A stretch of 64,000 nucleotides of DNA, from the NCBI RefSeq assembly GCF_003668575.1, contig NZ_RCVZ01000007.1, positions 148,347-212,346 on the forward strand, in the 5' to 3' direction. Shown here piece after piece: positions 1 to 64,000 of the stretch. Position numbers and translations under genes: made by a program. Source of the stretch: Falsibacillus albus. GTDB taxonomy: Bacteria > Bacillota > Bacilli > Bacillales > DSM-25281. Under the pieces are notes generated by a model. The model made no database searches and was not told where the DNA came from. It saw only the letters and a program-made list of their open reading frames with translations. How positions within the stretch are numbered: the stretch's first letter is position 1; the number at the start of each line of letters is the position of its first letter.

Positions 1-24
1 CATTCGAGATGAGGTGGAAATTAC

Positions 25-996
25 GTGGCTAAGAAGAAAGTCCTTTTATTCAGTGATTTTGGGGTTGATGACATTGTGGCTGCTTTATATGCCTACTATA
101 GTGAAGAAATTGAAATTGTAGGGGTAGTGGCGGATTATGGGAATGTCTCAAAGCGTGATGCCATCAGGAATGTAAAATTCATTCAAGAAAAAACGGGCAT
201 ATCTGATATACCCGTTTTCGGTGGTGCATTCAGCCCGTTGACAGGGATTCCTCCAGTCTATTACACCAATGTACATGGTCCAGCAGGCTTGGGGTCAATT
301 ATCCCCGAGAATTATCATGATCATATGGACCTTGAGAATTTCTACGAAGTCACCTCTTTAATCGATGAGTACAAAGATGAAATTATTATCTATTCTGCCG
401 GTCGATTGACGTCGCTGGCGACATTGTTTGTCCTGTATCCTGAGAAGATTAAGGAAATCAAGGAATTCTATCTAATGGGAGGTGCATTTCAGTCGCCTGG
501 AAATGTCACACCTGTAGCAGAAGCAAATTTTTACAGTGATCCATATGCTGCGAACCTCGTCCTCCAATTATCTCCAAAGCAAATCCATATCGTTCCCCTG
601 GATGTAACCCGCTATGCCATTCTGACCCCGCAAATGATTGACCAGCTGAATGATTATTATACTGAAGCGAAGGACGAGGCAGGTATGTTGATCAAACCGA
701 TGGTGGATTATTATTATGATTTTTATAAGAAGAGTCAACCCGATATTTTAGGCGCGCCACTCCATGATTTATTGGCAATGTGGACGATTACACAGGACCC
801 ATCCGTTCAGTTTAAAGAGGTGCCGGTCAAGGTGAGCGTAAATAGCGGATCCACATTCGGTCAAAGCTCAGGTGATTTCAGAGAGTCGAGTCCAAAGGCT
901 GCTTGGCCCATCCATAAAGTTGCCCTTTCCTTTAATTATAAAACATTCGTCGAACAGATTTTTGCAACCTTGACATCCGGCCCGAGCAGGGGTTAA
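25..996 (+). CDS. Nucleoside hydrolase (IunH/URH family)
   Basis: This 323-residue protein is a cytoplasmic N-ribohydrolase that should cleave nucleosides to base and ribose for salvage. Near the N-terminus it has FSDFGVDD, which keeps the last three Asp of the family DxDPGxDD calcium-binding motif; the outermost Asp is replaced by Phe. Near residue 245 it has GAPLHDLL, the conserved His-Asp pair of the active site. Length is normal for the family. The start is GTG, preceded by GAGGTGG. Substrate preference cannot be read from the sequence. It is followed by the ypmR/ypmS pair and has no obvious operon partner in the window. Family assignment is secure; the precise substrate is not. Confidence 0.9.
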   Translation: MAKKKVLLFSDFGVDDIVAALYAYYSEEIEIVGVVADYGNVSKRDAIRNVKFIQEKTGISDIPVFGGAFSPLTGIPPVYYTNVHGPAGLGSIIPENYHDHMDLENFYEVTSLIDEYKDEIIIYSAGRLTSLATLFVLYPEKIKEIKEFYLMGGAFQSPGNVTPVAEANFYSDPYAANLVLQLSPKQIHIVPLDVTRYAILTPQMIDQLNDYYTEAKDEAGMLIKPMVDYYYDFYKKSQPDILGAPLHDLLAMWTITQDPSVQFKEVPVKVSVNSGSTFGQSSGDFRESSPKAAWPIHKVALSFNYKTFVEQIFATLTSGPSRG

Positions 997-1076
997 AGTT
1001 GCTGAGTTAGAAAAATGTTTCATGACTATATGAACGTGATATAATAACAATACTTGTAGAAAGCGAGGTGGACAAT

Positions 1077-1892
1077 TTGAAAAAAACCCTCACCTTTCTT
1101 TTAGTATTCAGCTTTTTGCTCACTGGCTGCACTCAAGAATCCGGGGAAAATTCAACAAAACAAACCGCTTTGGAAGATAAACCAAACCCACCATCTGGTT
1201 TCATACCTAAAAAATTAACGATTGTTTCTGCAGGGGATTCATTGACTCAAGGTGTTGGGGACAGTACAAACAGCGGCGGCTACATTCCGTATCTCAAATC
1301 CGATTTGGAAGGATTGGAAGATATCCAAGAAGCTACTTTTTATAATTTCGGAGTAAGGGGAAACAGGACGGATCAGCTGTTGGCCAGATTAAAGACCGAT
1401 AAAGTGAAGCAAAAAATCAAGCAAGCTGACCTCGTGATGATCACGATCGGTGGAAATGACGTCATGAAGGTATTTAAGGATAATTTTACTGACTTGAAAT
1501 TGAAAGAATTTGAAAAGGCACGAAGTGATTATCAAAACCGGTTGAAAGTCATCATGACAACCATCAGGCAAGAAAATCCGGAAGCGGGGATCGTTTTAAT
1601 CGGCATTTATAATCCTTTTTTAAAATGGTTTGCAGATGTAAAAGAAATAGAGCAGATTATGGTCAATTGGAACAAAGCAAGCAAGGAAATTGTTGACCAA
1701 TACCAACAGGCAAAGTTCATTCCCATTTCGGATATCTTCGAAAATAGTCAGGATGATTTACTTTACAAAGATTATTTTCATCCAAATGATGAAGGATACC
1801 ATCTGATCGCCGATCGTCTCTTCGACCAACTTAAAGGAGAAGCTTTAGCTGAATTAACTAACCCAGATTATATAGCGAAGGAAGGTCGTTAA
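1077..1892 (+). CDS. ypmR: SGNH/GDSL-type lipoprotein hydrolase, YpmR family
   Basis: This is a predicted secreted lipoprotein of about 271 residues. A short basic start and hydrophobic stretch end in a lipobox (LLTGC). Block I is GDSLTQGVGD, with the nucleophilic Ser; block III is GGND; the C-terminal Asp-His pair lies in DYFHPND. Such enzymes are esterases or acylhydrolases acting outside the membrane; the substrate of YpmR is unknown. I prefer the TTG start at 1077: GAGGTGG lies a correct distance upstream, whereas the in-frame GTG at 1068 is part of that Shine-Dalgarno sequence. It overlaps ypmS by one base, so the two are cotranslated, as in B. subtilis. Confidence 0.88.
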   Translation: MKKTLTFLLVFSFLLTGCTQESGENSTKQTALEDKPNPPSGFIPKKLTIVSAGDSLTQGVGDSTNSGGYIPYLKSDLEGLEDIQEATFYNFGVRGNRTDQLLARLKTDKVKQKIKQADLVMITIGGNDVMKVFKDNFTDLKLKEFEKARSDYQNRLKVIMTTIRQENPEAGIVLIGIYNPFLKWFADVKEIEQIMVNWNKASKEIVDQYQQAKFIPISDIFENSQDDLLYKDYFHPNDEGYHLIADRLFDQLKGEALAELTNPDYIAKEGR

Positions 1893-2473
1893 TGAAGAAA
1901 ACAAAATGGAAAGCCGCATTTATTACATTGGGAATAATCAATATCCTAATTTTTGCTGTATTTGCAGGCATGATCCTGATGCCGTCAAAGGATCAGCCGA
2001 TACCGAAAAAAGTTCCTGCTGACCAAGAAGATGTTCAGTTTCACATAAATGCAACAAAAGAAGATTTAAATAAAATGATTAACCACTATATCCAAAAAGA
2101 AGGGTTGAATGGCCCTATCGACTACAGCGTTTATTTAAAAGATGATGTGGAACTATACGGTACCATCCCCCTTTTCACTAGCAACCTTCAGCTCAAAATG
2201 ACGTTGGAGCCAAAGGCATTGGATAACGGTGATTTAATATTGAAACAAAAATCAATTTCATTGGGTCAATTGGATCTACCAGTCTCATACGTTATGGAGC
2301 TGATAAAAAATAAATATAAGCTGCCGGATTGGGTAAGTATTCAACCGAACGACCATTTAATTTATGTATCATTGCAAAAAATGAAATTAAAGAGTGATAT
2401 CAAGGTCCGTGCAGATGAGTTTAATTTGAAAGATGATAAAATTAAATTTACACTACTTGTACCTACAAATTGA
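1892..2473 (+). CDS. ypmS: YpmS family protein (DUF2140)
   Basis: This 193-residue protein has one N-terminal membrane anchor (residues about 7-30) and an extracytoplasmic domain of the DUF2140 type. No catalytic motif is visible. The start ATG overlaps the ypmR stop, so both are made from one transcript that ends at the hairpin at about 2484-2525. The constant pairing with a secreted SGNH hydrolase suggests a shared envelope role, but that is inference; the function is unknown in the family. Confidence 0.85.
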   Translation: MKKTKWKAAFITLGIINILIFAVFAGMILMPSKDQPIPKKVPADQEDVQFHINATKEDLNKMINHYIQKEGLNGPIDYSVYLKDDVELYGTIPLFTSNLQLKMTLEPKALDNGDLILKQKSISLGQLDLPVSYVMELIKNKYKLPDWVSIQPNDHLIYVSLQKMKLKSDIKVRADEFNLKDDKIKFTLLVPTN

Positions 2474-2483
2474 TAAAGAAAGT

Positions 2484-2525
2484 AAAAACCTGTTCCTAAA
2501 CGAATTGTTTAGAACAGGTTTTTTT
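2484..2525 (+). terminator. Intrinsic terminator after ypmRS
   Basis: The arms AAACCTGTTC and GAACAGGTTT flank a loop that can itself pair (CTAAACGAATTGTTTAG), followed by a T-run. It separates ypmS from the convergent DUF4397 gene and may serve both strands. Confidence 0.85.
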
Positions 2526-2537
2526 CTGCCGATTTTC

Positions 2538-3281
2538 TCAGCCCTTAATCAAGATGGTCTCTAAAGGGGGTTCACCTTCCAATAATCCCACTGCAAAAAT
2601 GGTATAGCTGCGATTTGGTTTAAGTTTGATGTTCGGGATGTCCAGGATTGCTTTGTCGGCTCCGGCAGCTCTTACTTCCAAATCCAGCGTCATCGGTGTC
2701 AACCCTAAGTAATCAGTTGCTTGTTTGTAGCTGATATTCGGGAATACAACATCTCTGCTCTTTACGGCAATATCAACTGCAGGTGCATCCGGTGATAAAT
2801 GAATGAACCTTAATTTTGTTTCATTTGCCGGAACCATAGGTGAGTCAACGTATGGTAGCAGCTGTAATTTTTCACCTTTTCCGATAGCTGCATAGGTATA
2901 AAATTTTCCTGGTTCAACAGATATTTTTTTACTGATAATGGTCGTTACACTTGTTCCAGCAGGGTATATGTCGATATGATACTTTCCTGCAGGCAATGAT
3001 AAATATTCGCTGATGTCTTTAAAGCTTATATTCGAAAATATCTTGTGGCTATTGATGTAAATATCAATATTTGGCGAGCCGGGGGATGCATGCAAAAAGC
3101 GGACATTCGCCGGCTGACGCATCAACGATAATTCAGATCGCTGTGATTCCAACCCTTTTTTCATATATTTCAGATGCTGTTGGTAATAGTGAATATGCTG
3201 ATTCGGGTCAATATATTTATAATAGCAAGCGAGCAAATCATACACTGCAGCTCTTTGAAAATATTGATCCTGATTATTCAT
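2538..3281 (-). CDS. DUF4397 domain protein
   Basis: This 247-residue protein has two consecutive beta-rich repeats. Each begins with a motif of the type VRFLHASPGSPNIDIYI (residues about 58-75) or LRFIHLSPDAPAVDIAV (about 160-177), the signature of DUF4397. No signal peptide is visible; the N-terminal 55 residues are rich in Tyr, His and Gln. The ATG is preceded by AGGGGCGAGAT. DUF4397 proteins are often cell-surface or spore-associated, but the function is not established and no enzymatic motif is present. Confidence 0.85.
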   Translation of the reverse strand: MNNQDQYFQRAAVYDLLACYYKYIDPNQHIHYYQQHLKYMKKGLESQRSELSLMRQPANVRFLHASPGSPNIDIYINSHKIFSNISFKDISEYLSLPAGKYHIDIYPAGTSVTTIISKKISVEPGKFYTYAAIGKGEKLQLLPYVDSPMVPANETKLRFIHLSPDAPAVDIAVKSRDVVFPNISYKQATDYLGLTPMTLDLEVRAAGADKAILDIPNIKLKPNRSYTIFAVGLLEGEPPLETILIKG

Positions 3282-3423
3282 ATATCTCGCCCCTAACTTT
3301 TGTATACGTAACTAAAGTATGCAAACACTCTAAAAATGGTGATTTGCCTATTGAAAAGTTGTTGCATTTTTTTGAAATATCGGACATAATGAACTTATCT
3401 GATAAGAAAGCGGGTGATGTCAA

Positions 3424-3492
3424 ATGACAAAAACATTAATTGAAACGAACAATTCCAATCGTAATTTGGCACAGCCCTGCTTTTTCGTGTGA
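3424..3492 (+). CDS. Candidate 22-residue peptide gene
   Basis: ATG to TGA encodes a 22-residue peptide starting MTKTLIET and ending AQPCFFV. Upstream is AAAGCGGGTGATG as a ribosome binding site and a plausible promoter (TTGCAT, 17 bases, CATAAT). An intrinsic terminator follows at about 3523. The unit therefore looks like a self-contained small transcript. I do not recognise the peptide. It could equally be a leader peptide or chance coding within a small RNA. Confidence 0.35.
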   Translation: MTKTLIETNNSNRNLAQPCFFV

Positions 3493-3522
3493 ATAGGATA
3501 TTTCTGTCCTCAAAAACGCATA

Positions 3523-3556
3523 AAAAACCATGGGCTGCTGCGTCCATGGTTTTTTA
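3523..3556 (+). terminator. Intrinsic terminator upstream of rsgA-like gene
   Basis: AAAAAACCATGG and CCATGGTTTTTT form a strong hairpin with a T-rich tail. It lies between the 22-codon ORF and the GTPase start at 3583, so it either ends the small transcript or attenuates the GTPase gene. Confidence 0.8.
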
Positions 3557-3582
3557 TTTTATATTTTTTTGGAGGGCATTAA

Positions 3583-4641
3583 ATGAAAAATGAAATATTC
3601 ATCGATTTTATGAAACGGGTTGAGGAAAACTTTGAACCGTATAAACAGGAATTTGTTTTAGGAAGAATCGTACTTGAGCATAAATCGCAATATAAAGTTA
3701 TGACAATCCAGGGAGAATGGATGTGCGAAATCTCAGGTAAATTCCACTATCTTGCCGGAAAAGTTTCAGATTATCCTTCTGTAGGGGATTGGGTGATCCT
3801 AAAGGAGCGGAAAGGTGAGGACAAGGGCCTGATTGAAAAAATCCTCCCTCGTACAAGTAAGTTTTCAAGAAAAAAAGCCGGACCGGAAACGGAAGAGCAA
3901 ATTGTAGCAGCAAATATTGATGACCTTATCATTGTGTCATCTTTAAACAGCGATTTGAATTTAAGAAGGATTGAACGCTATTTAATATTAGCTTGGGAAA
4001 GCGGTGCAAATCCGATTCTTGTCCTAAGCAAATCAGACCTTTGTGAGGATGTGGCAGATAAAGTCGATGAAGTAGATGCGATCGCCATGGGGGTCCCCAT
4101 CATCCCAATCAGTGTAAAAACTGGAATGGGAATGAAACAGCTGCAAGAAATATTAAAGCCTGGCCGGACATCTGCCCTGGTTGGATCCTCAGGGGTGGGG
4201 AAATCCACCTTGATCAATGAACTGCTTGGTGCAGAAAAGCAAATTGTTCAGGAAATAAGGGAAGATGACAACAAAGGCAAGCATACGACTACATTCCGCG
4301 AACTGTTCTTTTTAGATAATGGGTCATGCATTATTGATACCCCGGGAATGAGAGAAATACAGCTTTGGGAAAGCCAAGAGGGAATGGCATCTGGTTTTGG
4401 GGATGTGGAATCGCTTTTTGAGCAATGTAAGTTCCGGAACTGTTCACATCATAAAGAACCTGGATGTGCAGTGCGGCAAGCTATTAAAGATGGTGATTTG
4501 ACGGATGAAAGATTCCAAAGCTATTTGAAGCTCCAAAGAGAATTGGCGTATCTAGATCGGAAGTCTGATAAAAAAGCCCAAAGCGAAGAAAGAAAAAAAT
4601 GGAAAAAAATCAGCCAGTCTGCAAACGCTCCGAGGAGATAA
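3583..4641 (+). CDS. Circularly permuted GTPase, RsgA paralogue
   Basis: This 352-residue protein has an N-terminal OB-fold region (about 20-95), then the permuted GTPase order. The G4-like LSKSD is near residue 148, the P-loop GSSGVGKST near 208, DTPGM (G3) near 254, and a C-terminal zinc knuckle with C-x5-C-x2-H-x5-C spacing near 285-300. This is the RsgA/YjeQ family, which assists late 30S ribosome assembly. It is longer than the usual RsgA of about 295 residues because of an N-terminal extension and a basic tail. Many Bacillus species carry this second copy besides the housekeeping one. RBS is GGAGGG. Confidence 0.88.
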   Translation: MKNEIFIDFMKRVEENFEPYKQEFVLGRIVLEHKSQYKVMTIQGEWMCEISGKFHYLAGKVSDYPSVGDWVILKERKGEDKGLIEKILPRTSKFSRKKAGPETEEQIVAANIDDLIIVSSLNSDLNLRRIERYLILAWESGANPILVLSKSDLCEDVADKVDEVDAIAMGVPIIPISVKTGMGMKQLQEILKPGRTSALVGSSGVGKSTLINELLGAEKQIVQEIREDDNKGKHTTTFRELFFLDNGSCIIDTPGMREIQLWESQEGMASGFGDVESLFEQCKFRNCSHHKEPGCAVRQAIKDGDLTDERFQSYLKLQRELAYLDRKSDKKAQSEERKKWKKISQSANAPRR

Positions 4642-4659
4642 AGGGAAAAGTCAAATTAG

Positions 4660-4688
4660 TTTACGAATGCATAAAAAAACGATAAAAT
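4660..4688 (+). promoter_or_regulatory. Putative sigma-A promoter for msrAB
   Basis: TTTACG and TAAAAT are separated by 17 bases, about 40 bases before the msrA start. This is seen in sequence only. Confidence 0.5.
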
Positions 4689-4730
4689 GCCATCAATAAA
4701 CTATATCTGACTCGGGATGGAGGAATACAA

Positions 4731-5276
4731 TTGTCACACACAAATCATGTTGAACTAGCCACGTTTGCGGGCGGGTGTTTCTGGTGCATGGTCAAACCAT
4801 TTGATGAACTTCCGGGCATTGAAAAGGTTATCTCAGGCTATACTGGCGGACACACGGAAAATCCAACATATGAAGATGTTTGCAGTGAAACCACCGGCCA
4901 TTATGAAGCGGTGCAAATCACCTTCAACCCTGATATATTTCCTTATGAAAGGTTGTTGGAGCTTTATTGGCAGCAAATAGATCCGACTGATGCAGGGGGG
5001 CAGTTCCACGACAGGGGTACTTCCTATAAGACTGCAATCTTTTGTCATAATGAGCAGCAAAAGACGGAAGCATTGAAGTCCAAGCAGCTCTTGGAGGAGA
5101 GTGGAAAATTCAAATCTCCTATCGCAACGGAAATTCTGCCATCCTCAACATTTTATCCTGCTGAAGATTACCATCAGCACTACTATAAGAAGAATCCTTT
5201 ACGCTACAGTGCTTACCATAAGGGTTCAGGAAGAGCGGATTTCATAAGAAGGAATTGGGGTGATCAGCATGAATAA
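4731..5276 (+). CDS. msrA: Peptide-methionine (S)-S-oxide reductase MsrA
   Basis: This 181-residue cytoplasmic repair enzyme reduces the S-epimer of methionine sulfoxide. The catalytic motif GGCFWC is near residue 15, with the reactive Cys second in the motif. Conserved GYTGG (about 38) and the YHQHYY region (about 146) are present. The start is TTG, preceded by GATGGAGG. Its end overlaps the msrB start, so the two stereospecific reductases are coupled, the usual Bacillus arrangement. Confidence 0.95.
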
Positions 5277-5700
5277 AAATAAAGAAATAGTAAAAAAGAA
5301 ACTTTCGCCGCTCCAGCAAGAGGTCACGCAAAATAACGGCACTGAACCGCCTTTTCAAAATGAATACTGGAACCATTTTGAAGAGGGCATTTATGTGGAT
5401 ATTGTTTCAGGGGAACCTTTGTTTTCTTCAAGTGAAAAATTTGATGCAGGATGTGGATGGCCCAGCTTCTCCAAACCGATTACTTCAGAGCAGGTTTATG
5501 AGAAGACGGATCTGAGCCATTTCATGGTGAGGAAGGAAGTCCGAAGCAAAGAAGCCGATTCCCATTTAGGACATGTGTTTGATGATGGCCCAGGACCGAC
5601 CGGCCTCCGATATTGCATAAATTCAGCAGCATTAAAATTCATCCCTAAGGAAGATATGGAAAAGGAAGGCTATGGAGAATATCTCACCTTATTTAAATAA
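5269..5700 (+). CDS. msrB: Peptide-methionine (R)-S-oxide reductase MsrB
   Basis: This 143-residue partner of MsrA handles R-methionine sulfoxide. It shows the PLFSS segment, [10 protein letters not shown] and a C-terminal RYCINSAAL motif with the catalytic Cys. The CxxC zinc pairs of some MsrB proteins are absent, as in other Bacillus MsrB. I place the start at ATG 5269, which has GGGGTGAT as its ribosome binding site, rather than at GTG 5260. It overlaps msrA by 8 bases. Confidence 0.95.
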
Positions 5701-5804
5701 GGTGGCCGATCTTTCCGAAATTACATTGTACTGATACGCCATTTCTTATAAAAGTTTAATCGAAGCCAATATTGGCTATAAACAGAGTAGGATGGTGATG
5801 AAGA

Positions 5805-6305
5805 ATGTTAAAGAATCTTTTTGGGAAGAAGGAAGAAGTACCAAAAAACCTTTCGATAAGTTCACCGATGACGGGAAGGGTGCTAACATTGGAGGATGTA
5901 CCGGATCCCGTATTTTCTCAAAAAATGATGGGGGATGGAATTGCCATTGAACCGGTGGAAGGGAAGGTTGTTGCACCATTCGATGGAAATATCGTCCAGG
6001 TCTTTCCGACGAAGCATGCAATCGGCATCAAATCTCCGAATGGAGTAGAGGTGCTGATCCATATTGGATTGGAAACCGTATCTATGAATGGTGAAGGTTT
6101 CGAGACGTTTGTTTCTGAAGGGGACAAAGTGAAAGCCGGAGACCTGCTAGTCGAATTTTCTATCCCTCTCATAGAAGAAAAAGCGGAAAGCATCATTTCA
6201 CCAATCATTATTACGAATGGTGATGAAATGGACAATTACAAATTAATGGGCAATGATCAGGTAACTGCCGGACATGATACCGTTATGGAAGTAACCGTGA
6301 ATTGA
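5805..6305 (+). CDS. PTS glucose-type EIIA component (YpqE-like)
   Basis: This 166-residue single-domain EIIA-Glc/Crr protein is a cytoplasmic phosphocarrier. TKHAIGI near residue 67 carries the first conserved His, and VEVLIHIGLETV near 79-90 carries the phosphorylated His. No permease domain or PTS gene adjoins it, so it probably phosphorylates EIIC/EIIB partners in trans. The position next to msrAB matches B. subtilis ypqE. RBS is GGATGGTGATG. Confidence 0.9.
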   Translation: MLKNLFGKKEEVPKNLSISSPMTGRVLTLEDVPDPVFSQKMMGDGIAIEPVEGKVVAPFDGNIVQVFPTKHAIGIKSPNGVEVLIHIGLETVSMNGEGFETFVSEGDKVKAGDLLVEFSIPLIEEKAESIISPIIITNGDEMDNYKLMGNDQVTAGHDTVMEVTVN

Positions 6306-6321
6306 TAGGCGTGTATGTAAT

Positions 6322-6367
6322 AAAAAGAGTCTGTACCGTTTGAGCAAAAGGTTACAGACTCTTTTTA
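6322..6367 (+). terminator. Intrinsic terminator after the EIIA gene
   Basis: AAAAAGAGTCTGTA and TACAGACTCTTTTT flank a loop, with a T-tract. It lies between convergent genes and may act bidirectionally. Confidence 0.85.
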
Positions 6368-6400
6368 TTTCGAAATTTTCCCGAAGAACCATCCAATTCG

Positions 6401-6976
6401 CTATTTTTGTGATGCCATGCCCCCTGAAAGGACGAATTTCATTGCGTCCTCAGGTTTGACATCGATGACTTCTATTTGATCTTTCGGAATTAAAAAGGTA
6501 AACCCGGCAACTTGAAAAGTTTGGGGAATGTAGACCGCGGCATGGTCTTGTAGAGGGCTGTAGAACCCCTCAACATCATCGGAAGTAATGAACCCGATAC
6601 TTTTTATTTCAGTGCCTGGGAATGTAAAAGTGACAACTTTAGAAAAGGATTTTTTATCTCCGATAAATGAATTGACTGTATCCTTTATGACAGAATAAAT
6701 CGTTTTTACAAATGGAATTTTAGTAAGTAAATGATCGATTAATTTAATGATCGTGCCAGTGATGAATTTCGTTGAGAGCCAACCAAGAGCAGTGATGGCA
6801 ACCATTGTCGTTAAGATTCCGATACCAGGGATATAGTGGTGATTAAGATATGGCTTTAAAAAATTTCCTAGAATGCTGTCAAAGAATACAAATAATTTAT
6901 AAACAACATAAACGACTAACACAATTGGTATGACAGTCAGCACTCCATTGATAAAACTTCTTGCGAGCAATTTCAT
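6401..6976 (-). CDS. DUF502 family membrane protein
   Basis: This 191-residue protein has two membrane segments at the N-terminus (about 8-30 and 50-72). A soluble domain follows with the family's PGTEIKSIGFITSD and YIPQTFQVAGF stretches. DUF502 proteins are widespread small membrane proteins without a known biochemical role. The start ATG has AGGAGTGAA upstream. No operon partner is visible. Confidence 0.85.
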   Translation of the reverse strand: MKLLARSFINGVLTVIPIVLVVYVVYKLFVFFDSILGNFLKPYLNHHYIPGIGILTTMVAITALGWLSTKFITGTIIKLIDHLLTKIPFVKTIYSVIKDTVNSFIGDKKSFSKVVTFTFPGTEIKSIGFITSDDVEGFYSPLQDHAAVYIPQTFQVAGFTFLIPKDQIEVIDVKPEDAMKFVLSGGMASQK

Positions 6977-7165
6977 TCATTTCACTCCTATTAAATACAT
7001 AACGCAATTATACCCTCAGGGAAAAATCTTGGAAAGTGATTCTGGTGAAAATATATGCGAATAACCATATTTCAAAAAAAACTGGGCATATGCACAAACA
7101 TTTTCTGGGTTCTTACATACAGTAACAATGTATAAATCATAAACCATACTTGAGGAGTGAGAGGT

Positions 7166-7300
7166 ATGTATTACGGCTCAGGCTGTTGTTACCCAGGATA
7201 TGCTTATCCATGCGGTGGAAATAATTGGTTTGCGTTGATTGTTGTGCTGTTTATCTTATTGATCATCATTGGAGCAGTTTGCTATTGTGGGCCTAGATAA
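7166..7300 (+). CDS. YjcZ family sporulation-type peptide
   Basis: This 44-residue peptide begins MYYGSGCCYPGYAYP and has a single hydrophobic helix (ALIVVLFILLIIIGAV) and a short CYCGPR tail. The Gly/Tyr/Cys-rich head plus one transmembrane helix is the YjcZ family pattern of Bacillus spore-associated small membrane proteins. RBS is TGAGGAGTGAGAG. An intrinsic terminator follows immediately, so it is a monocistronic small gene. Confidence 0.85.
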   Translation: MYYGSGCCYPGYAYPCGGNNWFALIVVLFILLIIIGAVCYCGPR

Positions 7301-7313
7301 AAAAGCTGACTCA

Positions 7314-7365
7314 TGAGCTTACTCCTTTTCCTGTATTGGATGCAGGAAAGGAGTAAGCTTTTTTG
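7314..7365 (+). terminator. Terminator after the yjcZ-type gene
   Basis: AGCTTACTCCTTTTCCTG and CAGGAAAGGAGTAAGCT form a long, nearly perfect hairpin followed by a T-run. Confidence 0.88.
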
Positions 7366-7501
7366 AATCAGCTTTTTTATTAAAGGTGGGTAAGGTTGAT
7401 TTGCGCTTCAGGATGTTCGCCTTCCACTTCAACCAACAATGAATAGTGAACTATTTATATGGAAATCTTTTAAATCAACTCTCCTTGAGAAAACAGCCCT
7501 A

Positions 7502-9310
7502 TTATATCTTAAAATTGCCTACAAGATCCCGCAAGTTCTCTGCTTGCTTCGAAAGCTCTGATGCAGAGGCGGTGACTTGTTCCATGGCGGCAGAGCCTTC
7601 TTCAGATGCTGCTGCTGTCAACTCTGTATTCGCTGCAGTGCTGGCAGCAATCTCATTGACTGCTGCAAACGATTCAGCAACATCCTGGCTTAAATTCAAG
7701 GTTTGATGTATTTGGTTGACCATTTCATCGATAATGTAAAACGTTTCCTTCGATTGCTTAAGGATATTTTCCAAGGATGATGTAGTTTCGTTGGAAATCT
7801 CAACGCCGGCAATGACGGCCTTAACACCCTCTTGATTTTGAAGGATGATGGTTTTGACTTCATTTTGAATCGATTTTATGATTGCCGTCACTTCTTTAGC
7901 TGCTGTTTGGGATTGTTCTGCCAATTTTCGGACTTCATCAGCAACTACAGCGAAGCCCCTTCCGTGTTCACCGGCTCGGGCTGCTTCAATGGCAGCATTC
8001 AGAGCAAGTAAATTGGTCTGTTCTGAGATATCCGTTATAGAATTGATGATTTTTGTAATTTCATTTGATTTTTGCCCGAGTGCTTCAACAGTTGAAGTGG
8101 TGGTTGCCATGGTTTCTTCAATCGACATCATTTTCAGAGACGATGACTTTACTGATTTACCTCCAAGTTCTGCAGCAATCTGCATTTGCTCGGCTGCACC
8201 TTTCACTCTTTCGGCATTGTCGTTCAATAGTTTTGCGGACTGCTCCATCAAATTCATCTTTGTGACGGAATCATCCATTTGAGAAGTTGTTTTATCGCTT
8301 CCAACTGCTATTTCTGTCGATGTTTCTGCAATGGACATGATCGTTTTGGAAGTCTCTTCCGCAGAAGCGAGAAGTTGTTCGCTGCTGGCAGAAACATTTT
8401 CTGCCATTTTGGAAACTTCCCTTACAAGAGAAGCAATCCCGTCGATGAGTACATTTGTGTCCTTGGCCAATCCGGATAATTCATCATTTGATTTTACTTG
8501 GATCCTCTTTGTCAAATCCCCGCCTGCATTCGCGATATCAAGGATGGAATGACTTATTTTTCTTACATTTCGCTTGATGTTTCGAGATAGTATAAAGGAA
8601 AATAGTACTGTTAAAATAATGGCGATAATGGAAAGTCCCACTGTTACGAATTGAGAAATCATGACTTGCTGATGGAGGGAATCTATTCGTTCCTTCGTAT
8701 AGCTTTTTTCTTCGTCGATCATCTTCGTGATGACTTTCCTTAGATTATCCATATACCCGATGCCTTGAGAAGAAGTCAACTGCATGACGGCGTCATGTTC
8801 TGATCCATATTTTCTTGCTTCGATGATCCGATCGATCCACCCGATCCAAAAATTATAATAGTTTTGAACCGACTCCAATTTTTTCATTTGAGACGGCTGA
8901 TTTCTTAATAATGGAGTCAGGCTTTTTAATTTCTTTTCAACATTGCTTTTTCCATCGTTATAAGGCGCCAGATAGGTGTCATCGCCGGTTATGACATATC
9001 CTCTTTCCCCTGTTTCAATATCGACCAGTGATTTGGAAAGTTCCTGTATGTCATTATGTACAACCATATCATGGCTTACGACATTATTGATTTCTTTTTC
9101 CAACGCTTTCATATTTACGTAGGAAATGACAGTCAGCCCAACAAGCAGGATCGTCAGAAATCCAAAAGATAGAATGACTCTACCTCTTATGGTCTGGCTG
9201 TAATATAGGACTCCAGTCCCTATTTTCTTTTTTTCTTTATTCCTTTTTCTCTTGATTTTTTCTTCTTTTTTCTTCTTTTTTATTGAAAAAAGCTTCTTTT
9301 TTTCCTTCAA
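7502..9310 (-). CDS. Methyl-accepting chemotaxis protein with CHASE3 sensor
   Basis: This is a 602-residue chemoreceptor. The cytoplasmic N-terminal leader is extremely Lys-rich (about residues 2-30). Then follow TM1 (about 45-67), an extracytoplasmic CHASE3-type helical sensor (about 70-210) with a typical [14 protein letters not shown] motif, TM2 (about 215-240), HAMP and the MCP signalling domain. The hairpin tip is [19 protein letters not shown]. The start is TTG with a GGGGGGA ribosome binding site. It should report to CheA/CheW, which are not in the window. The ligand is unknown. Confidence 0.93.
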
Positions 9311-9571
9311 GATCGTCCCCCCTATATGTCTATATCCCTAGTCAAATGAAAGACTTACCATTATTGTAATCATTTTAATGAGAATTATCTACTAAATATT
9401 CATAAAATTTGTCGAAAAACCAAAGATTTCAAAAAGGCTGAAAATTATGGTTCCATATTGAAGGCTCAATTAACTGGATTTAGTAATAATAAATTCCTAG
9501 AAAGAAATACAATTAACATACATAGACATGTAATATGGAGAGAAGTTTTTTGAAAGGCCGGGGGTGTTATC

Positions 9572-10930
9572 GTGCAGCAATCACATTTGATTAAACCACT
9601 GTTGGATGCAGATTATCCATTAGCGGATCATGGGAAGGGAATTTTCATCTATGATTCTGATGGTAAAGATTACTTGGATGCATGCTCAGGTGCCGTGACG
9701 GCGAATATTGGTCATGGGATGAAGGAAATCATTGATGCCATTCAAAAGCAGGCTGAAAAAATTGCATTCGTCTATCGTTCTCAATTTACAAATGAGGCAG
9801 CCGAGAAGCTATCCTCATTGTTGGCAGAAAAGACGGACAATCATCTGAATTGGACATTTTTTGTGAACAGCGGATCGGAAGCCACTGAAACTGCAATTAA
9901 AATAGCGCTTCAACATTGGTTAGAAAAAGGAAAACCGAAAAAGACCAAAGTATTGTCAAGGTGGATGAGCTATCATGGAATAACCTTAGGAGCCCTTTCG
10001 ATGTCCGGACATTCAGTGAGAAGGGAGAAGTTCACATCTTTGCTGGAAGATTGGCCGGTGCTTGAACCGCCTTATTGCTATAGATGTCCATATGGTAAGG
10101 AATTTCCAACCTGTGGACTGCACTGTGCCGCCCACCTGGAAACGGTTATCAATCGAGTGGGGGCAGATCAAGTTGCATGCTTGATTGTAGAACCGGTTGT
10201 TGGAGCTGCAGGAGGAGCAATCACTCCTCCTGATGGTTATTATGAGAAGTTGAAATCCATTTGTGAAAAATATGAGATTTTATTTATAGCAGATGAGGTC
10301 ATGACAGGGTGCGGAAGAACAGGCGCAATGCTTGCCTTGGATCATTGGGGTGTAAAGCCGGATATAGCGGCATTGGGAAAAGGGCTAGGGGCAGGGTATG
10401 CTCCTATCGCAGCAACGATGGTCAGCGATAAGGTGATGGAACCGATCCAGAATGGAACCAAATCGATCATGAGCGGCCATACTTTCAGTGCCAATCCTTT
10501 ATCCTGCGCAACTGCACTCGCGGTCTTACAGTTGATAGATTCAGAAGATCTGCTCTCAAAGGTCGAAGAAAAAGCGAACTATCTACAAAAGAAATTGAAG
10601 AAGCTGCAATCTGAATTTTCCTTTATAGGCGATATTCGTGGAAAGGGGCTCTTAATCGGGATGGAATTCGTTAAAGGCATTGAAGCGAAAGAACCATTCC
10701 CAAGGGAGTTCATATTCACATCTAAGTTGATAAGCATTGCACAAAAAAATGGCCTGCTTTTGTATCCAGCGGCAGCCGGTCTCGATGGAAGGCATGGTGA
10801 TGCTATTATCATCGCTCCCCCGCTAAACATAACAGAAGATGAGATGGATGAATTGTGTAAAAGACTCAGAGAAGCTTTGCTTGAACTCAATATTGATAAC
10901 GAAGGAAGCAGGGAGAGGCATGAGCAGTAA
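9572..10930 (+). CDS. yodT: Class III aminotransferase, YodT type
   Basis: This is a 452-residue PLP enzyme of the GABA/ornithine aminotransferase fold. GSEATETAIK binds cofactor phosphate (about 107), ADEVMTGCGRTG (about 240) holds the cofactor-contacting Asp, and the Schiff-base Lys is in ALGKGLGAGY (about 270). An unusual Cys/His-rich insert, YCYRCPYGKEFPTCGLHC, lies near 168-186. It starts the yodT-yodS-yodR-yodQ series. In the proposed beta-lysine route it would transaminate (acetyl-)beta-lysine to a 3-oxo acid; that substrate is inference from context. The start is GTG with GGGGGTG upstream. Confidence 0.88.
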   Translation: MQQSHLIKPLLDADYPLADHGKGIFIYDSDGKDYLDACSGAVTANIGHGMKEIIDAIQKQAEKIAFVYRSQFTNEAAEKLSSLLAEKTDNHLNWTFFVNSGSEATETAIKIALQHWLEKGKPKKTKVLSRWMSYHGITLGALSMSGHSVRREKFTSLLEDWPVLEPPYCYRCPYGKEFPTCGLHCAAHLETVINRVGADQVACLIVEPVVGAAGGAITPPDGYYEKLKSICEKYEILFIADEVMTGCGRTGAMLALDHWGVKPDIAALGKGLGAGYAPIAATMVSDKVMEPIQNGTKSIMSGHTFSANPLSCATALAVLQLIDSEDLLSKVEEKANYLQKKLKKLQSEFSFIGDIRGKGLLIGMEFVKGIEAKEPFPREFIFTSKLISIAQKNGLLLYPAAAGLDGRHGDAIIIAPPLNITEDEMDELCKRLREALLELNIDNEGSRERHEQ

Positions 10931-11618
10931 ATTTAATAAAGTGGTATCGCTCGATGAAGCCATGGATCATTTTTATGATGGCATGTCCATCATGTTTGGA
11001 GGCTTCGGCGGAGTTGGATCGCCGCCAACTTTGATAAAAGGGATATTAAAGAAGGGGTGCAAAGATTTGCTGCTGATCGGGAATGATACAGGATTCCCTC
11101 AAATCGGCATCGGGCAATTAATCACTCAGAATAGGGCAAAAAAAGTTGTTGCCTCACATATCGGGTCCAATCCAATTGCGGGAGAGTTGATGGAAAGAGG
11201 AGAAATGGAAGTGGAATTTTCACCTCAGGGAATCCTTGCAGAACGAATCAGGGCGGGTGGAATGGGTATAGAAGGTATCGTAACGGAAATAGGAAAAGAA
11301 AATTCATGGATAAGCGGCGGAAAGCCAACTTTTAAGCTTAATGGGGTAGACTGCCTTGTTGAAAGCGCATTGACAGCAGATGTAAGCATTGTTTTTGCAA
11401 AAAAAGCCGACACTTTTGGGAATTTGATTTTTGATAAAAGTGCCAGGAACACAAACCCTTTAGTAGCGATGGCGGGGAACAAGACCATCGTTGAAGCAGA
11501 AGAAATCGTCCCATACGGTTCATTGGACCCGGAATCAATCATCACTCCGGGGGTGTTCGTAAATATGATAATTCCTTCGGAGGGGGTGGATTGGAAATGG
11601 GCATGGGAAATGGAATAA
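10920..11618 (+). CDS. yodS: 3-oxoacid CoA-transferase subunit A (YodS type)
   Basis: This 232-residue subunit is of the family I CoA-transferase (SCOT/AtoD type). It shows the Gly-rich IMFGGFGGVGSP loop near residue 25 and GAEK-like C-terminal strands. It forms a heteromer with the next gene product, which carries the catalytic Glu. The ATG at 10920 overlaps the yodT stop and the GGGAGAGG ribosome binding site precedes it, so longer in-frame versions are not needed. The acyl group transferred is probably an intermediate of beta-lysine breakdown, by context only. Confidence 0.87.
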   Translation: MSSKFNKVVSLDEAMDHFYDGMSIMFGGFGGVGSPPTLIKGILKKGCKDLLLIGNDTGFPQIGIGQLITQNRAKKVVASHIGSNPIAGELMERGEMEVEFSPQGILAERIRAGGMGIEGIVTEIGKENSWISGGKPTFKLNGVDCLVESALTADVSIVFAKKADTFGNLIFDKSARNTNPLVAMAGNKTIVEAEEIVPYGSLDPESIITPGVFVNMIIPSEGVDWKWAWEME

Positions 11619-12262
11619 AGGATCGGTTGGCAAAAAGGGCTGCTGAAGAAATTGAAGACGGGATGATTGTCAATTTAGGCATCGGGATCCCATCCCTTGT
11701 GCCTAATTTTTTACCTCCTGCAAGGGAGGTGCTGTTTCAAGCGGAGAATGGAATACTTGGGATGGGACAATCGCCGCCGTATTTGAAAGAGGACGAAAAT
11801 CTGTGCAATGCCGGGGGATTTCCTGTGACTTTGAATGAAGGGGGATCTTTTTTTGACTCTGCGACAGCTTTCGGGATGATCAGGCGCGGCTATATTGACT
11901 TGACCATATTAGGTTCGCTCGAAGTAAGTGAAGAAGGAGATCTTGCCAATTGGATCGTGCCAGGGAGAAGAGTGCCAGGCGTTGGTGGAGCCATGGAGCT
12001 TGCGGCTAGGGCAAAGAATGTGGTTGTTCTGATGACCCACGTGGATAAGAGAGGAAATAGCAAATTAGTAAAAAAATGCTCACTGCCCCTAACAGCCCAG
12101 CGGTGTGTAAAAAAGGTCATAACAGATTTAGGTGTATTTTCAATCGATGAAAACGGGCTTTTGTTAACCGATCTATTTGATCCCCATTCAATCGAAGAAG
12201 TAATAGAAAAGACTGATGCCGATTTTAAGGTTGCGAAAGAAATCAGAATGATCAGAGAATGA
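11597..12262 (+). CDS. yodR: 3-oxoacid CoA-transferase subunit B (YodR type)
   Basis: This 221-residue catalytic subunit has the signature QAENGILGMG, whose Glu forms the glutamyl-CoA thioester, near residue 50. Upstream of it is VNLGIGIPSLV. It overlaps the end of subunit A by about 22 bases and is preceded by GGAGGGGGTGG. The start could be TTG 11591, ATG 11597 or ATG 11603; 11597 gives the best spacing. Function is secure as a CoA-transferase; the natural acid substrate is not proven. Confidence 0.87.
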   Translation: MGMGNGIKDRLAKRAAEEIEDGMIVNLGIGIPSLVPNFLPPAREVLFQAENGILGMGQSPPYLKEDENLCNAGGFPVTLNEGGSFFDSATAFGMIRRGYIDLTILGSLEVSEEGDLANWIVPGRRVPGVGGAMELAARAKNVVVLMTHVDKRGNSKLVKKCSLPLTAQRCVKKVITDLGVFSIDENGLLLTDLFDPHSIEEVIEKTDADFKVAKEIRMIRE

Positions 12263-12284
12263 GTGAAAAAAGGGGAGGAAGAGT

Positions 12285-13541
12285 GTGCAAAAGAACATTA
12301 AGGCTTGGATGGAATCCAATCGTTCAAATGGCGTGAAGCTGCTGCAAAAACTGGTTCAGGAAAACAGTACGAGGGGAAATGAATATAACGCACAGGCTGT
12401 GATCATTGAAAAATGCAGACAAATGGGGATGCATTTGGATATTTGGGATATGAAACGAGAAAATTTGGAGGAACATCCATTTTTTAAGTGCGATCGTGAA
12501 AATTTTGAAGGAAATCCTAATGTCTGTGCCGTATGGAAAGGGGGAGGGGGAGGAAGGTCACTCATATTGAACGGTCATATAGACGTTGTGCCGGCGGGGG
12601 ACGAAAAAGACTGGGAGATGGACCCTTTTAGCGGCGCAGTTAAGGATGGTAAGCTGTTCGGAAGGGGTTCGACGGATATGAAAGGCGGGACCGTCAGCTT
12701 GCTGCTAGCCATTCAAGCATTGATGGAATTGGGTATTTCATTGAGAGGCGATGTGATATTCCAAAGCGTGATAGAAGAGGAAAGCGGTGGTTCAGGGACG
12801 CTTTCCGCTGTCATGAGGGGCTATAAAGCAGATGGGGCCATCATCCCGGAGCCAACCAATATGAAGCTTTTCATCAAACAGCAGGGGTCCATGTGGTTCC
12901 GTATCAAAGTCAAAGGAAAATCCTCCCACGGAGGGACGCGGTATGAAGGTGTGAATGCCATTGAAAAAGCGGTAAAGGTGGTCGCAGCATTAGGAAAGCT
13001 GGAACAAAAAAGGAACGAGAAAATAACCGATCCGTTGTATGAGGGCATCCCGATTCCAATCCCTATCAATATTGGCAAAATCGAGAGTGGATCCTGGCCA
13101 TCCTCTGTTCCAGACTTGGCCATTATTGAAGGAAGAATGGGAGTCGGACCTTCAGAAAAGATGGAGGATGCGGAAAAAGAACTGGCAGCGTGCATCGATC
13201 AAATTTGCCGTGAAGATCGATGGCTGCAGGAGCACCCACTCGAGTTGGAATGGTTTGGTGGAAGATGGCAGCCTGGCGACCTTGATAAAGGGCATCCACT
13301 TGTCGAAACTATCCAGCATTCCTACAAATGTGTGTTGGCGAGGCCTCCAAAAATAGAAGCATCCCCATGGGGAACAGATGGAGGGATCTTATCAAAAGGG
13401 GCTGACATACCAGTTGTTGTATTTGGTCCAGGAAGGACAGAGGCTGCCCATGATGCAAATGAGTATATTGAAATTGATAAAATATTTGAAGCTGCAGAAA
13501 TTATCGCATTAACGATCATCGATTGGTGTGGTGCAGAATAA
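12285..13541 (+). CDS. yodQ: M20 family deacetylase/peptidase, YodQ type
   Basis: This 418-residue zinc amidohydrolase is of the ArgE/DapE/ACY1 group. NGHIDVVP (about 95-102) supplies the first metal His and Asp, GRGSTDMKGG (about 124-133) the bridging Asp, and EEESGGSG (about 164-171) the catalytic Glu. WGTDGG and a late AHDANEY His complete the site. In the kam locus it would remove the acetyl group added by YodP, by context and by analogy to B. subtilis. The start is GTG with GGGGAGGAAGA upstream. It ends this part of the cluster. Confidence 0.87.
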   Translation: MQKNIKAWMESNRSNGVKLLQKLVQENSTRGNEYNAQAVIIEKCRQMGMHLDIWDMKRENLEEHPFFKCDRENFEGNPNVCAVWKGGGGGRSLILNGHIDVVPAGDEKDWEMDPFSGAVKDGKLFGRGSTDMKGGTVSLLLAIQALMELGISLRGDVIFQSVIEEESGGSGTLSAVMRGYKADGAIIPEPTNMKLFIKQQGSMWFRIKVKGKSSHGGTRYEGVNAIEKAVKVVAALGKLEQKRNEKITDPLYEGIPIPIPINIGKIESGSWPSSVPDLAIIEGRMGVGPSEKMEDAEKELAACIDQICREDRWLQEHPLELEWFGGRWQPGDLDKGHPLVETIQHSYKCVLARPPKIEASPWGTDGGILSKGADIPVVVFGPGRTEAAHDANEYIEIDKIFEAAEIIALTIIDWCGAE

Positions 13542-13724
13542 TCGCTTAAAGTGACAGCTGTTGGAATGATATTTGAAATAAAGGGTATACATTCTATAGG
13601 GCAAAAGACAAGTGAGGATGTAGAAAAATTTGATGAACTTCCTCCCTGATATAATAAACGCAGAATGAAAAATTGCCTGATTGTAGAAATGATAATTTAA
13701 CGATTACATAAGGAGGAAATCGAA

Positions 13725-15143
13725 ATGAAACAAAACCTTTGGATTAATGGGGAATACTTAGGAACGAAGGAGTATTCCGACCTGCGTGCCCCGTTTGATC
13801 AATCGATGATTGCAGCAGTTGCAGCAGCTGACGAAGATCAAGTGAAGCTGGCCATAGATGCTGCTGATAAAGCTTTTTTGGATATGAAGGAAATGCCGGC
13901 ATTCAAACGAGCTGAGATCTTGGAGAAAGTTGTTCAATTAATTGAAAAGGACCGTAAAGAATGTGCGGAAATCATCGCAAAGGAAGCATCAAAGCCATTG
14001 AAGGCTGCATTAGCCGAGGTGGACAGGACAATCATGACCTATAAATTTGCTGCTATCGAGGCAAGGAAAATATATGGGGAAACGATTCCCATGGATGCGG
14101 CACCAGGCGGCGAAGGAAGGATGGGATACACGGTCCGGGAGCCGCTTGGGGTAATAGCAGCCATCACCCCGTTTAACTTTCCAATGAACCTGGTAGCACA
14201 TAAAGTCGGTCCCGCAATTGCTGCAGGTAATTCAGTTGTGTTAAAACCCGCAAGCCAAACTCCACTATCAGCTTATAAGATTGCTGATTATTTCCATCAG
14301 GCCGGCTTGCCTGCTGGTGCACTGAACGTAGTGACAGGAAGCGGGAAAAAAATCGGCGGCATGTTGATTTCCGATGACCGGATCAAGATGGTCACGTTCA
14401 CAGGGAGCCCAAGTGTCGGCAAATGGATAAGGGAAAATGCAGGATTAAAAAGAGTGACATTAGAACTGGGGTCCAATTCAGCTGTCATTATTGATGAAAA
14501 CACTCATATAGATGATGCAATCCCTCGAATGGTGACCGGCGCATTTACTTTCCAGGGACAAGTATGCATTTCCGTCCAGCGGATCTTCGTTCATCAATCC
14601 AAGTATGAGGATTTCGCTGCCAAGTTTGTGGAAGAAACAAAAAATTTAACTCTTGGAAATCCACTCGATGAAAACACGGATGTTGCAGCCATGATTTCTC
14701 CCGAAGATGTGAAACGGGCAATGGATTGGATCGAAAGTGCAGCAGACAAAGGAGCGGAAGTGGCATGCGGAGGGAATGTAAAAGATTATATGCTGGAGCC
14801 TACAGTATTATTGAATGTTCCGCTGGATGAAAAAGTATCGTGTGAAGAAGTCTTTGCTCCCGTTGTCCATATTAATTCTTTTGAAACTTTCGAAGAAGCC
14901 ATACAGCTGGTCAATCAATCTCAATACGGGCTGCAGGCAGGGGTCTTTACGAATGATCTCCAATCTGCCTTCAAGGCAGCAAAAGAGCTTCATGTGGGCG
15001 GTGTAATCATCAATGACATTCCAACCTTCAGGGTAGATCACATGCCGTATGGGGGAGTGAAGATGAGTGGAATGGGCAGAGAAGGAATTAAATATGCCGT
15101 AGAAGAAATGACTGAACTCAAGCTCGTTAGTTTTAAACTATAG
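13725..15143 (+). CDS. NAD(P)-dependent aldehyde dehydrogenase
   Basis: This 472-residue member of the ALDH superfamily has cofactor motifs TPFNFPMN (about 147) and FTGSPSVGKWI (about 225). The catalytic Glu is in LELGSNSA (about 246) and the catalytic Cys in FQGQVCIS (about 281). It resembles semialdehyde dehydrogenases. It sits between yodQ and yodP, a position not occupied in B. subtilis. An attractive inference is oxidation of a semialdehyde from the gamma-amino acid product of beta-lysine breakdown, for example succinate semialdehyde. RBS is AAGGAGG. Confidence 0.87.
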   Translation: MKQNLWINGEYLGTKEYSDLRAPFDQSMIAAVAAADEDQVKLAIDAADKAFLDMKEMPAFKRAEILEKVVQLIEKDRKECAEIIAKEASKPLKAALAEVDRTIMTYKFAAIEARKIYGETIPMDAAPGGEGRMGYTVREPLGVIAAITPFNFPMNLVAHKVGPAIAAGNSVVLKPASQTPLSAYKIADYFHQAGLPAGALNVVTGSGKKIGGMLISDDRIKMVTFTGSPSVGKWIRENAGLKRVTLELGSNSAVIIDENTHIDDAIPRMVTGAFTFQGQVCISVQRIFVHQSKYEDFAAKFVEETKNLTLGNPLDENTDVAAMISPEDVKRAMDWIESAADKGAEVACGGNVKDYMLEPTVLLNVPLDEKVSCEEVFAPVVHINSFETFEEAIQLVNQSQYGLQAGVFTNDLQSAFKAAKELHVGGVIINDIPTFRVDHMPYGGVKMSGMGREGIKYAVEEMTELKLVSFKL

Positions 15144-15221
15144 GGTGCTTGCAAAGCATCCTTGAACGCCTTGGATGAATCGCAAAGACTATCAGAAATA
15201 GACTAAAAGAAATAGATAAGG

Positions 15222-15293
15222 CTGGCAGCATCCACATGTCCCTTCTTTTCATGAAAATGGCGGGAAGAGTTAGTCGGATGTGCCAGTTTTTTT
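15222..15293 (+). terminator. Hairpin plus T-tract directly before yodP
   Basis: CTGGCA pairs with TGCCAG, with further internal pairing (CATCC or GCATCC with GGATG; CTTC with GAAG), and is followed by seven T. The yodP ribosome binding site GGGAGGGG starts right after the T-tract, leaving no room for a promoter. The hairpin must therefore be an attenuator or a leaky terminator for yodP. Confidence 0.65.
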
Positions 15294-15307
15294 AGGGAGG
15301 GGAAACC

Positions 15308-16171
15308 GTGCAGCAAAAAAAATCATTATCAAAATCAACATTTTGGGCAAATATTTATGTGGATGAATTAAATAATAGGATAAGAGTCGATGATTTTCGT
15401 GGGGAGATAACATCGATAATGAGATGCCTTGAGGAAGAATTCTCATCACCGAAATTTGAAAAGTTCATTATGAAAGCAAGGATGGAAAACCTGAATGAAT
15501 TGATATCGGCTGGTTTCACATTGGAAGCTGTGATTGATCGCTACTTTAATGGAAGCAACGCATATTTAATGGCGAAGTACAGGGGCGATGATCGAAGGAA
15601 CAGTAAGAATTGGGTGAAGGAAGAATACATTCTGGAACAAGTATTAAAAGAAGAAAGGCAATTTGGATTTCACTCAGAAAAACCTGGAATCACGATGAGG
15701 ATGGCCGAAAAGGTGGATGCCCCCCTTCTTGCCAGCCTTTATAGAAAAGTTTTTGCCGTCTATCCAGTACCAATCCATGAAGCCAGCTACATCAGTAAGT
15801 CGATGGATGAAGGTTCAATCTTCTATTGTATTGAAAAAGATGGCCAGATTATTAGCGCTGCCTCAGCTGAGATCAGTATGATCAATCATAATGCGGAATT
15901 GACGGATTGTGCGACGCTTCCAGATTTTCGAAAAGGAGGGCTGATGAAGGATTTATTATTGGCCTTGGAGGAAGAACTTAGGAAGAGGCGCATTTTTTGC
16001 TGCTATACAATAGCAAGGTCATTGTCATTTGGAATGAACATGGCTTTTTATCAGCTTGGTTACGAATACCGTGGGCGATTGGTCAATAATTGTTACATTT
16101 ATGATAAGCTTGAAGATATGAATGTATGGGTAAAAGATTTAAGCACTGCCGAAAAATCGGCACTAACATGA
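15308..16171 (+). CDS. yodP: Beta-lysine N6-acetyltransferase, YodP/AblB type
   Basis: This 287-residue GNAT protein has an N-terminal AblB-specific domain (about 1-125) and a C-terminal acetyltransferase domain. The latter has an acetyl-CoA loop around FRKGGLMKDLL (about 215) and the NMAFYQLGYEYRGRLVNNCY ending typical of AblB. The family acetylates beta-lysine, made by KamA, to N6-acetyl-beta-lysine, a known compatible solute in archaea. The start is GTG. It lies upstream of the sigma-54 regulator and kamA. Confidence 0.88.
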   Translation: MQQKKSLSKSTFWANIYVDELNNRIRVDDFRGEITSIMRCLEEEFSSPKFEKFIMKARMENLNELISAGFTLEAVIDRYFNGSNAYLMAKYRGDDRRNSKNWVKEEYILEQVLKEERQFGFHSEKPGITMRMAEKVDAPLLASLYRKVFAVYPVPIHEASYISKSMDEGSIFYCIEKDGQIISAASAEISMINHNAELTDCATLPDFRKGGLMKDLLLALEEELRKRRIFCCYTIARSLSFGMNMAFYQLGYEYRGRLVNNCYIYDKLEDMNVWVKDLSTAEKSALT

Positions 16172-16226
16172 CAGAATTTCAGCACTTGCTCATAAAAATA
16201 ATACAAGGGGGGGGCAGGTGAAAGGA

Positions 16227-17624
16227 ATGAACTCTGATTGGCAATCTATTTTTCAAACCATCATTAATCAATTGGATGAAGGGATACACGTCGTGGATCT
16301 GGAAGGAAGAACCGTGCTCTATAATGAGGCAGCAGCCAACCATGATGGCATGCAGGTGGGCGAATTGGCTGGTGCACATATATTGGAAGCCTTTCCTTCG
16401 TTGACAGTTGATACAAGTACCCTCCTTCATGTCATTGAAACAGGAAAAACCTTAAAGGATGTTCCGCAGTCCTATGTCAATGTCCATGGAAAATGGATTG
16501 AAACCGTCAATACAACCTTTCCTCTATACCATGAAGGCAAGATGGTCGGAGCAGCTGAAATCGCGAAAGACTTTTCCAAACTGAGGAGAATGTCAGAGCA
16601 ATTGATAGAGCTTCAAGATATTGCGAAACAAAAAAGAAAGAACAAAGAAGAAAACAGCTCCATCAAATACAACTTCCCGGATATAAAAACCATTGACCCG
16701 TATTTAATGAAGCAGATACAGCTTGCTAAAAAATCAGCACTATCCGATTCTCCTGTTTTTGTATACGGCGAGAGCGGTGTAGGCAAGGAATTATTTGTCC
16801 AGTCGATACATGCCGCGTCATTACGTTCACAGCAGCCCTTCATTGCTCAAAATTGTGCATCGCTCCCTGAAAGTTTATTGGACAGTATATTATTCGGAAC
16901 TTCGAAAGGCAGCTATACCGGTGCGATTGACCGACCTGGATTATTTGAAGTTGCGAGCGGAGGTACATTGTTTCTGGATGAGCTGCATGCGATGCCATTA
17001 GAGCTTCAAGCAAAGCTCCTTAGAGTATTGGAAGAAAAGGAGATACGAAGAATAGGCTCGACCAAATCCATCCCAGTAGATGTTCGCATCATAGCTGCAA
17101 TGAATTTGGACCCACAGATGGCCATGGAAAAAAAACAACTCCGTCCGGATCTGTTTTACCGCTTGAATGTATTTTCATTTTATTTGCCTCCACTGCGCAA
17201 AAGGATCAAGGATATCCATTTGTTGACGAATCATTTTATTGATCATTTTAATGACTTATTAAAGAAGCGTATTGAAGGGCTCGACCCACATTTGCGAATG
17301 TTTTTTGAAGAATATCCATGGAATGGGAATGTCAGGGAATTAAAGCATACGATTGAATTCATGATGAACTTCGTGGACGTCGGGAAACTATCCATCGAAG
17401 ACCTTCCTCCTACCATGATCCATCTTTCAGAACAACATCCCCTCCCTGATCAAAGTATGCCTTCCTTGAAGGATTATTTGGTTCTAAAGGAAAAACAATT
17501 TATTGAAAAAGCGCTTAGGAAAGGAAAAGGAAATGTCTCAAAAGCAGCCTCACTGCTTTCCATCCCAAGACAGACATTGCAATATAAAATAAAAAAATAT
17601 TCGATTGCCGATGACAACTGTTGA
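16227..17624 (+). CDS. kamR: Sigma-54-dependent activator with PAS domain (KamR type)
   Basis: This is a transcription activator of about 465 residues. An N-terminal PAS sensor (about 5-115) is followed by the AAA+ domain: Walker A GESGVGKE (about 180), the sigma-54-contacting GAFTGA loop as GSYTGA (about 228), Walker B GGTLFLDE (about 250) and an arginine-finger region DLFYRLNVF (about 305). A Fis-type helix-turn-helix (GNVSKAASLLSIPRQTLQYKI) ends it. It is RocR/BkdR-like. A perfect -24/-12 promoter stands before kamA next door, so it probably activates kamA in response to a ligand such as lysine. KamR of Bacillus thuringiensis is the known parallel. ATG 16227 is favoured over GTG 16218. Confidence 0.85.
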   Translation: MNSDWQSIFQTIINQLDEGIHVVDLEGRTVLYNEAAANHDGMQVGELAGAHILEAFPSLTVDTSTLLHVIETGKTLKDVPQSYVNVHGKWIETVNTTFPLYHEGKMVGAAEIAKDFSKLRRMSEQLIELQDIAKQKRKNKEENSSIKYNFPDIKTIDPYLMKQIQLAKKSALSDSPVFVYGESGVGKELFVQSIHAASLRSQQPFIAQNCASLPESLLDSILFGTSKGSYTGAIDRPGLFEVASGGTLFLDELHAMPLELQAKLLRVLEEKEIRRIGSTKSIPVDVRIIAAMNLDPQMAMEKKQLRPDLFYRLNVFSFYLPPLRKRIKDIHLLTNHFIDHFNDLLKKRIEGLDPHLRMFFEEYPWNGNVRELKHTIEFMMNFVDVGKLSIEDLPPTMIHLSEQHPLPDQSMPSLKDYLVLKEKQFIEKALRKGKGNVSKAASLLSIPRQTLQYKIKKYSIADDNC

Positions 17625-17724
17625 AAAATAAGCAGTCTAGACATCCTATAATAGGAATTCAGAAAATATCTCTTATTTTAGACAATTTTCTAATTGATTT
17701 CTTAAAATATGGTTTGTGAATAAA

Positions 17725-17815
17725 CCTGTTACCCGTTCCTTTCCGCGGGGAGGGATGGGAGCCTCTTCGGCTTCGCCTGCGGAAAGCGTCCGCACGCACT
17801 GGAAATCAGTCAAAG
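17725..17815 (+). repeat. Divergent copy of the dispersed intergenic repeat
   Basis: TTTCCGCGGGG pairs with GCCTGCGGAAA around an inner AGCC/GGCT hairpin, then comes CGTCCGC and GGAAATCA. The order CGGAAAGCG...GGAAATCA is shared with the longer repeats at 34818, 44177, 50836, 54331 and 58162. The rest of the 17.6-18.0 kb gap holds a terminator and the kamA promoter. Confidence 0.55.
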
Positions 17816-17862
17816 TACAATCATAAGAGAAAAATTCAATCTTATTCAAATTGTAAAAAAGT

Positions 17863-17890
17863 TACTGCTGAAAATTCGGCAGTTTTTTTA
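17863..17890 (+). terminator. Terminator between kamR and kamA
   Basis: ACTGCTGAA and TTCGGCAGT form a nine-pair stem with one G-U pair, followed by a T-run. Confidence 0.8.
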
Positions 17891-17956
17891 TGTTTTATGA
17901 CAACACCAAACCGGTAAATTCTTCATAGCCTAGTAATATACAAGTAATTATTATGT

Positions 17957-17972
17957 TGGCACGATTATTGCA
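17957..17972 (+). promoter_or_regulatory. Sigma-54 (-24/-12) promoter of kamA
   Basis: TGGCAC-GATTA-TTGCA matches the sigma-54 consensus exactly, with the GG and GC dinucleotides 10 bases apart. Initiation would fall about 12 bases downstream, some 28 bases before the kamA start at 18011. The activator gene is immediately upstream. Confidence 0.88.
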
Positions 17973-18010
17973 TATAGAAGATAAGGCTTATTTTTATTGG
18001 AGGGTTGTTC

Positions 18011-19423
18011 ATGAAACATGATTTATACAAACCTAAAAGACATTGGAAGGACATTGAATTATGGAAGGATGTAACGGATGAAAAATGGAACGATTGGCTA
18101 TGGCAGTTGACCAACACGATCCGGACGTTGGATGACCTTAAAAAGGTGATAAACCTGACTCCAGAAGAAGAAGAAGGCGTAAAAATTTCCACGAAGACAA
18201 TTCCTTTAAATATCACTCCCTACTATGCATCATTAATGGATCCAGATGATCCCAGATGCCCAATCCGAATGCAGTCAGTTCCTATCTCCAGTGAACTTCA
18301 TAAAACCAAGTATGATTTAGAGGATCCTCTTCACGAGGATGAAGATTCTCCTGTCCCGGGCCTGACACATCGTTATCCAGACCGTGTGCTGTTCTTGGTC
18401 ACCAATCAATGCTCCATGTACTGCCGGTATTGCACTCGGCGAAGATTCTCCGGCCAAATCGGAATGGGGGTCCCCAAAAAACAACTTGATGCTGCGATAA
18501 ATTATATTAGAGAAACGCCTCAAGTCAGGGATGTCCTCATCTCCGGAGGCGATGGCTTATTAATCAATGATCAAATATTGGAGTATGTACTGAAAAATCT
18601 AAGGGAAATCGACCACGTTGAAATTATCCGGATCGGGACGAGGGCCCCGGTCGTATTCCCGCAGAGGATAACGGAAAACCTTTGCAGCATCCTGAAAAAA
18701 TATCACCCGATTTGGTTGAATACCCACTTCAATACTTCCATCGAGATTACAGAAGAATCCAAGAAGGCATGTGAAATGCTGGCCAACTCTGGTGTGCCGG
18801 TTGGAAATCAAGCTGTAATCCTGGCAGGCATTAATGACAGCGTGGCCATCATGAAAAAATTAATGCATGATTTAGTCAAAATCCGTGTCAGACCGTACTA
18901 CATTTATCAATGTGATTTATCGGAAGGGATTGGTCATTTCCGTGCACCAGTCGCTAAGGGGCTGGAGATCATTGAAGGGCTGCGCGGACATACCTCCGGC
19001 TATGCAGTTCCAACCTTTGTAGTGGATGCACCCGGAGGCGGAGGGAAAATCTCATTACAGCCGAATTATCTGCTTTCCCAAAGTGCCGACAAGGTTGTCA
19101 TCCGAAACTTTGAAGGTGTGATCACGACATATCCAGAGCCTGAAAGCTACACTCCAGGAAGGGCAGATGACTATTTTAGAAGTGTGTATCCGACGATGGA
19201 TGAATATTCTTCCAACACAGGAATTGCCGGCTTGATGAACGATACGGCAATGAATTTGGTTCCAGATGGAATTAATCGGATCAATCGAAGGAATGCATAC
19301 AAAGAAAATCCGGACCATGCCTCGTTGAAGGACTTTAGGGATAAGCGAGATCAATTGAAGGAAAAAAAATATCAAGCACAGCTCTCAAAATCCAGCCAAA
19401 AGGAACAGGCGCAAAATGAGTAA
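18011..19423 (+). CDS. kamA: Lysine 2,3-aminomutase
   Basis: This 470-residue radical-SAM/PLP enzyme converts L-lysine to beta-lysine. The iron-sulfur cluster motif CSMYCRYC is near residue 134 and ISGGDGLL near 179. The PLP Lys region and the zinc-site Cys residues of the family lie in the second half, and the tail is hydrophilic. Length equals that of the B. subtilis enzyme. ATG 18011 is preceded by GGAGGG at good spacing; TTG 18005 lies inside that spacer. The promoter is of sigma-54 type. It is cotranscribed with yokU (8-base overlap) and probably yozE. Confidence 0.95.
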   Translation: MKHDLYKPKRHWKDIELWKDVTDEKWNDWLWQLTNTIRTLDDLKKVINLTPEEEEGVKISTKTIPLNITPYYASLMDPDDPRCPIRMQSVPISSELHKTKYDLEDPLHEDEDSPVPGLTHRYPDRVLFLVTNQCSMYCRYCTRRRFSGQIGMGVPKKQLDAAINYIRETPQVRDVLISGGDGLLINDQILEYVLKNLREIDHVEIIRIGTRAPVVFPQRITENLCSILKKYHPIWLNTHFNTSIEITEESKKACEMLANSGVPVGNQAVILAGINDSVAIMKKLMHDLVKIRVRPYYIYQCDLSEGIGHFRAPVAKGLEIIEGLRGHTSGYAVPTFVVDAPGGGGKISLQPNYLLSQSADKVVIRNFEGVITTYPEPESYTPGRADDYFRSVYPTMDEYSSNTGIAGLMNDTAMNLVPDGINRINRRNAYKENPDHASLKDFRDKRDQLKEKKYQAQLSKSSQKEQAQNE

Positions 19424-19709
19424 GCCAGAAAAGAATAGATGCGATTGGTGCGGAGGTGATTCCGTTTCCATTGAAAAAAAGTCGGTTTATTGGGAACTTC
19501 CAGAGGGTACGAGAGCAATTGAAATTACAGGAACCCCCACTGTTTGCTGTACTTCCTGCAGCATGGAATATCAAAAGGAAACAATGGTAAAGGAAATAGA
19601 GGATCAGCTGTTCTTGATCGATCGGACGAAATTAGCGTCTGTCTTAACTTTTGAGGATCTTATGAGCATGCCTAGGCTATTGAAAAGAAATTATTTTGAC
19701 TTTTCATGA
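19416..19709 (+). CDS. yokU: YokU family zinc-ribbon-like protein
   Basis: This 97-residue protein has CDWCGG near residue 9 and CCTSC near 46, a split pair of cysteine knuckles that probably binds zinc, followed by a helical tail. The family is found next to kamA in Bacillus. It overlaps the kamA stop. Function is unknown; a regulatory or chaperone role for KamA is possible but unsupported. Confidence 0.85.
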   Translation: MSKPEKNRCDWCGGDSVSIEKKSVYWELPEGTRAIEITGTPTVCCTSCSMEYQKETMVKEIEDQLFLIDRTKLASVLTFEDLMSMPRLLKRNYFDFS

Positions 19710-19789
19710 TGTCTGCCTTTACGGATGACCGTTCATCAGGTATAGTTTACTATAAATTATCGGACTTTATATTAGGCAGGCGTTCTAAC

Positions 19790-20017
19790 ATGAATAAATC
19801 CTTTTATCATTTCTTATTAAAATACAGGCATCCTGAGCCAAAGGATTCGATTTCAAAATTTGCAAATGATGCGTATGATGATCATGGGTTTCCAAAAAAT
19901 TCAGATGATTATCATGAACTGAGCTCTTATCTCGAATTGAATGGGCAGTATCTGGAGTCCATGGCCATTTTTGACGACGCATGGGATGATTACTTGATTT
20001 CAGAAAATAAAAAATAA
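19790..20017 (+). CDS. yozE: YozE family protein
   Basis: This 75-residue protein starts MNKSFYHFLLKYRHPEPKD and is an all-helical YozE_SAM_like-fold protein of unknown role. The in-frame ATG at 19706 lacks a ribosome binding site; ATG 19790 matches the family start and has AGGCAGG upstream. It is the third gene of the kamA transcript, which ends at the hairpin that follows. Confidence 0.85.
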   Translation: MNKSFYHFLLKYRHPEPKDSISKFANDAYDDHGFPKNSDDYHELSSYLELNGQYLESMAIFDDAWDDYLISENKK

Positions 20018-20019
20018 CG

Positions 20020-20078
20020 TACCCCGCAGCCTCTCAATCGATTCATTTCTGTTGAAAAGGCTGAGGGGTATTTCTTTT
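20020..20078 (+). terminator. Terminator after kamA-yokU-yozE
   Basis: TACCCCGCAGCCT and AGGCTGAGGGGTA flank a large loop and are followed by TTTCTTTT. Confidence 0.75.
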
Positions 20079-20188
20079 ACTTCCATGTAATTTTGTAAAA
20101 ATCAGCTATTCAAGTAAGCGTTCGATTCATTCTTGCATATACTAATAAAAATATCTTTATGTAGGTACCATAAAGGGGACGGGAGGAA

Positions 20189-20839
20189 ATGGATAAGAGT
20201 CAGACACCTAAGTTTCAAATTGGGGATACCATCGTGGTCACATTATATGGAACTGTAGGCAAGGTAACCAATATTAAAGAGTTGGATGATCAATTTTTAT
20301 ATGAAGTAAATTATAATGAAGGTTTATTTACAGAGCAAAGCCTCATTTTATTATCAGACTACGAAGGAAGCCTTGTGGATTCAGAACAGATTGATATTGA
20401 GTATAAATTCTTTTTTGGAGATTTGGTTCAAGTTAAAGGCTATGGAAATGATTTATTTAAAGTTGTTGGATTCAGGACAGAAATCTGGAGGTACAAGGAA
20501 GATGCCTGGGAAGATATTATCTATGAATTGACCAGGCTGATTGATGGGGAATGGCTGGAAGCAGATGAAGATGAACTCATTTTGATTGCGGATTCCGAGC
20601 ATGCAGAAACGGTGGTTAAAAAGTATGGGTGGGTGTACCCACAAAAGAAGACAAAACTACTTCCGCAGCCAGCCAATAAGCATCAGGATAATGTTGATCG
20701 ATTGTTAGATACATTTAATGATTATCAAATCTTATATGCCATGTTTTCTGATCCCATTTATAAGAAGAAGCAGAAAAACATCTTGCAGCAATTGATGAAT
20801 CTTTCCAAAATCCTCAATGAAGAGAAAGAAAAACACTGA
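20189..20839 (+). CDS. yodN: YodN-like protein
   Basis: This 216-residue soluble protein is acidic and beta-rich in its first 150 residues, with two SH3-like repeats beginning FQIGDTIVV and FFFGDLVQV, then a helical tail. No enzyme motif is visible. The name rests on size and on the yodL-yozD-yodN-yozE-yokU-kamA synteny of B. subtilis. RBS is GACGGGAGG. Function is unknown. Confidence 0.7.
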   Translation: MDKSQTPKFQIGDTIVVTLYGTVGKVTNIKELDDQFLYEVNYNEGLFTEQSLILLSDYEGSLVDSEQIDIEYKFFFGDLVQVKGYGNDLFKVVGFRTEIWRYKEDAWEDIIYELTRLIDGEWLEADEDELILIADSEHAETVVKKYGWVYPQKKTKLLPQPANKHQDNVDRLLDTFNDYQILYAMFSDPIYKKKQKNILQQLMNLSKILNEEKEKH

Positions 20840-20972
20840 AAAAGTAAAAGAAAATGGGGATCGCCAGGAAAACAAAAGACTTAAACAGATAGGATGAAAA
20901 TTTTTCAAAGGATTTAATGACCATGCCATTTGGGTTATCGATATCCATGATTAGTCGAGAGAAAGTTTTCAT
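20814..20972 (-). CDS. Small single-pass membrane protein, unrecognised
   Basis: This 52-residue protein starts MKTFSRLIMDIDNPNG and ends in a hydrophobic helix (FVFLAIPIFFYFFSVFL). It has a strong TGGAGG ribosome binding site. It is convergent with yodN and overlaps its last codons by 26 bases. I do not recognise the family. The clear ribosome binding site and membrane helix argue that it is real. Confidence 0.5.
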   Translation of the reverse strand: MKTFSRLIMDIDNPNGMVIKSFEKFSSYLFKSFVFLAIPIFFYFFSVFLSLH

Positions 20973-21115
20973 TTGTTTTCCTCCATTTAATAAGTTTGAT
21001 ACATCATATGCTTGTCCACCATATAAATGACTGTTTTTTTTGCATAACCATGGAAGCTTGAACATACATTTTATAGAAACTTGTCAATTTTCATGTTAGA
21101 AAAATAGGGGGCGAT

Positions 21116-21295
21116 ATGATGCGTGAAATAGAGGTATATATTGATACAGAAGAAATTGCCGAATTCTTTTTGCAGCAATTGATCAAGAGAGGCTATGTAC
21201 CTACAGAGGAAGAATTAGAGGAAATCGCAGATATTACCTTCGATTATTTGATTGAGAAGTGCATAATTGATGAAGAGGATGAAGAAATGGATTGA
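21116..21295 (+). CDS. yozD: YozD family protein
   Basis: This 59-residue acidic protein reads MMREIEVYIDTEEIAEFF then LIKRGYVPTEEELEEIAD, a close fit to the small YozD family of Bacillus. The start is a double ATG (21116 or 21119) with TAGGGGGCGAT upstream. A terminator follows at once. Function is unknown; it lies in the conserved yodL-yozD-yodN order, inverted relative to neighbours as in B. subtilis. Confidence 0.8.
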   Translation: MMREIEVYIDTEEIAEFFLQQLIKRGYVPTEEELEEIADITFDYLIEKCIIDEEDEEMD

Positions 21296-21306
21296 TAGAT
21301 GTTTGG

Positions 21307-21345
21307 AAAAGAGGTGGAATCCTTCAATAGGGCCGCCTCTTTTTA
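21307..21345 (+). terminator. Terminator after yozD
   Basis: AAAAGAGG and CCTCTTTTT enclose a partly paired interior, with a T-tract. Confidence 0.75.
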
Positions 21346-21481
21346 CATGTATAGAGATAATCCCACGTTGGGCGACTCAAGGGCAATCGACAAAAATAGT
21401 GATTATATGACGAAGGAATCGACAAAAGTAAATTTGAATATTACATATATGGACAAATCTTTTTATCGGAGGTGAACGTGA

Positions 21482-21802
21482 ATGGCGTTGTTGGAAAAAT
21501 GGAAAACAACTAAAATGCTTGAAAGAAAAATGGATATGACCATTTTTCAAACGCCTAGATACGGGGAAGAAAAAGGGTATCAACAAGTTTTTCGGCTGAC
21601 ACTTTCAGGCAAAACACATGAAGAAGCGTTGGAAAAGCTGTTTAAGACATTCAATGTACCTGATTTGATGCCATCCAATTATGAAGGAAGATTTGTTGCG
21701 ACAGGGGATATTGTCTTTATCGATGAAGATAGAAGAGGGCATTACTATTATCAATTAAAGTCGGGCGGATGGGTACCGATCAATCGCGTACATGTAAGGT
21801 GA
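21482..21802 (+). CDS. yodL: YodL-like protein
   Basis: This 106-residue soluble protein has conserved blocks DMTIFQTPRYGEEKGYQQVFRLT (given here as the span of residues about 19-41) and FVATGDIVFIDE, ending in a GGWVPINRVHVR-type tail. It matches B. subtilis YodL, which was reported to interfere with the MreB cytoskeleton when overproduced. RBS is CGGAGGTGA. The transcript ends in the hairpin at 21811. Confidence 0.8.
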   Translation: MALLEKWKTTKMLERKMDMTIFQTPRYGEEKGYQQVFRLTLSGKTHEEALEKLFKTFNVPDLMPSNYEGRFVATGDIVFIDEDRRGHYYYQLKSGGWVPINRVHVR

Positions 21803-21810
21803 AATTAATT

Positions 21811-21856
21811 AAAGAGGCTGGCCCAATCATCTGACAATGAAAGGGCCGCCTCTTTT
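21811..21856 (+). terminator. Terminator after yodL
   Basis: AAAGAGGCTGGCCC and GGGCCGCCTCTTT flank a short loop, then TTTT. It also separates yodL from the minus-strand peptide genes. Confidence 0.8.
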
Positions 21857-21862
21857 GCCATT

Positions 21863-22006
21863 CTATAAATTGTTCCCAGGTCCATTTTTTCTTTTAAGTG
21901 ATGTGTTCTCTTTAGCATGGGCCTCATGTTCGGCGACGATTTGTTCTGATGGAATATGATTGTTCTTTTTCGGTGCATTGACCCGGTTTCTATGCTTTTT
22001 TCCCAT
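21863..22006 (-). CDS. Small basic hydrophilic peptide, candidate spore protein
   Basis: This 47-residue peptide starts MGKKHRNRVNAPKKNNHIP and is rich in Lys, Asn and His, without a hydrophobic core. RBS is TAGGGGGTCATCAT. Composition resembles minor small acid-soluble spore proteins, but I cannot match it to a named one. It lies 12 bases downstream of a second peptide gene on the same strand. Confidence 0.6.
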   Translation of the reverse strand: MGKKHRNRVNAPKKNNHIPSEQIVAEHEAHAKENTSLKRKNGPGNNL

Positions 22007-22018
22007 TATGATGACCCC

Positions 22019-22138
22019 CTATCTTTTTTCTCGATCACTCTTCGAAGAATTGGGTTTTGTCTTTTGCTTTGTTGATGGATTTGTTTCATTGGCGTGCTGA
22101 ACAGCCTGTTCTAACTTTTTGCTCATGTTTTTTGCCAT
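22019..22138 (-). CDS. Small charged peptide, unrecognised
   Basis: This 39-residue peptide starts MAKNMSKKLEQAVQHANE, with a Ser/Lys-rich tail. It has a strong AAGGAGAG ribosome binding site. Together with the following 47-residue gene it forms a two-gene unit divergent from deoD. The disordered, basic composition suits a spore-core protein, but this is not shown. Confidence 0.55.
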   Translation of the reverse strand: MAKNMSKKLEQAVQHANETNPSTKQKTKPNSSKSDREKR

Positions 22139-22294
22139 AGTTTACTCTCCTTGCTTTGAAAATGTTTGAATGGGCATTTCTATTTTATCGTGCCCGTATC
22201 TGCTTTTTGCTACTCATGCTCCATAGGACATTGCATCTATTCTTAAAAAGGCTTACAATAGTCGTGCTGAAATAATTCAGAGGAGGAAATAGAA

Positions 22295-23002
22295 ATGAGT
22301 ATACATATTGGTGCAAAAGAAAATGAAATTGCAGAAACGGTCCTATTGCCAGGTGACCCACTGCGTGCAAAATATATTGCAGAAAATTTCCTGGAAGATG
22401 CGGTTTGCTATAATGAAGTTCGAAACATGTTCGGATATACAGGCACATACAAAGGCCACCGAATTTCCGTTCAAGGCACGGGGATGGGAGTCCCTTCCAT
22501 TTCTATATATATCAATGAACTGATGCAAAGCTATAATGTCCAAAACCTGATCCGTGTAGGGACATGCGGAGCCATTCAAAAAGATGTTAAAGTAAGGGAT
22601 GTCATCCTTGCCATGACATCCTCGACAGATTCCCAAATGAATAGGCTAACATTTAACGGAATTGACTATTCCCCAACAGCAAACTTCGATTTATTGAAGC
22701 GGGCTTACGATGCGGGGATAGAAAAGGGATTAAACCTAAAAGTAGGGAATGTATTTACAGCAGATATGTTCTACAACGATAATGCAGAACATGAAAAATG
22801 GGCGCAATATGGAATCCTGGCACTCGAAATGGAAACTTCCGCCCTTTATACTTTGGCTGCAAAGTATGGAAGAAATGCACTTTCCGTTTTGACTGTAAGC
22901 GACCACATCCTAACTGGTGAAGAAACCTCCGCAGAGGAACGCCAAACAACTTTCAATGATATGATTGAAGTCGCATTGGAAGCAGCGATCAAAAATAAAT
23001 AA
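22295..23002 (+). CDS. deoD: Purine nucleoside phosphorylase DeoD
   Basis: This 235-residue hexameric, bacterial-type purine nucleoside phosphorylase acts in purine salvage. It shows [13 protein letters not shown] near residue 18, GTGMGVPS near 62, RVGTCGAI near 87, EMETSALY near 179 and the catalytic SDHILTGE near 202. RBS is GAGGAGG. It is monocistronic, with a terminator downstream. Confidence 0.96.
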
Positions 23003-23008
23003 ATCATC

Positions 23009-23038
23009 AAAGGCTGCCAGATGAGGCAGCCTTTAGTT
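23009..23038 (+). terminator. Terminator after deoD
   Basis: AAAGGCTGCC and GGCAGCCTTT flank a six-base loop. Confidence 0.8.
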
Positions 23039-23159
23039 TGTATGAAAAGGCGGCTCATGGCAGAAATATCGACTAAAATTAAGAACAACGTCAGGCTTTC
23101 ATTTTTTGGACAGCGTGGTATGATGGAAGAGTTGAATATTGAGTAGAAAAGGTGAAATT

Positions 23160-23999
23160 ATGAAACGTTTTTTGATTGTAGCATCAGCAGTTGTCCTATT
23201 GAGCGGGTGCAGCATCCCATTCATTGATAAAATGAAAATTGACGACTCAACAGAGCATAAAGACAGCGCCCCTGCAGAAAATGGGGAGAATCAGAATCAA
23301 TCAAATCAACAGGCGGATGAAAGCAGCGGCGGGCAAAGTAATGGAGAATCCGGCCCTACATTACAAGCCGCTTATTTTAATCAAATCAAGGAAGTTAACG
23401 GGCAAAAAGTCATTCAAAACCCGTCCAATATCTTGGCTTTAGTGAATAAAGAATTTGCACTGCCATCAACCTATGCACCCGCTGATTTAGTAAGGCCTAA
23501 GGTTGCTTTTGCATTTGGTGATCAGGACATTGAAAAAAGCTACATGAGGGAGGAAGCTGCCTCGGCTTTGGAAAAAATGTTCGGCGCTGCAAAGAATGAT
23601 GGAATCATCCTTTATGCCGCTTCAGGTTATCGTTCCTATCAGCGCCAATCTGCTCTTTTACAAGCTGAAATAAAAAATGTCGGGAAAGAAAAAGCGGTAC
23701 AAGCTGTTGCTACTCCCGGTCAAAGTGAACATCAATCCGGATTGGCCATGGATATTACGAGCAAACAGGAAAAATTCCTGCTGACAGAGCATTTTGAGCA
23801 AACGAAGGAAGGGATCTGGCTTCATGATCATGCTCATGAATATGGATTCATCCTTCGATACCCTAAAGGCAAAGAAGGAATAACCGGATACGAATATGAA
23901 CCTTGGCATTTCAGATATGTCGGGGTAAAAGCTGCAAAAGAAATATTTGAGCATGACTGGACGCTTGAAGAATATTTCCAACAAGTGAAGAAAGTATAA
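23160..23999 (+). CDS. yodJ: D-alanyl-D-alanine carboxypeptidase, VanY type lipoprotein
   Basis: This envelope enzyme of about 279 residues trims the terminal D-Ala of peptidoglycan stem peptides. The signal peptide ends in LLSGC (lipobox), followed by a Gln/Asn/Ser-rich linker (about 35-70). The VanY/LD-carboxypeptidase fold contains SGYRSYQRQ, SEHQSGLAMDI (zinc His and Asp) and EPWHFRYVG (zinc His). ATG 23160 has AAAGGTGA upstream; the TTG at 23139 would bury the signal peptide. It follows deoD, as in B. subtilis. Confidence 0.92.
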   Translation: MKRFLIVASAVVLLSGCSIPFIDKMKIDDSTEHKDSAPAENGENQNQSNQQADESSGGQSNGESGPTLQAAYFNQIKEVNGQKVIQNPSNILALVNKEFALPSTYAPADLVRPKVAFAFGDQDIEKSYMREEAASALEKMFGAAKNDGIILYAASGYRSYQRQSALLQAEIKNVGKEKAVQAVATPGQSEHQSGLAMDITSKQEKFLLTEHFEQTKEGIWLHDHAHEYGFILRYPKGKEGITGYEYEPWHFRYVGVKAAKEIFEHDWTLEEYFQQVKKV

Positions 24000-24007
24000 G
24001 AGACATT

Positions 24008-24046
24008 GGGCTGTTCCATATAGTTTTGGAACAGCTTCATTTTTTC
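24008..24046 (+). terminator. Terminator after yodJ
   Basis: GGCTGTTCC and GGAACAGC flank a loop and are followed by TTCATTTTTT. Confidence 0.75.
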
Positions 24047-24102
24047 ATTTCTTAAATGGCTGACTTGTACATAGATATGATATATGGACAAACATTTAGG
24101 AG

Positions 24103-24687
24103 ATGGAGAAGATTCGAAAATTCACTCTTTTAACCATAGGAAGTATATTAATTGCAGTCGGGATCAATGCTTTCTTTGTACCTCATCAATTACTTGATGG
24201 AGGGATGATTGGCATTGGCCTCATCATTCATTATATATTTCATATCCAGCCGGGGCTGTCGGTCATTGTTTTAAGTATTCCATTGTACATTATAGCTTGG
24301 TTTTCGTTTCGGCCATTATTTTTCAATAGCCTTCATGGCATGCTGCTATCATCTTTTTTGATAGATTTTTTTTATCCGATCTCGTTTTGGGTCAAATTAC
24401 CGATTATCTTCAGCTCAATATTGGGAGGCATTTTCGTTGGATTAGGCATCGGCCTTCTCCTGCGTGCCGAGGCTGCATCGGGCGGAATCGATCTATTGGC
24501 GCAAATGGTGGGCAAGACAAAGGGTTGGAATGTGGGGATCATTATATTTGCTTTGGATTCCCTGATCATCATCACAGGTGCATTGGTCATCGGAAAGGAT
24601 GCATTTTTATTTTCGCTCCTGGCGATAACGACAATCGGCTTTTTTACATCGGTTTTGTCTCTAAAAGAGGGGACGGGACATTCATGA
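24103..24687 (+). CDS. Short YitT family membrane protein
   Basis: This 194-residue protein has five predicted membrane helices. It carries the YitT/DUF161 hallmarks GINAFFVPHQLLDGGMIGIG near the N-terminus and RAEAASGGIDLLAQ near residue 122. Most YitT proteins are about 280 residues and end in a cytoplasmic DUF2179 domain; that domain is absent here. The start is awkward: an in-frame stop lies six bases before ATG 24103, so the TTAGGAG sequence abuts the start with almost no spacer, which predicts weak translation. Function is unknown. Confidence 0.78.
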   Translation: MEKIRKFTLLTIGSILIAVGINAFFVPHQLLDGGMIGIGLIIHYIFHIQPGLSVIVLSIPLYIIAWFSFRPLFFNSLHGMLLSSFLIDFFYPISFWVKLPIIFSSILGGIFVGLGIGLLLRAEAASGGIDLLAQMVGKTKGWNVGIIIFALDSLIIITGALVIGKDAFLFSLLAITTIGFFTSVLSLKEGTGHS

Positions 24688-24849
24688 CTTTTTTATTCAG
24701 TCAAGAACTGTTAAAATTGAGTGGTTGAGGGCAATCGGAATAGATAAAGTGTTCAAAATATATAAAACGTGCTATTCTATACAAAACGATGGTTGCTGAT
24801 ATAACAAGTGATTACAGCATTGTACATAGGAACGAAAGTGGTGAAAGTC

Positions 24850-26316
24850 TTGGAAAATGAAAAAAATGAGGTTGAATCAAAACATGAGGGAAACTCTGGA
24901 TTCATCAAAATGAGAAAATTCTCGTTTGTCATGCTGATGTTCTTTCTTGTCTTTGCGACAGCGGGAATCACAACATTTGCATTGGCATTCGGCGATGAAA
25001 AGGCAGTGAATGTGGGAGTTCCCGAACGTCCGGAGTTTAAAAAGCTCTACGACACATATGATGAACTAAAGAAAAAGTACTATAAAGACTTAGATCAGGA
25101 CAAGCTTGTCAATGGTGCAATCAATGGGATGATCGAATCTTTGGACGATCCATATTCCGATTATATGACCCAGGATGAAGCCAATAAGTTTCATGAAAGC
25201 ATTTCTTCGTCCTTTCAAGGGATAGGTGCTGAAATCCAGGAAAAGAACGGAAACATTACAGTGGTATCTCCAATCAAAGGCTCTCCTGCTGAAAAAGCCG
25301 GGATCAAGCCGAATGATGTGATCCTAAAGGTTGACGGCAAAAGCATCCATGGAATGAGCGCAACCGATGCGGTGATGTTGATCCGCGGGAAAAAGGGCAC
25401 GGATGTCACTTTGACGATTCAAAGACCGGGGACAGAAGATACGACGGATATAAAAATTACGAGAGACAATATTCCAATCAATACTGTCCATGCTGAAATG
25501 ATGGACAATAAGGTTGCCAAGATCCAGGTTACCAGTTTCTCCGAAAACACCTATAAAGAATTTGTAGATGCCATCAATGAAATGGAAAAGCAAGGAATGA
25601 AAGGAATGGTCATCGACTTAAGGCAAAATCCAGGCGGTCTGTTGGATCAAGCGATCAAGATGTCCAATCTATTTGTTCCAGAAGGTAAATTGATTGTTCA
25701 AGTAGAGTACAAAAGCGGTAAACGCGATAAATATACGGCAGAAAAAGGAAAGAAAATTGATGTGCCGGTTTCCGTGCTGATTGATGGGGGCAGTGCAAGT
25801 GCATCCGAAATTTTCTCCTCGGCATTAAGTCAATCTGCCAATATCCCATTAGTCGGTGAAAAATCATTTGGAAAAGGCACCGTCCAATCTGCAGCGGATT
25901 TCCCTGATGGTTCCAACCTTAAGTTTACAGAGGCTAAATGGTTGACGCCGAATGGGGACTGGATCCATAAAAAGGGCATTGTCCCTGATTACCAAGTCAA
26001 GCTGCCAAGCTATGCCGACCTGCCATATCTGAATCCTGATAAGGAACTGAAAAAAGACATGGTGTCCAGTGACGTTAAGGCGGCTGAAGAAATGCTGCAG
26101 GCAGTGGGGCTTAAACCAGGAAAAGTGGATGGTTATTATGACGATAATACCGCTGCCGCAGTTAAGCAGCTTCAAAAAGCGGATAAACTTGAAGTAACTG
26201 GTATCCTCAAGGGTGATACAACCCTGGATCTTATGGATAAAGTACGGGAGAAGCTCATAAATAACGATACCCAAGTGAAAAAAGCTGTAGAAGTCTTACA
26301 AGAAAAACTCAAGTGA
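24850..26316 (+). CDS. ctpA: C-terminal processing serine protease CtpA (S41)
   Basis: This membrane-anchored, extracytoplasmic protease has about 488 residues. The N-terminal anchor is about 24-46, followed by a PDZ domain with GIGAEIQ and SPAEKAGIKPND (about 120-200). The S41 core has RQNPGGLLDQA, the catalytic Ser in GGSASASEIFS and the catalytic Lys in KSFGKGTVQ. A C-terminal peptidoglycan-binding domain is at about 400-470. TTG 24850 has GTGGTGAAA before it and is preferred to GTG 24808. Synteny with yodH and yodJ supports the name. Confidence 0.92.
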   Translation: MENEKNEVESKHEGNSGFIKMRKFSFVMLMFFLVFATAGITTFALAFGDEKAVNVGVPERPEFKKLYDTYDELKKKYYKDLDQDKLVNGAINGMIESLDDPYSDYMTQDEANKFHESISSSFQGIGAEIQEKNGNITVVSPIKGSPAEKAGIKPNDVILKVDGKSIHGMSATDAVMLIRGKKGTDVTLTIQRPGTEDTTDIKITRDNIPINTVHAEMMDNKVAKIQVTSFSENTYKEFVDAINEMEKQGMKGMVIDLRQNPGGLLDQAIKMSNLFVPEGKLIVQVEYKSGKRDKYTAEKGKKIDVPVSVLIDGGSASASEIFSSALSQSANIPLVGEKSFGKGTVQSAADFPDGSNLKFTEAKWLTPNGDWIHKKGIVPDYQVKLPSYADLPYLNPDKELKKDMVSSDVKAAEEMLQAVGLKPGKVDGYYDDNTAAAVKQLQKADKLEVTGILKGDTTLDLMDKVREKLINNDTQVKKAVEVLQEKLK

Positions 26317-26325
26317 AAATAATGA

Positions 26326-26376
26326 GGCTGTCTCGAATGGGCATGATAAATGACCCTATTCGAGACAGCTTTTTCA
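26326..26376 (+). terminator. Terminator between ctpA and yodH
   Basis: GCTGTCTCGAATGGG and CCTATTCGAGACAGC form a long stem with TTTTT after it. The genes converge, so it probably serves both. Confidence 0.85.
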
Positions 26377-26982
26377 TTTTTCACAAACCGCTATACCGAT
26401 CGGATAATGTATTCCTTTTCTTTTTGGTTCGATCAAGACACCTTTTTGATAATAAAAATCAGTATTCTTATATCCCTTGAATAAACCCTTGAATTCATCT
26501 TCAGTCAACTGGTGGACATGAAAGGGTTCATTGGTTGGCTTGCCTCTTCCAGATCCAAATGGGGTTGATACGATCAGCGTCCCTCCAGGCTTAAGCAAAT
26601 CATATAAATTATCCATGAATTCATTCTCTTGGGAGACATGCTCAAGCGTTTCGAAACTCATGATGACATCGAATTGACCCAAGGAGGAAGGCAAAGTTGG
26701 ATCAGTTACATCCCCAGTGATGTACCGGACGGAAGGGTGGTAGTAATGTTGTTTTGCATATTGTATGGTTTCAGGATCAATGTCAACCGCAATGATTTCA
26801 TCGATCACCTTCTTTTTCGCCTTTGCTGCAATGTTGGAGCCATATCCGGTGCCACAGGCAAAGTCCAGCACCCTACCCTTCGCGTAATGGATGGCAAAGT
26901 GATACCTTGCAAGATGTTCCAGCAGCATTCCATTCGTGATTTTCATGTGTTCAGGGATGATCCTCTCACCGGTAAATTCCAT
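26374..26982 (-). CDS. yodH: Class I SAM-dependent methyltransferase, YodH type
   Basis: This 202-residue protein begins with an N-terminal TGERIIPEH. It has SAM motif I LDFACGTGYGSNIAA near residue 40, AVDIDPETIQYA (motif II) near 65, and GDVTDPTLP and FDVIMSFETLEHV near 90-115. No substrate-binding signature is evident. RBS is AAGGAGG. Position beside ctpA matches B. subtilis yodH. Confidence 0.88.
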   Translation of the reverse strand: MEFTGERIIPEHMKITNGMLLEHLARYHFAIHYAKGRVLDFACGTGYGSNIAAKAKKKVIDEIIAVDIDPETIQYAKQHYYHPSVRYITGDVTDPTLPSSLGQFDVIMSFETLEHVSQENEFMDNLYDLLKPGGTLIVSTPFGSGRGKPTNEPFHVHQLTEDEFKGLFKGYKNTDFYYQKGVLIEPKRKGIHYPIGIAVCEK

Positions 26983-27110
26983 AAGTAAGCCTCCTTATTA
27001 GCATAAGTGTATTATATCAGAGAAAAATTCTTTTCCATGGGATTCGTCTAAATTTAACGGATACAGTATAATGATACAGAATATTAATTACGAAAGTTTT
27101 GGTGGAAGAA

Positions 27111-28025
27111 ATGAAAAAAATTAATGTATATGTCTTATCTGGTTTTTTAGGAAGCGGCAAGACCACGCTGCTTCGTGAATTCATTTCATATGAGAAGAAT
27201 GCAGGCAGGTTGCCAGCAGTTTTGATGAATGAACTGGGAAGTGTATCGATCGACTCGGATGCAATCGATAAGGGGACCCCATTCACTGAAATGCTGGACG
27301 GGTGCATCTGCTGTACGATACAGGAAAAGCTTGAGGCGCAATTACAGGAACTGCTGTTCAACTATTCCTTTGATACACTGATCATTGAAACAACTGGGGC
27401 TGCCCATCCTGTGGAGGTTGTGGATTCAATTATGTCCCCGTTGTTTGCAGACCGCTTTGACTTTAAAGGGATCGTTACGATTGTGGATGCCCTGCGATGG
27501 AAAAAAAGGGCTGATTTAAGTCCGCAAGTGCTGCATTTGCTTAGAGAACAAATCAAACATGCAAGCCTTATCTTGCTCAATAAGGTGGACTTAATCAACG
27601 AAATGGAAAGCGGAACGTTTGTATTCGAAATGCAGCAGCTCAATGCGGAAGCCAAAGTGCTGCTTACAAAGCATTCACAAATCAACTTTGTTGAATTGGA
27701 TAATCTTGAAAGAATTGAAAACAAAAAATATGAGCCTTCCCAGCTGAACAAAAATTTGTCCCTTCAATCGATGGTTTATACTTTTCATCGGCCCATTGAG
27801 TTGGAGGAATTTGAAGACTGGCTGAAATCAATGCCTGATACCATCTTTCGTTTAAAAGGGTACATTTTATTTCAACATTCTTCGCTTCCTTACTCATTCC
27901 AATATTCATATGGCATGCCCATCTATTTGAAAGAAGAAATGAAAATGCCGCTTAATTTGGTCATCATTGGCGAGGGATTGAACAAAGACAGGATTCGAAA
28001 AGAATTAGGGGCACTCGAAAAGTGA
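27111..28025 (+). CDS. CobW/COG0523 GTP-dependent metallochaperone
   Basis: This 304-residue G3E GTPase has P-loop GFLGSGKTT near residue 10, the metal-binding CICC motif near 67, ETTGAAHP near 93 and the NKVD guanine specificity motif near 158. A CobW C-terminal domain follows. The family delivers zinc or other divalent metals to client enzymes. ATG 27111 has GGTGGAAG upstream. No Zur box or client gene is evident nearby, so the metal is undetermined. Confidence 0.9.
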   Translation: MKKINVYVLSGFLGSGKTTLLREFISYEKNAGRLPAVLMNELGSVSIDSDAIDKGTPFTEMLDGCICCTIQEKLEAQLQELLFNYSFDTLIIETTGAAHPVEVVDSIMSPLFADRFDFKGIVTIVDALRWKKRADLSPQVLHLLREQIKHASLILLNKVDLINEMESGTFVFEMQQLNAEAKVLLTKHSQINFVELDNLERIENKKYEPSQLNKNLSLQSMVYTFHRPIELEEFEDWLKSMPDTIFRLKGYILFQHSSLPYSFQYSYGMPIYLKEEMKMPLNLVIIGEGLNKDRIRKELGALEK

Positions 28026-28042
28026 AAAAACGGAAAAATAGC

Positions 28043-28083
28043 TTGACGTAGAGGGTGAACAGTAATATTATTTAATAGTTCAC
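28043..28083 (+). promoter_or_regulatory. Promoter with overlapping palindromic operator for the MarR-MFS pair
   Basis: TTGACG, 17 bases, TATTAT form a near-consensus sigma-A promoter (28043-28071). An interrupted inverted repeat with GTGAAC and GTTCAC arms (28055-28083) covers the -10 box. This is ideal for autorepression by the MarR protein encoded directly downstream. Confidence 0.7.
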
Positions 28084-28124
28084 TTGGTTAAGTATTTTTT
28101 AGCCATTGGGAAAGGTTGATTAAT

Positions 28125-28553
28125 TTGAATGAAGATAAATTGTTTGAACTGGAGACCCTGTTTCGAACAGTATTTAGGCAAATGAGGAATGAACTAAGGA
28201 GTTTGATGGGCGAGTATTTAAGCACAAATGAATTCATCGTCCTTAAGAATATTGATGATGGCACCGTGAAAGCCTCAGATCTTTCGAAAGCCTTGAATGT
28301 GTCAGCAAGTCACATTACTACAATCACGGATTCGCTTTTTGAAAAGGATTTGATATCGCGTCAACGATCCAGCAGCGATAGACGAGTTGTGTTTCTCATA
28401 CTAACTTCATTGGGAAAAGAATTAATCGTCAAAATCGAAAAACGTAAATCCGAATATTTTAAAAATCGATTCGATGTCCTTTCAGAAATGGAAGTTGAAC
28501 AATTTATCACTTTGTTTAAAAAAATGGATGCATCAAAACATGGCCATGATTAG
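28125..28553 (+). CDS. MarR family transcriptional repressor
   Basis: This 142-residue winged-helix protein has a recognition region around LSKALNVSASHITTITDSL and a wing DRRVVFLILT. The start is probably TTG 28125, with AAAGG eight bases upstream; TTG 28116 would abut that site. Followed by a drug efflux pump gene on the same strand, it is the likely repressor of the pair, acting through the palindrome over its own promoter. Confidence 0.88.
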   Translation: MNEDKLFELETLFRTVFRQMRNELRSLMGEYLSTNEFIVLKNIDDGTVKASDLSKALNVSASHITTITDSLFEKDLISRQRSSSDRRVVFLILTSLGKELIVKIEKRKSEYFKNRFDVLSEMEVEQFITLFKKMDASKHGHD

Positions 28554-28626
28554 TGGCCGTTTTTTCGGAATAATACTTCACAATGTTAACTTTTAGAGAT
28601 GCTAAATATTAAGGGGGAACAACTAC

Positions 28627-30249
28627 TTGGAACATCTTGAACAGCGAAAAAAGGTTTTTATCATGCTTGCCATCATGTCAGCTATGCTTTTTGCTGCATT
28701 AAACCAGACAATTGTCGGAACCGCATTGCCGAGAATCATAGCAGATCTCGGTGGTATGAAGTTTTACAGCTGGGTTTTTACCATTTATATGCTGACCAGC
28801 TCGATTACGGCAGTGTTAGTGGGGAAATTGTCTGACATTTACGGACGTAAGCCATTCATTCTTATTGGTATAGGAATTTTTACGATAGGTTCATTTTTAT
28901 CAGGTTTCTCAAACACAATCATTCAACTGATTGTATTCCGTGGAATTCAGGGGTTTGGAGCAGGAATGATCATGTCAACCGCCTTTGCATCCATTGGGGA
29001 TTTATTTGCGCCAAGGGAACGTGGAAGATGGCAAGGTTTAATGAGTGCAGTATTTGGCTTGGCAAGTGTATTTGGGCCAACACTCGGCGGATATATTGTC
29101 GACAATGCTGATTGGCATTGGGTATTCTGGGTATTCCTCCCATTTGGTGCGGTTGCACTCATCATGATCTGGACGCTTTTCCCTTCCCAAGCGAAAAAAG
29201 GGAACAGTTCGATCGATTATTTCGGTTCATTGATGCTTTCCTTGACAATCATTCCATTGTTGCTTGCATTTACTTGGGGCGGGAAAGATTATGAATGGGC
29301 TTCTGTACAAATCATAGGATTATTTGCAGGGACAATAATTGCATTAATTTTATTTATTATTATTGAAAATAAAGCAAGTAACCCGGTCCTGCCATTGGCA
29401 TTATTCAAAAACAATATTTTCTCCCTTTCAAATTTGATCGGCTTCCTATTGGGAGCTGGTATGTTCGGTGCCATTATGTACATGCCGATGTTCGTTCAAG
29501 GGGTGATCGGCACCTCGGCAACGAAGTCTGGGCTTGTCATGATGCCGATGACTTTAAGTATGGTAGTGGCGAGTGCCATTGGCGGGCAATTGATCACCAA
29601 GACAGGAAAGTATAAAATCATTGCTTTGGCTGGTTTACTGATCATGGGCAGTGGATTATTCCTTTTATCAGAGATGAGCGCTGATACTTCCAATTATAGA
29701 GCGGTCATGAATATGATTACAGTCGGAATTGGACTTGGCTTAAGCTTCCCTGTATTTACTTTGACGATCCAAAATGCGGTCGAGCATAAGCATCTTGGTG
29801 TTGCTACGGCATCAGCTCAATTGTTCAGACAAATTGGCGGAACCGTCGGAGTAGCAGTCCTTGGAACTGTCATGAACTCTAAGATGACTGAGAAAATGAA
29901 AGAACTTGGTCATCAGGCCCAAGGCGGAACAGATGCAATCCCGCCAGCAATGAAAGCGAAATTAAGTGTTCTGCAGGATCCACAGCTTCTGATGGATCCG
30001 GAAAAACTTGAGAAAGCAACTGCTGGCTTCCCTCCTGAAATGAAGCAATTGCTCGAGCACCTGCTTGCGTTCACGAGGGAAGCCTTGAGCTTCGCCTTAA
30101 CGAATGTGTTCTTCATCGGTGCGTTGATCATTGCAGCTGCATTTTGTTTGACGCTGTTCATGAAGGAGATTCCTTTAAGGCAATCCAATAAAGGTGAAAC
30201 AATTATAAAGGAAGAAGATAAACCAACCCTTCGATCTCAGACAAGCTGA
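28627..30249 (+). CDS. MFS multidrug transporter, DHA2 (EmrB/QacA) type
   Basis: This 540-residue protein has 14 predicted membrane helices. Motif A GKLSDIYGRKP is near residue 65 and the DHA2 motif C region GLASVFGPTLGG near 145. A large extracytoplasmic loop (about 415-480) precedes the final helix, followed by a charged cytoplasmic tail. It is proton-driven export of hydrophobic cations or other drugs. The start is TTG with AAGGGGG upstream. It is cotranscribed with the MarR regulator. Confidence 0.9.
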   Translation: MEHLEQRKKVFIMLAIMSAMLFAALNQTIVGTALPRIIADLGGMKFYSWVFTIYMLTSSITAVLVGKLSDIYGRKPFILIGIGIFTIGSFLSGFSNTIIQLIVFRGIQGFGAGMIMSTAFASIGDLFAPRERGRWQGLMSAVFGLASVFGPTLGGYIVDNADWHWVFWVFLPFGAVALIMIWTLFPSQAKKGNSSIDYFGSLMLSLTIIPLLLAFTWGGKDYEWASVQIIGLFAGTIIALILFIIIENKASNPVLPLALFKNNIFSLSNLIGFLLGAGMFGAIMYMPMFVQGVIGTSATKSGLVMMPMTLSMVVASAIGGQLITKTGKYKIIALAGLLIMGSGLFLLSEMSADTSNYRAVMNMITVGIGLGLSFPVFTLTIQNAVEHKHLGVATASAQLFRQIGGTVGVAVLGTVMNSKMTEKMKELGHQAQGGTDAIPPAMKAKLSVLQDPQLLMDPEKLEKATAGFPPEMKQLLEHLLAFTREALSFALTNVFFIGALIIAAAFCLTLFMKEIPLRQSNKGETIIKEEDKPTLRSQTS

Positions 30250-30252
30250 TAC

Positions 30253-30301
30253 AAAACAGCCCCCTCCACTGGTGCCTGGCACCTAAGGAGGGGGCTGTTT
30301 T
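30253..30301 (+). terminator. Terminator carrying the GGTGCCTGGCACC palindrome
   Basis: AAAACAGCCCCCTCC and GGAGGGGGCTGTTTT form a 15-pair stem whose loop contains a second perfect palindrome, GGTGCCTGGCACC. It is placed between convergent genes. Confidence 0.88.
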
Positions 30302-30311
30302 CAAGTTCATT

Positions 30312-30557
30312 TTATGATTTGCTTTCCCCGAATTTGATGAATGTCCTTTCATCTTCAACCAGTCCGCAAGCGGCGCATTGTATCTTGTTTTCAGGGCCAT
30401 TATAGGCAAGATGGAAGGGTTCGAGTTCATTGCTTTCATATTGTTGAACCACGTCTCCCGTTTGAGGGTCCATTTTCACTGCTTGAGGAATCTGCTGTAT
30501 AATATTAAAACGGGTACGGTTTGTCTTGCAGTTCGGGCAACGATATGGTGAAGTCAT
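30312..30557 (-). CDS. Small zinc-ribbon protein
   Basis: This 81-residue protein has RCPNCKTNRTRF at the N-terminus and QCAACGLVEDE near residue 62, two CxxC knuckles forming a probable zinc ribbon. A strong GAGGAGGTAG ribosome binding site precedes the ATG. No specific family is recognised; nucleic-acid or protein binding is plausible. Confidence 0.75.
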   Translation of the reverse strand: MTSPYRCPNCKTNRTRFNIIQQIPQAVKMDPQTGDVVQQYESNELEPFHLAYNGPENKIQCAACGLVEDERTFIKFGESKS

Positions 30558-30627
30558 CCTATCTACCTCCTCATTTTTTATTTAGTGTTTGTTTAATTTC
30601 AAAAAATATGTAAAAGGGGCTGTCGCC

Positions 30628-30894
30628 GTGAATATGAAACAATTGTTGGAAGCCTACCGCAAGCTATGGAACAATCGCTTGCTGGAGCTGCCGGAAGAAA
30701 GCAGCTCGTTCATTTTGACTGATGCCATCAAAAGGGATTTGCTCGATGAATCCACACATCCCAGATTGAGAAAAAGCAAAGAGGAAAAATATTACTTCGC
30801 AGTGAAAAGGATATTGGAAAGTACCATATCCTCTGAATTTCAACTGGAATTAATCAAGCTTCACACTGATATTCTTGAAGAAATGAGGAAATGA
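30628..30894 (+). CDS. Small helical protein, unrecognised
   Basis: This protein of about 88 residues is predicted all-helical and highly charged, beginning VNMKQLLEAYRKLWNNRLLELP. GTG 30628 has AAAGGGG about ten bases upstream; the longer TTG form (30589) lacks a ribosome binding site. It is divergent from the zinc-ribbon gene. Function is not recognisable. Confidence 0.6.
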   Translation: MNMKQLLEAYRKLWNNRLLELPEESSSFILTDAIKRDLLDESTHPRLRKSKEEKYYFAVKRILESTISSEFQLELIKLHTDILEEMRK

Positions 30895-31007
30895 ATATAA
30901 ATAATCACTTTGTTTACAAAATATGTAAGATCAGTGGAAATAAATAGGCCAAAAGGCTGAAACAAACCGTTACTTTTGTAACATATACGTAAAAAAAGAA
31001 ATAAAAC

Positions 31008-31037
31008 TTGACCTAAGAAAAACGTGTCAAATATAAT
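31008..31037 (+). promoter_or_regulatory. Putative promoter in the 30.9-31.3 kb gap
   Basis: TTGACC, 18 bases, TATAAT. It would give a leader of about 260 bases before the CAP-domain gene. The rest of this 400-base gap is AT-rich, and I see no gene or recognised RNA in it. Confidence 0.5.
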
Positions 31038-31302
31038 TTTACGTTAAATTTTGGAGCGGAATCTTCAATTTAACATTTGATGAAATGAAAGTAAATCAAC
31101 TGGTCTATTCTACAAACCTTGAAATCATAAAGGTTTCTTTTATCCTAGTGAATTGATTGCTATGAAAATGCTATTCTTGGATACTCACAAGCTACTATTT
31201 ACATATCCTCCCAAGATTATTACGAAAAACCCGTGATATGATTTGAGTGTAGCAAGCAAGGCAACACCAAACACTCAAACATCTAAGGGAGGAATTCAGT
31301 TT

Positions 31303-32103
31303 ATGAATAAGAAAGCTTTATTATCAACTGCAGCTTCACTTGCATTATTAGCATCTCCATTAGCAGGTATCGGTAAAGCCGACGCTGCTTCAAATTCTAA
31401 TTGCCCGCAAGCGCAAGCTCAGAATGTTAAACTCTATCAATTAAAAACAAATAATGTCCAAGAAGCAAATGCTTGGGTTCAAAATATACTATCTAAATAT
31501 AATGTAAAATATAATTTCCAGCTTCCTGAACAAGTTCAAAAGCAAGTTCAGCAAAAAGCTCAGCAACAGCCGCAAAAACAAGAGCAAGCTCAGCCAGCTC
31601 AAGCTGCACCAAAAGCAGAGGCTCCTAAAGCGACTCAAAATACGCCTGCCCCTGCCAAACAGCAGCAATCACAAGCACAGCCTGCTGACACACAGCAAAA
31701 AGCAAGTGCGGATCAAAACAGCTCTTTAAGCCAATTTGAACAACAAGTAGTTGACTTAACAAATAAAGAACGTACTCAACGTGGATTATCTCCTTTGAAA
31801 GTTGATAAAAACTTGAGCAACATGGCGCGTGAGAAGTCTGCAGATATGCAGCGCAACCATTATTTCGATCACCAAAGCCCAACTTACGGCTCTCCGTTCG
31901 ATATGATGAAAAAATGGGGAATTGACTACCGTTCTGCAGGTGAAAACATTGCAATGGGTCAACAATCTCCACAGGAAGTTGTTACTGCATGGATGAATTC
32001 TCAAGGTCACCGTGAAAATATCCTTAACCCTGACTACACTCACATTGGTGTAGGATATGTTAAGGACGGCAACTATTGGACTCAAGAATTCATCGGAAAA
32101 TAA
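31303..32103 (+). CDS. Secreted CAP/SCP domain protein (YkwD-like)
   Basis: This 266-residue protein has a signal peptide (cleavage near GKADAAS), a conserved region of about 60 residues and a low-complexity Gln/Ala/Pro linker (about 78-140). The C-terminal CAP domain shows VDLTNKERTQRGLSPL, the His of HYFDHQSP, GENIAMG and GHRENILNPDYTHIGVG. CAP proteins are extracellular, with lipid, glycan or protease activities debated. Codon use in the linker is very CAA/GCT rich. RBS is AAGGGAGG. YkwD-type proteins are common in Bacillus and their role is unknown. Confidence 0.9.
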   Translation: MNKKALLSTAASLALLASPLAGIGKADAASNSNCPQAQAQNVKLYQLKTNNVQEANAWVQNILSKYNVKYNFQLPEQVQKQVQQKAQQQPQKQEQAQPAQAAPKAEAPKATQNTPAPAKQQQSQAQPADTQQKASADQNSSLSQFEQQVVDLTNKERTQRGLSPLKVDKNLSNMAREKSADMQRNHYFDHQSPTYGSPFDMMKKWGIDYRSAGENIAMGQQSPQEVVTAWMNSQGHRENILNPDYTHIGVGYVKDGNYWTQEFIGK

Positions 32104-32118
32104 TTTAGATATCACTCC

Positions 32119-32150
32119 GCAGTCCCTGCTTTAGCAGGGGCTGTTTTTTT
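32119..32150 (+). terminator. Terminator after the CAP-domain gene
   Basis: GCAGTCCCTGC and GCAGGGGCTG flank TTTA, followed by a run of seven T. Confidence 0.88.
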
Positions 32151-32338
32151 ATGGAGAAGACTCGTGGGAATTGTGCTGCATTGTAATGATTGATATTTAA
32201 TTAGTATGTGCATCAATTGGAGGGCTATTCATTAATGGCTTGAAAATGTAAATTTGTAAAGAGTGTTCACAGTTGCAAATTGATGTGGGATTTTATGATA
32301 ATATAAAACAAAAAGCATGATTGATGGAGAGGATTCAG

Positions 32339-33115
32339 TTGATAAGAAGAACAGCACTAATAACCGGGGGAGCAAAGGGAATTGGAAAGATGACTGCGAT
32401 GGCTTTAGCTGCCAGCGGTGTGAATGTGGCCATTAATTATCGAAACAGCGAGAGGCAGGCAAAGGAATTAGCCGCTTCAATAAATGAACAATATAATGTG
32501 AGGGCGGCTTCCTTCAAGGGAGATATTTCAAACCATGAAGATTGCCGCGGTTTAGTGGAAGATATACTCGAAATCTTCCCATCCATTGATATCCTTGTCC
32601 ATAATGCAGGACCTTATGTGAAGGAGCGGAAATCAGTGGATGAATATGATGTAGATCAATGGCAATATATTATCAACGGAAACTTAAATAGTGTATTTTA
32701 TTTAACTAAAGAAATCCTCCCAATAATGAGAAAAAGAAATTGGGGAAGAATAATTACATATGGATTTGATCGAGTGGATACTGCTCCCGGATGGATTTAC
32801 AGATCTGCATTCGCAGCAGCCAAAACCGCTGTTGCTTCCCTGACCAAGACAATCGCATTGGAAGAAGCGGCAAATGGCATCACTGCTAATATGGTATGCC
32901 CAGGAGATATCATCGGCGAATGGAAAGAGAAAAGGATCGAGGATGCCCAGGAGACGAACGATCAAACGACTCCTGTTGGAAGACCTGGAACCGGAGATGA
33001 TGTTGCCCGAGTCATTTCATTCCTATGCGAGGACCAATCCAGCTTCCTCACTGGGAGCGTAATTCCCATTACGGGAGCCAAGGATGTCCTTGGAAAAGTC
33101 TTTTACCAGGATTAA
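32339..33115 (+). CDS. SDR-fold protein with altered catalytic tetrad
   Basis: This 258-residue Rossmann protein has cofactor motif TGGAKGIGK near residue 9, an NAG motif as HNAGPYV near 88 and VCPGDI near 183. The usual YxxxK active site reads FAAAK (within RSAFAAAKTAV), so the catalytic Tyr is Phe while the Lys is kept. The usual catalytic Ser region reads ITYGFDRV. It may therefore bind NAD(P)H without ordinary dehydrogenase chemistry, or use another residue. TTG 32339 has GGAGAGG upstream and gives the normal family N-terminus. Confidence 0.82.
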   Translation: MIRRTALITGGAKGIGKMTAMALAASGVNVAINYRNSERQAKELAASINEQYNVRAASFKGDISNHEDCRGLVEDILEIFPSIDILVHNAGPYVKERKSVDEYDVDQWQYIINGNLNSVFYLTKEILPIMRKRNWGRIITYGFDRVDTAPGWIYRSAFAAAKTAVASLTKTIALEEAANGITANMVCPGDIIGEWKEKRIEDAQETNDQTTPVGRPGTGDDVARVISFLCEDQSSFLTGSVIPITGAKDVLGKVFYQD

Positions 33116-33187
33116 TTTAAATTGTTAATTTCATGAAAATATCTTTACAACCATTATTCTCAAGAGTAAAATGATTTTCGAATCGTA

Positions 33188-33322
33188 AAAAACAATGCCG
33201 AATCCTTTATGGAGCGGGGGACCCAACATGTGGTAAGTCAACCACACAGGGGTGAACCATATGGAAGGGCACATTCCAGCCCGAACCCGACAGCTAACCT
33301 CGCAGGCGAATTGGATCGAGTC
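33188..33322 (+). ncRNA. c-di-AMP riboswitch (ydaO/yuaA family)
   Basis: The conserved blocks CCGAATCC, AGCGGGGGACCCAA, GGGGTGAACC, CCAGCCCGAACCCGACAGCTAACCT (span about 33275-33300) and CGCAGGCGAA are all present in order. This class senses c-di-AMP and switches off potassium uptake and cell-wall genes. Here it precedes a potassium transporter and a strong terminator, the expected OFF-switch layout. Confidence 0.93.
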
Positions 33323-33341
33323 TGATAATAGGCTTCTCAAT

Positions 33342-33420
33342 AAGTGCCTGGCTCATCCTATATATGAAGAATGAGAACATTTTCATGCTTCATATTCTAG
33401 GCGGTGCCTGGCACTTTTAT
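33342..33420 (+). terminator. Expression-platform terminator of the c-di-AMP riboswitch
   Basis: AAGTGCC pairs with GGCACTT at the base of a long stem (TATATGAAG with CTTCATATT inside), followed by TTTTATTT. Both arms contain the GTGCCTGGC motif found in other hairpins here. It lies between aptamer and coding region. Confidence 0.8.
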
Positions 33421-33466
33421 TTATGGCAGCCGCATTATTTTAATGGAGAAAGTTAGGTATTGCAAA

Positions 33467-34789
33467 ATGAACTATAACAAATTCATTCGAATGACCCCAT
33501 CACAGCTCTTATTTACTATTTTCGGCATTTTTATCATACTGGGAGGCTGTCTTTTAAAATTGCCTTTCGCCACTAACGGTCCCCTTCCTTGGGTCGATGC
33601 CTTTTTTACTGCAACGTCAGCTATGACCGTAACAGGCTTGGCAACGGTCGATACAGGATCGCATTTCACCCACTTTGGCCAAATCATCATTGCCTTATTG
33701 ATTCAATTGGGCGGATTAGGGATAATGTCCTTTGCGGTCTTAATATTTATCATGCTCGGCAGGAAAATAGGGATCAAAGAACGGATCATCATCCAACAAG
33801 CCTTGAATCAGGTGAATTTGGGAGGCGTAATCAGTCTCGTAAGAAACCTGTTTATTTTCTCCATTTCCATTGAGCTTGCAGCAATGTTTTTTTTGGCATT
33901 CAAATGGGTGCCTGAATATGGTTGGAAGCAAGGGATGTTCGATAGTTTCTTCCATGCCATTTCCGCTTTCAATAATGCAGGATTTGCATTATGGCCGGAC
34001 AGTTTGATAAGGTATGCAAATGATCCGATCATCAATATTGTCATTACCGGCCTCTTTATTATCGGAGGAATTGGATTCACTGTCCTCGTGGATATTTTTA
34101 AAAAGAAAAGCTGGTCAAAATTGACGCTTCACTCCAAACTTATGATCACGTCAACATTTGTGATTAATATCTTATCCATGGCCGCCATTTTCCTATTGGA
34201 ATATTCGAACCCAAAAACACTTGGTCCACTTGGTATGGGAGAAAAACTTTGGACATCCTACTTCCAAGCAGTCACACCAAGGACAGCTGGTTTCAATACA
34301 CTTGATATCTCCAGCCTGAATGAGTCAACGATCTTTCTATTCTTAATCTTGATGTTCATCGGGGCGGGAAGTGCTTCAACCGGGGGCGGTATCAAATTGA
34401 CTACATTTTTGGTCATTTGTTTGTCGGTACTGTCATTTTTAAGAGGAAAAGAAGATATACATATTTTTCGAAGGACGATAAAAGCGAGGCTTGTTACAAA
34501 GGTTCTAGCGATCACCATGACAAGTATAGCCGTTGTTGTCGTAGCTGTTTTTATCCTGAACATCACTGAAAAGGCACCATTTATATCTGTATTATTTGAA
34601 GTCGTTTCTGCATTCGGCACCGTCGGCCTCTCAATCGGACTCACATCAACTTTGTCTTTGATCGGGAAGCTTGTCATTATATCCGTAATGTTCGCCGGTA
34701 AACTCGGTCCTTTGACATTGGCCTATTTATTGGCAAAACCGAATAAAGCTAAATACAAATTTCCGGATGAAGATATTATGACTGGTTAA
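33467..34789 (+). CDS. Potassium transporter subunit, KtrB/TrkH superfamily
   Basis: This 440-residue protein has four M1-P-M2 repeats. The first selectivity-filter segment is TATSAMTVTGLATVDTG near residue 50; later filters are FNNAGFAL, TAGFNT and FGTVGLSIG. These are typical of KtrB/KtrD. The gating RCK partner (KtrA/KtrC) is not in the window and must be elsewhere. ATG 33467 is chosen because it gives the family N-terminus; upstream in-frame ATGs lie within the terminator or lack a ribosome binding site. The c-di-AMP riboswitch upstream implies repression at high potassium. Confidence 0.9.
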   Translation: MNYNKFIRMTPSQLLFTIFGIFIILGGCLLKLPFATNGPLPWVDAFFTATSAMTVTGLATVDTGSHFTHFGQIIIALLIQLGGLGIMSFAVLIFIMLGRKIGIKERIIIQQALNQVNLGGVISLVRNLFIFSISIELAAMFFLAFKWVPEYGWKQGMFDSFFHAISAFNNAGFALWPDSLIRYANDPIINIVITGLFIIGGIGFTVLVDIFKKKSWSKLTLHSKLMITSTFVINILSMAAIFLLEYSNPKTLGPLGMGEKLWTSYFQAVTPRTAGFNTLDISSLNESTIFLFLILMFIGAGSASTGGGIKLTTFLVICLSVLSFLRGKEDIHIFRRTIKARLVTKVLAITMTSIAVVVVAVFILNITEKAPFISVLFEVVSAFGTVGLSIGLTSTLSLIGKLVIISVMFAGKLGPLTLAYLLAKPNKAKYKFPDEDIMTG

Positions 34790-34817
34790 AAAAAACGCCC
34801 ATTGAGGCGTTTTTTTA
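34790..34817 (+). terminator. Terminator after the potassium transporter gene
   Basis: AAAAACGCC and GGCGTTTTTTT flank CATTGA. Confidence 0.85.
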
Positions 34818-35105
34818 GGCTGATTTAGCAAAGATTGTTGCTTTTAAAGAATTTGTTGTAAATGATCCATCATTTTATTTTGATTGGAGTGGCAGGTGTG
34901 AGGCTCCGGAGGGGCGGGTCAGGAAAGACTTCGCAGGCGAAGTCGAGGAGAGGTTGGCCAGATGTTGGATTAAGTTCGGCGCATCCGTCTGCCAACATCG
35001 AACGACCTCGCTTTGTGTGAGGCCCCTCGGAAAGCGAGCATCCTGCCGTGGAAATCAACTTTTTCCAACCATAGATGAATAGCAACAAACTTTACGAATA
35101 GAGCC
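34818..35105 (+). repeat. Dispersed MITE-like repeat, full-length copy
   Basis: This is a 288-base intergenic element. The left end GGCTGATTTAGCAAAG and the reverse complement of the right end (GGCTCTATTCGTAAAG) match, continuing to TTGTTGC: an imperfect 24-bp terminal inverted repeat. The inside has a nested palindrome (GTTCGGCGCATCC...CCAACATCGAAC) and CCCCTCGGAAAGCGAGCATCCTG then GGAAATCAAC (span about 35025-35058). There is no coding capacity. It fills the gap between the potassium transporter and the convergent MATE gene. Confidence 0.8.
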
Positions 35106-35159
35106 TTTTAAAATAAAAGGTTATTTTGAAGTAAATGACGAATTGATAAGGATAGTCTG

Positions 35160-36521
35160 TTATGGTATTTGCTTGATTGTCTGAAGCCGATTTTGCATAA
35201 TTATGAGCCTGAAGGAAAGTGTGACCGCACCCGCAGCCAGTCCGATGATCAAGCCAAGCCAATAGCCGTAGGGGCCTAATCCTGTATGGTTCGCCAGCAG
35301 CCATCCGCTTGGCAAACCAATCACCCAATAGGATACTAGCGCCATGACAAACGTGATGTTCACATCCTTGTACCCTCTTAAAGAGCCTTGTACAGGTGCT
35401 TGGATTGCGTCGGAAAGCTGAAAGAAAACAGCATACATCAAAAAATTTCCAATCAAAGATATAACCTTGGGATCATTGCTGTAAATTGAACCAATGGAAT
35501 GCCTGCATACAAATAAAACCACACCACATAAAATAGCCAAAAAAATGGCTGTCCCAACACCAAGCCAGCTATAAACTTTCGCATCATCATATCGTTTTGC
35601 TCCAGCTTCAAGACCGACAACTATGGTCAAGCCCATTGAAATGCTCAAAGGAATCATATAGAGAAATGAAGCAAAATTCAGTGCTGCTTGATGCGCGGCG
35701 ATGACTGTGGTACTAAAATCGCTCATCAGCAAGGTTACAGCAGAAAAAATGCTCGTTTCAAAAAATATCGAGAGTCCGATTGGAATTCCAATCTTAAAGA
35801 TTTCCTTCCATTTTTTTAATGAGACTGGAATGACCCGTGCGAAAATTCCATACTCCGCAAATGGTTTCCTAAAATGGATGATCACGGCGGCAATCACCAT
35901 GATGAGCCAATAAGTAATGGCTGATGCATAACCTGCTCCTGCACCTCCGAATGCCGGAATCCCGAACTTTCCAAATATAAGCAAATAATTAAAGACAACA
36001 TTGATGGGCAGAGAAAGAAGAGTGATATACATGGACACTCTTGTCATACCAAGGGCATCAATGTATGACCTCAGCACGTTATATATGAATAATGGGATCA
36101 TCCCTAGCGATAATGCAAGCAGATAATGAAATGCGATGGAACGGACATGCTTTTCAAGGCCCATGTGAGAAAGGATGGGTTTGATGACCATGCTGCCGAT
36201 GGCAATGACGAGGATCGCCATTGCGGCTGCTACATAGATTCCCTGAACGACTGAAACAGGGACTTTCTTTTTATTTTTTTCCCCTATTAAATGGGCGACA
36301 ATAGGGGTGATGGAAAGAAGGATTCCACTTAATCCCGTGAAAACAGGGACCCATAGGGATGAACCAATCGCTACTCCGGCCAGGTCCTTTGAAGAGTACT
36401 TTCCGGACATCATCGTATCAAAGAAATTCATTGAAAACATGGCCAATTGAGTAATCAAGATCGGATATAGAATAAAAAAGAACTGTTTCATTTTTTGTCT
36501 GGTGCTGAAAGTCTGCTCCAT
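35160..36521 (-). CDS. MATE family multidrug efflux transporter
   Basis: This 453-residue protein has 12 predicted membrane helices in two MatE halves. PILITQLAMFSMNFFDTMMSG marks the N-terminal helix, and the GAGAGYASAITYWL and PVQGSLRGYKDVNI regions are family blocks. It is sodium- or proton-coupled drug export. RBS is AGAGGGTAC. It is followed on its 3' side by the full-length repeat. No regulator adjoins it. Confidence 0.9.
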   Translation of the reverse strand: MEQTFSTRQKMKQFFFILYPILITQLAMFSMNFFDTMMSGKYSSKDLAGVAIGSSLWVPVFTGLSGILLSITPIVAHLIGEKNKKKVPVSVVQGIYVAAAMAILVIAIGSMVIKPILSHMGLEKHVRSIAFHYLLALSLGMIPLFIYNVLRSYIDALGMTRVSMYITLLSLPINVVFNYLLIFGKFGIPAFGGAGAGYASAITYWLIMVIAAVIIHFRKPFAEYGIFARVIPVSLKKWKEIFKIGIPIGLSIFFETSIFSAVTLLMSDFSTTVIAAHQAALNFASFLYMIPLSISMGLTIVVGLEAGAKRYDDAKVYSWLGVGTAIFLAILCGVVLFVCRHSIGSIYSNDPKVISLIGNFLMYAVFFQLSDAIQAPVQGSLRGYKDVNITFVMALVSYWVIGLPSGWLLANHTGLGPYGYWLGLIIGLAAGAVTLSFRLIIMQNRLQTIKQIP

Positions 36522-36679
36522 GTGATGTACCCTCTATTTCTTAGAAATTTCGATTAACGAATGAATTATATCATAGAATAGAGTGCGTGGCTTCGGAAAA
36601 ACAGCACATTAAAAATTTCAATAGTGGCATAAGTTTTCTATAATTTTGTACATATCATGATAAAATGGGTGATTTTGAA

Positions 36680-37474
36680 GTGAAAAGTCGTGAATGGATT
36701 TATCGATTTTTTGTTTTATGGTATGGGGCAGGTGTCATTTTAGTTGCATTGGATCTATTGCCGCCAACGCTCGAATGGGCGAATTCGGTCTTTTTGATTT
36801 TGGCAGGGCTCATCAGTATATTCTTTGCCATTGAAAAATTCGGAAAAAAAATGGGGCTATTTTTATCTTTATTCATTTTTGCCGCATCAATGTTTGCCGA
36901 ATCACTTGGCGTCCACACCGGATTCCCATTCGGCCACTATTCATATGAACAGGATTTTGGGGTCCGCATTATGGGGGTGCCCGCAACCATTGGTTTCGCC
37001 TGGATTTTTATCATCTTTTCAGGCTTATCGATGTTTGGTTGGCTGCTTGATAAAAAATCCTTCACATATCGGCTTCTTTATATGGCAGCATCATCGATAT
37101 CGGCAGTTTTGATAGACATGGTCATTGATCCCGTGGCCTTTAACGTGAAACAGTATTGGATTTGGAAGGAATCCGGGCTTTATTATGGAATTCCTGTGCA
37201 AAATTTTTTAGGTTGGTTCTTTGTTTCTTTCATTATCCAAACTGGTATCTCTTACGCAGAAAGCAGCTCCATGCCCGATGGAGCACTTAAGCTTGTATGG
37301 GAAAATCGTTTGAAAAGGGTGTATGCGATGGTCTTACTGATGTTCATCCTGACCGCAGTCATTGCGCAGCTTTATGCAGCTGCGATAGTTGGGGCGGCGG
37401 GATTGATCCTTTTACGGCTCATCATAGGGAGGTCGGATCGGTTTGATTACACCAAGGAAAAATTCCCGGTTTGA
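36680..37474 (+). CDS. cruF: Carotenoid hydratase, CruF family (DUF422)
   Basis: This 264-residue integral membrane protein has about seven helices. It carries the CruF signature blocks AESLGVHTGFPFGHYSY near residue 78 and DMVIDPVAFNVKQYW near 150. CruF enzymes add water across the terminal double bond of acyclic carotenoids. In pigmented Bacillus they act before glycosylation of the new hydroxyl. GTG 36680 has GGGTGAT upstream. It is the first gene of a tight five-gene operon. Confidence 0.87.
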   Translation: MKSREWIYRFFVLWYGAGVILVALDLLPPTLEWANSVFLILAGLISIFFAIEKFGKKMGLFLSLFIFAASMFAESLGVHTGFPFGHYSYEQDFGVRIMGVPATIGFAWIFIIFSGLSMFGWLLDKKSFTYRLLYMAASSISAVLIDMVIDPVAFNVKQYWIWKESGLYYGIPVQNFLGWFFVSFIIQTGISYAESSSMPDGALKLVWENRLKRVYAMVLLMFILTAVIAQLYAAAIVGAAGLILLRLIIGRSDRFDYTKEKFPV

Positions 37475-38147
37475 ATGGTTATTGAAAAAATTTGTCCATT
37501 TTCAGCTGAAAAAGCATTTTTATCGGATTTGGCTTATCGATCTTCGAAAAAAACCATCTTCGCTGAAGGGGAAGATGTATCTTGCCAATCATTCATCCTG
37601 GTGGGATGGATTGATTGTGTTTTATTTGAATCAGGTCGTTATTAAAGAAGATAGCTATGCAATGATGAGTCAGGAGGGAATGGAGCGTTTTCCATTCTTT
37701 CGAAAAATCGGAGCGTTTTCAGTAAACTCGAAATCACCAAAAGCCATCCATAAATCACTGAAGTTTGCTATGGCGCTTTTAGAAGCCGGAAGAAGCGTGT
37801 GGATCTTTCCACAGGGGGAGGAAGAGCATTTGGAAAAAAGGCCGCTTTCTATTAAAAATGGAACCCCCTACATCGTTAAACGTGTAAAGAATATTGATAT
37901 TATCCCCGTTGCCCTATATTATACTTACCGCCATGATCAGAGGCCGGAATTATTCATAAGGATTGGATCAGAACGGAGCGGGGAAAGGCAAATGGAGAGA
38001 GAGGATATACAGAAAGAGCTGACTAAGGAGTTGGATGTTTTGAAAGCTGATGTCATCGATGAAAAGTTGGTGCATTTTTCGTGCCTTTTGACTGGAAGGA
38101 CGACCATCAGCGAAAAAATGGAATGGTTGAAAGGCAGGTCATTATGA
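37443..38147 (+). CDS. PlsC-like acyltransferase (carotenoid glycoside acylation)
   Basis: This 234-residue protein has the acyltransferase HX4D motif as NHSSWWDG near residue 48 and an FPQGEE motif near 120, equivalent to FPEGTR of PlsC. It overlaps cruF by about 30 bases and the glycosyltransferase by 4. Context implies that it esterifies the sugar of a carotenoid glycoside, as CrtO does in staphyloxanthin formation, rather than lysophosphatidate; this is inference. The start is TTG 37443, somewhat uncertain. Confidence 0.82.
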   Translation: MITPRKNSRFEWLLKKFVHFQLKKHFYRIWLIDLRKKPSSLKGKMYLANHSSWWDGLIVFYLNQVVIKEDSYAMMSQEGMERFPFFRKIGAFSVNSKSPKAIHKSLKFAMALLEAGRSVWIFPQGEEEHLEKRPLSIKNGTPYIVKRVKNIDIIPVALYYTYRHDQRPELFIRIGSERSGERQMEREDIQKELTKELDVLKADVIDEKLVHFSCLLTGRTTISEKMEWLKGRSL

Positions 38148-39241
38148 TGATCTGGTACATTGGAATATTAACTGGATTTCTCTTCATCACGCTGTTAAAT
38201 ATCGTGACGATGCCGAAGCTGAACAGGATGGATGAAAGTCAGGAACTTGTTTCAGTGCTAGTGCCATTAAGAAACGAAGAACGTAATGTAGCCGGTCTGA
38301 TTGAATCTCTAAAAAAAATATCATATAAACAAATTGAAATCATATTGATGGATGATCAGTCATCAGATGAAACCCATTCACTATTGCATAAGTCAATTGA
38401 AGAAGATGCGAGATTCACCGTTATGAAAGGAAAGCATCTGGAAAGGGGATGGATAGGAAAGGTTCATGCATGTCAACAGCTGTCAAAGCAAGCAGCTGGA
38501 AGGTACCTTTTATTCCTTGATGCCGATGTCAGGGTCGAGGCTGATATCGTACAGAAATCCATCTTTTTGCTCAAGAAATTTGATTCGAATTTATTGACTG
38601 GATTTGCTCGTTTTCCTGTTAGTCCTTTTTTAGCCAAGCTATTGGTGCCGATGCAGCATTTTTTTGTGTTTTTTCATTTACCGAACGTTATTTCCAATTA
38701 TACATGCAAGCCGTCTTTCACGGCTGCACATGGGGGATTCCTCTTTTTTGAGAGAGGTGCATACGACGCCATCGCAGGACACGCTTCTGTAAAAAATTCG
38801 CTATTGGATGATGTCCATATTGCCAGAGCAATGAAAAAACGGGGGTTCAAGGTCACAATTGCAAACATCACTGAATCAGTGACCTGTCACATGTACCATT
38901 CCAATCGGGAAGTTTGGAACGGTTTTCTCAAAAATATTTATATTGGATTAGGAAGATCACCATCCTTGGTTCTCTTCATTTCATTGTTTTATGGGATATT
39001 TTATTTCCTTCCTCTCCCGCTGGCATTTGGAGGACTGGTTTATGGAACTTGGATGTGGCTTGTCCCGCTGTTATTGGTCAGCCTGCAAACCATATGCATC
39101 GATTTGGCCGCTAGGCAGGAAAAAAGCCATTTTTTACTCATCACGATTGCAGTTCCTGTTTTCATTTCATTGATGTTTTCTTCCATGCTAAAGAGTATAA
39201 AAGGGCAAGGGTATGAATGGAAAGGAAGGATATATAAGTGA
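38144..39241 (+). CDS. Family 2 glycosyltransferase, CrtQ-like
   Basis: This 365-residue membrane-bound GT-A enzyme has a first helix (about 2-22), then SVLVPLRNEERNV near 37, LMDDQSSDET near 69, LFLDADVRVE (DxD) near 122 and LLDDVHIARAMKKRG near 222. Three C-terminal helices follow. It resembles CrtQ of staphyloxanthin biosynthesis. ATG 38144 has AAGGCAGGT upstream and overlaps the acyltransferase stop by 4 bases. Predicted role: glycosylation of the carotenoid hydroxyl or carboxyl. Confidence 0.83.
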   Translation: MMIWYIGILTGFLFITLLNIVTMPKLNRMDESQELVSVLVPLRNEERNVAGLIESLKKISYKQIEIILMDDQSSDETHSLLHKSIEEDARFTVMKGKHLERGWIGKVHACQQLSKQAAGRYLLFLDADVRVEADIVQKSIFLLKKFDSNLLTGFARFPVSPFLAKLLVPMQHFFVFFHLPNVISNYTCKPSFTAAHGGFLFFERGAYDAIAGHASVKNSLLDDVHIARAMKKRGFKVTIANITESVTCHMYHSNREVWNGFLKNIYIGLGRSPSLVLFISLFYGIFYFLPLPLAFGGLVYGTWMWLVPLLLVSLQTICIDLAARQEKSHFLLITIAVPVFISLMFSSMLKSIKGQGYEWKGRIYK

Positions 39242-40707
39242 AGAGAATTGTCATTATCGGCGCTGGACTTGGAGGATTATCGGCTGGAATAACCCTTGCT
39301 GCCAAAGGATTTGAAGTGATGATATTCGAACAAAATGATCATGCAGGCGGAAAAATGATGCCAGTGCGCATGAAAGAGTTTCATTTTGATTTCGGGCCGA
39401 ATACTATCACCATGCCGGAAGTTTTTCAAAATGTCCTTAAAGAAGCAGGTGAAAATCCAGATGAATATTTCAAGTTCGTGAAATTAGAAACACACACCCG
39501 GAATTTTTTTCACGATGAGACGGTCTTTGATCAATCCGTTGATCCCGAATATATGATTGAGCAGCTGCAAACCATAGACCCTTTCGGAGCCAGGAATTAT
39601 CATCTTTATTTAAAGGAAGTCGAAAGGTTATTTAAATTGGGGAATAACGCCTTCTTTTATCGGACTTTTTCATCCTTCAAAGACTATTTATCCCCATCAT
39701 TAGCGGCTTCATTTATGAGAGTCAGACCCTTTGAGACAATGAATCATTTCCACTCGCGTTATTTCCGGCACGATCATGTGCTAAAGGTTTTTAATAGGTA
39801 CGCAACGTACATTGGATCTTCCCCATATGCCTGTCCCGCCACTTTTGCTTTAATCGGCCATCTGGAAATGAATGATGGTGTTTATTATACGTTGGGAGGA
39901 AACACACAAATCGCTGCTGGCTTCTTGAAAGCGTTCAAAAAATTGGGAGGGAAAATCCATTTTGGGACAAAAATTAAAGAAGTAATCGTGGAGAAGCAAA
40001 AGGTGAAAGGAGTCATTTTGGAGAATGATGATGAAGTACTTGCAGATATCGTTATTTCCAATGGTGATTTCATCACTTCTACCATGGATTTGATACCTGA
40101 GGGAAAACGTCCGTCGGCACCAAACGAAAAATTGAAAAAATACGATCCTTCCATTTCTGCTTTTGTTGTGCTGGCCGGGTTAAAAGAAAGAGCAGCCTCA
40201 TTGCTGCATCATCAAGTATACTTTGCTGAGAACTATCAAAAAGAATTTCATGAAATATTTCAAAAGAAGCAATTGCCTTCAGACCCCACCATCTATGTCA
40301 GCCACTCGGCAACATCGGATCCTGCTGTTACAAAGGGAAGCAACTTGTTTATTTTGGTGAATGCGCCTGCCAAAGAAATGCAAAACAATGAAGAGATTGA
40401 AGCATATAAAAAGAAAATCTATGATAAGCTGGAAAAGTCAGGAGTGCCCATACGAAAATCGCTGGATTGTGAAATGATTTTTACTCCTTCCACCATTCAA
40501 GGCAAATTTTCTGCCTATCGCGGGGCATTGTATGGAATCTCTTCTCATAAAAGTAAAGATGCTTTTTTAAGGCCATATAATGCATCTGTTGATATTCATG
40601 GGCTTTATTACGTCGGAGGTACGACACACCCAGGAGGAGGGTCTCCCATGGTGACCATCAGCGGACTAAATGTGGCTGCAACTATCTTGAAATCTTACGG
40701 TTTGTAA
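39238..40707 (+). CDS. CrtN/CrtI-family carotenoid desaturase or oxygenase
   Basis: This 489-residue FAD enzyme has dinucleotide-binding motif IIGAGLGGLSAGITLA at the N-terminus and NDHAGGKMMPV near 38. The C-terminal family block VGGTTHPGGGSPMVTISG is near 460. It is in the phytoene desaturase superfamily, which includes diapophytoene desaturase (CrtN) and diapolycopene oxygenase (CrtP). Which one this is cannot be decided by eye. No crtM synthase is in the window, so early steps are encoded elsewhere. The GTG start overlaps the previous stop. Confidence 0.85.
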   Translation: MKRIVIIGAGLGGLSAGITLAAKGFEVMIFEQNDHAGGKMMPVRMKEFHFDFGPNTITMPEVFQNVLKEAGENPDEYFKFVKLETHTRNFFHDETVFDQSVDPEYMIEQLQTIDPFGARNYHLYLKEVERLFKLGNNAFFYRTFSSFKDYLSPSLAASFMRVRPFETMNHFHSRYFRHDHVLKVFNRYATYIGSSPYACPATFALIGHLEMNDGVYYTLGGNTQIAAGFLKAFKKLGGKIHFGTKIKEVIVEKQKVKGVILENDDEVLADIVISNGDFITSTMDLIPEGKRPSAPNEKLKKYDPSISAFVVLAGLKERAASLLHHQVYFAENYQKEFHEIFQKKQLPSDPTIYVSHSATSDPAVTKGSNLFILVNAPAKEMQNNEEIEAYKKKIYDKLEKSGVPIRKSLDCEMIFTPSTIQGKFSAYRGALYGISSHKSKDAFLRPYNASVDIHGLYYVGGTTHPGGGSPMVTISGLNVAATILKSYGL

Positions 40708-40717
40708 AGGGGATATT

Positions 40718-41803
40718 ATGATCATATCAAAAGAAAACAAGCATTTTATGTTTACCGGGGGAGGATCTGCCGGCCACGTAAGTGTGAACACAGCCCTCAT
40801 TCCATATTTTCAGCAAAAAGGATGGAAAACCTCATATATAGGATCGAAGGAAGGAATAGAAAAAGAAATCATTTTAGAGAGATTTTCAAATGTACCGTAT
40901 TTTTCTATATCGAGCGGTAAGCTTCGAAGGTATTTTTCTTGGAAAAATGTTAAAGATCCCTTCCTGGTGGCAAAGGGGATTTTGGAGGCATACCGAATCC
41001 TTCAAAAGAATAAGCCTGCGGCCGTCTTTTCTAAAGGGGGGTTCGTTACGGTGCCGGTTGCCATTGCAGCCAAGCTAAGAGGGGTTCCCCTTATCATCCA
41101 TGAATCCGATTTGACTCCAGGATTGGCCAATAAAATCGCAGCCCCTTTTGCCTCAAGCATATTTACTACATTTCCAGAGACAGCCAAGCTGCTGCCCGGC
41201 GACAAGACGACCCATTGCGGGGCAATCGTCAGGAAAGAACTATTCAATGGAAACCCAGATAAAGGATATCGCCTATGTCAATTTGAAAAACATAAGGATG
41301 TTTTACTGGTGATGGGAGGGAGCCTGGGAGCAAAACGGATCAACGATGCCGTCAGGAGCGCTCTTCCATCCTTATTGCCCTCATTTAATATCATTCATTT
41401 ATGCGGAAAAGGCAATATTGACCGTACATTCACGCAAAAAGGGTATGTACAGTTTGAATTTGTCAATAAGGAGCTGCCGGATTTACTGGCAATTACAAGC
41501 TTGGTTGTTTCACGTGCAGGCTCTAATTCCATTTTTGAATTTCTTGCTTTGAAAAAGCCGATGCTCTTAATTCCTTTGTCTCGAAAGGCAAGCAGGGGAG
41601 ATCAGATTGAAAATGCCCAATCATTTGTTCGTCAGGGCTTTGCACAAATGATGGAAGAAGAGGATCTCACGGTGGATAAATTCATTTCCTGCATGAAATC
41701 CATCCAGGTCCATAAAGAAAAAATAATTGAAAAGATGGGGGGACTAAATGTTCCTTCCGTTGAAGATATGTATGAGCAAATTATTCGATCTGCCCAAAAG
41801 TGA
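40718..41803 (+). CDS. MurG-type glycosyltransferase, second paralogue class
   Basis: This 361-residue GT-B enzyme has N-terminal GGGSAGHVSVN, HESDLTPGLANK near 128, MGGSLGAKRIND near 200 and VSRAGSNSIFEF near 264 for the nucleotide sugar. These fit the GGGSAGHV-type MurG found in Clostridium and as a second copy in the B. cereus group. It normally adds GlcNAc to lipid I. It starts 10 bases after the carotenoid oxidoreductase, so it shares that transcript. It could be a spare MurG or a glycosyltransferase recruited to the pigment pathway. Confidence 0.82.
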   Translation: MIISKENKHFMFTGGGSAGHVSVNTALIPYFQQKGWKTSYIGSKEGIEKEIILERFSNVPYFSISSGKLRRYFSWKNVKDPFLVAKGILEAYRILQKNKPAAVFSKGGFVTVPVAIAAKLRGVPLIIHESDLTPGLANKIAAPFASSIFTTFPETAKLLPGDKTTHCGAIVRKELFNGNPDKGYRLCQFEKHKDVLLVMGGSLGAKRINDAVRSALPSLLPSFNIIHLCGKGNIDRTFTQKGYVQFEFVNKELPDLLAITSLVVSRAGSNSIFEFLALKKPMLLIPLSRKASRGDQIENAQSFVRQGFAQMMEEEDLTVDKFISCMKSIQVHKEKIIEKMGGLNVPSVEDMYEQIIRSAQK

Positions 41804-41864
41804 TTGTCATATCCGTCCATTGCGTTCATATATTGTATGAACAAGCGATGGAAGGGGAATGGAA

Positions 41865-42026
41865 ATGGCTTATCGGTACTCAAAAGGGTGGTTCATCCAA
41901 CAATTGAAATCGGTTGGGGTAACAAGACATCCGATTGAAAGGCGAAAACTGGAGCTGTACAAAACATATATTGTAAGGAATCTATATGAAGAAAAATTCG
42001 CATTAAAAGAAAAAAAAGACCTTTGA
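41865..42026 (+). CDS. YflJ family protein (DUF2639)
   Basis: This 53-residue basic protein starts MAYRYSKGWFIQQLKSVGV and continues RHPIERRKLELYKTYIV, a close match to the Bacillus YflJ/DUF2639 family. RBS is GAAGGGGAATGG. Function is unknown. It ends in a hairpin terminator shared with the convergent acetyltransferase gene. Confidence 0.82.
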   Translation: MAYRYSKGWFIQQLKSVGVTRHPIERRKLELYKTYIVRNLYEEKFALKEKKDL

Positions 42027-42038
42027 GGGTCTTTTTTT
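42010..42038 (+). terminator. Bidirectional terminator between yflJ-like and GNAT genes
   Basis: AAAAAAAGACC and GGGTCTTTTTTT flank TTTGA; it has A- and T-runs on both sides. Confidence 0.82.
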
Positions 42039-42040
42039 CA

Positions 42041-42598
42041 TCAAGCTTCCATCGCCTGTTCCTGTTCTTCTTGCTGCCGCATGATGTAAAGGGTGAATAG
42101 GTCTTTAGGAATTTCATAAAGATCATAGACTTCTTCAACAGCATTCAACTGCTCGTAGACAGATCTTCTCGTTTCGTTGGCATTGATGACATATGGCAGT
42201 TTTTCAGCTGCTTTCCTTGAGCGTCCATTGACTTTACGGATACGCATGAAAATGGTCTGGATATCAGTTTCGAAGAAAAGCTCTTTGAAAAATTCATCCT
42301 TAGCAATGTTGTTGTATCCTTTCCCGTGGAACGGTTTCCCGATCCATGTTCCCAGAAATCCTGCACCATCCTGGATATCGAACAGGTTGATAGTTCCGAT
42401 GGGATTTCCCCACTCGTCCAGGATCGTCCTTGAAATTAATTCTCCTTGGTCTTCAGCTTCGATTGTTTGCTTTGTCAAGAAGACAAATTCATCATAGGAA
42501 TATGCTTTATGGCGAACAAAAGGGAAAACATCAGGGTGCGTCATCAACTCAAACAAAATGTGACATTCTTGTCCGCATATCTCTCGCTTTTTAAGCAT
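42041..42598 (-). CDS. GNAT family N-acetyltransferase
   Basis: This 185-residue protein has a RimJ/RimL-like GNAT fold: PIGTINLFDI near residue 65, then GTWIGKPFHGKGYNNIAKDEF, the acetyl-CoA-binding strand and loop. A Gln/Glu-rich tail ends it. ATG 42598 has a strong GGGAGGG site. An in-frame upstream extension to 42757 exists but reads through a structured leader and has no ribosome binding site, so it is not used. The substrate is unknown. The leader is unusual, see 42640-42751. Confidence 0.85.
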   Translation of the reverse strand: MLKKREICGQECHILFELMTHPDVFPFVRHKAYSYDEFVFLTKQTIEAEDQGELISRTILDEWGNPIGTINLFDIQDGAGFLGTWIGKPFHGKGYNNIAKDEFFKELFFETDIQTIFMRIRKVNGRSRKAAEKLPYVINANETRRSVYEQLNAVEEVYDLYEIPKDLFTLYIMRQQEEQEQAMEA

Positions 42599-42639
42599 GA
42601 GAATCCCTCCCGAAGAGAGCAGTCCTGTGGTTGGTAAGG

Positions 42640-42687
42640 CCCACCCTCGAAATTTTTCATAGACTTCATAAAAAATTTCGGGGTGGG
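42640..42687 (-). promoter_or_regulatory. Long leader hairpin competing with the tRNA-like fold
   Basis: CCCACCCCGAAATTTTT and AAAAATTTCGAGGGTGGG (minus-strand sense) form about 17 pairs with one bulge around an 8-11 base loop. Its 5' arm is the T-stem and acceptor 3' strand of the tRNA-like element, so only one of the two structures can form. There is no T-tract, so it is not a simple terminator. Confidence 0.7.
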
Positions 42688-42751
42688 AATCGAACCCACT
42701 AGGACCAGCTTGAAGCATTTTGCTGGTGGCGCACCATTTGCCTTCCCTCAA
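42675..42751 (-). ncRNA. tRNA-like element in the GNAT gene leader
   Basis: Read on the minus strand, this 77-base segment folds as a tRNA. The acceptor is UUGAGGG/CCCGAAA with a tandem G-A mismatch. The D-arm is GGC-AAAUGGUGC-GCC, holding the GG pair. The anticodon-type stem is CCAGC/GCUGG with an oversized 12-base loop, AAAAUGCUUCAA. The variable region is UCCUA. The T-arm is GUGGG-UUCGAUU-CCCAC, a canonical T-loop. No CCA end is encoded and no normal anticodon loop exists, so it is not a standard decoding tRNA. It might relate to the stationary-phase tRNA-like RNA (tRNA-Other) reported in B. cereus, or be a cis-regulatory mimic or a decayed tRNA. Confidence 0.6.
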
Positions 42752-42901
42752 TCGCATATTTTATTAAATTTTTAGATATGACATATTAAAATCTATTTCC
42801 TCTGTATCATACAAAAAAATCAGCGAAATGGGAATAGGAAATTTGTTAATTTTTCTTGAAGTTTTTCAGCAAAATTTTACAATATTCAACAAGCAATTCA
42901 G

Positions 42902-44029
42902 CTAGTTTTGTTGAAAGACAATTTCCCCATTTACCACAGTCATGACGGGCTTTGACATGAAGTGAAATGGATGCCCGCTCCACAATACGACATCTCCGTC
43001 CTTCCCTTTCTCGATGCTGCCGATCTGATCTCCCAAACCTAGGTTTCTGGCAGGCAGAATCGTTATCCCTTCCAGTGCTTTTTGTTCTGAAAGTCCCTCC
43101 CGCACAGCAATAGAAGCACATACATTTAAGTATTGAACAGGGGTGTAGGGGTGATCGGTGGTGATGGATACCTCTACACCTCTTTTGGCTAGTTCCTGAT
43201 AGGTAATCCAGCTCTTGTTCTTTAACTCGACCTTTGATCTTCGAGTGAATGTTGGACCTACGCTCACTTTCAACCCCAGATCCATTAATTCATCCGCAAT
43301 TAGGTGACCTTCGGTGCAATGCTCAATACGAAAATCCAAATTGAACTCTTGAGCGAATCTGATGGCAGATAAAATATCGTCTGCCCGATGTGCGTGGATC
43401 CTCACAGGAATTTCCTTTTTTAATGCACTTACGATGGGAGCGACTCTTAAATCCTCAGGGTTGTCGCAGTATTTGGCCCTATAAAAAGCTTCTCTAAGCA
43501 TTCCCATGATGCCCATCCGGGTTATCGAGTCATTGTTTCCATTGCTATGGATGCGCTTTGGGTTTTCGCCGAGGGCAATTTTTAAGCCGGCCCGATCCTT
43601 GACAAGCATCTTTTGGATGTTTTTCCCGTGTGTCTTGATGACCGAGGTGGTCCCTCCAATGACATTCGCACTACCAGGCATCACATTAACTGCAGTAATG
43701 CCATAACGGATGGCATCCTGAAATCCCGGATCCAATGGATAGACCCCGTCAATGGCGCGGATATGTGGCGTCAATGGCTCCACTGTTTCATTGGCATCAT
43801 TCCCGGCCCATCCTGTACCTTCATCATATAGGCCCAAATGCGTGTGTACATCAATAAAGCCCGGCAATAAATATTTTCCGCTGCAGTCGATTGTTTGGAT
43901 GTTTTCATGGATCTGCAGGTCTGCACCGATTTGTTCTATCTTGCCGTTTTCGATATAAATATCACCCTTTTCGATTGGGGAGGAAGTGATGGGAAGTATA
44001 AAGGCATTTTTTAAAAGCAGCTTATTCAT
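42902..44029 (-). CDS. Imidazolonepropionase-like amidohydrolase
   Basis: This 375-residue metal-dependent hydrolase has LLPGFIDVHTHLGLY near residue 55 (metal HxH), HAHRADD near 213 and FRIEHCTEGH near 235 (further metal His residues), and TTDHPY near 292 (catalytic Asp). The N- and C-terminal composite beta domain ends with GKDGDVVLWSGHPF. It belongs to the COG1228 group; substrate unknown. RBS is AAAGGATT. It is monocistronic as far as can be seen. Confidence 0.87.
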   Translation of the reverse strand: MNKLLLKNAFILPITSSPIEKGDIYIENGKIEQIGADLQIHENIQTIDCSGKYLLPGFIDVHTHLGLYDEGTGWAGNDANETVEPLTPHIRAIDGVYPLDPGFQDAIRYGITAVNVMPGSANVIGGTTSVIKTHGKNIQKMLVKDRAGLKIALGENPKRIHSNGNNDSITRMGIMGMLREAFYRAKYCDNPEDLRVAPIVSALKKEIPVRIHAHRADDILSAIRFAQEFNLDFRIEHCTEGHLIADELMDLGLKVSVGPTFTRRSKVELKNKSWITYQELAKRGVEVSITTDHPYTPVQYLNVCASIAVREGLSEQKALEGITILPARNLGLGDQIGSIEKGKDGDVVLWSGHPFHFMSKPVMTVVNGEIVFQQN

Positions 44030-44176
44030 TGAGAATCCTTTCTTGGCTACGATTGAGTATTTTAGTATAGGTATTTGCTGTGGTTTTGCGTGAAGTCATT
44101 AAAATATAGACTTATAATCACCTATTTTAGCAAAATGACAGAATTATTTCTTTAATTTATTTAAAAATAAAAATAA

Positions 44177-44401
44177 GACTGTTTCCTGAAATTTTTGTTT
44201 CTTAATTAGCCATTTAAGTGTAATAAATCATTGTGGTTGGTTGGAACGGAAGGTGCGAGACACCTCGAAAATGCATAGCATTTTCTTCGTGCGGTATTAA
44301 CTCGGGGAAGTCGTTTCAATGTCCACAGGGCTCACCGCCGCCCCTCGGAAAGCGAGCATCCTGCAGCGGAAGCCAATATGAAAAGGTTCAAGAAAAGAGC
44401 C
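44177..44401 (+). repeat. Dispersed MITE-like repeat copy
   Basis: The left end GACTGTTTCCTGAAATTTTT and right end TTCAAGAAAAGAGCC are inverted relatives of the ends of the other copies. The core CCCCTCGGAAAGCGAGCATC and CTGCAGCGGAAGCCAA is intact; the middle differs, containing GAAAATGCATAGCATTTTC as a perfect palindrome. The rest of the 44.0-44.4 kb gap is AT-rich without a gene. Confidence 0.75.
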
Positions 44402-44433
44402 GGATTTTTACGCATGAGTGAATTCAAAAAAAC

Positions 44434-45213
44434 TTAAAATTTATCCAGACTCTGCAAGATGATGATGGAAATGCCGAGGATCCAGACATAATAGGAAAAC
44501 ACTTTTAACGATCGTTTCTTTAAAAAATTGATCATGGCAACAATGGCAACATAGCCAAATAGGGATGCTGAAATGGTTCCGACAAGCAGGCTTGTCATCG
44601 TAACAGACTCGACATGTCCGGCAAAGAGCTCTTTTCCTTGAAAAACAATTCCCCCTGCGATTGCAGGAATGGAAAGCAGGAAGGAGAAATAAGCAGCTGT
44701 TTCGCGATTTAATTTCCTGAAGAGCCCGGCTGCAATCGTCAAGCCGGAACGGGACAAGGCTGGGAATATAGCGGCGGCTTGAAAGCTGCCGATGATAAGA
44801 GCGTCCATATAGGAAATATCCTCTAATGATTTTTCACCATGTTTCACGCCGTCAGCCATCCAAAGCATGAGGCCAGTCACTAGGAACTCCCATCCGATTG
44901 TCGAACCTGTTTGAGAGATTTTCTCAAAAAAATCTTCGAATAAAAGCCCGATAATCACTGCAGGAATGGTGCCGACGATCATGATCAACGTCAATTTACC
45001 GAATGGGTTAAATAGCATTTTTTTCAATACTTCTTTATACACGACTACTACGGCTAATAGGGTGCCGATATGAAGCATCGTATCCAGGAATAAACCTGCT
45101 TCATCCAAACCGAATAGATGGCGGCCCAAATACAGATGGCCGGTGCTGGAAATAGGCAGGAATTCGGTTAGCCCCTGAATCAGACCTAAAATCAATGCAG
45201 CGAAATTTGACAT
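44434..45213 (-). CDS. uppP: Undecaprenyl-diphosphatase UppP (BacA)
   Basis: This 259-residue protein with about seven helices recycles the C55 lipid carrier of cell-wall synthesis and confers bacitracin tolerance. The signatures GLTEFLPISSTGHLYL near residue 14 and PALSRSGLTIAAGL near 151 hold the catalytic Glu, Ser and Arg. RBS is AGAAGGAGTGG. Bacillus often has several UppP-like genes; this is a genuine BacA-type one. Confidence 0.95.
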   Translation of the reverse strand: MSNFAALILGLIQGLTEFLPISSTGHLYLGRHLFGLDEAGLFLDTMLHIGTLLAVVVVYKEVLKKMLFNPFGKLTLIMIVGTIPAVIIGLLFEDFFEKISQTGSTIGWEFLVTGLMLWMADGVKHGEKSLEDISYMDALIIGSFQAAAIFPALSRSGLTIAAGLFRKLNRETAAYFSFLLSIPAIAGGIVFQGKELFAGHVESVTMTSLLVGTISASLFGYVAIVAMINFLKKRSLKVFSYYVWILGISIIILQSLDKF

Positions 45214-45380
45214 ATTTCCACTCCTTCTTGGACAATCTCATTATTCCTATACCTATTCACAGAGACTGGGAGAAGAACAAAAAATACTATGTATATGGAC
45301 AAAAAAATGAAACATTTTGCTGGATGTTCCGTATATCAGAATAGAGGCAATAACAAAAACAGCGATTTGTAAAAGGAGAA

Positions 45381-45710
45381 ATGAAAATGGCACCGAAAGA
45401 AGACCGATTATTGGCAGCAGGGATATATGTGTTAAGCTTTTTTACTGTGTTTATAGGGCCGCTTGTCATTTGGCTGCTAAAAAAAGATGATTCCCCTTTT
45501 GTGGATTATCATGGAAAGGAATACTTTAATTTTTTAATATCGTATGCGATATATTCCATCGTCAGTTCGATTCTCGTATTAATCTTAATTGGCATACTAC
45601 TGCTTTGGGTATTGGGGATCATGGCATTCATCTTTACAATCATTGCGGCGGTCAGGGCTTATGAAGGACAGGAATATCGAATTCCATTTGTCATAAGGTT
45701 CATCAAATAA
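45381..45710 (+). CDS. DUF4870 family membrane protein
   Basis: This 109-residue protein has three hydrophobic segments. The family block VDYHGKEYFNFLISYAIYS lies in the middle (about 49-67) and an AAVRAYEGQEYRIPF tail follows. RBS is AAAGGAGAA. DUF4870 (TIC20-like topology) proteins have no established role in Bacillus. It is followed by a short derivative of the dispersed repeat. Confidence 0.82.
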   Translation: MKMAPKEDRLLAAGIYVLSFFTVFIGPLVIWLLKKDDSPFVDYHGKEYFNFLISYAIYSIVSSILVLILIGILLLWVLGIMAFIFTIIAAVRAYEGQEYRIPFVIRFIK

Positions 45711-45713
45711 AAG

Positions 45714-45804
45714 GGGTGTTTCCCGGCCTTCGGAAAGCAAGCATTCTTCCGGACATCGACCTTGCACAACATTGATGAAAAACAGCAAACTCTACGAAAA
45801 AAAC
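45714..45804 (+). repeat. Internally deleted copy of the dispersed repeat
   Basis: GGGTGTTTCCC resembles the left terminus. It then jumps directly to TTCGGAAAGCAAGCATTC, the core near the right end, followed by CACAACATTGATGAA and AGCAAACTCTACGAAA. About 140 bases of the middle are missing compared with the full-length copy. Confidence 0.6.
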
Positions 45805-45841
45805 CAATAAAAGTCATAGTCCTCAAACTCAGGGGACCTCA

Positions 45842-45887
45842 GACTGCAGGCAACACGATGGATTTTACGTTGTCTGCAGTTTTTTAA
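45842..45887 (+). terminator. Hairpin terminator in the 45.7-46.05 kb gap
   Basis: ACTGCAGGCAAC and GTTGTCTGCAGT flank a loop, with TTTTTTAATTA after it. The gap otherwise holds the repeat remnant and the promoter region of the patatin gene. Confidence 0.75.
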
Positions 45888-46051
45888 TTAAGGGTTTGTT
45901 GAACATCATAGTTGTTTTTGCAGAAGTACTCGTAAGTCAAACTATTTATCAAAAATTTGATTTTATGAGAAAATAATATACATATACTGGACGCTGCGAA
46001 AAAAAGAAAAATCGATCAGGCTGCAAAAGAAATGAAAGGGTGAACCAAAAG

Positions 46052-46927
46052 GTGAAGCAAATGGATATTGGCCTCGTTTTGGAAGGCGGAGGAATGAGAG
46101 GCGTTTACACAGCGGGTGTTTTGGAATGCTTTCTGGAAAATGATATCGAATTTCCATATGTAATCGGGGTGTCGGCTGGCGCCTGCAATGCAGCCTCCTA
46201 CTTATCCAAACAAAAAGGTCGTAACAAAAAAGTGAATATTGGATTCGTGAAAGATCCAAGATACATTTCGTGGAGAAACTACCTGATGAAACGCGAGCTT
46301 TTCGGAATGGATTATATATTTGATGAAATTCCCAATAGGCTGGTCCCATTCGACTATGAAGCGTTCCATCAAAATAAAGCTGAATTTGTCATCGGGACTA
46401 CAGATTGCATGAGCGGAGAACCGGTGTATTTACATAAAAAGGATTATGAAAGGAACGTACTCATGGCCATTCGTGCTTCAAGTTCCCTGCCTTTTGTCGC
46501 CAATGAGATACAGTTCAAAGGGAGGTTGCTCCTCGATGGAGGGATCAGTGATCCAGTACCATTGAGAAAAGCGCAAGAGGATGGATATTCGAAGAACATC
46601 GTCATTTTGACAAGAAATATGGGATATTTGAAAAAACGTTCCAGATTCACTTTCCTTGTTAAAAAGAAATATCCTCAGTACAGTGGATTATTTAAGGCAA
46701 TGTCGGAAAGGTATAAAAAATATAACGAAATAATGGTACATCTTGCCGAAGAAGAAAAGAAAGGGAATGTCTTGATCATCCGTCCTTTGGAGCCGTTGAA
46801 GGTAAGCAGAGTCGAGCGGAATCCTTTAAAGCTGGAAGAGCTTTACAATCAAGGGTTCAATGACGCACAGCTCCAGCTGGAACGGATCAAAAAGTTTCAA
46901 AATCACTCAGAGTCAATCCCATCTTAG
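46052..46927 (+). CDS. Patatin-like phospholipase (YjjU type)
   Basis: This 291-residue protein has oxyanion motif GGGMRGVYTAG near residue 13, nucleophile elbow GVSAG near 44 and the catalytic Asp in LLDGGISDPVP near 164. This Ser-Asp dyad architecture belongs to cytoplasmic patatin-like acyl hydrolases. I choose GTG 46052, with AAAGGGTGA at proper distance; ATG 46061 is an alternative. The physiological lipid is unknown. Confidence 0.88.
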   Translation: MKQMDIGLVLEGGGMRGVYTAGVLECFLENDIEFPYVIGVSAGACNAASYLSKQKGRNKKVNIGFVKDPRYISWRNYLMKRELFGMDYIFDEIPNRLVPFDYEAFHQNKAEFVIGTTDCMSGEPVYLHKKDYERNVLMAIRASSSLPFVANEIQFKGRLLLDGGISDPVPLRKAQEDGYSKNIVILTRNMGYLKKRSRFTFLVKKKYPQYSGLFKAMSERYKKYNEIMVHLAEEEKKGNVLIIRPLEPLKVSRVERNPLKLEELYNQGFNDAQLQLERIKKFQNHSESIPS

Positions 46928-46933
46928 CCCACA

Positions 46934-46978
46934 AGCCCCCCGCCTTAGGTGCCTGGCACCTTCAAGGCGCGGGGCTGG
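46934..46978. terminator. Hairpin carrying GGTGCCTGGCACC between convergent genes
   Basis: AGCCCCCCGCCTT and AAGGCGCGGGGCT form a GC-rich stem, with GGTGCCTGGCACC in the loop. T-runs on either side are poor, so termination efficiency is uncertain. Confidence 0.6.
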
Positions 46979-46979
46979 A

Positions 46980-47756
46980 TTATTGGGCTGTGTAGCCGCC
47001 ATCAATGACAACGGCCTGGCCGGTGACACTCTTGGCATTGTCGCTTGCCAAAAATAATGCATAATTGGCTATTTCCTCTACTTGCAGCAGTCTTTTTTGA
47101 GGAACAAGTGGATAGATGACCTCCTCTAGAACCTTTTCAACTTCTACATTACGTGTTTTCGCCATGTCATTTAGCTGATTTCTAACAAGCGGGGTATCTA
47201 CGTACCCAGGGCAAATGGCATTGACAGTGATGCCATGCTCTGCCCCTTCTAATGCTGAAACTTTTGTCAAACCAATGACGCCATGCTTTGCACTGTTGTA
47301 TGCGGCTTTGCCTGCAAAACCAATTAATCCATTGATCGAAGCCATATTCAGGATCCTCCCGAATTTTTGCTTTTTCATAACTGGAAAAGCATGTTTGGTT
47401 GCGATGAAAGGTGCGGTTAGCATGATTTTCAGCAAAAGCTCAAATTTTTCTGTAGGAAACTCTTCTATCGGTGCAATATGCTGAATCCCAGCGTTATTGA
47501 TAAGGACATTGAGACGGCCGTAATGTTCAACCGTTTCTTCAATTGCTCGTTCAATATCTTCTTCTTTAGTGACATCGCATTTTATCCCAAACACGGTATG
47601 GCCATTCTCCTCTAATTGATCGACAGCCTTATGAACTCCTTCCTCATTAATATCAGTAATGCAGACTTTTGCCCCTTTCTTTGCAAATTCTTCTCCGATT
47701 TCAAATCCGATTCCACTTGCAGCTCCTGTAATCATGACGACTTTGTCCGTTACCAC
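46980..47756 (-). CDS. bdhA: 3-hydroxybutyrate dehydrogenase (SDR)
   Basis: This 258-residue classical SDR has TGAASGIGFEIG near residue 10, NNAGIQHIAPIEEFP near 88, the catalytic Ser in MASINGL, YNSAKHGV near 153 and CPGYVDTPLV near 183. The IQHIAPIE and CPGYVDTPLV blocks are characteristic of D-3-hydroxybutyrate dehydrogenase, interconverting 3-hydroxybutyrate and acetoacetate. The start is GTG with AAGGTGGG upstream. It is monocistronic. Confidence 0.88.
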   Translation of the reverse strand: MVTDKVVMITGAASGIGFEIGEEFAKKGAKVCITDINEEGVHKAVDQLEENGHTVFGIKCDVTKEEDIERAIEETVEHYGRLNVLINNAGIQHIAPIEEFPTEKFELLLKIMLTAPFIATKHAFPVMKKQKFGRILNMASINGLIGFAGKAAYNSAKHGVIGLTKVSALEGAEHGITVNAICPGYVDTPLVRNQLNDMAKTRNVEVEKVLEEVIYPLVPQKRLLQVEEIANYALFLASDNAKSVTGQAVVIDGGYTAQ

Positions 47757-47964
47757 TATGATCCCACCTTCTTATTTTGCAATTTCCTGCTCATTTCTAT
47801 AAAAAAAGGGTGTTTTACCTGCAGAAAAGAGCAATTATATTTATTTCCTTACTATTTACCCTGAATTCTATAATTATCACCATCGACAAAAAATCGATTT
47901 CAAATCATAAAAGGGTCTGTCCTATCGTATATTGATAAAAAGCGAACAATATTTGAGGGATCGC

Positions 47965-48738
47965 ATGAATATTAAACAACACTATCATACCTGTACAAAA
48001 GTCTATATTTCGCAAATCATCCTAATTGCTTTTTTGCTCTCGGGCGGTATCATGTACTTGGAAACCATGAAGGTTCATTTTCTGCTTAAAATCGGAATGA
48101 TCTGTATGGCCAGTATGATCCTTCTTTTTTTTGTCGGAAAATATATTTATTTCATTCGCCGATATTCATCTGTACAAAGCTGCTTGAGCAAGCCTCGTGC
48201 GGATGGAATGGAAGAAACGGAATACGTGATCTTATTTGAACCATCTCCCACATTAAAGCTGAAGCTTTTTGGAAAGGATGGATTGTGCCACTATTATCTA
48301 ATGGACAAGCACACAAAGTGGTGGTCATGGTTATTCCCGCCTCCGCTCCAAGCATGGTGCAGAGCATCCTATCTGGTGAAGAAAAGGGATGGGCAGGACG
48401 TTTCTGAAATTCATGTGAATCCAAGGAAGTTGGAAATCATGACAATCGTAAATAGACTGAAAACCGAAATGCATTGCATCGAAAATAAACGGCATCTTTG
48501 TGTTTTTGGATTCAATCAAACTGAAAAAATCAAAATTGTAAAAGAAACAGGGCGATATCATTTTTATTTAAATGATCACAAGATTGCAGAATTGACAAAA
48601 GGATGGATGTCGACAAGCCTTCAAAAAATATTTCCATTGAATACACAGATGCTGTCTTTCCATGAAAAAGTAAACCAGGAGGAACGGGTGCTGGTTTTTG
48701 CCTTGTTGACGGGATTATGGTCAAACAAAAAAAATTAA
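47965..48738 (+). CDS. Two-helix membrane protein, possible tubby-like C-terminal domain
   Basis: This 257-residue protein has two membrane segments near the N-terminus (about 15-32 and 40-60) and a cytoplasmic beta-rich domain with repeats such as LFEPSPTLKLKLFGKDG and IKIVKETGRYHFYLN. This resembles the tubby C-terminal-like proteins annotated in Bacillus, but the match is only suggestive. ATG 47965 has GAGGGATC upstream. Function is unknown. Confidence 0.7.
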   Translation: MNIKQHYHTCTKVYISQIILIAFLLSGGIMYLETMKVHFLLKIGMICMASMILLFFVGKYIYFIRRYSSVQSCLSKPRADGMEETEYVILFEPSPTLKLKLFGKDGLCHYYLMDKHTKWWSWLFPPPLQAWCRASYLVKKRDGQDVSEIHVNPRKLEIMTIVNRLKTEMHCIENKRHLCVFGFNQTEKIKIVKETGRYHFYLNDHKIAELTKGWMSTSLQKIFPLNTQMLSFHEKVNQEERVLVFALLTGLWSNKKN

Positions 48739-48797
48739 ATAAACGTAGGGTCGATGGAGTAGTTTTTTCCTGGTTTTTGCTTCACCGGCCAAAAATC

Positions 48798-48827
48798 TTG
48801 ACAAATCATCTGCCTGCAAAGGATAAT
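48798..48827 (+). promoter_or_regulatory. Promoter of the riboflavin operon
   Basis: TTGACA, 18 bases, GATAAT lie just before the FMN aptamer. Confidence 0.65.
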
Positions 48828-48841
48828 CTATACTAAACGAA

Positions 48842-48991
48842 TAGGATTTCCTTCGGGGCTGGGTGAAAATCCCGACCGGCGGTGATGAGGCTGCGCCTCT
48901 TAGTCCGTGACCCGTTTTTCATATGGATAACGGTGGATTTGGTGAAATTCCAAAGCCGACAGTGAAAGTCTGGATGGGAGAAGGAAACAGC
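48842..48991 (+). ncRNA. FMN riboswitch (RFN element)
   Basis: The conserved segments TTCGGGGCTGGGTGAAAATC (about 48853), CCGACCGGCGGTGATG, AGTCCGTGACCC, GGATTTGGTGAAATTCC and CCGACAGTGAAAGTCTGGATG (about 48955-48976), then GGGAGAAGGA, are all present in order. It controls the downstream rib genes by premature termination when FMN is abundant. Confidence 0.97.
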
Positions 48992-49040
48992 CCGTTAAAA
49001 ATTGATTATTTTTAACGTTTATTTAAGTATGAAAAAATTC

Positions 49041-49068
49041 GCCCCGAGTTGATGCTCGGGGTTTTTTA
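49041..49068 (+). terminator. FMN riboswitch terminator
   Basis: CCCCGAG and CTCGGGG flank TTGATG, followed by six T, just before the ribD ribosome binding site. Confidence 0.9.
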
Positions 49069-49083
49069 TGTGGAGGTGAATAT

Positions 49084-50169
49084 ATGATTGGAGCAGAAAG
49101 ATATATGGAAATCGCACTTGCCATGGCCAAGGAAACGATAGGCCAGACAAGCCCGAACCCTTCGGTAGGTTGTGTCATTGCAAAGGATGGTGAAATCGTC
49201 GGGTTGGGTGCACATCTCAGGGCAGGCACTGAACATGCTGAAATCCATGCGTTGCAGCAAGCAGGAGAAAATGCCAGAGGAGCAGAGTTATTCGTTACAT
49301 TGGAGCCTTGCTCACACTATGGTAAAACGCCTCCATGTGTCAATGCTATCTTAGAGCACGGTATCAGGAAAGTGTATATTGCCGTCCTTGATCCGAATCC
49401 GCTTGTTGCCGGAAGAGGTGCCGCGATACTGGAAGAAGCTGGCGTTGATGTAGATGTAGGAATATTGGAGGAAGAAGCACTTGAGTTGAATAAAATGTTC
49501 TTTCACTATATAAAGACAAATAGGCCTTATGTCACCTTGAAATCGGCATTGACCCTTGATGGAAAAATGGCCACTAGTACAGGGGACAGCAAATGGATTA
49601 CTTCTCAAGAAGCAAGGCTGGATGTCCACCAATACCGCCATAGGCACGATGCCATTTTGATTGGCAGCAATACAGCATTAAAAGACAATCCCCATCTAAC
49701 CACCAGACTGCCCCATGGTGGAAGGAATCCCATTCGTATAGTTTTAGACTCAAGCTTGAAAATAAGATTGGATGCAAATATCCTTCATGACCACGCTGCA
49801 AAAACCATTTTCATTTGTTCAGAGGACGCTCCCCTTGAAAAGGAAAAGGAGCTGGTCGAAATGGGTATGATGGTCAAACGGCTGAAGGAGCCAGCGTCAC
49901 AGCTCAGTGAAGTACTTGATTGGCTTGGCGAACAAAATATCACATCCCTTTTTGTGGAAGGGGGAAGCGCCATTCATACATCATTTATCGAAGAAGGCTT
50001 GTTCCAGGAAATCGTCTTATATGTTGCCCCAAAACTGCTTGGCGGCAAAGGCGCGATTCCATTTATCGGCGGAGAAAGCCCGGAATTGATGGCGCATAGC
50101 AAGCCACTTGAATTCGCCAGCGTGGAATTAATCGGCAAAGATATCAAAATTGTAGCTAAGCCATGTTAG
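49084..50169 (+). CDS. ribD: Riboflavin biosynthesis deaminase/reductase RibD
   Basis: This 361-residue bifunctional enzyme performs the second and third steps from GTP. The N-terminal deaminase has the zinc motif HAEIHAL near residue 50 and PCSHYGKTPPC near 75. The C-terminal reductase includes LKSALTLDGKMA near 152 and FVEGGSAIHTSF near 290. RBS is GGAGGTGA. It is the first gene of ribD-ribE-ribBA-ribH under the FMN riboswitch. Confidence 0.96.
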   Translation: MIGAERYMEIALAMAKETIGQTSPNPSVGCVIAKDGEIVGLGAHLRAGTEHAEIHALQQAGENARGAELFVTLEPCSHYGKTPPCVNAILEHGIRKVYIAVLDPNPLVAGRGAAILEEAGVDVDVGILEEEALELNKMFFHYIKTNRPYVTLKSALTLDGKMATSTGDSKWITSQEARLDVHQYRHRHDAILIGSNTALKDNPHLTTRLPHGGRNPIRIVLDSSLKIRLDANILHDHAAKTIFICSEDAPLEKEKELVEMGMMVKRLKEPASQLSEVLDWLGEQNITSLFVEGGSAIHTSFIEEGLFQEIVLYVAPKLLGGKGAIPFIGGESPELMAHSKPLEFASVELIGKDIKIVAKPC

Positions 50170-50182
50170 AAGGTGATGATAA

Positions 50183-50833
50183 ATGTTTACTGGAATAATT
50201 GAAGAAATTGGTGAAGTGAAAAAAATCGAAAAAAATGCACATTCCATGAAATTGGCTATTGCCGCCAATAAAGTATTGGAAGATGCAGCGCTAGGAGACA
50301 GCATATCGGTGAATGGCGTTTGCCTGACAGTTACAAAATACACATCAAACGAATTTGAAGTGGATATAATGCCTGAAACTTTCTATCATACTTCGCTGAA
50401 TGACCTTCAAACTCAATCCAAAGTGAATCTTGAGAGAGCATTGGCTGCAAACGGGAGGTTAGGCGGCCACTTTGTTTCCGGTCATGCGGATTGTACAGGT
50501 GAGATCATTCAAAAGCGAGCTGTTGAAAATGCCATATATATAACGATAAAAATTGAGTCGAATTGGATGAAATATATGATGGAAAAAGGATCTGTAGCCA
50601 TTGATGGCACATCCTTGACCGTTTTTTCAGTAGGGGAGAATGATATTACGATCTCGTTGATCCCACACACCCAGAAGGAAACTGTCATCAATCAAAAAAG
50701 ACTCGGCCAGCGGGTGAATATCGAATGTGATTTGTTAGCAAAGTACATGGAGCGGCTTTTAACCGCAACCGAAAAGGAAAAGGGCAAAAAGCCGATCACA
50801 CTTGATCTGCTTGGAGAGGCAGGCTTTTTATAA
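50183..50833 (+). CDS. ribE: Riboflavin synthase alpha subunit
   Basis: This 216-residue lumazine-binding protein has two homologous barrels. MFTGIIEEIGEV opens the first, with SVNGVCLTV, and GGHFVSGHAD and DGTSLTVF mark the second. It dismutates dimethyl-ribityllumazine to riboflavin, working with RibH. RBS is AGAAGGTGATG. The next operon gene is displaced about 310 bases downstream by an inserted repeat. Confidence 0.96.
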   Translation: MFTGIIEEIGEVKKIEKNAHSMKLAIAANKVLEDAALGDSISVNGVCLTVTKYTSNEFEVDIMPETFYHTSLNDLQTQSKVNLERALAANGRLGGHFVSGHADCTGEIIQKRAVENAIYITIKIESNWMKYMMEKGSVAIDGTSLTVFSVGENDITISLIPHTQKETVINQKRLGQRVNIECDLLAKYMERLLTATEKEKGKKPITLDLLGEAGFL

Positions 50834-50835
50834 AG

Positions 50836-51066
50836 GGCTGTTTTCTAGAGAGTTGATTGGAGCTGAAGGTGCGGGACTCAGGAGGGGTAAGCGGACAAAG
50901 TAAGACTTCGAAGCGGACCGAAGAGACTAGGCGGATATTCGAATAAGTTCGGCACGTCCTCTAAAAATGCCAGGCATTTTTCGTGCGACGCACCTCGGAA
51001 AGCGAGTACAAGCGGAAATCAACCTTACTCATTCCTTATTATAGAAAAAATTTTACGAAAAGAGCC
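50836..51066 (+). repeat. Dispersed MITE-like repeat inside the rib operon
   Basis: The left end GGCTGTTTTCT and right end ACGAAAAGAGCC form terminal inverted repeats. Inside are TTGATTGGAGCTGAAGGTGCG, AAGTTCGGCACGTCC, a perfect GAAAAATGCC/GGCATTTTTC-type palindrome and CACCTCGGAAAGCGAG then GGAAATCAACCTTAC. It lies between ribE and ribBA and contains no T-tract terminator, so read-through is possible. Confidence 0.78.
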
Positions 51067-51145
51067 TGATAAAATTGCTTTTCCTGAATGCATTATAAGC
51101 GACGTTGTGTCTGGGAGCACATCATTGTATAACGAGGTGGAAAAA

Positions 51146-52339
51146 ATGTTTCATTCAATAGAAGAGGCAGTCCAGGATTTAAAGAATGGAAAGGTCATCA
51201 TTGTCGTCGACGATGAAGATCGTGAAAATGAAGGAGATTTCGTAGCCTTGTCTGAGGGCATTACACCAGAAATGGTCAATTTCATGGTCACTGAGGGAAG
51301 GGGGCTGCTTTGCGTACCAATTGATGAAAAAAAGGCGAGAGAGCTTTCGCTCAAACCGATGACAGAAAATAATACGGACTCGCATGGGACGGCATTTACA
51401 GTTTCTGTAGACCATATCAGTACTACAACCGGAATCAGCGCATTTGAACGGGCTAAGACAATAAGGGAATTGGTCAATGAGCAAAGCGTTCCAGGGGATT
51501 TCAAAAAACCCGGACATATTTTCCCTTTGATAGCCAAGGATGGAGGTGTCCTGCGGAGGGCTGGACATACTGAAGCTGCAGTGGATCTTGCCCGTCTGGC
51601 AGGAACGAAGCCTTCCGGAGTGATTTGCGAAATTATGAAGGAAAATGGTGAAATGGCAAGGGTTCCAGATCTGGCGAAAATTTCACAAAAACATGGGATC
51701 AAGATGATTACCATACAGGATTTAATCGATTATCGAAGAAAAGAAGAAAAATTAATCGTAAGAGAAGCGGAAATCAGCCTTCCTACTGCGTTTGGAAAGT
51801 TTAAGGCGTTTGGCTATACAGAACTATTAACCGGAAAAGATCATATCGCACTTGTAAAAGGGAAAATCGCACCGGATGACCCCGTATTGGTGCGGGTGCA
51901 TTCTGAATGTCTGACAGGCGATGTATTTGGTTCCCATCGCTGTGATTGTGGTCCTCAGCTTTCGGCTGCCTTGACCCAGATTGAGGAAGAAGGAAAAGGA
52001 ATCTTGCTCTATATGCGTCAAGAAGGAAGAGGTATAGGGTTAATCAATAAATTAAAAGCATATGAACTGCAAGAAAAGGGTCTTGACACGGTGGAAGCCA
52101 ATCATAAGCTCGGATTTGCAGATGACTTGCGCGACTATGGGATCGGTGCTCAGATTTTGAAAGATTTAGGTGTCAATCAGATAAAACTATTGACCAATAA
52201 CCCTAGAAAAATTTCAGGGTTGAAAGGGCATGGGCTCCAAATTATTGATCGCGTTCCCATTCAACTGCCGAGCAATGAAAGTAATAAGAACTACTTAAAA
52301 ACAAAGCACGAAAAACTTGGTCATTTATTTGAATTTTAA
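51146..52339 (+). CDS. ribBA: Bifunctional DHBP synthase / GTP cyclohydrolase II RibBA
   Basis: This 397-residue protein has an N-terminal DHBP synthase half with [13 protein letters not shown] near residue 22 and PGHIFPLIA near 130. The C-terminal GTP cyclohydrolase II half has the zinc motif [15 protein letters not shown] near 255 and RQEGRGIGL near 294. It supplies both precursors of riboflavin. ATG 51146 follows ACGAGGTGG; the longer GTG form at 51107 adds a non-conserved leader. Confidence 0.96.
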
Positions 52340-52357
52340 TCAGAGGAGAGATGAACG

Positions 52358-52828
52358 GTGAATAATATTTTTGAAGGAAATTTAGTTGGTACGGGATTAA
52401 AAGTTGGAATTGTGGTATCACGGTTCAATGAATTTATTACAGGGAAATTGTTAAGTGGGGCTGAAGATGCTCTAAGAAGACACGGAGTTGAAGAGCGTAT
52501 GATTGATGTTGCATGGGTTCCCGGTGCTTTTGAAATTCCTTTGACAGCAAAAAAACTGGCTGATACAAAAAAATATGATGCAGTGATCACGCTTGGGACT
52601 GTCATCCGCGGGGCGACTCCCCATTTTGACTATGTCAGCAACGAAGTGGCAAAGGGAGTTTCAAGTGCAGGAATGAATAGTGGTGTACCTGTTGTATTCG
52701 GTGTTTTGACGACGGATACGATCGAGCAGGCAATTGAGCGTGCGGGGACAAAAGCCGGGAATAAAGGCTGGGAAGCTGGAGTGACAGCGATTGAAATGGC
52801 AAACTTGTATAAAACAATGCAAGATTGA
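52358..52828 (+). CDS. ribH: 6,7-dimethyl-8-ribityllumazine synthase RibH
   Basis: This 156-residue capsid-forming enzyme has [10 protein letters not shown] near residue 20, VPGAFEIP near 55, [14 protein letters not shown] near 81 with the catalytic His, and [12 protein letters not shown] near 113. The start is GTG with AGAGGAGAG upstream. It is the last gene of the riboflavin operon; no clear terminator follows before the next promoter. Confidence 0.97.
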
Positions 52829-52864
52829 GGCAAAATTAATCCCTGTGTCATTTCCCAACTCCCA

Positions 52865-52893
52865 TTGGCAAACCGGATGAAATCTGCTAAAAT
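52865..52893 (+). promoter_or_regulatory. Promoter for the purine permease
   Basis: TTGGCA, 17 bases, TAAAAT. A CTTCCC/GGGTAAG-type hairpin lies in the short leader. No purine riboswitch motifs are present. Confidence 0.55.
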
Positions 52894-52961
52894 TTTAAGC
52901 TGTGGCTTCCCTTTTGAGGGTAAGCGGGTAGGGAGAGGGACAATTTAATAGTAGGTTAGAC

Positions 52962-54257
52962 ATGAAGAATTTACTTCATAAACGTTTATTCGATCTTGAA
53001 CACCATCAAACCACTGTCAAAAAGGAATTAATGGCTGGCCTGGTAGGCTTTTTCACCATTGTTTATATCATCGCCGTCAATTCTTTTATTTTGGCAGAGG
53101 CAGGAATTCCGATTGAAGGGGCAGTCTTGGCGACCATTCTTACATCCTTCGCTGGATGCATGGTTATGGGATTTTGGGCAAATGCGCCGATTCTATTGGT
53201 GCCTGGCATGGGGATCAACGCACTGTTTACTTATACTCTTGTACAGTCAATGGAGCTTTCTTGGCAGGAAGCATTGGCGGTGGTTTTTGTATCGGGCATC
53301 GCATTTACCATTATTTCATTTACGCCATTGACCAAGATGATGAGCAACGCAATTCCCCAGTCGCTAAAAGACTCCATCACCATCGGCTTAGGATTCTTTT
53401 TAATGCTGATCGGTCTGGAAAAAGGCGGTATCGTGATTCGGGGGGCAAACTCCATCATATCACTGGGGGATCTGAGTTCCCCAAAGGTATTGGCTACGAT
53501 TCTGACATTCTTGATTGCCATCATCTTGTTTTTGCGCAATGTAAAAGGGAATTTTCTGTGGAGTATTTTGATTGGAACAGTCATTGCTGCATTATTTGGC
53601 ATATTGCCGGAAGCTCATTCAATGAGTTTTTCATTATCAGCTTACGGTGATGTATTTGGTGGGATGTCTTTTGACAAATGGACTTCATTTCCATTTTGGG
53701 TAGCGGCGTTTTCCATCACGATGGTACTCGTGTTTGAAAACATCGGATTGGTTCATGGGCACACGAAGTTTATGGGCCATCCTGAAAAGTTTGAAAGAGC
53801 CTTCCAAGCCAATGGAATATCGGCATTGCTGTCCGGCTTATTAGGTTCGAGTCCGACGGTATCAACAGTGGAGAGCAGCGCTGCGATTGCAGCAGGAGGA
53901 AAGACAGGTTTGACATCTGTGACGACAGGCATCCTGTTCCTTACATCCATTCTTTTCATCCCGTATATTAAGCTCATGCCTGATAATGCTGTTGCACCAA
54001 TTCTTATGCTGATTGGCGGTCTGATGGTGGAAAATCTCCGTTCACTTGATTTCAGTGATTTGACGGAAGCTTTTCCATCCATATTCATCATCGCCATGAT
54101 TCCCTTCACTTACAGTATCGCTGATGGGATTGCGATCGGTTTTATCCTATATCCGATCCTTAAGCTGTCGATAGGGAAGGCGAAAGAAGTATCGGCTCCC
54201 CTATATATCATTGCAGGTTTGTTCTTGATGAATTTTATATTTCATTTTATTCATTAA
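52962..54257 (+). CDS. Xanthine/guanine-type purine permease (AzgA-like, NCS2)
   Basis: This 431-residue protein has about 13 membrane helices. The N-terminal GLVGFFTIVYIIAVN and PGMGINALFTYTLV blocks and GSSPTVSTVESSAAIAAGGKTGLT near residue 300 place it in the AzgA/PbuG/PbuO group of hypoxanthine-guanine-adenine permeases. It transports nucleobases for salvage. No PurR or guanine aptamer is evident upstream, unlike pbuG. RBS is poor (TAGTAGG). Confidence 0.9.
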   Translation: MKNLLHKRLFDLEHHQTTVKKELMAGLVGFFTIVYIIAVNSFILAEAGIPIEGAVLATILTSFAGCMVMGFWANAPILLVPGMGINALFTYTLVQSMELSWQEALAVVFVSGIAFTIISFTPLTKMMSNAIPQSLKDSITIGLGFFLMLIGLEKGGIVIRGANSIISLGDLSSPKVLATILTFLIAIILFLRNVKGNFLWSILIGTVIAALFGILPEAHSMSFSLSAYGDVFGGMSFDKWTSFPFWVAAFSITMVLVFENIGLVHGHTKFMGHPEKFERAFQANGISALLSGLLGSSPTVSTVESSAAIAAGGKTGLTSVTTGILFLTSILFIPYIKLMPDNAVAPILMLIGGLMVENLRSLDFSDLTEAFPSIFIIAMIPFTYSIADGIAIGFILYPILKLSIGKAKEVSAPLYIIAGLFLMNFIFHFIH

Positions 54258-54263
54258 ACAGTA

Positions 54264-54307
54264 AAAGACTGATCAGAAGCATTTGGCTTTTGATCAGTCT
54301 TTTTTTA
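54264..54307 (+). terminator. Terminator after the purine permease gene
   Basis: AAAGACTGATCA and TGATCAGTCTTT flank a loop, with seven T after it. Confidence 0.9.
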
Positions 54308-54330
54308 TTTGGCACTATTGATCAGATATT

Positions 54331-54556
54331 GGTGTTTTCTCAAAGATCGTTGTTTCAAAAGGACATTATGTTAACCATTCCTCATTAGATGTTGATTGGA
54401 GAGGGAGGTGCGGCGGGCCAGGTGAAACCCCGCAGCGGAGTGAGGAGATATAAGGAGGATGTTCGATTAAGTTCGGCACGTCGTGTGCCAACATCGAACG
54501 ACCTCACCTCCAGTGAGGCCCCTCGGAAAGCGAACATCTTTCCTTGGAAATCAAAC
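54331..54556 (+). repeat. Dispersed MITE-like repeat, right end missing
   Basis: The left end GGTGTTTTCTCAAAGATCGT matches the full-length copy. The middle has GGTGAAACCCCGCAGCGGAG and the nested palindrome GTTCGATTAAGTTCGGCACG...CGTGTGCCAACATCGAAC. The core CCCCTCGGAAAGCGAACATC and GGAAATCAAA follows. The AACAAACTTTACGAA right terminus is absent. Confidence 0.75.
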
Positions 54557-54719
54557 GCATGCAGATAGTGGCATCCAATATTTCGAAAGGATCAAAAATA
54601 ATGAAAAAGCATAGACATTCAGCAAAAATTTGGTATTCTTGTCTTATAATGAAATTTTCCTGAATAATTGACATAAATATGCAAAAAACAAGGATATTCG
54701 GGATGAAAGGGTGGGAAAT

Positions 54720-55985
54720 ATGGAGGTATTTGTTGCGAGGCAGCCGATATTTAATGAAAATGAAGAGACGCTTGCCTATGAGCTTCTTTACCGAAGTAAT
54801 CATCTGAATGAATTCCCTAAAATTGATGGAGATCAAGCCACAGCGGATGTCATTATTAACAGTTTTCTAAATATTGGAATAGATAGTCTTTCAAATGGGA
54901 AACCATGTTTCATTAATTTCACGGAAAATTTGTTGATGTTGAAGGTCCCTACATATTTTCGACCGAGGGAAATTGTCGTTGAGATCCTCGAAAGTGTGAT
55001 CCCTTCAAAGGAATTGATCCTTATTTGCCAAGAACTTAAATCCCTGGGCTACAAAATTGCCCTTGATGATTTTATGATCGATCATCAGCAGCCAGAACCA
55101 CATCAATTGGAATTAATGAAATTGGCAGATATTATCAAAGTGGATTTCTTGAATACATCAAAAGAAAAACGGGGAAATATCGAGGTGCTGGCGAAATTGT
55201 TCGGCATCGACCTTCTTGCTGAAAAGGTTGAAACAAGAGATGAATTCCAAGAAGCCAAATCAAAAGGATACGTTCTTTTCCAAGGGTATTTCTTCAGTAA
55301 GCCGATCATTGTCTCCTCACATGATGTCCCGACTTATTTTCAATCTTATTACAGTGTCATCCAGAATTTATCATTGAATGAACCAAGTATTGATATCATA
55401 ACACGACTCATTGAACAGGATCTTTCGCTGTCGTATAAACTGCTTCGATTAATCAACTCACCGGCATACAGGCCAAGAAGGAAGATTTCGTCCATCAGAC
55501 AGGCGATTGTCCTCCTGGGACTGATCGAAATTCAGAAATGGATTTATGTTTTGGCTGTAAGGGAGAGGACATTGAATAAATCAAACCTTTCGGATGAAGT
55601 CATTAAAACCTGTCTGACGAGAGCAAAGATGTGTGAACTTATTGCGACTGAACATTTGAAGGATCGAAATTCGCCTTCTTTTTTCCTGGTTGGCATGCTG
55701 TCATTGGTCGATACAATTTTATCATTGCCGATGGAGAAAATAGTAGAAGAACTGCCGTTGTTGGATGAAATCGTAGAGGCTTTGAAAGGGGAGGAAAACC
55801 AGCTTAGTTTGACGCTCGATCTTGTCATTTCCTTAGAGAGGGCAGAATGGGATGCGATGTATCATTTGTCCCGAAAAATGAACCTCCTTCCAAAGCAATT
55901 GTTTGACTATTATACTTTTGCATGCACATGGGCGGAACAACTGTTGAAGGAAGATCAGGTGAGTTTTCATGGAGCGCATTGTTGA
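54720..55985 (+). CDS. EAL-HDOD signalling protein (YuxH type)
   Basis: This 421-residue protein has an N-terminal EAL-like domain (about 1-200) in which the defining EAL triad reads YELLYR; VVEILE and ALDDF remain. Key metal ligands of cyclic-di-GMP phosphodiesterases therefore appear degenerate. A C-terminal HDOD domain (about 205-400) has LSLSYKLLRLINSPAY. B. subtilis YuxH has the same architecture and is thought not to degrade c-di-GMP. ATG 54720 has AAAGGGTGGG upstream. Confidence 0.88.
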   Translation: MEVFVARQPIFNENEETLAYELLYRSNHLNEFPKIDGDQATADVIINSFLNIGIDSLSNGKPCFINFTENLLMLKVPTYFRPREIVVEILESVIPSKELILICQELKSLGYKIALDDFMIDHQQPEPHQLELMKLADIIKVDFLNTSKEKRGNIEVLAKLFGIDLLAEKVETRDEFQEAKSKGYVLFQGYFFSKPIIVSSHDVPTYFQSYYSVIQNLSLNEPSIDIITRLIEQDLSLSYKLLRLINSPAYRPRRKISSIRQAIVLLGLIEIQKWIYVLAVRERTLNKSNLSDEVIKTCLTRAKMCELIATEHLKDRNSPSFFLVGMLSLVDTILSLPMEKIVEELPLLDEIVEALKGEENQLSLTLDLVISLERAEWDAMYHLSRKMNLLPKQLFDYYTFACTWAEQLLKEDQVSFHGAHC

Positions 55986-56007
55986 AACGTCCTGGTTTCA
56001 TAGTATC

Positions 56008-56289
56008 CTATAAAAATCGTTTCGCAGGCCGGATGAACCTCTTTAATTCAACAGCTAATTTTTGCTGAATGGAAGCCTGGGAGACCGCTGCTGATAGATC
56101 AGAGGGAATGGGGAAGATCCCAAATTTATTTGATTTCACACGAAGCGGTCCATGAAAGATCGGTTCATGATCTAGAGATTTGATTTCCGTTTCCACTGTC
56201 ACGATTTTGGTTATGATATTATGTTCGGTGATAGTTTCCACTCCTTTGATGATAAATGAAAATTTAACATCACTTTCTATGTAGCGCAT
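56008..56289 (-). CDS. Small conserved-looking protein, unrecognised
   Basis: This 93-residue protein starts MRYIESDVKFSFIIKGVET. The first half is beta-rich; the second is amphipathic and ends FIRPAKRFL. RBS is GAAAGGTGAA. No motif or family is recognised. It is convergent with the EAL-HDOD gene and upstream of the protease terminator. Confidence 0.65.
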   Translation of the reverse strand: MRYIESDVKFSFIIKGVETITEHNIITKIVTVETEIKSLDHEPIFHGPLRVKSNKFGIFPIPSDLSAAVSQASIQQKLAVELKRFIRPAKRFL

Positions 56290-56330
56290 CGAATTTCACC
56301 TTTCAATTTTTTTATTATATTATACAAAAA

Positions 56331-56364
56331 GAAAAAAGGCTGCAAGAAACTTGCACCTTTTTTC
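56331..56364 (-). terminator. Terminator of the neutral protease gene
   Basis: Minus-strand sense: AAAAAAGGTGCAAG and CTTGCAGCCTTTTTT form a stem with a short loop and T-tract. Confidence 0.85.
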
Positions 56365-56381
56365 TTTTCCCTCAAATGGAA

Positions 56382-58016
56382 TTAGTAAACACCGACGGAA
56401 TCCCATGCACTGCTTACGGAGGAAGCAGTAGAGGAACCGTATAAATCCTGCGCCGATTGTACCAAGGCTTGTTTTGCATCAGCAAAGGTACTGTTTGGAG
56501 TTAAATAAACTGTCAAAGCTCGGTAGTAAACTTGTTCAGATTTTGATAAACCGATGCTTGTGATGGTGTTGTATGCCGCTTTATTCGGAATGCCGCTGTT
56601 TGTATGCACCCCGCCCCAATCACCTGCTTGGGTATTCGGCAGGTTCTGGTAGTTGCTCATATTGTCGGGCTGGCCATATTGTGGAGGGTTTGATAAGCTT
56701 CGCAAAGCATCCCCGCTGACTCCTGGAGTATAAACGTCTTCACCCATCAGCCAATCACCAGGATCCATGAAGTAGCCAAATACATCCGAGAAGGATTCAT
56801 TCAAGGCGCCGGATTGATTTTCGTATGCCAAATTAGCGGTTGATTGCGTGACTGCATGGGTAAGTTCATGGCCAACGACATCATTGGCTCCGGAAAGATA
56901 TGTGAAGGTTGATCCGTCTCCATCACCGTAGATCATTTGGTTTCCGATCCATGCCGCATTGTTATAGTTGCTGCCATAGTGAACTGTGGAAGTGATGTCT
57001 GAGCCTTGGTTGTCCCAGCTCACACGGCCGAAATTATTATAATAAAAGTCAAACACTTTTCCTGCATAATAATGTGCATCAACAGCTGCTTTTTCACGTT
57101 CACTGGTGAATGCGTTATCGGTTTCTGTAATATAATAGCCTGGCAGTGAAGAATCTCCACCGTTGTAATTGTCCAGTGTTTGAATGACGCCGTTCATAGG
57201 TTTGGAGATATCATATAAATAATAAGTGCTGTTGTAATAATACGTATTTACCGATTTTGTATCTCCAAGTACACCAGTACCTGAACCTGTTGCCCCATCC
57301 ACTTCATTAGTTGCTTTCAATACCTGTCCATTTTCAGCATTGACCCAAATCTGCCAGTTTGCTGGATACGGATTTGCGAATTGAAGCTGTACATGGTAAG
57401 CCAATGTATACTGGTCTTTGTCATTGAATACAACCAAATCCGATTTTTCTGTCAGCTGATTCTTTTCTCCTTTTGGAGTCTGGAATTTTTTATCGGCAAT
57501 GGAACGGTCAACGTTGATATGGGACCATGCTGCTTGAATGGCGTCCTTCTTGGAAAGTTTCTTGGTCTCCTTGATTTTGGACGGAGCATTTGAATGAAGC
57601 TCACCATTCACGGCTACAACATTTCCCTCCTTATCTGTATGCACAACCACTCTTGATTCATCAATCGGAACATTTTGGATGACGGGTACATACGTGAAGT
57701 GGGTCATACCCAGCTTGTCCGTTTCTTTTTTAACGAACTTTAATTTTGATTGGTCATCGAGCTTGAATAAATCTTTTCTATCCTTGAAAAAATTTCTTAC
57801 ATCCTTTTCGCTTTTTACTTTTGTAGAACTTAAATGGCCCCTTGCAAAAGAAGGTATCTTTTGTGAAGATTCCTCATTCCAGTTCACTTTTACATCTGCT
57901 TTCACATTTGCGGCAGGATCCTTTACCTGGGCTGAAGCCACCCCGTTTGCTGAAAAGATTCCTGCAGATAATGCAACGACACTTGCCACTGACATCCATT
58001 TGTTTTTTAATGTCAT
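56382..58016 (-). CDS. npr: Thermolysin-like neutral metalloprotease (M4)
   Basis: This 544-residue secreted zinc endopeptidase is made as a preproenzyme. It has a signal peptide (about 1-29, ending VASAQ), an FTP/PepSY propeptide (about 30-240) and the mature domain. The zinc motif is VVGHELTHAV near residue 388 with the downstream Glu ligand in GALNESFSDVFG, and the catalytic His is in GGVHTNSGIPNKA. It is close in layout to bacillolysin NprE. RBS is GGAGGGATAC. It is usually made at the transition to stationary phase. Confidence 0.95.
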   Translation of the reverse strand: MTLKNKWMSVASVVALSAGIFSANGVASAQVKDPAANVKADVKVNWNEESSQKIPSFARGHLSSTKVKSEKDVRNFFKDRKDLFKLDDQSKLKFVKKETDKLGMTHFTYVPVIQNVPIDESRVVVHTDKEGNVVAVNGELHSNAPSKIKETKKLSKKDAIQAAWSHINVDRSIADKKFQTPKGEKNQLTEKSDLVVFNDKDQYTLAYHVQLQFANPYPANWQIWVNAENGQVLKATNEVDGATGSGTGVLGDTKSVNTYYYNSTYYLYDISKPMNGVIQTLDNYNGGDSSLPGYYITETDNAFTSEREKAAVDAHYYAGKVFDFYYNNFGRVSWDNQGSDITSTVHYGSNYNNAAWIGNQMIYGDGDGSTFTYLSGANDVVGHELTHAVTQSTANLAYENQSGALNESFSDVFGYFMDPGDWLMGEDVYTPGVSGDALRSLSNPPQYGQPDNMSNYQNLPNTQAGDWGGVHTNSGIPNKAAYNTITSIGLSKSEQVYYRALTVYLTPNSTFADAKQALVQSAQDLYGSSTASSVSSAWDSVGVY

Positions 58017-58161
58017 TATGTATCCCTCCTCTACACGAGAAAGGATAACACAAAATTCAGATAATTCTTTATAATTATAAGAATAATTCTTATAGTTATA
58101 ATGGGTTTTATAGAATTGTGGGGAGTTTGGATTTTCCTTAATCTTATCTGTCTAATGTTGA

Positions 58162-58409
58162 GGCTCTTTTCTCAAACCAGTGACAGAATTGGCTTATGAC
58201 CTCGAGCCCCTAAGACCTGGAGCTAGACAGGTGAGACCCCGCAGTGAAGCGAGGAGTTATTAGGCGGATGTTCGATTAAGTTCGGCACGTCGTGTGCCAA
58301 CCTCGAACGACCTCACTTTGTGTGAGGCACTCGGAAAGCGAGCATCCTGCAGCGGAAATGAACCTTACACAACCTTTAATGAATAGGAACAAACTTTATG
58401 AAAAGGGCG
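58162..58409 (+). repeat. Dispersed MITE-like repeat copy
   Basis: The left end GGCTCTTTTCTCAAA and right end TTTATGAAAAGGGC are inverted relatives. The middle has GGTGAGACCCCGCAGTGAAG, the nested palindrome around AAGTTCGGCACGTCGTGTG and CGAACGACCTCACTTTGTG. The core CTCGGAAAGCGAGCATCCTG and CAGCGGAAATGAACC follows. It fills most of the divergent gap between the protease gene and dapF. The remaining gap bases are promoter regions. Confidence 0.8.
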
Positions 58410-58637
58410 TTTGTTAAAAATAACTCACCAATGGTGATGCAAAGTTGATTTCTACGGAATGATGCCCGGTTTCAGATGGGCGGACAAAGAAAGAAAATAT
58501 TTAAAAAAACAAGCGTAGGGAAAATAGCTATAAAAATGAGCATATTTAGACGGAAATATTGAAATAAAGGGTGTCTTGTGGCAATCTTATAAGAAAAAGA
58601 ATAGTTTGATATTGTAGCGAATTTGGAGGTTTTAAAG

Positions 58638-59642
58638 ATGGAAATCCAACTTACGAAATGTCATGGTTCCGGAAATGACTTTCTATTAATAGACGAAATG
58701 GCCAACTCATATTCTTTTGGTGAAAAGGATCGCCAAAATTTAGCGATTGCCCTGTGCGATCGTCAAGAGGGGCTTGGAGCAGATGGAATTCTATTTGTCT
58801 TGAAGAGCCATCATGCAGATGCAAAAATGAGGGTATTCAATTCAGATGGATCAGAAGCATCTATGTGCGGGAATGGTTTGCGGTGCGTAGGTAGGTACGT
58901 ATGTGAATCGTTGGGAAAAGAAGAAATATTGGTTGAGACGATGAAAGCGGACTTGCTTGTACAAAAAACGTCAGATATTTTTGATGGGATCCCTGCGTAT
59001 AGTGTGGAAATATCACCTGTGCTTTTTGATTTAACGAAGCTCCCGATGAGGCTTGACCAAGAGAGACTTTTCAATGAACGGGTAGAGGTTCTTTCCGATC
59101 ATTTGGCGTTTACAGCTGTGGCAGTGCCAAATCCACATCTTATCAGCTTTGTCGATCGAGACATCATCAGATCGAATGAACAAAAGTCGATAGCAGAATT
59201 TGTGAATGGTCCAAACAGCCTATTCCCAGATGGTGTAAACGTAAGTTTTGTCCTTCCGTTAGGAAAGGGAAAATTATATGTCAGAACCTATGAGAGAGGA
59301 GTAGGCTTCACCAATGCGTGCGGTACTGCGATGTCTGCTTCTACACTGGTTTCGGCTATGATGGAAATAAATGATCTTGAAGAAAAGGTAGAAGTCTATA
59401 ATAATGGCGGAAAAGTTCATTGTGTTGTAAAGCGCAGCGAGCAGGATGATTCCTATACCATCTTCCTTATCGGCAATGCGACATATTTATATTCTGCAGA
59501 TATCAAGGTGGACGAGAAGAACCCAGAGAAATTTACGATGCTGAAAAAAAATGAGTTTGATGAGCAGCAACAATATGACATATTAAGCGCGGCTGTAAAA
59601 GAATATTTAGAAAAGGAAATATTTTTTAGTTCAGCAAAATAA
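58638..59642 (+). CDS. dapF: Diaminopimelate epimerase
   Basis: This protein of about 334 residues converts LL- to meso-diaminopimelate for lysine and peptidoglycan. KCHGSGNDFLLID opens it. The two catalytic Cys lie in SMCGNGLRCVGRY near residue 75 and TNACGTAMSAS near 222. It is about 50 residues longer than E. coli DapF, with the extra length at the C-terminus. ATG 58638 has TTTGGAGG upstream, so the TTG at 58623 is rejected. Confidence 0.94.
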   Translation: MEIQLTKCHGSGNDFLLIDEMANSYSFGEKDRQNLAIALCDRQEGLGADGILFVLKSHHADAKMRVFNSDGSEASMCGNGLRCVGRYVCESLGKEEILVETMKADLLVQKTSDIFDGIPAYSVEISPVLFDLTKLPMRLDQERLFNERVEVLSDHLAFTAVAVPNPHLISFVDRDIIRSNEQKSIAEFVNGPNSLFPDGVNVSFVLPLGKGKLYVRTYERGVGFTNACGTAMSASTLVSAMMEINDLEEKVEVYNNGGKVHCVVKRSEQDDSYTIFLIGNATYLYSADIKVDEKNPEKFTMLKKNEFDEQQQYDILSAAVKEYLEKEIFFSSAK

Positions 59643-59647
59643 AAATC

Positions 59648-59682
59648 AGCGGCTGTCCGGCGGACAGCCGCTATTTATTTTC
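59648..59682. terminator. Bidirectional terminator between dapF and ligD
   Basis: AGCGGCTGTCC and GGACAGCCGCT form a perfect stem with T-rich sequence on both sides. Confidence 0.85.
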
Positions 59683-61500
59683 TTTTAAATATTTTACTAT
59701 CGGAGCAAATGGCTGCCGATCCTTGCTTTCGTGATAAGTAGAAAAAGGACAACCTCTCTTGTTCAGTCTTTCAAGCACTGTCTCAGTTGTAAAAGTTTCG
59801 ATCATTAATCCACTTTTGATCTCGTCCCAAAAGAGTGGGGCGGCTACAAGTGCATCTTCATTGCCGCGCATGGAATAGGGGGCGATGATCGTCTTTCCCT
59901 GGGCATGCTGGATATAGTCAAAATAAAGCCGATTTCCCCTGTTTTTTTTCAACCTTTCCACCGTGAAAAGATCTGGGGATTGGCTGACGAGGTAATGGGC
60001 AATGAATTCAGTGAAAAGCCTTGTATCACTCCATGAATATATATTTTCGGGAAGGGGCAAATAAACTTGCAATCCTTTGTTCCCGGATGTTTTGACAAAG
60101 CTGATCAAGTTCATCGAATCAAACAAAATTTTCAACTGTTGCGCTGCTGCGACGGCCATATGAAAATGGTTCCTGTCTGGCGGATCCAGATCAAAGACGA
60201 TTTCACTGACAAATGGGCTCCCCGCCTTCTGAAAAGGAACATGGAATTCAATGGCAAGCTGGTTTCCAAGCCAGATCAATGCATCTAAATGATTGCAGAG
60301 GATATAATCAATTTCATCCTCTTGATATGTTTCAATGTATGAAGGGGCATACTCCGGACAATTTTTTTGGAAAAATGAATCACCAAACATCCCATGTGGC
60401 AGGCGGATGACGGTCAAAAGCCGATCCTTCAGAAAAGGCAGCAGGTGTGGAGCAATTCTCCGCAAGTAGCTTACATATTCCAATTTATTAATGAACGGGT
60501 CTTTCCACAACGGTTTATCCAAATGCGTCAATTCCACTTTTTTAGGGAATGCAAAGCTGTCGATCCTGAATTTTTCATATGTACATTCAGAAACCGAAGC
60601 ATTGAAAAGAAACTCCTTGAACCGCGGTTCCCTTAATCGGCCTTCGTATAACTCTAAATATTGCAGTTGAATACAAATGCCGGGAGGAACTTCTATATAA
60701 TCACCTGTTTGTGTGCCATTTTGGATGATTGTTTGGATAAGTACTTTTTTGTCCATCGGATTCAATCCTGATAAGAATTGACCAATTGAGAAAATGTCTC
60801 CATCCCGGAAGACTGCAACATCAAAATATCCATTATTCTTGTTGTACCCAACAATGAAACACGAAGCTTCTTTCCAATTTTTTATTTTGATCCATGCATC
60901 TGTTCGTTTTCCGGGGGACCATATACTATTTTTGTTTTTGGCTACGACCCCTTCACTATGATTCAGGAAGACTTCCTTCCAAACATCCTGAAATGAACGA
61001 AAGCTATTCACCATTTGCATCAAACGCTGAGGATCATGACAAGGCGAGAGAGAGAATTCCGATTCTTTTAAAAATTTCTCTAATCGATCTTTGCGTATGG
61101 AATAGGGGGTTTTCATATACGTTTTTCCCCCAAGCTCCAATAGGTCGAAAACAAGATAGGTGCATGGCCTTTTTCCTGCTGCATCTTTTATGTCCTTTTG
61201 GGATCTCATTCTCCCTCGGACCTGAAGGCCGTTGAAATTAGACTTATATGGATTTTCAAGCAGGGTCAATTCACCATCCAGTTTAAGAGGGAAGCAGCCT
61301 TCGATTCGTTCGAGGTTTTGCAATAGATATTCTTTGATTTCTGGAAACTGTGGAAGTAGGTCCTTTTCATTTCTGCTCCATAAATGGATCTCTTCATGAT
61401 CCCATTCCAGAATTGCCCGGAAACCGTCATATTTTACTTCGAACATCCATTCCCCGATAGGAGGAATATCCATTTTAAGTTTCGGCAGCATCGGCTTCAT
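59671..61500 (-). CDS. ligD: ATP-dependent DNA ligase LigD (NHEJ), ligase plus polymerase
   Basis: This 609-residue protein has an N-terminal ligase domain with the adenylated Lys in FEVKYDGFRA near residue 22 and GEGVVAKNK-type motif IV as SEGVVAKNKNS. The C-terminal primase/polymerase domain (about 320-600) has VFDLDPPD with metal-binding Asp residues and TSGNKGLQVYLPL. The phosphoesterase domain of Pseudomonas/Mycobacterium LigD is absent, as in other Bacillus. ATG 61500 has GAGGTGATT upstream; longer forms are rejected. It is divergent from ku and acts with it in end-joining, important in spores. Confidence 0.94.
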   Translation of the reverse strand: MKPMLPKLKMDIPPIGEWMFEVKYDGFRAILEWDHEEIHLWSRNEKDLLPQFPEIKEYLLQNLERIEGCFPLKLDGELTLLENPYKSNFNGLQVRGRMRSQKDIKDAAGKRPCTYLVFDLLELGGKTYMKTPYSIRKDRLEKFLKESEFSLSPCHDPQRLMQMVNSFRSFQDVWKEVFLNHSEGVVAKNKNSIWSPGKRTDAWIKIKNWKEASCFIVGYNKNNGYFDVAVFRDGDIFSIGQFLSGLNPMDKKVLIQTIIQNGTQTGDYIEVPPGICIQLQYLELYEGRLREPRFKEFLFNASVSECTYEKFRIDSFAFPKKVELTHLDKPLWKDPFINKLEYVSYLRRIAPHLLPFLKDRLLTVIRLPHGMFGDSFFQKNCPEYAPSYIETYQEDEIDYILCNHLDALIWLGNQLAIEFHVPFQKAGSPFVSEIVFDLDPPDRNHFHMAVAAAQQLKILFDSMNLISFVKTSGNKGLQVYLPLPENIYSWSDTRLFTEFIAHYLVSQSPDLFTVERLKKNRGNRLYFDYIQHAQGKTIIAPYSMRGNEDALVAAPLFWDEIKSGLMIETFTTETVLERLNKRGCPFSTYHESKDRQPFAPIVKYLKENK

Positions 61501-61649
61501 CACAATCACCTCATTATAAGTATTGCCAACGTGTAGAAGACTATTTCCAAAAGTTATCCTGCATGATATCACGTAATCTTGCCCCAAATTAAAATATGGC
61601 CTATACGCTATTTTAATAAGAAAATATTTGCATTTTCATCCATTTCCAC

Positions 61650-61686
61650 CCTTTGACAAAAGCAACAAACTTTACTTTTTGAGAAA
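61650..61686 (+). repeat. Right-end remnant of the dispersed repeat
   Basis: AAGCAACAAACTTTACTTTT followed by TGAGAAAC matches the right terminus of the full-length copy (AGCAACAAACTTTACGAAT). It lies in the ligD-ku divergent region, and the rest of the element is absent. Confidence 0.45.
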
Positions 61687-61719
61687 CACAATTACAAAAA
61701 CAAGAAATGAGGCATAAAC

Positions 61720-62562
61720 ATGCATACGATCTGGAAAGGAAGCATAAGTTTTGGGCTTGTAAATATCCCGATTAAACTTCATGCTGCAACCGAAGACAAA
61801 GACATAAAGTTGAGGTCGCTCCACAAAAAATGCCACACACCGATAAAATATGAAAAAATCTGTCCGGTATGTGATGAAGAGTTATCAATGGAGGACATTG
61901 TAAAAGGATATGAAGTGACAAAAGGGAAATTCATTGTCCTGGAAGACGAAGAAATGAAGGAATTAAAGAACGCTGCAGAGGAAAAATCGGTTGAAATAGT
62001 CGATTTTATTAAATTAAACGAAATTGACCCTATTTATTTCAATAGAAGCTATTATATGTCGCCAAACGAGACAGGAGTGAAGGCGTACTCTTTGTTGAGG
62101 GAAGCCCTGATGGAATCCGGAAAAGCGGGCATTGCTAAAATTGTAATGCGGTCAAAGGAGCAGCTAGCGGTCATACGCGTTTATGAAAATACCCTATTGA
62201 TGGAAACGATCCATTACCCTGATGAGGTCAGAAGTGTGGAGGACGTACCAAGCGTCCCGAAGGAGCATGAGGTTTCAAAAAAAGAACTTGATACAGCGAT
62301 ATTGCTGATTGATCAGCTTACGACTGCATTTGAACCGGAAAAATACCATGATGATTATCGATCTAAGTTAATGGATCTCATCGAATCGAAACAGACAGGC
62401 AAAGAAGTGGTGACACCAAAGCCGAAAGAAGAAAAAACAAATGTCACTGATTTAATGAGTGCACTGCAGGCGTCCATTGATCAAACAAAACCAAAACCGG
62501 GCAAAAAAACAACATCAAAAAAGAAAGCTACAAGAAAAAGAAAAAAAGCCGAAACATCTTAA
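61720..62562 (+). CDS. ku: Non-homologous end-joining protein Ku
   Basis: This 280-residue protein starts MHTIWKGSISFGLVNIPIKL, the invariant opening of bacterial Ku. It contains a Ku core with a CxxC pair in KICPVCDEEL near residue 48. A lysine-rich C-terminal tail (about 255-280) binds DNA ends. It recruits LigD, encoded divergently 220 bases away. RBS is weak (AATGAGG). Confidence 0.96.
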   Translation: MHTIWKGSISFGLVNIPIKLHAATEDKDIKLRSLHKKCHTPIKYEKICPVCDEELSMEDIVKGYEVTKGKFIVLEDEEMKELKNAAEEKSVEIVDFIKLNEIDPIYFNRSYYMSPNETGVKAYSLLREALMESGKAGIAKIVMRSKEQLAVIRVYENTLLMETIHYPDEVRSVEDVPSVPKEHEVSKKELDTAILLIDQLTTAFEPEKYHDDYRSKLMDLIESKQTGKEVVTPKPKEEKTNVTDLMSALQASIDQTKPKPGKKTTSKKKATRKRKKAETS

Positions 62563-62660
62563 TGGGTTTATCAGTTATATCAATGGTGGTATGAATAAAT
62601 ATGGATGGTCCTAATATCCGGACGATTATTACACTACAGGAATTGCAGGTGTCCTTTGAA

Positions 62661-63317
62661 ATGACCAAAAACCGGATAGCTATTTTTAAATTTCTGATTG
62701 TCCTCGGGATGATTTCTTTCTTCACATGGGGATTTTTTGAAATAGCAGACGATTATCAAGATCAGGAAATAAGGCATTTTGATTCAATCATTATTGAAGG
62801 TATACAAAACCATGTATCACCATTTTGGACGCATATAATGCTCGGAGTAACTCTTTTAGGTTCAGTAAAATGGATTGTGATCTTAACCAGTATGACAGTC
62901 ATGTTATTATTTCTCTTCAAGCATAGGCTTTTAGCAGTGTACGTTGCAGTTTCCATTTCATGCGGAGGGTTATTCAACTGGCTGCTTAAATGGATATTCA
63001 AAAGGGAACGGCCGGATATCGAGCCGATTATTCAAGAACAGGGTTACAGTTTTCCCAGTGGGCATTCGATGGGTTCGTTTATTTTCTACGGGACATTGGC
63101 CTTTATTTTATTCAAGCTTTATAAGCAAAAATGGGCAAAGATATTTGGCGCGCTGTTAGCCATTTTCCTTGTTTTTTTCATCGGGATCAGCCGAATCTAT
63201 CTAGGTGTGCATTATCCGAGTGATATTGTAGGCGGGTTCACTGCCGGGGCTGCATGGACAACGATCAGCATTATTACTTATCACTTTTTGGATATCCGCA
63301 GAAAACGGCTTGAATAG
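62661..63317 (+). CDS. PAP2 family phosphatase (YodM-like)
   Basis: This 218-residue protein has six membrane helices and the three-part phosphatase signature: KRERPDIEP near residue 116, YSFPSGHSMG near 133 and SRIYLGVHYPSDI near 182. The family removes phosphate from phosphatidate, undecaprenyl diphosphate or related lipids. ATG 62661 has CAGGTG nearby; ATG 62601 has no ribosome binding site. B. subtilis yodM belongs to this family and sits next to yodL; here the gene is far from yodL and follows ku. Confidence 0.87.
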   Translation: MTKNRIAIFKFLIVLGMISFFTWGFFEIADDYQDQEIRHFDSIIIEGIQNHVSPFWTHIMLGVTLLGSVKWIVILTSMTVMLLFLFKHRLLAVYVAVSISCGGLFNWLLKWIFKRERPDIEPIIQEQGYSFPSGHSMGSFIFYGTLAFILFKLYKQKWAKIFGALLAIFLVFFIGISRIYLGVHYPSDIVGGFTAGAAWTTISIITYHFLDIRRKRLE

Positions 63318-63345
63318 CTGTCTGGCTAATTTTTAAAAAACACTG

Positions 63346-63374
63346 TTGACAAATGGGCGGTATTGGGCTATGAT
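63346..63374 (+). promoter_or_regulatory. Near-consensus promoter in a gene-free region
   Basis: TTGACA, 17 bases, TATGAT. It is followed by a nested stem and a 17-codon ORF but no sizeable gene. Confidence 0.7.
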
Positions 63375-63401
63375 TAGGTAATCATTATGTGAAAATGGAA
63401 T

Positions 63402-63472
63402 TGAAGCCATCAATTAAATGAGAAGCTGATATTTTAAATTACTTCTCATTAATAAAGATGGTTTTTTGTTGT
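63402..63472 (+). terminator. Nested hairpin with T-run
   Basis: CCATC pairs with GATGG on the outside and ATGAGAAG with CTTCTCAT inside, then TTTTTTGTTG. It may terminate or attenuate the transcript from the promoter at 63346. Confidence 0.55.
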
Positions 63473-63509
63473 TTCAAATAATGATGACAACTCTTTAGGG
63501 GGACTTGAA

Positions 63510-63563
63510 ATGAATACATGCAAATGGACTGTTGGAGTCGATGCTGCTATTCATTTGGAATAG
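63510..63563 (+). CDS. 17-codon ORF with good ribosome binding site
   Basis: The peptide is MNTCKWTVGVDAAIHLE. AGGGGGACTTG precedes the ATG. It may be the surviving start of a disrupted gene, a leader peptide, or chance. I do not recognise it. Confidence 0.3.
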   Translation: MNTCKWTVGVDAAIHLE

Positions 63564-63745
63564 GGATAAAAGTAAGCTTTTTTATATTTAGACTTCTTAG
63601 GATGAATTCACTTCTCACGGAATTTTTCCTATATCTACAGAAGCATCGCAATACTCCTCACATTCTACTCTAAAACGTATTTCAACAATTTTCTATTTAC
63701 TCAGAAGCATATTAATCGGTTAAACGGGTATTAAGGGTGTATAAG

Positions 63746-63820
63746 ATACCTGATTCACACTGGCACGGTCTAGGAGCCGTAAGGATGAAAGAGAGGTAGG
63801 GCTTTCGTTGTTTTAGGTAT
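63746..63820 (+). other. Possible structured RNA with three-way junction
   Basis: ATACCT (63746) pairs with AGGTAT (63815). Inside, ACGG/CCGT and GAAAG/CTTTC form two hairpins. I do not recognise an RNA family. Apart from the promoter, short ORF and intron start, nothing else is visible in 63.3-63.94 kb. Confidence 0.35.
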
Positions 63821-63906
63821 TGAATCGATCGATGCACCTTGGTTAGAAGGATACGGATTGTACCTCTAAAATTTAGCATTTTCACAAAATGAATAAAATA
63901 AATTCA

Positions 63907-63936
63907 GCAGGGCATCGCAGGATCGCGATGCCCTGC
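63907..63936 (+). repeat. Perfect 12-bp inverted repeat before the intron
   Basis: GCAGGGCATCGC and GCGATGCCCTGC flank AGGATC. The intron start lies six bases downstream, the kind of stem-loop used as a target by group IIC introns. Confidence 0.8.
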
Positions 63937-63942
63937 ATCAAT

Positions 63943-64000
63943 GTGTGCCCGGCATGGGTGATAACTCGGTGGTGAAAGTCCACTACAGACTTGGCAGTAG
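63943..64000 (+). mobile_element. 5' end of a group II intron (continues beyond the window)
   Basis: It begins GTGTGCCCGGCATGGGTG, the conserved 5' splice-site and domain I start of bacterial group II introns, and continues with CTCGGTGGTGAAAGTCCACT, a typical domain I helix. The reverse-transcriptase/maturase ORF would lie outside the window. Confidence 0.75.

Follow-up and report, generated by a model that had tools for sequence, protein, structure and literature searches.

A tRNA-like leader RNA before a GNAT acetyltransferase gene: a candidate translational ON switch in Bacillus-type bacteria

The closest described counterpart of the RNA examined here is the yjdF (azaaromatic) riboswitch, a translational ON switch whose tRNA-like aptamer possesses equivalents of the D-loop and the T-loop. 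In the OFF state of yjdF the T-arm strand is paired elsewhere, directly with the Shine-Dalgarno sequence, and a variant from S. ratti is characterized by a short acceptor stem of 4 bp. According to the authors, yjdF copies in some cases control acetyltransferases, and tRNA-like leaders bind ribosomes and raise translation (PMC9142559, in excerpt, for all these statements). An initial annotation of the DNA analysed here had stated that no such leader was known for a GNAT gene; that excerpt does provide a tRNA-like translational precedent which sometimes controls acetyltransferases. Leader RNAs before GNAT acetyltransferases are also represented by the guanidine-IV riboswitch and its variant Gd4v, the ligand of the latter being unknown (PMC9788692, in excerpt). 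Finally, the tRNA-Other RNA of Bacillus cereus carries a Trp anticodon, lies beside a pathogenicity island, exerts effects in trans and is confined to the B. cereus group (PMC3399842, in excerpt); its anticodon, its flank and its restricted range speak against the kinship with the present element that had been entertained earlier.

The analysis summarized below suggests that the leader is probably a cis-acting translational ON switch, in which a sensor resembling the elbow of tRNA would be held folded by a partner, likely a small molecule.

Locus and parts of the leader

The window is the whole stretch of DNA analysed, 64,000 nt of Falsibacillus albus (GCF_003668575.1, contig NZ_RCVZ01000007.1, positions 148,347-212,346 of the forward strand). 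The leader segment is encoded on its minus strand, where it is flanked by the genes for an amidohydrolase and a GNAT acetyltransferase; the coordinates that follow refer to that strand unless marked otherwise. A promoter is predicted at 42806-42834, with a -35 box TTCCCA (42834-42829) and a -10 box TATGAT (42811-42806) that together account for 9 of the 12 consensus bases. Promoter-like sites are no more frequent in the region than in shuffles, so the scan alone is weak evidence; the motif TATGATA is enriched within 130 nt 5' of the element, where it occurs in 64 of 165 copies versus 7.5 in shuffles, pointing to a promoter of the leader's own.

The initial annotation recognized a tRNA-like element at 42751-42675, and a D-like arm, a third arm, a variable region and a T-arm are indeed discernible in the sequence and in the predicted fold of these 77 nt. 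Reading from 42747, the element starts with GGG (42745-42747), the acceptor-like 5' strand of a helix P1 that pairs with CCC at 42682-42680; all 24 aligned leaders are paired at two of its positions, and 23 of the 24 at the remaining one. These three GGG/CCC pairs are common to the relatives and are what stands of the 7-pair acceptor originally proposed, the outer pairs with their G-A mismatches not being shared. A joining AA (42743-42744), invariant in the alignment A1 described below, leads to the D-like arm GGC-AAAUGGUGC-GCC (42728-42742), which carries GG in its loop and is present in the orthologous leaders anchored on GNAT. The third arm, ACCAGC...GCUGGU (42704-42727), occupies the place of the anticodon arm and is backed by covariation; its loop, to which a length of 12 bases had been assigned as a feature, is not conserved and varies freely in length and sequence. 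The variable loop CCUA (42700-42703; consensus YYUA in a set of 179 pattern copies) is followed by the T-arm GUGGG-UUCGAUU-CCCAC (42683-42699), whose 5' strand is designated segment A.

Segment B, CCCACCCC (42680-42687), pairs with A and P1 in the tRNA-like fold or, as seen in the fold of the 171-nt leader, with segment C in an alternative hairpin. Between B and C lies a lower hairpin, GAAAUUUUU...AAAAAUUUC (42649-42679), compatible with both folds. Segment C, GAGGGUGG (42641-42648), whose partner is B or D, is followed by a spacer and by segment D (42615-42622), which reads CUGCUCUC here and mostly CUGCCCUC elsewhere; D pairs with C or could, by complementarity, pair with the Shine-Dalgarno sequence. 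The latter, GGGAGGG (segment E, 42605-42611), is separated by 6 nt from the start codon (42598). The long hairpin noticed at the outset is present, CCCACCCCGAAAUUUUU (from 42687) pairing with AAAAAUUUCGAGGGUGG (42657-42641), and the acetyltransferase gene does begin downstream of the element; the strand complementary to the Shine-Dalgarno sequence (42622-42615) and the Shine-Dalgarno sequence itself (42611-42605) are additions of the present work.

The GNAT gene (42041-42598) encodes an N-acetyltransferase of 185 aa (Pfam Acetyltransf_3, PF13302, E 5.6e-10) and is followed by a predicted intrinsic terminator at 42010-42039, with 12 pairs and then a T run; the scan found two such sites against a shuffle mean of 1.0. 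The AlphaFold2 model of the protein has a mean pLDDT of 91. Foldseek ranks SpeG first by E-value, and VIA-align places FdhC, RimL, SpeG and PseH within about 1 Z unit, near-ties from which no substrate can be chosen on the basis of the fold. TacT-type toxins are absent from the best 50 rows of the Foldseek and VIA-align lists, which is not evidence against kinship. At the C-terminus (window 42041-42052) a variable linker precedes Glu-Ala in at least 90% of 35 aligned proteins.

As to the surroundings, the amidohydrolase gene (42902-44029) precedes the GNAT gene, and of 100 named loci with a gene at that place 54 have an amidohydrolase there in the same orientation; the adjacency may be synteny only or may reflect a functional pair. 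At the Rfam gathering score the window further accommodates an FMN riboswitch (48845-48989, plus strand), a c-di-AMP riboswitch (33186-33323, plus strand), BsrC (63735-63821, minus strand) and two Bacillaceae-1 RNAs (54451-54517 and 58260-58326, plus strand).

Spread, linkage to the GNAT gene and support for the helices

A covariance model built from 24 leaders was run against 299 genomes of the order, of which 232 match: 225 are strong (E 6.4e-11 or better) and 7 weak (E above 1e-4, not counted), the one weak match examined being a tRNA-Gly (L074). Among 398 genomes of the phylum there are 6 strong matches, 5 of them in the same order. A sample of 398 genomes of the class contains 34 that reach E 1e-6, of which 27 belong to the order and the remaining 7 to a single other family, by inference the Planococcaceae. 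A pattern scan of named genomes returned at least 120 loci, in genera that include Rossellomorea, Priestia, Neobacillus, Cytobacillus, Halobacillus, Oceanobacillus, Metabacillus and Parageobacillus, and 0 matches in viral contigs of phages and viruses. Two members of the presumed Planococcaceae are divergent: one has a T-stem GUAGG/CCUAC (L065), and in another segment C is GAGGACAG, with a matching CUGUCC downstream (L269), so that the strand relay described in the next section seems to have been rebuilt there with other letters.

The same leader is found upstream of 29 of 29 best GNAT orthologues in other genomes. Since the patterns behind the 179-copy and 169-copy sets demand core parts, the invariance of GGG, AA, GGC, GCC and UUCGAUU in these sets, the second of which also includes loci fetched through GNAT, holds by construction; the count of core conservation that is free of such demands is provided by the GNAT-anchored loci, for which 47 of 49 GNAT genes were read upstream. 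In this sample the T-loop UUCGAUU occurs in 46 of 47 loci, the D arm, T-stem, CCC and variable loop were recorded by script in 45 of 47 and on reading also in L242, where the script had been misled by a different TTCGATT, and the element is absent from L241 only. The two outcomes that were looked for as grounds for rejection, a lack of conservation before orthologues and a plain tRNA pseudogene, did not materialize, and conservation before orthologous GNAT genes agrees with the early proposal that a tRNA mimic competing with another fold acts as a regulatory device.

The association with the gene is tight. As expected of a riboswitch, the element is located in the 5' leader of its gene: of the 120 pattern matches listed, 119 are followed on their own strand by the GNAT gene, at 80-260 nt from the start of the element, and the stretch available for the remaining locus ends 74 nt after the element. 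Among loci fetched with the model, some from the same genomes as the pattern loci, 66 of 67 hold GNAT; the exception (L092) is an orphan third copy in a genome (G073) whose two other copies each precede a GNAT gene of their own, paralogues 69 and 61% identical to the query. Across the first 61 genomes the leader is present in 48 of 49 with GNAT and in 0 of 12 without it. The GNAT gene lacking the element (L241, G030:C34:272200-273500) is 51% identical to the query and has lost its leader; this natural loss case could reveal how the gene is regulated without one. The orphan leader (L092/L254, G073:C23:12145-12240, minus strand) has no GNAT gene behind it and could be a relic or a free RNA.

Rfam 15 contains no family for the leader, as judged from the 64-kb window at gathering score and from a 341-base stretch at relaxed limits (E up to 5), and none of its riboswitch models matches; at the relaxed limits the leader yields chance-level matches only, including tRNA-Sec at 14.6 bits versus a cut-off of 47. 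Two stretches of the leader, written in DNA or in RNA letters, are absent from the papers of the PMC library, and no description of it was found in the literature, both searches having covered the main texts of openly accessible papers. The motifs of a 2017 paper on 224 candidate RNAs are reportedly for the most part in Rfam.

The helices were assessed in alignment A1, which comprises 24 of 30 leaders (L002, L009, L011, L015, L020 and L028 were dropped as near duplicates). When the tRNA-like fold and the lower hairpin are imposed, 98.8% of cells are paired and nine pairs are changed on both sides, with a covariation score that 0 of 500 shuffles reach. Six of these pairs belong to the lower hairpin (6 of its 9 pairs; 97.2% of cells paired), which is common to both folds, two to the third arm and one to the T-stem; P1 and the D-like arm contribute none because neither varies. 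The alternative hairpin is paired in 97.1% of cells. Over the 179 pattern copies the fourth pair of the third arm is AU in 156, GC in 18, UA in 4 and GU in 1, and the outer pair of the T-stem is GC in 168, AU in 8 and GU in 3. The lower hairpin is thus proved by covariation, which also lends support to the third arm and the T-stem. P1, the D-like arm and the elbow contact have invariance and likeness to tRNA in their favour; since the contact of GG with the T-loop is invariant, covariation has no bearing on it. A conserved sensor domain, as known from riboswitches, is present.

A proposed strand relay, its predicted direction and its possible partners

Segments B, C, D and E are complementary one after another, and neighbouring segments therefore exclude each other. 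Permutations, which ignore kinship, served to ask if arms prefer the partner from their own copy to those from elsewhere; of 167 copies 4 were unparsed and duplicates were merged, leaving 151 distinct. Mean binding of B to C is -22.06 kcal/mol for cognate versus -19.77 for permuted partners (z -15.5, 151 copies), and that of C to D -17.53 versus -14.95 kcal/mol (z -14.4, 149 copies, two being too short). Outside the conserved cores C:D still stands apart from permuted partners, at -2.79 versus -1.96 (z -5.8, 121 copies with long enough arms). Reversed-arm controls give z -1.5 and -0.5 for C:D, and z -2.6 and -4.2 for B:C; as the last of these deviates, relatedness explains part of the B:C signal. 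A B:D control, a pairing outside the model, shows no cognate signal (z -1.4). Inside the 8-nt core of C, a coarse test over 36 variants found that the copy's own D fits its own C better than the consensus C in 3, equally in 18 and worse in 15, which indicates no compensation within this core and argues against C:D covariation there. Judged from these sequence comparisons, the B:C and C:D pairings are real, with some inflation by relatedness. The D:E pairing is plausible by complementarity; its cognate test gave no signal (-8.38 versus -8.32, z -1.4, 177 of 2000 permutations as good), a result on which it bears that segment E is held by 16S rRNA anyway. A mutually exclusive expression platform is accordingly represented by B:C, C:D and the predicted opening of the Shine-Dalgarno sequence, D:E being unsupported by its own test. 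No T run follows the B:C hairpin and the terminator scan lists no site there, which makes transcriptional control less likely.

To predict the direction of the switch, an ON state with P1, the D-like arm and the T-stem enforced was set against an OFF state with the 5' strand of the T-stem barred. Over 167 copies the mean predicted probability that the Shine-Dalgarno sequence is unpaired is 0.60 with the tRNA-like fold forced and 0.28 with it barred; the gain exceeds 0.1 in 126 copies, 36 stay within 0.1 and 5 show a fall beyond 0.1. When the tails are shuffled, the difference is 0.02. The window's own copy follows the same direction with a small predicted gain, 0.28 versus 0.14. Computed without tertiary contacts, ON minus OFF amounts to +3.6 ± 3.4 kcal/mol and ON is the lower state in 20 of 167 copies, a deficit of about 3.6 kcal/mol as would be expected of an ON switch that awaits a stabilizing partner. 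The free minimum-energy fold of the window's copy, at -59.0 versus -47.1 for ON and -51.6 for OFF, is neither pure state. Taken alone, the 77-nt cloverleaf has no more stability than expected by chance (z -0.72; 46 of 200 shuffles do as well), so that it rises above chance by its conservation and not by its folding energy; the 171-nt leader is above chance (z -3.74, 0 of 200 shuffles fold as well), and the long hairpin dominates its fold.

In the mechanism proposed here the tRNA-like part could fold first as the RNA is made. If it were held, B would be used in the T-stem and P1, C would pair with D, and E would be free for the ribosome; if it were unfolded, C would invade B to form the long hairpin, D could close on E and translation would be damped. 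The putative ligand may bind the core around the D-like loop and the joining AA, which by analogy would be the place equivalent to the ligand site of yjdF, and this ligand, or an amine related to it, may be what the GNAT enzyme acts on. In addition a direct effect is conceivable, whereby the tRNA-like leader would bind the ribosome and raise translation as in the yjdF study. A small molecule is favoured because letters in the junction and loops are kept beyond the needs of pairing and because the nearest precedent responds to one, but this role could also fall to a protein or to the ribosome.

The strongest competitor, which we regard as unlikely, is that the switch is set not by a small molecule but by a protein recognizing the tRNA elbow (RNase P, SmpB, tRNA-modifying enzymes like TruB and TrmFO, or even the GNAT itself). 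The T-arm is complete and canonical, richer than a bare T-loop motif needs, and its exact 17 nt recur once in the genome, in tmRNA (L274, G000:C3:221243-221259). However, it does not track tmRNA across genomes: among 20 tmRNAs, 2 of them from genomes without the leader, the T-arm could be read in 16 (none was found by the script in L322-L325), and most have UUCGACU against the UUCGAUU of the leader. Mimicry of tmRNA towards SmpB was rejected as a specific claim, as the two T-arms do not follow each other. Weak cross-matches of the leader model (L066-L089, L107-L117) likewise fall on real tRNAs: of 35 loci 34 are tRNA-Gly and the remaining one is tRNA-Asn. Within the own genome, however, the scores of tRNA-Gly, tRNA-Asn and tRNA-Glu are much the same, from 24.7 to 23.5 bits, which implies that no single tRNA is mimicked; tRNA-Gly mimicry is therefore no more than a side remark. 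With only 3 pairs P1 is short for RNase P, and if the GNAT itself were the partner, the predicted sign would be positive feedback.

Less probable still is a fold without a specific partner, which would answer Mg2+, a polyamine or temperature, or would boost translation constitutively through ribosome binding. In its favour, little energy separates the two folds, SpeG polyamine acetyltransferases are among the proteins that the GNAT model resembles, and in the yjdF study tRNAs grafted into a leader raised translation in the absence of ligand (PMC9142559, in excerpt). A tRNA relic or pseudogene that merely sits before the gene is scarcely credible: the layout is cloverleaf-like and two of the 40 orthologous loci submitted to ARAGORN (L014, L015) receive a tRNA call at the leader, but the other 38 receive none, nor does the window, the leader is not among the genome's 61 tRNA (RF00005) matches, only 3 acceptor-like pairs are conserved where tRNA finders and a tRNA proper ask for a 7-bp acceptor, and the sequence is held across many genera together with complementary downstream strands that no tRNA needs, whose conservation refutes, at the level of sequence, a decayed tRNA as a sufficient account.

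Significance and relation to described RNAs

The reading preferred here, a translational ON switch held by a small molecule, can be extended, tentatively and with rather less confidence, to a new riboswitch class of Bacillus-type bacteria. The tRNA elbow would be the aptamer, a small amine or a drug that is a substrate of the GNAT would lock the fold, and the four-strand relay would open the ribosome site; this would be the second natural ligand switch with a tRNA fold after yjdF, reached independently. If the interpretation is true, an unnamed and widespread cis-regulatory RNA would be added to Rfam and a second, independent case of the tRNA fold as a switch in mRNA leaders would be on record. 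The leader makes sensing by a tRNA fold testable in culturable species with a one-gene readout, it gives a clue to what a GNAT family without an assigned substrate does, and ligand screening could be aimed precisely at its near-invariant core.

Among the RNAs with which the leader may be compared, tmRNA is set apart by the lack of an RF00023 match at the leader, the tmRNA of the genome being encoded elsewhere (L274). The T-box (RF00230) shares the logic of the tRNA elbow, and segment C contains AGGGUGG, which we take to recall a T-box sequence. The rest of that sequence is missing, however, the UGG is not kept (UGA and UAG variants occur), RF00230 has no match at the leader in the Rfam scans, and the leader RNA mimics a tRNA instead of binding one. 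The B. cereus tRNA-Other is likewise tRNA-like and forms part of a larger regulatory RNA in a Bacillus, but its Trp anticodon sits in a 7-nt loop, whereas the third-arm loop of the leader varies in length and sequence (PMC3399842, in excerpt). Guanidine-IV and Gd4v are built differently and exert their control through transcription termination (PMC9788692, in excerpt).

In yjdF (RF01764) the likeness extends to the predicted translational ON switch in the 5' leader and to the tRNA-like layout upstream of the Shine-Dalgarno sequence, the three-dimensional elbow of the present leader being inferred. The RF01764 model finds 0 matches in the own genome (E up to 10) and none at the 341-base stretch (E up to 5), and the leader model yields nothing beyond chance on 16 of 20 fetched yjdF loci, its highest-scoring overlap with an aptamer reaching 7.0 bits (E 6.6); this absence of cross-matches indicates no kinship in sequence. 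Both RNAs are found in three genomes of the order (G040, G058 and G079). In yjdF the side of the T-arm pairs directly with the Shine-Dalgarno sequence, whereas here B pairs with C, and C and D would relay the signal; B (CCCACCCC) could touch a GGAGGG weakly at most. A riboswitch with a tRNA fold is already known in yjdF, and the leader would resemble it in its working while being unrelated to it in sequence.
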